DNA of 24,634 nucleotides, taken from IMG/VR virus record IMGVR_UViG_3300042301_000198, positions 1 to 24,634 of that record; one strand, given 5' to 3'. Every line of letters begins with the position of its first letter. The stretch's first letter is position 1. The notes beneath the pieces were generated by a model. The model was given only the letters and a program-made list of their open reading frames with translations, did no database searches and was not told the origin of the DNA. Positions 1 to 24,634 of this stretch are shown here, one piece after another. The stretch is from a virus. Position numbers and translations under genes: made by a program.

Positions 1-1974
1 GGAAGGTGCATTAACACTTGAACCATTAAAATTGACATCAGGCAACATACGCCATACAAAACCAAGATGCTCGCCAGCCTCAATACCAAAATCAGAAGAT
101 TGGATATAGGCTTCAATAGGTTGTGGGCTTGCTGTAGATACGTCATCGTTTCCTACCTCATGGTATAAAAGTCTTCTATTGTAATCAGCGGCTACTGGAT
201 TTGGTTGGATACCATATTGTAACCAAGCTGTTCTTGCCATAGTACCATATGACCATACCTTGTCTACATAGTTATAAATAACATAACGATCTACCGTAGT
301 ACCGCCACTATTTTGACTTACATAGAACCACCATACTTCATTGTATCCTTCATTAGATCCAGAGAAGATTTGGAATGCTTGGTCAACGTTAATATCTTCA
401 AATATAAATTGCCGTAATGAGCAAGGTAATGTTGAAACCACACCAGTGTATTGATAGAACTTATCTTTACCCATCCAGTAAGTAACGTTATTGACTGTTA
501 CAGCTGCATTTGGGGCGATGATAGAAATATTATCCATCAACACTTGGAAAGACCATACGTAAGGATATCCAACATACTGCATAGAATACAAGCAAGAGTT
601 AGTCCATATCAAAATTTCTTGACGTGTTGTAATGCCTGTTACAATAAACGAGCCGTTAGCTAATGTAAATTCACCAGATTGATTCGTTGTTTCTGGAACC
701 CATTGATATGGATTGCCTTGGTCAGACCATCTTACAATCATAGGATTAAATGCTGTATTAGGTGCTCCTACTTCATATGAGTTAGATCCTAAAGCAATTA
801 AGAACTGTTCTGTAGCTGAAGTTAAAATTTGACTAGTTGTTTTTGGCACATAAGTACCACTAAATCCTGCATCGGTAGATAATTTAGATAAGTATGCACC
901 ACGAGCTGATACGCCTCCAATATCTAACCAATAGAATATTGGGCCGCCACGAGGAGCAAAAGCTAAATTAGATCCATAGTTATCTTGAGACCAGAGTCTT
1001 AATTGTTGTGCAATGCCAGATGTAAATCCAGTTCCCCAACCACGAGTAGCAGAAACTGGTATTCTAACAACAACAGTTCCACCAACGCCAGATGCCGTAA
1101 CACTAGCTGGATAACTTTGGGTTGCAAAAACAGTAGATATAGTATATTTATTTGCATTGACTACAGTCACTTGAAATGCTTGTTCTAATATAGTATTTAG
1201 AATACCTGAAACATTATTTTGTACGGAGCTAAAATATACCCAATTGCCAGTTGTTAATCCATGTGCAGTTTGGTTAACTGATATTGTAGTGCTTGTATTG
1301 ATTGTATCAAATGGATTAGTTAAAGTAGTTCCTGTAGTAGCTATAGCACCACACCATGGACCAGCGCCCCAGCCAGTACCAATTGTTGCAACATCATTAC
1401 CAATAGGGTATTGAAATGCCAGCGTTACTGTGCCACCACCACTTGCTGTAGAAGAGGCGTTTGATGCAGCTAAAATAGTAAATGTAGTTGTAGAAGGTAC
1501 AGTATTAACAATGTATTCACCACTAATGGTTAGTCCACCAACAGCTGATGTAGATGTAACTGTTACGTAATCACCAATTGCAGGATTGTAATTACCATCT
1601 GTAATAGTGACTACATTAGATCCAGATACTGTAGAGATTGGACTTGCTGCTAATGCATTTGGAGGAGGTAATGCTGTGCCATCTGTTTGAATAATAGGTG
1701 TAATATCATAGTAAATGCCACCAAAGAATATGTAGTATTTTTTACTTGTACCTAGAGATAAGTAGTTTGATAAACCATTAGCGCCAGTCCATGTCCATAA
1801 AGAACGTGCAATACCTTCAAATTGATCTACGTCTACCTGTACCCATCCACCAATCTTTTCAGCTTGGCCTGAACGGAAACGAATTTTATCACCGTCATAG
1901 AAGCCACCCTCGTTTGAGTAGTCTGTTCCTTCACGGTTAACTCCAGCTCTATATGTTAATTTTTGTAATGCCAT
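1..1974 (-). CDS. Large virion protein, tail-hub / packaged-DNA stabilisation-like (partial, 3' end off window)
   Basis: An uninterrupted frame of 658 codons starts at ATG 1974 and runs off the left edge, so the C-terminus is missing. It starts MALQKLTYRAGVNREGTDYS, followed by GDKIRFRSGQ and EKIGGW. I recognise this N-terminus from a widespread family in podovirus-like environmental phages, usually annotated as a stabilisation or tail-hub protein related in role to P22 gp10. That role is family knowledge and was not checked by alignment. Two beta-rich stretches, about residues 115-190 and 225-305, look like inserted modules; the second has the HGLTTGNWVYF motif. The rest is rich in aromatic and Gly residues (FYWLD, WMGKDKFYQYTG, EVWWFYV), fitting a beta-propeller-like hub. 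Its ATG overlaps the endolysin stop as TAATG, so translation is probably coupled. Certain as a CDS; moderate for function. Confidence 0.72.
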   Translation of the reverse strand, partial: MALQKLTYRAGVNREGTDYSNEGGFYDGDKIRFRSGQAEKIGGWVQVDVDQFEGIARSLWTWTGANGLSNYLSLGTSKKYYIFFGGIYYDITPIIQTDGTALPPPNALAASPISTVSGSNVVTITDGNYNPAIGDYVTVTSTSAVGGLTISGEYIVNTVPSTTTFTILAASNASSTASGGGTVTLAFQYPIGNDVATIGTGWGAGPWCGAIATTGTTLTNPFDTINTSTTISVNQTAHGLTTGNWVYFSSVQNNVSGILNTILEQAFQVTVVNANKYTISTVFATQSYPASVTASGVGGTVVVRIPVSATRGWGTGFTSGIAQQLRLWSQDNYGSNLAFAPRGGPIFYWLDIGGVSARGAYLSKLSTDAGFSGTYVPKTTSQILTSATEQFLIALGSNSYEVGAPNTAFNPMIVRWSDQGNPYQWVPETTNQSGEFTLANGSFIVTGITTRQEILIWTNSCLYSMQYVGYPYVWSFQVLMDNISIIAPNAAVTVNNVTYWMGKDKFYQYTGVVSTLPCSLRQFIFEDINVDQAFQIFSGSNEGYNEVWWFYVSQNSGGTTVDRYVIYNYVDKVWSYGTMARTAWLQYGIQPNPVAADYNRRLLYHEVGNDDVSTASPQPIEAYIQSSDFGIEAGEHLGFVWRMLPDVNFNGSSVNAPS

Positions 1975-2423
1975 TATCTACCTTCAAAGAGTGCTTTTTC
2001 ATCTAACCTACGAGTTTGTAAGCCTTTTAGTATTTTACCACCTGCACGACAATACTTCACTAACGATTCCATAGCCGCCTTTTTATCGCCCCTAAGCAAC
2101 GCTTGACGGAGTGTTGATCTTTGAAAGCATCCAAGACCCAAATTAAAGCAAAAGCTGACAAGAGCGTCAAACTCATATTGTCTAAGAGACACGTTAGGTA
2201 GCATCTTATGTACTCCAAGCTCAAAGCGTTTGAGGTCTGATTTAAGAATTCCATCTATTTCTTCCTGTGAAAAAGTTCTGTTCCAAGATTCAGGCAATGA
2301 TTTACCATCCCCGATAAGATGACCAACACCCACAGTATAAAGGTTTGCAGGGCAACGGTAGGGACGATTACGCACACCTTCATGATGTTTAATAAGAGCA
2401 ATACCAGCTTTTGATACATTCAC
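1974..2423 (-). CDS. Endolysin, GH24 phage lysozyme (T4/P22 type)
   Basis: A 149-residue lysozyme that should cleave the glycan strands of peptidoglycan at the end of infection. The N-terminus has the family active-site block: Glu15 in KHHEG, then position 24, then Thr30 in TVGVGH, which fits the E-x8-(D/C)-x5-T spacing. Position 24 is Cys instead of the usual Asp, a variant allowed in this family. Length is normal for a single-domain GH24 enzyme. No signal peptide or SAR segment is visible, so export would depend on the holin encoded just upstream. The start is GTG at 2423, directly after the holin stop (TAAGTG). No in-frame ATG lies before the catalytic block, so GTG is required. The stop overlaps the next gene's ATG. 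Confidence 0.93.
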   Translation of the reverse strand: MNVSKAGIALIKHHEGVRNRPYRCPANLYTVGVGHLIGDGKSLPESWNRTFSQEEIDGILKSDLKRFELGVHKMLPNVSLRQYEFDALVSFCFNLGLGCFQRSTLRQALLRGDKKAAMESLVKYCRAGGKILKGLQTRRLDEKALFEGR

Positions 2424-2909
2424 TTATTTCTTTTCCCAAGTTCTTGAGCCAAAGTAGAATCCAATAATTGATGCTACGATAGCCATTTCATCTGTAGAGA
2501 ATACAGTATCTGAAGCTGTTACAAAGTCTACACCTGATGACATAGCCCAGAATAAAGTTACAAAGTTAATAAGAACTAATTCGCCTACAAAGATAAATGC
2601 TACTACAGGTCTTACCATAGCATTCCAATTACGCACTGTAGGAGAAGCTGCTTCTACTAATTTCTTATCGTGGTCATATAAAGCTACACGTTCTTGAGCG
2701 TACGTTTCTGCGTACGTTCCTTCTAGTTCTATAGCTGCTATTTTTTCTTGAGCAATAAAGCCTTTTTCTGCCATAGCCATTGCTTGGGCATTTTGTAATT
2801 GAGCCATTTCACGCTCATGCTTTTGATCGCCACGTTGCTGAAAGAAACCTAGAATGTTGGGTAGCCCCGCAGTAGCAAAGCCGAGAATCGAGGAGAGGAT
2901 GGATAGCAT
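2424..2909 (-). CDS. Holin, three-TM type (GTA_holin_3TM-like)
   Basis: A 161-residue protein: a short hydrophobic N-terminus (about residues 3-22), a charged helical middle (about 25-90), a long hydrophobic segment (about 97-122), and a last one (about 140-155) ending in GSRTWEKK. The RPVVAFIF segment and the GSRTWEKK ending match the holin family first described from gene-transfer agents (GTA_holin_3TM). It should form inner-membrane lesions that let the cytoplasmic endolysin reach the wall. The adjacent GH24 gene directly downstream supports this. AGGA lies 8 bases before ATG 2909, inside the last codons of the upstream gene. The central coiled-coil-like region is long for a minimal holin and may mediate oligomerisation. 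Confidence 0.85.
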   Translation of the reverse strand: MLSILSSILGFATAGLPNILGFFQQRGDQKHEREMAQLQNAQAMAMAEKGFIAQEKIAAIELEGTYAETYAQERVALYDHDKKLVEAASPTVRNWNAMVRPVVAFIFVGELVLINFVTLFWAMSSGVDFVTASDTVFSTDEMAIVASIIGFYFGSRTWEKK

Positions 2910-2911
2910 AT

Positions 2912-3307
2912 TTAATTTCCTAGTGGGTTAGTAACTGCCTTTTTAAGGGCTTTCATATCTTCTTTTACATTGGTAACAGTATCAGCTATCTTATCTTGAG
3001 ATGACCTAGCCATACTGCTTGCTTCAATCGCTTTACCATAAGCTTCATTAGCCTTTTCTAAAGCACGATTATTAGACATCATCACATCTACTAATTGACG
3101 CTCAGTAGATTTAGATCTATCTTCTAATACGGTAATGCGTGTTTCTACATTACTCATTTTCTTTACTTCGTCAATCGTACTCTGCAAGTCGTTGAAGAGG
3201 GTTATTCCGTAATAGATTGGCCCACCGATTGCGGTTAAGAGAATCGAACCGATCACCAACATTTGTTTCGGAGAGAAGTGAGAGAGTAAACTCTTGAATT
3301 CGTCCAT
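2912..3307 (-). CDS. Single-TM coiled-coil protein of the lysis cassette (spanin- or antiholin-like candidate)
   Basis: About 131 residues. One clear membrane segment (about residues 16-39, containing LVIGSILLTAIGGPIYYGITLF) is followed by a charged heptad-like helical region to about residue 125. I do not recognise a named family. The layout, an N-terminal anchor plus a coiled coil, resembles inner-membrane spanins or lysis regulators, and the gene lies directly before the holin and endolysin. Two in-frame ATGs are possible (3313 and 3307). AGGA lies only 2 bases from the first and 8 from the second, so 3307 is preferred. The first 137 bases overlap the end of the upstream gene in another frame. 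Real coding is likely; role is inferred from position and topology. Confidence 0.7.
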   Translation of the reverse strand: MDEFKSLLSHFSPKQMLVIGSILLTAIGGPIYYGITLFNDLQSTIDEVKKMSNVETRITVLEDRSKSTERQLVDVMMSNNRALEKANEAYGKAIEASSMARSSQDKIADTVTNVKEDMKALKKAVTNPLGN

Positions 3308-4205
3308 ATTCATTTTCCTGTTCTAGTTTAATATATTCTTGTACTTGTTGTTGTTGCATACTGTATCCAGCATTAATAAGTTGCATACTCATTACTATGC
3401 CAAATCCTGGCACAATTTCTTTGCCTTTAGGAGTTGATGTTTCCTTTGATGAGTCTTTCTTCTCCGCTGAGCTGGATGCTGATGAGGTCGTTGTCAAGCT
3501 GGTTGATACCGCCCCTGTAGCCGATGTCATCGTAGTATCTTGTACGTCTTTTGATATTGTAGGTACAGTAGCAGTTAGGTCTTGTACCGTTACAGTTTCC
3601 ACAGATATTGCTGGTGCGATCTGTTGATTTAGCACGCTGGTTGGATTCATTGGACTTATCGGACTGATTGGAGATGTTGGATTGTTTACATTCGTTGCCG
3701 TCATCTTGCAAGTATTGTATATTTCCGACCAAGTTGTCCAAGTTTGAGGTCCATACGGATCCGAGCAGATCGAAATTCTTTGCTCTTGAGATAATCCTTC
3801 GAATCCAGCTTGACATGTTAGTGTTCTCGTTTCAGTAGATTCAATGCACGTTGGAGGATCTGGCGTGCAGTTGTTAGAAGTTGTTGTCCAGCCTGTCCAA
3901 GTTTGTGCAGTACAGTCATAAGACCTACTTTGATTAATAGCACCTGATTGGTTAACTGGGCAAGATAAGGTTTGATACTCAACTTGAGGGCTACAAACTG
4001 GTACTTGATATACGCTACAATAAGGGTCATTCGGTCTATACCATCCACAATAATGTTGTTGCAAAGCAATTTCAGTTGAGATGCCTTGACAAGACATTGA
4101 TCCTTCAAGATACCAACCTTCTTCTGTATTTGAAAAAGAACATGACCAAGCATATGCATTATTCCTTAGTAGGAGGCAAAGCAGGAATATTATAATCCTC
4201 GCCAT
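3171..4205 (-). CDS. Secreted Cys-rich protein with two thrombospondin-like repeats
   Basis: 344 residues, starting with a signal peptide (MARIIIFLLCLLLRNNAYA, likely cut after AYA-19). The N-terminal half is Cys- and Trp-rich. Two similar units, about residues 79-113 and 128-166, share the pattern T-L-x-C ... QTW-T-x-W ... N-x-C, as in thrombospondin-1-like repeats. A Ser/Thr/Pro-rich linker follows (about 170-260, including SPISPISPMNPTS), then a Gln-rich helical tail. The first 47 bases overlap the preceding gene. The last 47 codons overlap the start of the following TM gene in another frame. The product should act in the periplasm or at the cell surface. It could be a lysis-time envelope factor or a surface-modifying protein; no function can be assigned from sequence alone. 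Confidence 0.72.
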   Translation of the reverse strand: MARIIIFLLCLLLRNNAYAWSCSFSNTEEGWYLEGSMSCQGISTEIALQQHYCGWYRPNDPYCSVYQVPVCSPQVEYQTLSCPVNQSGAINQSRSYDCTAQTWTGWTTTSNNCTPDPPTCIESTETRTLTCQAGFEGLSQEQRISICSDPYGPQTWTTWSEIYNTCKMTATNVNNPTSPISPISPMNPTSVLNQQIAPAISVETVTVQDLTATVPTISKDVQDTTMTSATGAVSTSLTTTSSASSSAEKKDSSKETSTPKGKEIVPGFGIVMSMQLINAGYSMQQQQVQEYIKLEQENEYGRIQEFTLSLLSETNVGDRFDSLNRNRWANLLRNNPLQRLAEYD

Positions 4206-4632
4206 ATAATTTTTTGAACCTTTCAGGATACTTAGTGAACCAAGCCTTCTTAGCTGCTTGACCTACAGAGCCACCCATAGGGCATGGAGAACCTGACATT
4301 TCCATTGCATCCCATACTGTTGGGTCTTGGCATAGTACAGATACGGCAGCCACTTTAAGACCTAAATCATTTAACGTTTTTGCTAACTTAATTTTTACGC
4401 AGTTTTGGTCTAATATAACAGTGCCACCTGATAATGAAACTACACCAAAGTTACCTGCGCCTGATATAGGAACCGCACAAACATCTTGTGAAAAGGCAGA
4501 CATACTAGGTGCCATAGCGCTAGGCACTGGCATTCCTTTTTGGTTTATTGTAGTTGTTTCTGCCCATGTATGTAATGTGCATCCAATTAAGCTGATAAAC
4601 AGCAATAAAGAAATAATTTTTTTCATGTTCAT
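4159..4632 (-). CDS. Secreted protein, candidate lipoprotein, unknown function
   Basis: 157 residues. The N-terminus MNMKKIISLLLFISLIGCT has a basic start, a hydrophobic core and LIGC, which fits a lipobox with Cys18 as the lipid-modified residue. Cleavage by signal peptidase I after HTWA is the alternative. The mature part has four further Cys (in DVCAVP, DQNCVKI, SVLCQDP and GSPCPMGG) that could form two disulphides. I recognise no family. AGG lies 7 bases before ATG 4632, supporting that start over the in-frame ATG at 4626. Its 3' end overlaps the next secreted protein's signal-peptide codons by 47 bases. Sitting at the head of the lysis cassette, it could be an outer-membrane partner in envelope disruption or a surface protein; this is inference. 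Confidence 0.68.
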   Translation of the reverse strand: MNMKKIISLLLFISLIGCTLHTWAETTTINQKGMPVPSAMAPSMSAFSQDVCAVPISGAGNFGVVSLSGGTVILDQNCVKIKLAKTLNDLGLKVAAVSVLCQDPTVWDAMEMSGSPCPMGGSVGQAAKKAWFTKYPERFKKLYGEDYNIPALPPTKE

Positions 4633-4671
4633 TTTACAACCTATTTACTTGAAATTGGTCTGGTAGTTAAT

Positions 4672-5223
4672 TTAAAAATTATAATTAAACCATCCAGTAA
4701 TAATGTATTTTTCTTCTGTTGGAGAAGGAATCCCACGATGTGTATGAGTCCAATCAGCAGGCCATATTAAAGTAAGTCCTTTTCTAGGTTTTACTTTAAG
4801 TTTTTGATAATAAAATTCTGTTTCACCAGCATCATTTACATCGTTTAAATATGTCATAAATGCTAAATGGCGTGATGCAACAGGCATATCACTTGAAGAC
4901 CTTTCAGTATGCCATTTGTAAAATCCACCATTAGGGTCATAATGTTGTATATTAATTGGTTCAATTATTGACCAAGCACTATAAACATTACAAAAGTTAT
5001 ACTCTTCAATATATTTGTTAGTTAATTCAGCTAATGAGTCTACATATTTTTGTGCTATTTCATCGGTTTGCCAACTAATCATAACATCAGTAGATTTTTT
5101 TACTTTAAGATCTATCCCTTTTGAGGTTGAGCCAATTTGTTTATTAGCACTTTGTTTATGAAATTCAATTATTTCATCACAAAAAGAAATGTCATTAATA
5201 TAAGACTGCCCAATAAAATTCAT
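4672..5223 (-). CDS. 2-oxoglutarate/Fe(II)-dependent dioxygenase (prolyl-4-hydroxylase-like)
   Basis: 183 residues, typical for phage-encoded P4H-like oxygenases. The family signature runs NIQHYDPNGGFYKWHTE (about 91-107), YLND, GETEFYYQ, KPRKGLTLIWPADWTHTHRG (about 145-164) and KYIITGWF. The predicted iron ligands are His105 and Glu107 and a distal His (most likely His162). Lys172 may contact 2-oxoglutarate. The proximal motif is H-x-E instead of the common H-x-D. Such enzymes hydroxylate proteins, nucleobases or small molecules; the substrate here is unknown. It lies between the fibre array and the lysis genes, so modification of a virion or host-surface protein is possible but unproven. 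An AAAGG ribosome site precedes the ATG. Confidence 0.88.
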   Translation of the reverse strand: MNFIGQSYINDISFCDEIIEFHKQSANKQIGSTSKGIDLKVKKSTDVMISWQTDEIAQKYVDSLAELTNKYIEEYNFCNVYSAWSIIEPINIQHYDPNGGFYKWHTERSSSDMPVASRHLAFMTYLNDVNDAGETEFYYQKLKVKPRKGLTLIWPADWTHTHRGIPSPTEEKYIITGWFNYNF

Positions 5224-5237
5224 TAATTTACCTTTGT

Positions 5238-6497
5238 TTAATAAGTAATAGTTAATTTTCCTGCTTGTCCAGCAGCGCCTCCAGCATTATTGCCAATACC
5301 ACCACCGCCTCCATTAGAACCACCATTGGTTGAAGTGCCTCCAGCCTGAACTCTAAATGAAGATGTATAGTTTGCGCCATTTGCGCCAAGACCACCAAAG
5401 CCTGTACCTGCATTAGATCCGCTAGTGCCTCCAGCTCCACCTGCTGATGAGTATGACACTCCTGTCCCACTAACAGATGTTGTACCTCCAGTAGAACCAG
5501 TAAACCCAAAACTTGGTCCACCCGCACCACCCGCACCAACAGTTATAGATAATGATTGACTTGGTGTTACAGAATAGTTTGAAGTAGTAAGGTTTGAACC
5601 ACCACCACCACCGCCATTACCTTGATAGTTTGAACCTGCATCAGCTCCACCACCGCCTCCGCCTCCGCCACAGCCAGTAAGCGTAACAGATGTAATACCT
5701 GCAGGGACTGTAAATGAGTATGTACCAGGAGAATTATATGAAATTACATTAGGATTTAATGGTGTAATTGTTACAGTTCCTGTACCACCATTACCTGCAT
5801 AAGATCCGTGATTAGATCCTTTTGTATAGTTTGTATTAGCACCTAAAGCCCCTGCTCCTACAGTAACTGTAATTGTTTGGCCAGGCGTTACTGCAAATGT
5901 TGCAATGCCTGTACCGCCACCTGAACCACCATAGTTTTGAGGTCCATCAAATTGAAAACCCGCACCACCGCCTGCGCCAGAAGGAGCGTCAGATGGCTTA
6001 GAAAAATCTCCGCCTTGTGAAGTGCCAGATCCATAATATGAACTACCACCTGTACCTCCTGATTTGCTTCCGCCTGTTAGGTTTAATGTGGTTGAAGATG
6101 CACCTGATATAGTGACTGTACCACCCGTGCCTCCAGATGATCCACCACCGCCACCGTTTGCTGTTATTGACCATCCACTTCTAATAACTGTTGTTGTTCC
6201 TCCAGCAGCGCCATCGGCTTGATACCATGCTCCGCCATCAAAATAAGATGTCTGTCCTGCACCACCGCCACCTGTAGCAGCAACAGTAATAGAAGTCACT
6301 GTAGCAGGTACTGTATACGTATACGTTCCAGCAGCATTATATGTTGTAGGACCTATTGAATCTGGATAAAATTGTTTACCAATACCATTTTGATTAATTA
6401 AAGCAGCTATAGGAGAAGACCAAACTCCACCTCTTTTAGTCCATAAGCGTTGTACTTGTTTCCAAGTACCGTCTTGTTTTGCATAAAGTTTTGGCAT
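5238..6497 (-). CDS. Glycine-rich tail-fibre-like protein
   Basis: About 419 residues. The N-terminal module ([19 protein letters not shown] ... WSSPIAALINQNG ... QFYPD) is probably an attachment domain. It is followed by two glycine-rich domains. Each opens with a TYTYTVPATVTSITVAATG- or TYSFTVPAGITSVTLTGCG-type strand, continues with long GGGGG runs, and contains a VTVGAGA/ITVGAGG motif. This is the fold seen in glycine-rich phage receptor-binding tips, usually short beta-strands and polyglycine helices. The protein ends LTITY. ATG 6497 overlaps the upstream stop (TAATG); a further upstream start would only add six residues overlapping that gene. It is likely a receptor-binding or adhesin component. 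Confidence 0.8.
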   Translation of the reverse strand: MPKLYAKQDGTWKQVQRLWTKRGGVWSSPIAALINQNGIGKQFYPDSIGPTTYNAAGTYTYTVPATVTSITVAATGGGGAGQTSYFDGGAWYQADGAAGGTTTVIRSGWSITANGGGGGSSGGTGGTVTISGASSTTLNLTGGSKSGGTGGSSYYGSGTSQGGDFSKPSDAPSGAGGGAGFQFDGPQNYGGSGGGTGIATFAVTPGQTITVTVGAGALGANTNYTKGSNHGSYAGNGGTGTVTITPLNPNVISYNSPGTYSFTVPAGITSVTLTGCGGGGGGGGADAGSNYQGNGGGGGGSNLTTSNYSVTPSQSLSITVGAGGAGGPSFGFTGSTGGTTSVSGTGVSYSSAGGAGGTSGSNAGTGFGGLGANGANYTSSFRVQAGGTSTNGGSNGGGGGIGNNAGGAAGQAGKLTITY

Positions 6498-7690
6498 TAT
6501 GTAACTTGATACCAAATATCTCCGTCATTGCCGCCAGACGGGGTTGATGTTGAAATTGTTTTAGCTCCTGTTGCATTGCTTCCTACAAAATAGTTATATG
6601 CCGTTCCTGTACCAGAACCTACTCCAGTAGCTACGAATGTTATACCTACAGTATTGGCCGAAGCACCAATAGCTGTAAATGAAGTTGTTCCTAAACTAAG
6701 AATAGTATAGACATTACCAACAACAAAACTTCCTGCAGTTATTACGGCACCGTATATTGCGGAGCCAGAAACAGTTACGCCAGAAATAGTTCCGCCAGTT
6801 ACTGCAACAGCATTGGCATTTTGTGTAGACATAGTGCCTAATAAGCCTGTAGCTGTTGTAATAGCTGATGTTACAAAGTTTGTAGTTGCAACATTAACTG
6901 AATTGTCTCCAGCAGCTGGTGTAGTTGCAATCGCACTAGCTGCGCCCGTTAGTATTGTTCCATCCCCTACCAATTGAGATGTATTGACTGTATATGTACC
7001 AATGCCACCAGAACCAGTGCCAAATCCAGTTACAAGCGTTCCAGCTGTGACACCAGTGCCAGTCACTCTTTGGCCAATAAATATAGTGCCACTTGATACT
7101 GCAGACACGTTAAGAATAGTACCTGCTACACCAGAGCCATTGCTAATACCACCTGTAAATGATGCTGCAGTATAAGCGCCTAAAACACCAGCTGCTAAAA
7201 AGTTTCCTGTATTAACTTGAGCACCAGTAACAGATAAGTTACCGTTGACTGTAAAGTTACCAGCAGATCCTGTTTGAGCTGAATAGAATCCAGTGCCTGT
7301 ACCAGATTCATTGGTTGCATCACAATATACTTGAGCTGTTACACCTGCTGGAATAGATACTGATATAGCCCCACCAGTAGCTGACATAGTCACTGTTTGT
7401 CCAGTGGAATTTCTTACAATATAAAATTTATTTTGTAATGGAGCTGTAATTGTAACTGTAGATGCTGGAGTGCCTTTAAATAACAATACAATATTTCTAG
7501 CTTCATTTGTAGTACCGTTAAAATTAGTAAGTGCATAAGTTGTAATTCCAGTAAGGTCAATACCATCAACACCTGTAAGAGCCTGCTCTACTAGATTTAA
7601 ATTATTATTGGTAGTTACCCCCCAGGTACCAGCCTGTTCGCCATCTCCAATGAGGGTAAACTTTAACGAGGTTGAATAGGTTGATGCCAT
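6497..7690 (-). CDS. Tail-fibre protein with modular beta-rich repeats
   Basis: 397 residues. The N-terminus [32 protein letters not shown] is a well-known start for fibre proteins in environmental phages, predicted to anchor the fibre. The middle is low-complexity beta-rich ([20 protein letters not shown]). Near the C-terminus is a module with [19 protein letters not shown] and [19 protein letters not shown], seen repeatedly in phage fibres. The end, [20 protein letters not shown], is a typical terminal motif. AAGGA lies in front of ATG 7690. The stop overlaps the next gene's start, so the two fibre genes are probably translated in series. Receptor specificity cannot be read from the sequence. 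Confidence 0.82.
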
Positions 7691-7699
7691 GATGTGTCC

Positions 7700-8671
7700 T
7701 TATTGATTGTTGTTAATGTCAACCCAGCCAGCAGGTTGATTGTTATTTACGTCAGTCCATGTAGACGGCTGGTCATCATCAATTGCAGCCCATGACGCAG
7801 GTTGGGTATTAATTATTTGGGACCATGTGACAGCCTGGGCGTTGTCTATAGCTACCCAAGACGCAGTTTGATTATCGTCTATTTTAAACCATCCGCCAGT
7901 AAATTGGGAGTCTAAAAGCGTAAATGACTCAATAATTGATGAGGCAAACTGTGCTGTAATACTGTTTATATCAGTTAAATTAGAGTTCTCGTTTAATGAG
8001 AAAAGAAATGAAGATGTAACAGAAGCAGCGTCTGCTGCATTAAAGTTCTGTGTAATAACAAAATAATATGCAGATATAACGTCTGCAATATCAGCCATAG
8101 TCACATTTTCATTTCTACTTGACACAAAGTTAGCAATAATGGTGATTGCATCTAAGCTTGTTAAGTTTTCAGTACGGCTAACAGCAAACTGAGCTGCTAT
8201 AGTAGGTGTATCAGCTAAATTACTATTTTCATTTAATGATGTTTGGAATTGGCCTGCAATAGCAATAACATCAGCCATTGTAAAGTTTTCATTAATTGAT
8301 TGCAAGGCGGCAAAGTAAACCGTTCTTACATCATCCATTACTACATCTTCTGTACGACTTGAGGAAAATTGAGCTGCAATAGTCTCAGTATCACCCATGA
8401 GTACATCTTCTGTAAGGCTTGAAGCAAATTGAGCTGTTATAGTCTCTGTATCAGCCATTGTAATAAACTCATTAACCGCCCCATAAAACTGACCAGATGG
8501 CGCATTAAATTCAAACATATTTACATTTTCAGTAATAGTTTCATTAAAGCTAAATATCTGGCTGCTTGTATCAGCCATGTTAATGTTTTCATTAAGCGAT
8601 AAATAAAAAGCCTGCCCAGTGCTACCTAAAGCAGCAAATGGAGGTTGGGCAAAGGCAGCGTATCCGAACAA
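7700..8671 (-). CDS. Fibre-like protein made of 20-residue and 11-residue tandem repeats
   Basis: 323 residues. After a 21-residue head (MFGYAAFAQPPFAALGSTGQA, a start I recognise from phage structural proteins) come about twelve consecutive units of exactly 20 residues (22-260). Their consensus is F-x-S-S-x-N-E-N-x-x-M-A-D-x-x-x-I-x-A-Q. The protein then switches to five units of 11 residues plus an eight-residue remnant (261-323), consensus W-x-x-I-D-x-x-Q-x-x-x. A strict short period in a beta-rich virion protein suggests a solenoid or stacked fibre shaft, with a Trp ladder at the end. The start is TTG at 8671; GAGG lies 9 bases upstream and no ATG precedes the head motif. It follows a 49-residue gene by a single base. 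Confidence 0.75.
   Translation of the reverse strand: MFGYAAFAQPPFAALGSTGQAFYLSLNENINMADTSSQIFSFNETITENVNMFEFNAPSGQFYGAVNEFITMADTETITAQFASSLTEDVLMGDTETIAAQFSSSRTEDVVMDDVRTVYFAALQSINENFTMADVIAIAGQFQTSLNENSNLADTPTIAAQFAVSRTENLTSLDAITIIANFVSSRNENVTMADIADVISAYYFVITQNFNAADAASVTSSFLFSLNENSNLTDINSITAQFASSIIESFTLLDSQFTGGWFKIDDNQTASWVAIDNAQAVTWSQIINTQPASWAAIDDDQPSTWTDVNNNQPAGWVDINNNQ
7703..7891 (-). repeat. Coding tandem repeat, 33-base period (11 residues, Trp-led)
   Basis: Five complete units and one partial one: WFKIDDNQTAS, WVAIDNAQAVT, WSQIINTQPAS, WAAIDDDQPST, WTDVNNNQPAG and WVDINNNQ. Trp, the Ile/Val at position 4 and the Gln at position 8 are invariant in position. Confidence 0.85.
7892..8608 (-). 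repeat. Coding tandem repeat, 60-base period (20 residues)
   Basis: About twelve consecutive 20-codon units without insertions or deletions between them. Example units: FASSLTEDVLMGDTETIAAQ and FQTSLNENSNLADTPTIAAQ. The DNA copies have diverged while the period is intact, so the array is old and selected at protein level. Confidence 0.8.
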
Positions 8672-8672
8672 G

Positions 8673-8822
8673 TTATACTACCTCGTCTGCTGGTAAAGGC
8701 GTATTGCCTTCTTCAAGCCATTTTAGGTAGGCTTGGTAGTCTGTGTTAGCTAAATCATTAGGAATAAATGCACCATCATTTATACGCTGAACAATATTTT
8801 CATTTACAGTTAATTTGTACAT
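8673..8822 (-). CDS. Small tail-fibre accessory protein (49 aa)
   Basis: A 49-residue [23 protein letters not shown] followed by [20 protein letters not shown] and TPLPADEVV. The pattern 'DGA-IP-D-AN-DYQ-YL-WL-EGNTP-PAD' is familiar from short genes next to phage tail-fibre genes and from the ends of fibre-assembly proteins. A role in fibre folding or attachment is therefore likely but not shown. ATG 8822 follows the upstream fibre gene's stop by one base, and its stop lies one base before the TTG of the repeat protein. Its last codons (GAC GAG GTA) supply the ribosome site for that TTG start. Confidence 0.72.
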
Positions 8823-8823
8823 T

Positions 8824-9807
8824 TTATAACTCTATAGATGCAGAAGCATGGATATAGTAACCATTTCCTGCTGTGGTTGATGTTGTTCCATTTATCACGG
8901 CAAGTTCTTGACTAGCAGTTGCAACTACCGCTGTTGGAGTTGTTGCATTTGGTGACCAATTTGCATTTGCAGCATTTGGTGAAAATGTTGTAATAGTTGG
9001 ATTAGCTCTCATTGTTACTGGCAATTTCCAAACACTAGCAAATGATAAATTATTTACTTGGGCAATATTGTACAAACTGTTAAAGTCACCACTATTTTGC
9101 CCTACAGCAACAGATTGTGGAAATGTCTTTGCAAAATACCTTTGACAATTAGCCAATTCCTGATTATAAAGTCTGCGTTCAAACGGTGTTGCTGATGTGC
9201 CTATTTCTAGTTGGACATTTGTTACTTTAATTGTACGACCTGCTACTCCATTAAAAACAATATCAATTTCAATGCCATTATAAGCTGTAGAAGGTAGTGA
9301 TAATTGACCACTAAATGAAACATATGAACCCGCTGTTAGTGAAACTGAAAATCCTGAAATTGCAGTTGCATAATTAGAGTCTGTTGATGTAGCAGCAAAT
9401 CCTGAAACTGAACAACTAACACCAGAAATACTATCAATATAAATTTGACCTGAAACAGTTACAGTTTTGTTTATTAAATCAAGACAATTTTTAGATTCTA
9501 TTCTTTGAAGAAATACAACTGCTGTATTTCCAGTTAATGGTAATAATTGTTCAGCTTTATCATAAGTATTAGGCCCAGCTACTTGTTGACAAGTAACATT
9601 TGAACCAACGCTATATACAGCCCATCTATCTGTAATATATGTTACAGAACCACTTGTTGCTGTTGTACTAGCCCCAGCATTTCTCTGGTCCACAACCATT
9701 GCACCATTTATAATACGGTTCTTTAGTACATAAGGTGATGCTGCAGCTCCTTGTAGAGATGAGTCATTAAAGGTAACTCCATTACTACCATCTAGTGTCA
9801 TTGCCAT
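8824..9807 (-). CDS. Tail-fibre protein with jelly-roll-like C-terminal tip
   Basis: 327 residues. It opens [20 protein letters not shown], a common fibre start, then [17 protein letters not shown] (about 29-45) and ITDRW (about 58-62). These mark the start of a widespread phage fibre domain with a carbohydrate-binding-module-like beta-sandwich. The domain continues through [14 protein letters not shown] and the closing motif [16 protein letters not shown] (about 197-212) and [11 protein letters not shown] (about 215-225). The last 100 residues are a beta-rich tip ending [13 protein letters not shown]. It probably binds a surface polysaccharide. AAGGA stands 8 bases ahead of ATG 9807. The 49-residue accessory gene follows immediately. 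Confidence 0.82.
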
Positions 9808-9818
9808 TATGCTATTCC

Positions 9819-10457
9819 TTATTCATATAATATGTTAACTGAACCTGCATCAAAAGTATCTGTGCCGTTTGCTGTGGTAATGCGAACCATATTTAATGTT
9901 CCGCCTAGAGTAACAGTACCACCTGTGCTTACTGTCATGGCAGTTCCACCGCTGTAATTTCCGCCAACAGTTCCAGAAGCTATCCAAATATTTCCTGAAA
10001 TATTAACTATTGAAATTGAACCAGAAAGAATTGAAGTTGCACCACTTGGATAAATAATAAATCCCGCAGTACTTGTGGTTGCTACGTTACCTGATGCATA
10101 AGCCTGATTTGAAGCCGAAACATATCCGCTGCTTGTTGGTGTTCCGCCTGTTCCAGCTTGAATTAACCAGTTAGATGTTCCGTTTGTTGATACTGCGTTA
10201 AAAATCACAGTAATACGCTTAACCCATGAAGGAATAGACGTAAAGTCTTTAGATGTTCCAGATGTAGTTGCTTGTGCTGTTCCTGATACAATTGGATATG
10301 TAACTCCAGTGCTACTTGCAATTGTTCCCGTTACAGCCAAGCCTGTAGAAGACACAGTAGCAATTGTAGTGCCCGCACTTTGTAGTTGTAGCTGTCCTGT
10401 GTTATCAGAGGTTATAACTACGCCAGAGCTTGTAGTGGCATTTACAATAGAAGCCAT
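9819..10457 (-). CDS. Tail-fibre protein, TSIPSWVKR family, copy 1
   Basis: 212 residues: a leader MASIVNATTSSGVVITSDN, a shaft-like LQLQSAGTTIATVSSTGLAV segment, then the domain starting KDFTSIPSWVKRITVIFNAV (about residues 70-90) and ending VRITTANGTDTFDAGSVNIL-YE. This C-terminal domain recurs in many phage fibres and is the same as in the 11086-11727 gene, which has a different N-terminus. The leader is similar to the first 18 residues of the endonuclease gene directly upstream. ATG 10457 overlaps that gene's stop (TAATG), and the endonuclease's last codons provide the AAGGA ribosome site. Virion structural function is confident; the ligand is unknown. Confidence 0.8.
   Translation of the reverse strand: MASIVNATTSSGVVITSDNTGQLQLQSAGTTIATVSSTGLAVTGTIASSTGVTYPIVSGTAQATTSGTSKDFTSIPSWVKRITVIFNAVSTNGTSNWLIQAGTGGTPTSSGYVSASNQAYASGNVATTSTAGFIIYPSGATSILSGSISIVNISGNIWIASGTVGGNYSGGTAMTVSTGGTVTLGGTLNMVRITTANGTDTFDAGSVNILYE
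10204..10244. repeat. Dispersed 41-base repeat, copy A
   Basis: Matches 11462-11502 with one mismatch (c for t at the fifteenth base). It encodes the SIPSWVKRITV part of the shared fibre domain. A candidate site for recombination between the two paralogues that flank the endonuclease. Confidence 0.8.
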
Positions 10458-11077
10458 TATTTAATATCCTTATTTTTACAATTATCCATATGCCATGTTC
10501 TCATACCTGCTATTTTTCCAACCCTATTACAATGTGGGCAAGTTACAATAACTCTAAAAGCCTCTTTAGACTTTTCTGCCATAGCAACACCTTTATTCCA
10601 TGCTTTTTGAAATCCTTTTAATCCTTTGTTCCAAGGTGATTGTCCTAAATGTGATTCTCTTAAATTTTTCTTATGCTCTTCAGATAGCTTTAATCCTTTA
10701 GACCATCCAGGAATTCCTAATCTATCTTTGTTGCCATATCTTAAAGGAGGCTTTCCACCGCCCTTTACAATATTCCATCCTATATTATTATCTATTCTAA
10801 GTTTATTTTCTAGCATTAAACAATAATCTTCCTTTGAAACCACCAATATTGTCTTAATAAGATTATCCCAACCATATTTTTTAATGGCTTCAAATAAATG
10901 CACATTATATTTACTTTTTTTGTGGTTAGTAAATCTTTGTTTTGTATTAGTAGAAACGCCAATATATCCTTGGCTAAATATATCTGTATGATCTGGATGA
11001 TGGATCCAATAAAGTGAGCACTTGTTATCTGCTGTGGTAACTATGCCTGAACTTGTGGTTGCGTTAATTGATGCCAT
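10457..11077 (-). CDS. GIY-YIG homing endonuclease fused to a tail-fibre leader
   Basis: 206 residues. Residues 1-18 (MASINATTSSGIVTTADN) match the fibre leader of the next gene. From residue 20 a GIY-YIG nuclease begins: Y23 in SLYWI, G37-Y38-I39-G40, R48 in KQRF, E90 in LENKL and N102 in GWNIVKGG, a full catalytic set. Next come NUMOD3-type DNA-binding motifs (GIPGWSKGLKLSEEHKKNLR and SPWNKGLKG, about 121-160). A C-terminal zinc-finger-like CPHC ... H-x3-C (C180, C183, H196, C200) follows. Such enzymes cut an allele lacking the insertion and spread by repair. The nuclease has no Met near residue 20, so it uses the fibre leader as its translation start. It looks richer in A/T than its neighbours, consistent with transfer. 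Confidence 0.92.
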   Translation of the reverse strand: MASINATTSSGIVTTADNKCSLYWIHHPDHTDIFSQGYIGVSTNTKQRFTNHKKSKYNVHLFEAIKKYGWDNLIKTILVVSKEDYCLMLENKLRIDNNIGWNIVKGGGKPPLRYGNKDRLGIPGWSKGLKLSEEHKKNLRESHLGQSPWNKGLKGFQKAWNKGVAMAEKSKEAFRVIVTCPHCNRVGKIAGMRTWHMDNCKNKDIK

Positions 11078-11085
11078 GTTTTATC

Positions 11086-11727
11086 CTATTCGTATAAAAT
11101 GTTAACTGAGCCAGCATCAAAAGTATCTGTGCCGTTTACTGTGGTTATGCGAACTCGGTCAAGAACATCTGATAAAGTTTTGCTTCCAGCTTGAATACCT
11201 AGTGCTTGGTCGGCTGCTGCATACAATACTCCTGAGCAAATCCAAATATTCCCGCTAATGTTTGTGAAAACCATGTGTCCTGAATACGATACACTCGACC
11301 CGTTGCTTGTTCTAATACCAAAACCAGTAGTAAAAGAAGTGCCTGCTAATGAATTAAACGCAGAAAGAGTTCCTGCAACATACCCAGTATTTTCAATACC
11401 GCCAGAATCACCCAACTGTACCTGAATAATAGAAGTACCATTTGTACTTACACCATTAAACATCACAGTAATACGTTTAACCCATGAAGGAATAGACGTA
11501 AAATCAATGCTAGTTCCTGACGTAGATGCTACCGCTGTGCCACTTGTTAATACGCCTACTCCAGTTGGAGTTCCTGCAATGACTGGGCTAGTTAATGTTT
11601 GTCCTGTAGCTGTTGTTAAAATAGTTCCAGATGTTGTAGGAAGTGTTAACGTAGGAGTGCCTGCAACCGAGGGAGCTTGAATTATTGCTTGTCCTGAAAT
11701 ATCACCATTTAAACTAATACTTGACAT
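11086..11727 (-). CDS. Tail-fibre protein, TSIPSWVKR family, copy 2
   Basis: 213 residues. The N-terminus MSSISLNGDISGQAIIQAPS and VAGTPTLTLPTTSGTILTTA is a common phage shaft or trimerisation-like start. It differs from the leader of copy 1. The C-terminal half carries the same domain as copy 1: DFTSIPSWVKRITVMFNGV (about 74-92), NISGNIWICSG, and VRITTVNGTDTFDAGSVNIL-YE at the end. Retained core with changed head and surface loops indicates module shuffling. The gene lies just upstream of the endonuclease gene with an 8-base gap holding that gene's AGGAT ribosome site. Virion fibre role is confident. Confidence 0.8.
   Translation of the reverse strand: MSSISLNGDISGQAIIQAPSVAGTPTLTLPTTSGTILTTATGQTLTSPVIAGTPTGVGVLTSGTAVASTSGTSIDFTSIPSWVKRITVMFNGVSTNGTSIIQVQLGDSGGIENTGYVAGTLSAFNSLAGTSFTTGFGIRTSNGSSVSYSGHMVFTNISGNIWICSGVLYAAADQALGIQAGSKTLSDVLDRVRITTVNGTDTFDAGSVNILYE
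11462..11502. repeat. Dispersed 41-base repeat, copy B
   Basis: Partner of 10204-10244 with one mismatch. The two copies flank the endonuclease gene. Confidence 0.8.
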
Positions 11728-11741
11728 TGTATTTTCCTATT

Positions 11742-11954
11742 TTAAAGTATGGCCCATTTACTGCCTGATGGAATAGTTATTGACACGCCACTATTAATAA
11801 CTATTGGTCCGACTGACATAGCTGAAGTGCCAGCTGTTAATGTATAACTTGTAGCAACAGCTAATGTGTTTTCATATAAAGGTGTTCCAGCATTAAAAGC
11901 AACACTACTTGTGCCGCTTCCTATCATTGCTGCTTGTACTTTGGTTAATGGCAT
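11742..11954 (-). CDS. Short fibre-related virion protein (70 aa)
   Basis: 70 residues: MPLTKVQAAMIGSGTSSVAF, then TPLYENTLAVATSYTLTAGT, then ISIPSG-type ending (SITIPSGSKWAIL). The start is typical of phage fibre attachment modules, and the IPSGSKW end is a common closing strand of small phage beta domains. It appears complete, not a broken longer gene, because both ends are recognisable and it fits cleanly between neighbours with small gaps. It might be a minimal fibre, a cap, or an attachment subunit for the larger fibres on either side. Specific role unknown. Confidence 0.7.
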   Translation of the reverse strand: MPLTKVQAAMIGSGTSSVAFNAGTPLYENTLAVATSYTLTAGTSAMSVGPIVINSGVSITIPSGSKWAIL

Positions 11955-11963
11955 GATTTATCC

Positions 11964-12953
11964 TTATGCTGTATAGCTTCCTGAAGATGTAAATTGCATA
12001 ATTATATTAACTCCTGATGTTGTGACAGTTGGGCTTCCTGTAGTTATCCCTGTGTAATTTGCGATTGGAACGGATAAGATAACCACACCTGAACCACCAT
12101 TACCACCTACACCACCTGTGCCAGATGCTGGCCATCCGCCACTGCCTCCACCAGAACCTGTATTAACTGTAGCTGCTGAACCAGCTCCTGTGCTTGTTCC
12201 TCCATTACCACCACCTCCAGAACCACCAGTACCAGCTGCATATCCAGTATAAGAACCTCCGCCTCCGCCTCCAGCTCTTGTTACAGATGATCCTGTAATG
12301 GAAGATGCAGTTCCAGCTCCACCGTTTCCAGATGATAATCCAGTTGCTCCTACAGCACTTGATCCTCCACCACCACCACCCCTATAAGGTACATTTGCAC
12401 CGTATCCTGTGCCTCCAGCAAAACCTTGTCCAGAAGTTCCTGACCCACCAGCAAAACTTGCACCGCCTCCACCTCCAGAACCGCCAGAACCACCAGTATT
12501 AAGAATATTAGCTCCATATCCACCACCTATGGATGTTTGAGTTGTAATACCTGAGCCACTTAATACAGAATTAGATCCAGCAGCTCCATTAGCTCCATTT
12601 AGACCCTGTCCAGTGTTGGTGGTAGCACCAGCCCCACCAGCTCCTACTGTAATTGTATATACAGTATTTGTACTAAATGTTTCAGTTCCTGATAAATAAC
12701 CTCCAGCACCTCCACCACCAGTACCATTACCATTACCACAAGCTGATGCACCACCACCACCACCTGCAATTACTAAATAAGATGCAGAATAGGTAGGAAT
12801 AGTAGAACTTAATATCCAAGAAGTTCCATTATAAACTTCTATTTGTCCTATGGTTGTATTCCACCCCATCTGACCTGTAACAGGCGATGAAGGACGAGTC
12901 GCTGTAGTCCAGTTAGTCGGTGTAAAAGATGCTACGTTTACGGCTCTTGTCAT
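11964..12953 (-). CDS. Glycine-rich tail-fibre protein (paralogue 1 of 3)
   Basis: 329 residues. An N-terminal module with TTATRPSSPVTGQMGWNTTI and GQIEVYNGTSW (about 17-47) is followed by a glycine-rich domain. That domain begins SASYLVIAGGGGGASA (about 56-71), has YTITVGAGGAG, several GGGG clusters, and ends SGVVILSVPIANYTG ... TTSGVNIIMQFTSSGSYTA. The same plan and closing residues occur in the 14718 and 16077 genes. Polyglycine-rich fibre tips of this type are known receptor-binding domains in phages. The ATG overlaps the preceding gene's stop (ATGA), and GAGGA stands 6 bases upstream. Confident as a fibre; ligand unknown. Confidence 0.83.
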   Translation of the reverse strand: MTRAVNVASFTPTNWTTATRPSSPVTGQMGWNTTIGQIEVYNGTSWILSSTIPTYSASYLVIAGGGGGASACGNGNGTGGGGAGGYLSGTETFSTNTVYTITVGAGGAGATTNTGQGLNGANGAAGSNSVLSGSGITTQTSIGGGYGANILNTGGSGGSGGGGGASFAGGSGTSGQGFAGGTGYGANVPYRGGGGGGSSAVGATGLSSGNGGAGTASSITGSSVTRAGGGGGGSYTGYAAGTGGSGGGGNGGTSTGAGSAATVNTGSGGGSGGWPASGTGGVGGNGGSGVVILSVPIANYTGITTGSPTVTTSGVNIIMQFTSSGSYTA

Positions 12954-13204
12954 TGTGTTTCCTCTGCTGGTAAAGATGCGCTTGCATTTAATGCTTTTAA
13001 TTCTTCTACTGTATTTGCTGTATCTACCAATGTAGTAATATCACGAAGTCTTTGTTTTTCAGCAACGATAGCAGATGTATCTGCGTTAGACTCTAAAGCA
13101 CGTTGAAAAGCTACATCTTGAGCTAATAGTAATGGCTCACGTTCAGCACGAAGCCTATCTTTAGTAATGTCTTTAGCTTTGTTTATGTCAATAATTATTG
13201 CCAT
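12950..13204 (-). CDS. Small helical tail-associated protein, C-terminal part of a two-gene pair
   Basis: 84 residues, charged and mostly helical: MAIIIDINKAKDITKDRLRA, EREPLLLAQDVAFQRALESN, then EKQRLRDITTLVD and NTVEELKAL. The pattern resembles the C-terminal half of a small phage tail protein family whose N-terminal half is like the gene just upstream. In other phages, as I recall, both halves are on one polypeptide. ATG 13204 is preferred over 13210 because AGGAA lies 9 bases before it, against 3 for the other. It overlaps the upstream gene by 10 bases in another frame. A chaperone-like role for fibre assembly is plausible from size, charge and position; not established. Confidence 0.68.
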   Translation of the reverse strand: MAIIIDINKAKDITKDRLRAEREPLLLAQDVAFQRALESNADTSAIVAEKQRLRDITTLVDTANTVEELKALNASASLPAEETQ

Positions 13205-13383
13205 GTCCATGCGTTCCTAAATGTTCTGTCTGTTGGTATTTCAGATACGTCTACAATGTTATATGCTTTGCCTTGTGGCACATCTTTAGCAGCAATTTCT
13301 TCTATGGTTAAACCACATTCTTCTGCAGGAACTATAATACTAATTCCACCTTCGTCATTTTGATATATTATACGTTGGTTCAT
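13195..13383 (-). CDS. Small tail-associated protein, N-terminal part of a two-gene pair
   Basis: 62 residues: MNQRIIYQNDEGGISIIVPA, EECGLTIEEIAAKDVPQGKA, then YNIVDVSEIPTDRTFRNAW. 'RIIY-ND-GGISIIVPA-ECGL-IEEIA-KDVP-G--Y-IVD-SEIP-DRTFRNAW' is a strongly recurring signature in proteobacterial phages, normally adjacent to or fused with the helical segment encoded next. Function is not known; the position, directly after a fibre gene, suggests a fibre accessory or assembly protein. The stop lies inside the start region of the next gene, so reinitiation is the simplest way both are translated. Confidence 0.75.
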   Translation of the reverse strand: MNQRIIYQNDEGGISIIVPAEECGLTIEEIAAKDVPQGKAYNIVDVSEIPTDRTFRNAWTWQ

Positions 13384-13392
13384 AATTTATCC

Positions 13393-14721
13393 TTATCTAA
13401 AAATAGCCACGTTAGCATTACTTAAATCTTGGTCAGATTCTCGTCTTGACATTACTCTAACCTGAGTTGTAGATTTAAGAGTTGGAGTCCCACCAACAGT
13501 TCCTGATGGGTATCGTAAACCAAATTGATATGAAGAGCCTTGGTCAGAGATTACTGGAGGCGTTGTTGTTACAGCATAATTAGCATCAGGCATAGCTGTT
13601 GTAAAGTTTACTGTGTAATCACCTGTTCCATTATCAGTAATGCTTGTTACATTGCCACTTGCATTAATAGCTACTGTTCCTGTACCGTTAAAGTTTACCC
13701 ATGCACGACATCCGTATGCTATAGCTGCTGAACCATAACCAGAGTTAAATCTAAAGTTAGCTGATGAATCAAATCTACCTGCCGCCTGACCACCACTTAA
13801 AGCAAACCAAATCTGTTGATTTGTTCTAATAACTGTATCATTTGCAGAAGCTCCAGTTACAAGTTCTGGTGCTCCACTATCTACTCCTATTGCAGCATAA
13901 ATAGAACTTCCTGCTGAATTTTGAAATGTTAAATAATTAGCAGATGATGCAGCGAAAGATGTTTTAGATTGAGGACTACTAGTACCAATCCCTACATTAC
14001 CAAAGGAGTCTAATCTCATAGCCTCTGCACCACCTTCAGCAAAAGCTATAGTGTCTGCTGCTGGGAAGAACATACCTGTGTTAGTGTCACCTGTTGTAGT
14101 GATAGCTGGTAATGATACTGTGCCTGCCGCAAAAGTTGCTTGCGATGTAATTGTTGGGCTTGATATAGAAGGTGTGGTAATCGTTAAACCAGCGGGTAAA
14201 TTAGAGCTTGATATAGATCCTGTTGTGTTAGGTATAGCGTTTAATACAGAGCTTACATAAAAGCTAATCGTTTCAACCAAGTCACCTGCTACACATCCTG
14301 TGGCTAGAACAACTGTAGTTCCGTTTGTAGCTGTATAATCAGCACTGCCTAGTAATACACCGTTACGATAAACATCAAGATAACCTACTGTATATGAAGG
14401 CGGTGTAAATGTTGTTTGTCCAGATGTTGCTGTAAATTCAGTTGCTGTTCTATATGCAGTTGTTGTAACACCTGTTGCTGGAATACCAAGATAACGAACA
14501 GAGATGTTACCTGTGCCTGCAGGGGGTGCTACTGAAAAATTAAGTGTTGTGCCTACTACAGCGTAAGTACTTGGGTCTTGAAGTACGCCAGATACAGCCA
14601 CAATCATAGAGGTAGATCCAGCAGGAGCTACTGACATTGTGAACGCAGTTTGAGACCCAGTGCCGTTAAATTGGTCTGTGACAAACGCTTGCGAGGTAGG
14701 GCTGTTTCCTATATAACTCAT
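13393..14721 (-). CDS. Tail-fibre protein, large modular type
   Basis: 442 residues in clear modules. Residues 1-60 (MSYIGNSPTSQAFVTDQFNG, then MIVAVSGVLQDPSTYAV) and about 90-155 (FTATSGQTTFTPPSYTVGYL, DVYRNGVLLGSADYT) are two fibre-attachment repeats common in podoviral and cyanophage fibres. A shaft follows, with the motif DTNTGMFFPAADTIAFAEGG and MRLDSFGNVGIGTSSP (about 210-250). The C-terminal domain CRAWVNFNGTGTVAINASGN ... DYTVNFTTAMPDANYAVT is a widely shared tip. The ATG overlaps the upstream stop (ATGA). It is followed by the two small accessory genes. Confident as a fibre protein. Confidence 0.88.
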   Translation of the reverse strand: MSYIGNSPTSQAFVTDQFNGTGSQTAFTMSVAPAGSTSMIVAVSGVLQDPSTYAVVGTTLNFSVAPPAGTGNISVRYLGIPATGVTTTAYRTATEFTATSGQTTFTPPSYTVGYLDVYRNGVLLGSADYTATNGTTVVLATGCVAGDLVETISFYVSSVLNAIPNTTGSISSSNLPAGLTITTPSISSPTITSQATFAAGTVSLPAITTTGDTNTGMFFPAADTIAFAEGGAEAMRLDSFGNVGIGTSSPQSKTSFAASSANYLTFQNSAGSSIYAAIGVDSGAPELVTGASANDTVIRTNQQIWFALSGGQAAGRFDSSANFRFNSGYGSAAIAYGCRAWVNFNGTGTVAINASGNVTSITDNGTGDYTVNFTTAMPDANYAVTTTPPVISDQGSSYQFGLRYPSGTVGGTPTLKSTTQVRVMSRRESDQDLSNANVAIFR

Positions 14722-15704
14722 GCTGTATAGCTTCCTGAAGCTGTAAATTTAATAATTGTATTAGATCCTGATGTTGTGATTGTAGGGCTTCCTGTTGTAG
14801 TACCAGAATAAGCAGATGTTGGTACTGATAAGATAACTACACCAGAACCACCAGCACCTGATGTTGTATTTATAGATCCTCCACCACCTGAACCAGTATT
14901 TACAGTGCCGCTTGATACTGCTTGCACTGGAGATAATCCTTGACCATTTCCTCCAACACTTGAGCCTCCTGCTCCTGCAGCAGTTTGACCTCCCCCTCCA
15001 CCACCACCAGCATAAGTTACAGATGTTCCTGTAATAGAGCTTGCAGTTCCTGCACCACCTGCTCCACCTTGAGCAGAAGCACCATTTGTACCTATTGCGC
15101 TAGCTCCACCTCCGCCACCACCTGCTCTAAGTGAAGTAGAGGCACTTGGAAAACCATTACCGCCATTATTACCTTGACCTGCTGTGCCTGCTCCGCCTGT
15201 TCTTGAAGCATTTGCTGCTCCTGCACCACCACCTGAACCTCCAGAAGCACCTGGACCATCAGCCTGTCCTGCACCGCCTCCAATAGTAGTAGTCACACCT
15301 GTAAATGTTGTATTAGACCCATTATTTCCACCAGTATATGTAGATACACCTGCCCCACCAGCACCTACAGTAGCAGTATATACCGTCCCTTGAGTAAGAG
15401 TTATAGAACCTGTTAATAGTCCACCTGCACCCCCACCTCCACTAGCCTCTGTAAAACCTGTAGAATTACCACCACTACCACCACCAGCTACAATAAGATA
15501 TGAAGCCGTGTAAGTATTCCCAGCTGTACCTGCATTTACCCAGCCACCTACAGTATTATAAATCTCTAACTGTCCTGTAGTCGTGTTATACCCAAGTTGC
15601 CCAGTCACAGGGCTTGAAGGGCGTGTAGCAGTTGTATAAGTAGTAATATTTGGAGATATTCCACTTGGGTTTAAGCTATTTGTTGTAATGGTGCTAATTG
15701 GCAT
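14718..15704 (-). CDS. Glycine-rich tail-fibre protein (paralogue 2 of 3)
   Basis: 328 residues. The leader MPISTITTNSLNPSGISPNI is followed by TTATRPSSPVTGQLGYNTTT and GQLEIYN (about 24-50). The glycine-rich domain begins YTASYLIVAGGGSGG, contains VYTATVGAGGAG and many GGGG runs, and ends SGVVILSVPTSAYSGTTTGS ... FTASGSYTA. The N- and C-terminal modules are near-identical in pattern to the 11964 gene, and the last segment shares an exact 38-base block with the 16077 gene, while the central polyglycine loops differ. This is what recombination between fibre genes would leave. Likely receptor-binding. Confidence 0.84.
   Translation of the reverse strand: MPISTITTNSLNPSGISPNITTYTTATRPSSPVTGQLGYNTTTGQLEIYNTVGGWVNAGTAGNTYTASYLIVAGGGSGGNSTGFTEASGGGGAGGLLTGSITLTQGTVYTATVGAGGAGVSTYTGGNNGSNTTFTGVTTTIGGGAGQADGPGASGGSGGGAGAANASRTGGAGTAGQGNNGGNGFPSASTSLRAGGGGGGASAIGTNGASAQGGAGGAGTASSITGTSVTYAGGGGGGGQTAAGAGGSSVGGNGQGLSPVQAVSSGTVNTGSGGGGSINTTSGAGGSGVVILSVPTSAYSGTTTGSPTITTSGSNTIIKFTASGSYTA
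14740..14777. repeat. Dispersed exact 38-base repeat, copy A
   Basis: Identical to 16099-16136. It lies in the 3' end of a glycine-rich fibre gene. A diverged third copy lies near 11970-12010. Confidence 0.88.
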
Positions 15705-15708
15705 TTAA

Positions 15709-16059
15709 TTATTCTACCGTAACTTCTTTCCAAGATACTGATTCTTCATTCCAAGTATATACTTTACCATCATCAGGCATTGCTACTGGGGCTGCCCATA
15801 ACCAAGTATCTTCGTTTAGAACCCAAGAATTAAAAGGTTTAGGAGCGTAGAATACATCGTTAGTTGCATCATATGTGTATCCAATACCAGCGTAGTTACC
15901 TCTTAAAGGTCTATCTTCTGGATGTTGATTACCATGCGTGTTGTACGAAGTTTGAATCCAAGTACCTGGACTTGAATCTACGAATGTATCAAAAAATTCT
16001 GGTTCAGCCACGATGACTGAAACTACTTTACCGTCTACTACTTTTGCGAAGTGTGAAAT
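15709..16059 (-). CDS. Small virion/fibre-associated protein, apparent ATT start (116 aa)
   Basis: The conserved part, EPEFFDTFVDSSPGTWIQTS ... YAGIGYTYDATNDVFYAPKP, FNSWVLNEDTWLWAAPV and VYTWNEESVSWKEV, is a familiar small structural protein of cyanophages and other aquatic phages. The first GTG in frame (16011) would cut off the usual beginning. Sixteen further codons upstream read SHFAKVVDGKVVSVI after an ATT at 16059, which fits the family's usual 'MSHFAKVV' start. AAGGAG lies 7 bases before the ATT, and the GTG has no ribosome site. I therefore place the start at ATT, unless the assembly carries an error of ATG to ATT. The gene follows a fibre gene and may assist it. Function not known. 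Confidence 0.75.
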   Translation of the reverse strand: MSHFAKVVDGKVVSVIVAEPEFFDTFVDSSPGTWIQTSYNTHGNQHPEDRPLRGNYAGIGYTYDATNDVFYAPKPFNSWVLNEDTWLWAAPVAMPDDGKVYTWNEESVSWKEVTVE

Positions 16060-16066
16060 TTTAGTT

Positions 16067-16072
16067 CTCCTT
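16067..16072 (-). promoter_or_regulatory. Shine-Dalgarno site that decides an ATT start
   Basis: AAGGAG on the minus strand, 7 bases before the ATT at 16059, in the 17-base gap after the upstream gene. No ATG, GTG or TTG in the frame is suitably spaced from it. Confidence 0.75.
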
Positions 16073-16076
16073 TATA

Positions 16077-17414
16077 TTATGCGGTGTAAGAACCGCTTGC
16101 TGTAAATTTAATAATTGTATTAGATCCTGATGTTGTAACTGTAGGGCTTCCAGTAGTTGTGCCTGTGTAAAAAACAGTTGGTATTGAAATTATAACTACA
16201 CCAGAACCTCCAGCACCACCATTTCTTGATGTAGCAGTTACACTTCCAGTACCGCCACCACCTCCGCCTGTGTTAGCAGTTCCTGCCGTACCATTAACAT
16301 CATAACCTCCTGCTCCGCCACCACCTTGCCCTCCAGAACCTGCTGGAGCTCCACCAGAATATCTGCCACCGCCACCACCACCAGCGTAATATGTTGCTGT
16401 GCCAGTAATTGATGATTGTATTCCATCACCACCATTACTTGTTCCAGCAGTTAAACCTGCGGCTCCTACAGCTCCAGCACCTCCACCACCACCACCGCCT
16501 TGAGATGCAGATACAGAACCTATTCCACCAACAAACCCTTGACCTGAAGTTGCAGTACCAACAGATGCTCCATATGAACTTCCCCCTGAAGATGCACCAG
16601 AACCAGAAGTGCCACCTGTATAAGCAGATCCAAATCCTCCTGCTGCAGGAGTTAAAGTAAATGCACTAGATGTATTACCAATAGTACCATTAGCTCGCCC
16701 AGTTCCACCAGCACCACCTGCACCTACAGTAAACGAATATGTTGTACCAGGACTCAATACTGTTGAGCCAGTTAAATATCCTCCAGCACCTCCACCACCA
16801 GCGCCAGTATCTAGTGTTCCTCCGCCACCACCTCCGCCAGATACAATTAAATAAGATGCTGCAATTGGAATAATAGATGTAGGAGCAACGGACTGCCAAG
16901 TTGTGCCATCATAATATTCAACTAAATTAGTAGTTGTATTGTATCTACTATATCCATTAGATGCTGATCCAGGTCTTTGTCCTGTTGTGCCTCTAGGTAA
17001 TGAAAAATACCCAGTGCTAGAGTTTAATTGATCCGATACATTTGTTGGAGTAACAGCTTGCCAAGAATTATCACCTCTTAAAAATGTAGAAGCAGATGCA
17101 GTTCCTGTTGCGTTTAATTGACTTAATCCTACAGTGCCTTGTGCTGGTGCTACCAATTGTGTAACTAAACTTGTATATTCAACCCATATATTATTAGTGC
17201 CAGCTAATGGAGCTGAAGTAAAGGTAAGTGTAGTGCCTGATACTGAGTAAGCTGAACTTGGGTTTTGTATAACATTATCTATAGCTACAATAAACTGATA
17301 AACAGATGCTACAGGGCGTGATAAAGTAAATGCAACAGACGAACCATTACCACTAAAGTAATCAATAGCTGGTATAAATCCTTGAGTCGTATTTGTATTT
17401 CCAATAAAGGCCAT
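16077..17414 (-). CDS. Glycine-rich tail-fibre protein (paralogue 3 of 3), long form
   Basis: About 445 residues. The attachment module starts MAFIGNTNTTQGFIPAIDYF and continues VYQFIVAIDNVIQNPSSAY, the same type as in the 13393 gene. A linker with QLNATGTASASTFLRGDNSW follows, then LPRGTTGQRPGSASNGYSRY and NLVEYYDGTTW. The glycine-rich domain begins AASYLIVSGGGGGGG, contains YSFTVGAGGAGG, and ends SGVVIISIPTVFYTGTTTGS ... FTASGSYTA. It thus joins a head from one fibre type to a tip shared with two others. ATG 17414 follows the upstream stop by one base. An in-frame TTG at 17441 would only add residues overlapping that gene, so it is rejected. Confidence 0.84.
   Translation of the reverse strand: MAFIGNTNTTQGFIPAIDYFSGNGSSVAFTLSRPVASVYQFIVAIDNVIQNPSSAYSVSGTTLTFTSAPLAGTNNIWVEYTSLVTQLVAPAQGTVGLSQLNATGTASASTFLRGDNSWQAVTPTNVSDQLNSSTGYFSLPRGTTGQRPGSASNGYSRYNTTTNLVEYYDGTTWQSVAPTSIIPIAASYLIVSGGGGGGGTLDTGAGGGGAGGYLTGSTVLSPGTTYSFTVGAGGAGGTGRANGTIGNTSSAFTLTPAAGGFGSAYTGGTSGSGASSGGSSYGASVGTATSGQGFVGGIGSVSASQGGGGGGGAGAVGAAGLTAGTSNGGDGIQSSITGTATYYAGGGGGGRYSGGAPAGSGGQGGGGAGGYDVNGTAGTANTGGGGGGTGSVTATSRNGGAGGSGVVIISIPTVFYTGTTTGSPTVTTSGSNTIIKFTASGSYTA
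16099..16136. repeat. Dispersed exact 38-base repeat, copy B
   Basis: Identical to 14740-14777; encodes part of the common C-terminal segment of the glycine-rich fibres. Confidence 0.88.
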
Positions 17415-17415
17415 A

Positions 17416-17739
17416 TTAGGTCGCCAATAGTACGCTTGCAATCACATCTGCAGAAGCTGCAGCGCTAGTTAAAACAGTTAATGCATCTGAAGCTATTAAA
17501 ACAATTCTATTGCCTTGCATGACTTCTAATGATCCGCCTGTAGGCACTGTAGCACCTTTTACAATATAGTAATTGACAGCTGATCTTGTAAAGTAAACAT
17601 CACAAGTAATTGGGGAGGTCGTTGTATTTGCAACTACAAAGCTTGTTAGAGTTGCCGTAGTCGCACCAGCCACTGTGTTTAATACAACAGCAGAAGTGCC
17701 TACGTTTTTAGATACATATGAGGTATTGGTATATGCCAT
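17416..17739 (-). CDS. Small beta-rich virion protein (107 aa)
   Basis: 107 residues, starting MAYTNTSYVSKNVGTSAVVL. It then alternates hydrophobic and polar residues (TSFVVANTTTSPITCDVYFT, VKGATVPTGGSLEVMQGNRI) and ends SADVIASVLLAT. This type of small protein, with 'VP-GGSLE----R-VL--GD/SD-L-V-S' near the end, recurs in fibre regions of aquatic phages. It is likely a compact beta-sandwich used in fibre attachment or decoration. No enzymatic motif is visible. It lies between two fibre genes with gaps of one and three bases, so it is probably produced with them. Confidence 0.72.
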   Translation of the reverse strand: MAYTNTSYVSKNVGTSAVVLNTVAGATTATLTSFVVANTTTSPITCDVYFTRSAVNYYIVKGATVPTGGSLEVMQGNRIVLIASDALTVLTSAAASADVIASVLLAT

Positions 17740-17742
17740 AAT

Positions 17743-18870
17743 TTAGCCTAACATTGTTGATAAGAATAACGCAGTTCCAGTAGGATCGCCTGCACTTACA
17801 GTGGCCCATGAAGTATTTGTACCATCTGTTGTCAAATATTTACCACTATTTGTGGCTTGATTTGGTGCTAAAGCATTAAATGCAGAATTAGCTGTTGTAG
17901 CGCTTGTACCACCTGCTGCTATAGGTAAAGTACCTGCAGCTAATGTGCTTGATGATGTAGAGTATAACGCATAATTAGCCGCAGCGAAAGTGGTTAATCC
18001 AGTACCGCCATATGCTGAAGTAATTGTCCCACCATTCCATGTACCACCTGTGATAACAGAAGTGCCGAGGTTAAAAGCGTTCGTGCCAAACGTAACGCCT
18101 TCTGGAAGATAAGCATGTAAATCCCATGTACCGCCAACAGTAGCGTTAACAGTTAAAAATACTGCCGCAGCTCCACCAGAAGGGATTGTGCCAATAGCCC
18201 CAGTAGCATAATCTTGAAGCGTTAGGGTTCCAGTCGCCATATTATTAAACAGAAATGCTACCCCAGTAGACAGGGTGGTAGCATCAGGCATTGTGTATGT
18301 TTGGTTGCCAGTACCAGAGAGCGTGTGAATATAACTTGATGCTGTAGTTAATGCAGTAACACCGCCAGCGGCTGTTGTATTTGTATTAGATTGATTAAGT
18401 CGGTTTACAGCTACGTTTTGGTTTGCATCTCTTAACATTACAGAGTTGGCACCAGATGATGCAGTAACCCCAGTACCTCCATAAGCAACGGCTATAGTTG
18501 AACCTTGCCATGTACCTGAGGCAATAGTGCCTAGTGGAGAAACATTGTTTGAAGCGTCAAGATTGACGGATTGTTCTGCGGGGTATGTACAAAATACGGA
18601 AGATTGATTGCCAGCAAAATTAATATAAGCTGTAGTGCCTAATGAATTAGATAGCACTGTAGTACGGGCTAACGTGCCAGCTCCTACAGTACCAACACCT
18701 ACTTCCCAGTCTTGGGCTATACCATCATAGATCGTATAGAAGGTAGTATTTCCATTACCTATAGACGAAGAAAAGGTTTGATAACCAGGCACCGCTCCTG
18801 AAAGCGTAAGAGTGCCTGTACCACTAGTGGTTGAGGTTTCCTGGACCCGATCTTTGACTACAAGAGCCAT
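17743..18870 (-). CDS. Tail-fibre protein
   Basis: 375 residues. The N-terminal domain, MALVVKDRVQETSTTSGTGT, LSGAVPGYQTFSSSIGNGNT and DWEVGVGTVGAGTLARTTVL (about 1-75), is a highly recognisable first domain of environmental phage fibres. The remainder holds three shaft motifs of the form AYGGTG (IAVAYGGTG, ITSAYGGTG and the variant IAAGGTS) separated by beta-rich spacers, as in many phage fibres. It ends GTALFLSTMLG. A strong AAGGAG stands before ATG 18870, the best ribosome site in this part of the window. It is the first fibre gene to be transcribed in the array and might be the main proximal fibre. That last point is inference. Confidence 0.85.
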   Translation of the reverse strand: MALVVKDRVQETSTTSGTGTLTLSGAVPGYQTFSSSIGNGNTTFYTIYDGIAQDWEVGVGTVGAGTLARTTVLSNSLGTTAYINFAGNQSSVFCTYPAEQSVNLDASNNVSPLGTIASGTWQGSTIAVAYGGTGVTASSGANSVMLRDANQNVAVNRLNQSNTNTTAAGGVTALTTASSYIHTLSGTGNQTYTMPDATTLSTGVAFLFNNMATGTLTLQDYATGAIGTIPSGGAAAVFLTVNATVGGTWDLHAYLPEGVTFGTNAFNLGTSVITGGTWNGGTITSAYGGTGLTTFAAANYALYSTSSSTLAAGTLPIAAGGTSATTANSAFNALAPNQATNSGKYLTTDGTNTSWATVSAGDPTGTALFLSTMLG

Positions 18871-18880
18871 TTAGGGCTCC

Positions 18881-19492
18881 TTAGCTTGTAGCTGTTGTTG
18901 AGTATGTAACGCTTACAGTATCACCAGCTGTTGTAATTTTAGCAACGGCAAAAGCACCTGCTGAGTACAATGTACCTGCAGTACTGCTTTGTGTGCTTAC
19001 AGCACCTGAACCTGTTACTAAGAAACAACCACCCACTGTACCACCAGCACCTGTAATTGTATATGTGATAGCTGCTGCTGCACATGTTGTTACGTTTGTT
19101 GGTGTTGAACCTGTTGATGTTGATGAGCTAAATACTGCTGTACCACGAACTGCTGAGCCACCTACTGTATAATTAGTAAATTCTGTCCAACCAGCATGCG
19201 ATGTCATTGTATCTGCTGCTGAAAATGTTGGAGATGCGCCAGAAATTAAACCTAAAAATGGACCAACCCTTGTATAACCTGAAGCTGTTACAAGTAATGT
19301 ATTTAACATTAACTCTTTACCACCTTCGTTAACTAGGTTAGGAAATGAATCTTCCCACTTTAAATTTCCATCTATATCACGGCATTCAACTTTATAAAAG
19401 CCTTCAATACCTACTGTTTCATTAGCTTGTGCACCAGCATTTAAAACTATGCTTGCTTGATCGCCAAATCCACCTTTTTCGCTTTGATTCAT
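18881..19492 (-). CDS. Virion structural protein, unknown role (203 aa)
   Basis: 203 residues. The N-terminus MNQSEKGGFGDQASIVLNAG is followed by VGIEGFYKVECRDIDGNLKW and PNLVNEGGKELMLNTLL (about 30-68). The pattern 'Y-V-C-D-DG--KW-D-F-NLV-NEG---LL' recurs in a family of phage structural proteins found near adaptors and fibres. The second half is Ser/Thr/Ala/Gly-rich and beta-like, ending GDTVSVTYSTTATS. No catalytic motif is visible. Position, between the adaptor block and the fibre array, suggests a tail or neck component. Confidence 0.72.
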   Translation of the reverse strand: MNQSEKGGFGDQASIVLNAGAQANETVGIEGFYKVECRDIDGNLKWEDSFPNLVNEGGKELMLNTLLVTASGYTRVGPFLGLISGASPTFSAADTMTSHAGWTEFTNYTVGGSAVRGTAVFSSSTSTGSTPTNVTTCAAAAITYTITGAGGTVGGCFLVTGSGAVSTQSSTAGTLYSAGAFAVAKITTAGDTVSVTYSTTATS

Positions 19493-19501
19493 AATTACTC
19501 C

Positions 19502-19927
19502 TTAACTTATTCTTAAAATGGCACTTGTTGAATTTGCCGTTGGAAACTGGACTGTAAAACTGGCGGTAGCTGTCTTATCAGAGCCAAAATTTAATACAAA
19601 AACTGCTGCATTTGTGGTGCTATTATAAACTAAAGCGCCCCTACAAGTAAAATTTGCTGGAGTCCATGTAACGTTAGCAAATGATAAATAAGCTGTATTA
19701 TCTTCTGTGTTTGAAAGTATTGTCGTAGGGGTTAAAACTACCCCTCCAGCCGCATATCCTGTGCCTACAACCTCATTAGTTGAAGTGTATGCGGTAGTGG
19801 TATCACCTAGGTCTGCTAATGCGTTATAAAGGGCTATTTTGTATGTATATGGCGTACCTGTATTAAAGTTCTCAAGACCTTTAAGCATGTTAGATTTAAA
19901 TACTGTACAAGCGGTTTGGGTTATCAT
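19502..19927 (-). CDS. Virion structural protein, unknown role (141 aa)
   Basis: 141 residues: a short N-terminal helix with MLKGLENF, then PYTYKIALYNALADLGDTTT, STNEVVGTGYAAGGVVLTPT, and a beta-rich C-terminus ending TSAILRIS. The 'YKIALYN--A-LG-TT-AYT-TNEV-GTGY-AGG--L' pattern is common in phages with this gene order and is associated with virion proteins of unknown placement. Its start overlaps the adaptor gene's stop by four bases (ATGA), which suggests the two are made in fixed ratio. It may be a connector or fibre-base subunit. Confidence 0.75.
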   Translation of the reverse strand: MITQTACTVFKSNMLKGLENFNTGTPYTYKIALYNALADLGDTTTAYTSTNEVVGTGYAAGGVVLTPTTILSNTEDNTAYLSFANVTWTPANFTCRGALVYNSTTNAAVFVLNFGSDKTATASFTVQFPTANSTSAILRIS

Positions 19928-20844
19928 GAATTAACTCTAAGTTTAGTCTGGCCATCACGGTATGCATCACCTCTTTCAAGGCCGTCACCAAGACGTTTAA
20001 GTTGCTGCATAGCTTCTTGGTATTTGTCTTCGTAATTTTTAATAACATCTGGCTCTTGTTTTTGAAAGATCATTGCTTCACGCATTGCGCCATAAAATAG
20101 CACTGGATCATAATTATCACCCAACCATGAAGTACCAGTTGTATTAGATACAACAGTCACGGTTGCTGTAAATCCAGAACCAGCACCACCTAAGTTTGCT
20201 GTAGCAGCACTTAATACATTGCCTACTGTATAAAATTGACCACCCTCATTTAAAGTGATTGAGCTTACTGCGCCAGATGAGTTGATTACAATAGTAGCTG
20301 TAGCACCAGATCCAGATCCACCTGTTAATGATACGTTTTCATACACACCAGGAACATATAATGAGCCTGCAGTTGTAGAAGAAATTACTGATATTTGGCC
20401 TTGAACAATCGTTACTGGATAGTAAAAATAATGCAGTTCAGCAGTATAGCCAGCATCAGGTGTTGGGCCTAAAATTAAAGATAACTCATTAGCTGAGCTA
20501 TATTGAGATCCAAATAATGCGTAGTGGGTTGGTGTTCCTGTATCAGTAGGGCTAGGGAAAGCTTGACGAATATAGTTTACATCTTTGTTTAAAAGATACT
20601 CGTATGTTCCATCTGCATTAACAATAGCAAAAGAATATGTAGACAACCAATCGTTTGGAAGCGATAAGTATTTATTGCCAGAAGTTAAGCTACCTGTTAC
20701 GTTTTTACGTAAAGATGGTAACTGAACACTATTATAAATACGCTCTTCAGCTTCTTGAACAAAACGAGGTATATTAGCTACAAAAAGTTGTTCTGTAGTT
20801 TCAGCATAGTCTTGTATTGCTTGATACAGTTGAACGTAGTTCAT
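19924..20844 (-). CDS. Head-tail adaptor protein (P22 gp4-like) with an inserted beta module
   Basis: 306 residues. The N-terminal helices, MNYVQLYQAIQDYAETTEQL, FVANIPRFVQEAEERIYNSV, are typical of the gp4-like adaptor family, as is the C-terminal helical half, LGDNYDPVLFYGAMREAMIF, then NYEDKYQEAMQQLKRLGDG. This protein should bind the portal ring and provide the docking face for the tail. Between the two parts, about residues 147-237, lies a Gly/Ser/Thr-rich beta stretch (LTGGSGSGATATIVINSSGA, then EGGQFYTVGNVLSA and GGAGSGFTATVTVV). It resembles surface modules of other virion proteins and seems to be inserted in the usual domain. Function is assigned with good but not full certainty. Confidence 0.8.
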   Translation of the reverse strand: MNYVQLYQAIQDYAETTEQLFVANIPRFVQEAEERIYNSVQLPSLRKNVTGSLTSGNKYLSLPNDWLSTYSFAIVNADGTYEYLLNKDVNYIRQAFPSPTDTGTPTHYALFGSQYSSANELSLILGPTPDAGYTAELHYFYYPVTIVQGQISVISSTTAGSLYVPGVYENVSLTGGSGSGATATIVINSSGAVSSITLNEGGQFYTVGNVLSAATANLGGAGSGFTATVTVVSNTTGTSWLGDNYDPVLFYGAMREAMIFQKQEPDVIKNYEDKYQEAMQQLKRLGDGLERGDAYRDGQTKLRVNS

Positions 20845-20846
20845 TA

Positions 20847-21179
20847 CTAGCCTTGTTTACCGCTAATCTTACGACCTTTAGTAGCTGCACCATATCCACG
20901 CATTTCTTTAACACCGTATGGGTTTACTTCTGCGTAGTTACCTTTGCTAACGCCACCAACAGAAATGTTCATTCTATCTATTCCGTTGCCAGACATAGCT
21001 ACTGCTTCATGTTCTGTACCGTTTGGATTAGACATAGGTTGTTTATAAACACCAATATCATTACCACCGCCAGAAGGATATTTAAATCCAGTATAGGCAC
21101 TAGCATCTTTATTCTCTTTAGCGTGACCTAAAGGATAAGCTTCTGCTGGAGTCACTGGAACTTTGCGTTCTTTAGTCAT
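20847..21179 (-). CDS. Small basic virion-region protein (110 aa)
   Basis: 110 residues, Gly- and Lys-rich: MTKERKVPVTPAEAYPLGHA, SGGGNDIGVYKQPMSNPNGT, MSGNGIDRMNISVGGVSKGN, and the end MRGYGAATKGRKISGKQG. The ending 'RGYGAATKGRK-SGK' recurs in aquatic phage genomes beside adaptor genes. No enzyme motif, membrane segment or signal peptide is visible and much of it looks disordered. It belongs to a run of similar short basic genes up to 24130. Possible roles include binding packaged DNA or coating the connector; neither is shown. Confidence 0.7.
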   Translation of the reverse strand: MTKERKVPVTPAEAYPLGHAKENKDASAYTGFKYPSGGGNDIGVYKQPMSNPNGTEHEAVAMSGNGIDRMNISVGGVSKGNYAEVNPYGVKEMRGYGAATKGRKISGKQG

Positions 21180-21181
21180 GA

Positions 21182-21376
21182 TTATTTACCTTTTTTTTGA
21201 TTCATTGCTCTTGCTAAATTGCGTCCAAGTTTCTTCATAGATAATGAAGTTACTGAAGATGCGCCCTTAGAACCTTTACCAGATTGAATTGCAACAGTAG
21301 GTCCTGAATCACCTAGATTTTTGCCTTTAGTTTTACCTTGTTTGGTAATCCCATCAGCTGCTTTTTTAAATGCCAT
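21182..21376 (-). CDS. Very basic small protein (64 aa)
   Basis: 64 residues with about 16 Lys/Arg against 2 acidic residues: MAFKKAADGITKQGKTKGKN ... LSMKKLGRNLARAMNQKKGK. A short C-terminal amphipathic helix is likely (residues about 44-60). I do not recognise a named family. The composition suggests nucleic-acid binding, and the compact spacing with neighbours supports a real gene. It could accompany the packaged genome or help assembly; this is inference. Confidence 0.65.
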   Translation of the reverse strand: MAFKKAADGITKQGKTKGKNLGDSGPTVAIQSGKGSKGASSVTSLSMKKLGRNLARAMNQKKGK

Positions 21377-21390
21377 TTTGTTTCTCCTAA

Positions 21391-21819
21391 TTAAGTTGTG
21401 ACAATTGTTACATCGCCTATTATAACATTACTTATAAGGTGGTTAGGCGTTAATAAAGTATCAAATGAACTTGCTCCACCAACTGGATTCCAACCCCACT
21501 CAATCTGACGGCTACCATCTTGAGGATAACCATTATCTTGAATATTGAAAGAATTGTTTTGCCCAGTTTGTAAACCAGTATTACCAGACACTTGATAAGA
21601 TACATCTGGTCTTGGTTCACGTACTGCTTGTGGATCATTTACAGGATACATGCCAAGCAATAACTGTGGTTGATCTGGTTCCCAGCATTCTGGGCAAACT
21701 TTAACACTTATTTGCTTTGTTTTAAGTATAAGCTTTCTTAATTCTTTTAGCTTATAGCGCTGACCACATCGGTCACATTCGGCAATTGAGTGTTTACCAC
21801 TTGAATACTTGGTAGCCAT
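21391..21819 (-). CDS. Zinc-ribbon virion-region protein (142 aa)
   Basis: 142 residues. The N-terminal part has a four-Cys zinc ribbon: C15-x2-C18 in AECDRCGQRYKLKELRK and C42-x2-C45 in VKVCPECWEPDQPQLLLG. The continuing 'YPVNDPQAVREPRPD' is characteristic of a small protein family found in cyanophages and many other tailed phages next to head-tail connector genes. The C-terminal half is polar and ends in a beta-rich SNVIIGDVTIVTT. Probably a structural or assembly protein that binds zinc; the exact role is unknown. Confidence 0.8.
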   Translation of the reverse strand: MATKYSSGKHSIAECDRCGQRYKLKELRKLILKTKQISVKVCPECWEPDQPQLLLGMYPVNDPQAVREPRPDVSYQVSGNTGLQTGQNNSFNIQDNGYPQDGSRQIEWGWNPVGGASSFDTLLTPNHLISNVIIGDVTIVTT

Positions 21820-21821
21820 GA

Positions 21822-22769
21822 TTACCTTATATAAGACATATTTCTAGGCACAAATCTAATCGGTGCCTTTTCTCTGTCCTCTTGAGATGCTAGATCCCAT
21901 TGTTTTTCATAATCTGATTGTAAGAATGCTACTCTGTTTGGATCTACTGCAGGTGATTTAACAGATAAATAATAAGCTAATCCAGCTACCATGCATGGTA
22001 AGAATCTAAACGGAATGTCATTTACAGTAACGCCAGTGCCAGCATCTTGCACTCTACGCATTCTCCAGTATACAAATACATACTGATTACCAGGTGAATT
22101 AGGCGTTGGCCATACATTAACGCTTGGCAAGTTTTGTATTGTAATATATTTAAATGGACTTACTGTAGCTACATGAGCTGCTGCAGTTGTATTGTTTTGA
22201 CCACGAGCGCAGTTTAATAATTGATTGGTAGCATTATCTACATTTGGATAGTAAATAGTTTCGTTATCAATTTTAATAAATCCAGCTGATGCAATATTAG
22301 ACACATCACTTAATGTAATAGTTGTATCTGTAGCGCTAATAGAAGCAGATAAATATACAGTGCTTTCATTAGACATACCAGACTGTCTGTTAATCCATAC
22401 TTGGATAGGACGGCCTGTAGCTAGCTTATTTGGAATTGTAGAATATGTATCTTCTGATATACGATTAATATTAATATCTTGTTGATTAGGTCCACCGTTA
22501 CCAGTACGAGTAATCATACTTAGCAAATCAATAGTATCCACTGGAAGAGCGTAAGTAGGTTGCCCTGTAGCCATAGTGATTTGACCTTCTTCAATAGTCC
22601 AAAGGTTAATACCACGATTAGCCCACTCAATCGTTAATAGATTAAGGCTTCGTCTAGCGGTTCTAAAGTCATATCCAGTTCTTAATTCCAATCCACAACG
22701 TTCAAATGCCTCTTCTATGAGGTCATTCATGTTTAGATTAAATAAGCTGGTTCCTGTAGTTTCAGCCAT
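21822..22769 (-). CDS. Head-tail connector-region structural protein with an inserted beta module
   Basis: 315 residues. The N-terminal segment, FNLNMNDLIEEAFERCGLEL, RTGYDFRTARRSLNLLTIEW and ANRGINLWTIEEG (about 10-62), is a strongly conserved phage family usually found near portal and adaptor genes. TYALPVDTIDLL and NRISEDTYSTIPNKLATGRP follow. A C-terminal helical part contains FVYWRMRRVQDAG and FLPCMVAGLAYYLSVKSPAV. About residues 134-206 form an apparent inserted module (TTITLSDVSNIASAGFIKID, then NETIYYPNV and CARGQNNTTAAAHVATVSPF). It is likely a stopper, adaptor or tubular protein of the neck. The ribosome site AGG overlaps the end of a 21-residue ORF. Confidence 0.78.
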   Translation of the reverse strand: MAETTGTSLFNLNMNDLIEEAFERCGLELRTGYDFRTARRSLNLLTIEWANRGINLWTIEEGQITMATGQPTYALPVDTIDLLSMITRTGNGGPNQQDININRISEDTYSTIPNKLATGRPIQVWINRQSGMSNESTVYLSASISATDTTITLSDVSNIASAGFIKIDNETIYYPNVDNATNQLLNCARGQNNTTAAAHVATVSPFKYITIQNLPSVNVWPTPNSPGNQYVFVYWRMRRVQDAGTGVTVNDIPFRFLPCMVAGLAYYLSVKSPAVDPNRVAFLQSDYEKQWDLASQEDREKAPIRFVPRNMSYIR

Positions 22770-22776
22770 TGTTTAC

Positions 22777-22842
22777 CTATTTTTGCAAAATACGCAAATT
22801 TTTAAGCTTTTTGATAATTTTTTGCACAAATTTCTTAATCAT
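22777..22842 (-). CDS. Candidate 21-residue cationic amphipathic peptide
   Basis: The 81-base gap between two larger genes holds an ATG-TAG frame of 21 codons. It begins MIKKFVQKIIKKLK, then NLRILQK. Seven Lys and one Arg, no acidic residue, and hydrophobic residues (I2, F5, V6, I9, I10, L13, L16, I18, L19) at helical spacing would give one hydrophobic and one basic face. AGGGG lies 5 bases before the ATG and overlaps the upstream gene's TAG, favouring coupled reinitiation. The stop is 7 bases before the next gene. It could be a membrane-active or DNA-binding peptide, or a leader peptide for the next gene. Too short to be certain that it is a gene. Confidence 0.5.
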   Translation of the reverse strand: MIKKFVQKIIKKLKNLRILQK

Positions 22843-22847
22843 ATGTA

Positions 22848-22852
22848 CCCCT
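22848..22852 (-). promoter_or_regulatory. Shine-Dalgarno site for the 21-residue ORF
   Basis: AGGGG on the minus strand, 5 bases before ATG 22842. It overlaps the TAG stop of the preceding gene. Confidence 0.55.
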
Positions 22853-23099
22853 ATTTCTTAGCTGTTTTAGCAGCTTGTTTAAATTGTTTTGCTGTAGGTG
22901 CACCTTTAGAACCAGGCTTACGCATCTTCTCACCAGAACCTTGAGCTATACGTGCCTTCTTGGCGTGAATATTGGCATAGAGGCCGACCTTGCCACCTTT
23001 AGCATATTGAGTAAAATCCGTATCATCTCTACGGGCTTTCTTTTTACCCTTAGGCATTTTAGATGGGGCTATATCGCCCATACCACGAGAGGCTCTCAT
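22851..23099 (-). CDS. Small basic GGK-type protein (82 aa)
   Basis: 82 residues: MRASRGMGDIAPSKMPKGKK, RRDDTDFTQYAKGGKVGLYA, then NIHAKKARIAQGSGEKMRKP, GSKGAPTAKQFKQAAKTAKK. The 'AKGGKV--YANIHAKKARIA-GSGEKMRKPGSKGAPTA' core is a recurring phage motif, always in short basic proteins around connector genes. Start at ATG 23099 forms TAATG with the upstream stop; an earlier ATG (23129) would add residues that overlap the neighbour. Predicted disordered and nucleic-acid-binding by composition only; function unknown. Confidence 0.76.
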   Translation of the reverse strand: MRASRGMGDIAPSKMPKGKKKARRDDTDFTQYAKGGKVGLYANIHAKKARIAQGSGEKMRKPGSKGAPTAKQFKQAAKTAKK

Positions 23100-23356
23100 T
23101 ATGCTCTTGTCTTTCCACGAATAGCACAACCATCAGCACGTTTAGAAGCTGAAGATACTTTGCCACCATGTTTGTAATTATCATCAAACTTTTTAACTTC
23201 TGTACTTGTATCATACATAGCTTTATTTTTACGATAAGCATTAGGGTCTTTCATTTCTTCAACCTTCATTTGCTTCTCTTCAATCTTAGCTTTTTGTTCA
23301 CCAGAAGGAGGAGTGATATCCTTAACAAACTTTTTCATTTTTTCAATAATAGCCAT
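23099..23356 (-). CDS. Small basic protein with GGK...RGKT tail (85 aa)
   Basis: 85 residues. An N-terminal charged helix (MAIIEKMKKFVKDITPPSGE, KIEEKQMKVEEMKDPNAYRK) is followed by FDDNYKHGGKVSSASKRADG and CAIRGKTRA. The ending pattern 'GGK-S-ASK-ADG-A-RGKT-' is also found in the next gene to the right (23366-23734) with a different N-terminus. The tail is therefore a transferable motif, perhaps a common binding signal to a virion part or DNA. Function unknown. Its stop and the next ATG overlap as TAATG. Confidence 0.76.
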   Translation of the reverse strand: MAIIEKMKKFVKDITPPSGEQKAKIEEKQMKVEEMKDPNAYRKNKAMYDTSTEVKKFDDNYKHGGKVSSASKRADGCAIRGKTRA

Positions 23357-23365
23357 GATTATTCC

Positions 23366-23734
23366 TTAGCAAATTTTGCCTTTAGTTTTGCCACGAACAG
23401 CAATACCATTAGCTTTAGATAATTGAGATGCTTTACCACCAGCAGCGTAACATTTGCCACCTGATTTAAGTGATAACTTAGTACCTTTACCACCTTTATG
23501 TTCTTGCATATCATGTTGCTTCATAGCTTTTTTGATCATTGCTTTATCTTGCGCTTTATCTGATTTCATAGTTTCTCCACCTTTTTTCATTGTTGGCATT
23601 GCTGGTGCAGCAGCCATAGCAGCCATTGGATTAACAGCTGGTCTAGCTACTGCTGGATTTACAGCTAGTGCTGGGCGCTTCATTGCACGTCCCATCATCA
23701 TAGCCATTCTTGGGTTTGTTGATTTCTTTTTCAT
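23366..23734 (-). CDS. Basic Met/Ala/Lys-rich protein with GGK...RGKT tail (122 aa)
   Basis: 122 residues. The N-terminal part is Met-, Ala- and Pro-rich (MKKKSTNPRMAMMMGRAMKR, MAAMAAAPAMPTMKKGGETM). The middle is a Lys-rich helix (DKAQDKAMIKKAMKQHDMQE) and the tail is GTKLSLKSGGKCYAAGGKAS followed by KANGIAVRGKTKGKIC. The tail matches the preceding small gene's end. There is no signal peptide or enzyme motif. The composition argues for a nucleic-acid- or capsid-associated protein, but the function is not known. Confidence 0.74.
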   Translation of the reverse strand: MKKKSTNPRMAMMMGRAMKRPALAVNPAVARPAVNPMAAMAAAPAMPTMKKGGETMKSDKAQDKAMIKKAMKQHDMQEHKGGKGTKLSLKSGGKCYAAGGKASQLSKANGIAVRGKTKGKIC

Positions 23735-23743
23735 ATTAGTTCC

Positions 23744-24130
23744 TTAGTTACATTTCCAACGTTTTAAAGAAGCTGCTTTACGAGTAGGTCTGCCTTTTTC
23801 ATCTTTCATGGGTCCAGGCATTCCAGACATTCTTGCACAGAAAGATCTTTTACGAGCACCACCTTGTGGTTGTGGAGCTTTTAAATTAGATCCTGTAGCA
23901 GCGTTATATTTAGCACGGCCTTTAGCGGTTAATCCAGCACCTTTAGACACTGGTAACTTCTCACCACGTCCAACAGCTAATGATACGCCACCTTTTTTAA
24001 ACTTCTTACCTTTGTCAGCTTCTGCAAAATCTTTACCTACTGATTGAGGTATACCTACTTTTTTAGCAAACTTAGCGTTGTGAGCTACTGCTGTCATAAG
24101 CTTATGTTGAGCTTTAGATTTACTTGGCAT
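23744..24130 (-). CDS. Basic conserved phage protein (DUF6321-like C-terminus)
   Basis: 128 residues in two parts. Residues 1-45, MPSKSKAQHKLMTAVAHNAK ... GKDFAEADKGKKFKKGG, form a short conserved phage motif. Residues about 58-128, LPVSKGAGLTAKGRAKYNAA, SNLKAPQPQGGARKRSFCAR, then KAASLKRWKC, match a conserved domain of unknown function (I recall it as DUF6321; not checked). The two elements occur separately in other phages, so this may be a fusion. It is highly basic and, with its neighbours, probably associated with the head or the packaged DNA. Its start overlaps the upstream gene by 11 bases. Confidence 0.78.
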   Translation of the reverse strand: MPSKSKAQHKLMTAVAHNAKFAKKVGIPQSVGKDFAEADKGKKFKKGGVSLAVGRGEKLPVSKGAGLTAKGRAKYNAATGSNLKAPQPQGGARKRSFCARMSGMPGPMKDEKGRPTRKAASLKRWKCN

Positions 24131-24374
24131 GGCCTTGTTTGATTAATTCATCAATCTTATTTTCAAGTTTAGAAAATCTTAAATCTAAGTGAGTTACAAT
24201 ACGATCCAATTCTGCTTGAGTGACGTTATCACGAGCAATTTCTTCACGAGTTCTATTAAGTAAGATACTTAATCTTTGTAACTCATCAAATTTATCTTTT
24301 AAGATATAACCAATTATACCTACCACAACAGTAAGCATTAAGTTCCATAACATCATCATAGAATTATTATCCAT
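24120..24374 (-). CDS. Membrane-anchored coiled-coil small protein (84 aa)
   Basis: 84 residues. One N-terminal membrane segment (about 8-25, in MMLWNLMLTVVVGIIGYILK) is followed by a heptad-rich helix (RTREEIARDNVTQAELDRIV ... DLRFSKLENKIDELIKQGHA). The layout is the same in outline as the 2912-3307 gene, without obvious sequence identity. I do not recognise the family. Start at ATG 24374 overlaps the end of the preceding gene by 8 bases; a longer frame reaching 24512 is only the shadow of that gene. It could be a membrane-attached assembly or host-takeover protein; unknown. Confidence 0.68.
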   Translation of the reverse strand: MDNNSMMMLWNLMLTVVVGIIGYILKDKFDELQRLSILLNRTREEIARDNVTQAELDRIVTHLDLRFSKLENKIDELIKQGHAK

Positions 24375-24634
24375 AAAATACTGTTGTGTGAACATCAGCA
24401 GGTAAAAAGACTCTAAGTCCAGTTTTAGCAATAATACCTTCACCTGGAATAACAACCGTGTAGGCAGTTGCATTACTTGCGTCAGCTTGAAATAGAACAT
24501 CATTCCAAACAACTACGTTTCCACTTGCTGCGCCACTATTTGCTACTGTCACAGTAAATACGTTTGAGTTTGTAACTGTTTGAACTTGATAAGGATTGTC
24601 AGTTAGATCCCAATCAAGATATACCCAGTCGCCA
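24367..24634 (-). CDS. Structural protein, C-terminal part (5' end off window)
   Basis: An open frame enters from the right edge and ends at a TAG/TAA-type stop beginning at 24369. It encodes GDWVYLDWDLTDNPYQVQTV, continues NVVVWNDVLFQADASNATAY and ends VVIPGEGIIAKTGLRVFLPA DVHTTVFYG (split here for length). The ending 'PGEGI--K-GL-V-L---V-TVFYG' is typical of short beta-rich phage structural proteins located near head genes. A GTG inside the frame at 24552 is not the real start, because the same frame is open and protein-like further upstream. Function unknown; probably a head decoration or similar protein. Confidence 0.65.
   Translation of the reverse strand, partial: GDWVYLDWDLTDNPYQVQTVTNSNVFTVTVANSGAASGNVVVWNDVLFQADASNATAYTVVIPGEGIIAKTGLRVFLPADVHTTVFYG

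Follow-up and report, generated by a model that had tools for sequence, protein, structure and literature searches.

The fused gene and its neighbours

We analysed a 24,634-nucleotide stretch of viral DNA (positions 1 to 24,634 of IMG/VR record IMGVR_UViG_3300042301_000198), referred to here as the window. Three genes follow one another on its minus strand: a tail-fibre gene, fibre A (11727-11086), a fused gene (11077-10457), and a second tail-fibre gene, fibre B (10457-9819). The fused open reading frame encodes 206 amino acids and joins an 18-codon tail-fibre leader in frame to a GIY-YIG homing endonuclease gene (HEG) that has no start codon of its own. This leader, the stub L1 (11024-11077, minus strand), reads MASINATTSSGIVTTADN, and fibre B starts at 10457 with the 19-codon leader L2, MASIVNATTSSGVVITSDN (10401-10457, minus strand). 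An initial annotation had proposed that the first 18 codons of the fused gene copy the leader of the next fibre gene. This is borne out by a stub/leader match score of 64, compared to a maximum of 18 across 33 control windows from the same contig, and chance is excluded as the source of the match.

Directly ahead of the stub lies a ribosome-binding region, AATAGGATAAAAC (11078-11090, minus strand), that of the original fibre gene and now used by the HEG fusion. Its spacer, AGGATAAAAC, also precedes uninserted fibre genes on contigs L202, L203, and L205. At the other end of the fused gene, the final HEG codons contain an AAGGA Shine-Dalgarno (SD) sequence (10467-10471, minus strand) 9 nt ahead of the fibre B ATG, and the two open reading frames overlap by one base in the sequence TAATG.

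Fibre A is a paralogous neighbour that lies outside the element. The initial annotation noted that the flanking fibres share a C-terminal domain, which they do, but the likeness is not confined there, as the two proteins show 46% identity over nearly their whole length. It also described a 41-base block common to both genes; this block is inexact, and the longest exact run is 26 nt. The similar DNA comprises blocks of 68 nt at 91% identity (at the C-terminus), 112 nt at 78%, and 79 nt at 86%, the last including the spacer.

Identity of the nuclease

Domain, homology, and structure matches identify the HEG body (10457-11023, minus strand) as a GIY-YIG/NUMOD3/zinc-finger nuclease. The window HEG itself scores below the curated Pfam cut-off, and GIY-YIG (PF01541) is matched in 11 of 12 family members (E up to 0.01) and NUMOD3 in 7 of 12. 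PHROG 314, annotated “homing endonuclease,” gives a match to the window protein at 8e-19. A sequence search against solved structures gave no useful match for the HEG. In an AlphaFold model of the fused protein, confidence is highest in the catalytic domain (residues 19-93, pLDDT about 80-90), and the leader is disordered (pLDDT < 50 for residues 1-16). The top PDB match of this model is 1mk0, the I-TevI catalytic domain (E 8e-3, probability 1.00). Y23, Y38-G40, R48, E90, and N102 are invariant across 12 relatives, and by their spacing we take the invariant Y..YIG, Arg, Glu, and Asn to be the equivalents of I-TevI R27, E75, and N90.

We found 24 relatives of the HEG in IMG/VR and further ones with an alignment search. 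Most begin M-x-x-S-V-Y-W-I-H-H, directly at the nuclease, and among them the same 18-19 codon leader is present in L002 alone (85% identical). Since the relatives start straight at the nuclease, the leader is an addition to the window HEG. This agrees with the earlier view that a nuclease without its own Met follows the leader, and L002 has the same fusion. We rejected the leader as the HEG family's own N-terminus, as most relatives lack it or have another one. We also saw no case of this leader serving as a standard N-terminus at a distance from fibre genes, and leader type is associated with the HEG. An assembly chimera is unlikely, as the fusion is repeated in L002 on a different contig and the build is present in the complete phage MEP301. 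Between the window and L002, the nuclease body has a dN of 0.087 and a dS of 0.60, purifying selection which indicates that it is not decaying. Only one relative came from bacterial genomes, on a pond MAG contig, and the family is therefore chiefly phage-borne.

An empty site and a split fibre gene

An uninterrupted orthologue of the fibre gene is located at 4504-5037 of L138. It reads MASINATTSSGIVATADN-TGQLQLQSAGTT..., with the leader running straight into the body (...TADN-TGQLQLQSAG). The initial annotation had the nuclease landing in a fibre gene and suggested searching related phage genomes for the locus without the insert. L138 is such a locus, and it places the junction exactly at the DN codons. 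The gene order in L138 is an 88-aa gene, MASINATTSSGIVATADN-TGQLQLQ, and then MSLIVDGTTG; L002 keeps both neighbours and has the HEG and a second leader in addition. At this orthologous site, L138 is empty, and L002 and the window are occupied. Because the neighbours match between L138 and L002, the HEG must have entered the gene between GATAAC and ACAGG. L138 is a different phage species from the window, whose upstream neighbour (fibre A) also differs. Other pairs of empty and occupied alleles are L014/L145, L135/L141, L151/L140, L186/L161, and L187/L160.

The stub shares 93-96% nucleotide identity with the leaders of the uninserted L138 and L113 fibre genes, and its DNA pattern was found in seven contigs (the L138 contig, which is L203, and L113 among them), all with uninserted fibre genes. 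L2 is 67-72% identical to L1 and the empty leaders and 95% identical to the L2 of L002, and its DNA pattern was found solely behind the HEG, in L002. The original body follows L2 in fibre B (TGQLQLQSAG...), and 48 of its first 60 nt are the same as in uninserted L138. Since L1 is like the uninserted leaders and the body after L2 matches the uninserted gene, comparison of the alleles shows what reads as one fibre gene split by the HEG behind its leader, after the DN codons, and then restored, with the old leader serving as the HEG start and the second leader restoring the fibre open reading frame. The suggestion that the nuclease kept the fibre's translation start fits well, as the stub that matches uninserted leaders heads the HEG. 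Its placement between two paralogous fibre genes stands only in that fibre A and fibre B flank it; fibre B is the interrupted gene itself, restored, and not a second gene.

Alternatively, there may have been two separate fibre genes, with the HEG replacing the body of one paralogue and leaving its leader, and with fibre B simply being the next, untouched gene. These phages do have arrays of fibre genes with similar leaders, and the DNA of the stub and L2 differs by 28-33%. However, the same two genes flank this site in L138 and L002, and between them L138 has a single fibre gene in place of the L002 stub, HEG, and fibre. That single gene has the leader of the stub and a body 58% identical to the L002 fibre, and the pattern of a stub with a leader of the same type is repeated at many loci. 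We consider two separate genes unlikely and favour a single fibre gene, split and restored.

Several other features of these fibre loci were observed. The same 18-19 codon leader, in nearly identical DNA, lies ahead of several unrelated fibre bodies (L200-L205 and L113), which we take as direct evidence of leader/body shuffling. At one and the same fibre site, L002 and L138 have different endonucleases, a different GIY-YIG-like type at L002:400-978 and a family member at L138:3121-3723. These have nearly the same last codons (KGINNVVN and KGIDNVVN) and overlap the fibre start by the same 14 nt, which looks like a swap of catalytic parts onto a common 3' end. In the L002 homologue of fibre B (L002:2418-2825), a premature TAA follows residue 135 although the frame continues past it; this is either a true nonsense change or a sequencing error. 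HNH-like nuclease genes, as read from their sequence, are also present within fibre arrays at L006:4284-4763 and L014:2117-2731, the L014 gene being directly ahead of a fibre gene. The starts of tail-fibre genes are possibly a hot spot shared by several families of nuclease.

Recoding of the replacement leader

In the window, 8 of the 13 degenerate codons that specify the same residue differ between L1 and L2, while the stub and the empty leaders are 88-96% identical among themselves at the nucleotide level. A replacement end that is diverged in DNA yet conserved in protein is found in the window, L002, MEP301, L195, and L196; in MEP301, 7 of 9 such codons are respelled between the stub and the new leader. 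Recoding is not universal, as L194 has a stub and a new leader that hardly differ (27/33 nt the same, with 3/9 synonymous changes). This locus (L194:3001-3600) is unlike its close relative MEP301 in that the two leaders are alike in both protein and DNA, possibly through gene conversion between both copies. The recoding in the window could also come from a diverged donor instead of selection for resistance. Comparing the window and L002 over segments that are short, dS is 1.13 for the catalytic half, 0.26 for the DNA-binding half, 0.15 for L2, and 0.50 for the stub. These values are no more than suggestive of the DNA-binding half, which would read the target, and L2, which would escape the nuclease, having moved together as a unit.

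The arrangement across the family

We compared 63 distinct family loci, mostly from metagenomic contigs, with 62 loci in the stub count and 62 rows in the tree. In all 63, the start of the next gene falls between -20 and +2 nt relative to the HEG stop, and in 59 this gene is a fibre gene with a leader. An SD of at least 4 nt lies ahead of 57 of the 63 downstream starts, compared to 69 of 651 ATGs inside HEGs, which supports the earlier proposal that the last codons of the HEG provide the ribosome site of the downstream fibre.

Recognisable stubs (score at least 20) are present at 17/62 loci versus 7/592 control windows, and with a strict cut-off (score at least 30) at 10/62 versus 0/592. The long stubs span 7 to 20 or more codons. 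Several (L019, L172, L181, and L186) lie in another frame than the HEG, and expression of the HEG is therefore not the reason for their retention. Examples include MSLILDGTT ahead of MLILDGTTG (L172), MSGVIIAGNT ahead of MSSVIVAGNVSG (L124), and MASVTILSDNGATSGSAGLKTSG ahead of MSSSYILSDNGASSGSAGIKQFGG (L179). A displaced old leader accompanied by a new copy is present in the window, L002, and MEP301, and is clear too in L124, L166, L172, L173, and L179. Judged by eye, most long stubs stop at a conserved glycine or no more than two codons from it (DN^TG, GD^TG, GT^TG, GDT^SG, and GDTS^G, with ^ marking the junction). Junctions before the (T/S)-G pair, also read by eye, include ^ACAGG in the window, ^ACGGG in L186, ^ACTGG in L187, and ^TCAGG in L173, this last one read from the general leader pattern, with no empty L173 allele found. 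Short in-frame stubs also occur, such as MASIV-YW (L135) and MSSV-YW (L014), and here the match to the empty alleles reaches the same codon; a short start of this kind, MSSV-YW for example, may instead be native to the HEG.

On the 62-row HEG tree, the downstream leader type (INA, GDTSG, LDGTTG, or other, typed partly by hand) changes 5 times, compared to 26.2 in shuffles, with 0 of 200 shuffles as low. That HEG clades keep to leader types is expected if the leader DNA is the target. L126 has two family members, each ahead of a different leader type.

In L183, L185, and L189, the gene that the family member abuts is not a fibre gene (MSVIMSYDSLVLNIQQYMERND...), and the target may have changed there. 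At L008:5269 and L009:4816, the fibre start is a TTG located 17 nt inside the HEG 3' end. We rejected the idea that the fibre start is broken at these loci, as the TTG start accounts for the fibre gene; a gene caller favouring ATG would leave out the front of these fibres.

An ordinary free-standing HEG of the T4 Seg type could also lie between genes, in which case the leader likeness would come only from use of the gene start, and replacement of the 5' end would be no part of mobility. In many family members the leader-like part is just 3-5 codons long, and T4 free-standing HEGs home without an intron and have cut sites away from the gene (PMC2988022). However, the longer stubs include the out-of-frame examples above, which are useless for expression, and the empty alleles are interrupted within the coding region, with the insertion inside the fibre leader. 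We find this explanation decidedly unlikely and retain insertion into the leader with replacement of the 5' end. A group I intron or intein that carries the HEG and is removed at the RNA or protein level is hardly credible and was rejected: GIY-YIG HEGs typically travel in introns and are often joined in frame to the exon ahead of them, but there was no Rfam match for intron RNA in 9500-12000 (E up to 1), nearly no non-HEG sequence lies between the stub and the restored leader, and the downstream fibre gene is intact, with its own SD, start, and full leader.

The cultured marine OM43/Methylophilales phage MEP301 has the same stub-HEG-leader build in gp20-gp19, which belong to the same family, with a leader of another type than that of the window (stub MASIKLQGDTS ahead of MASIKLQGDVSG). 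MEP301 gp20 was published only as a “putative endonuclease” that was proposed to help break down host DNA (PMC8024684). Having the build in a cultured phage makes the element testable, and many “putative endonucleases” in fibre clusters, as well as some odd fibre starts, may be such insertions.

Proposed mechanism

We think it likely that these loci hold a homing element, which moves as a unit made up of a GIY-YIG HEG and a replacement 5' end for its target tail-fibre gene. In the window, the HEG lies inside the fibre leader, after ...TADN and before TGQLQ, and the old leader remains as an N-terminal stub from which the HEG takes its start. The second complete leader restores the fibre open reading frame, with the final HEG codons holding the SD and the HEG stop overlapping the fibre start, and this build recurs over the family on several leader types. 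The endonuclease would cut uninserted fibre leader DNA near the conserved (T/S)-G codons. Repair of the break would then copy the HEG and leader, using leader and fibre-body homology at one end and often short homology at the other, and because of this short homology the stubs would vary in length and frame. Through its different spelling, the replacement leader would keep the restored gene from being recut, with hardly any change to the protein.

More tentatively, and as something that may or may not hold, this phage homing class could be a natural cleave-and-rescue drive that cuts the most conserved codons of the fibre leader, puts in a recoded, nuclease-immune leader, moves among fibre genes, and promotes receptor-binding shuffling. 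It would be a natural parallel to engineered drives with a recoded rescue. Because one leader type heads many different bodies, the nuclease would move among fibre genes, and for the same reason exchange of receptor-binding modules is plausible. The element offers a concrete route for breaking and recombining fibre genes that have a common leader and unrelated bodies.

Comparison with known systems

The element shares a GIY-YIG catalytic domain, intronless homing, and a phage setting with Seg, Mob, and I-TevI of phage T4. The T4 Seg and Mob HEGs lie beside or between genes and have a distant cut site, whereas the element described here interrupts the coding sequence of its target, captures the start of that gene, and supplies a new gene end. 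We found no report of target-end replacement in phages in the literature searched, the coverage of which is incomplete.

The closest parallels are eukaryotic. WHO elements of the yeasts Torulaspora and Lachancea consist of a HEG and a replacement 3' end of FBA1 (eLife 2020 e55336 / PMC7282813). As in the phage element, the mobile unit is a HEG with one end of the target, the old end is displaced, the target remains functional, and neither an intron nor an intein is involved. WHO elements differ in acting on the FBA1 3' end of a eukaryote, in having an intein-derived nuclease, and in that cleavage and resistance were demonstrated (PMC7282813), whereas the phage element has a GIY-YIG nuclease, a tail-fibre 5' end as its target, and putative cleavage. 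Fungal mitochondrial mORFs, found in Allomyces atp6 and in Glomus atp6, atp9, cox2, and nad3, likewise combine a HEG insertion with a duplicated target end that is divergent in DNA and nearly the same in protein (64-81% nt and 94-100% aa identity in Glomus) (PMC3630166). They differ in being non-viral and mitochondrial, in duplicating C-terminal ends, and in having LAGLIDADG nucleases in three cases and GIY-YIG in one (PMC3630166).

Homing elements that rebuild a gene end are thus known from yeast nuclei and fungal mitochondria, with the 3' end rebuilt in all cases compared. The window element is best read, by analogy, as a phage, 5'-end mirror image of the yeast WHO elements and the fungal mitochondrial mORFs. 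If true, this would be a phage version that rebuilds the 5' end, in genes that determine which bacteria a phage can infect.
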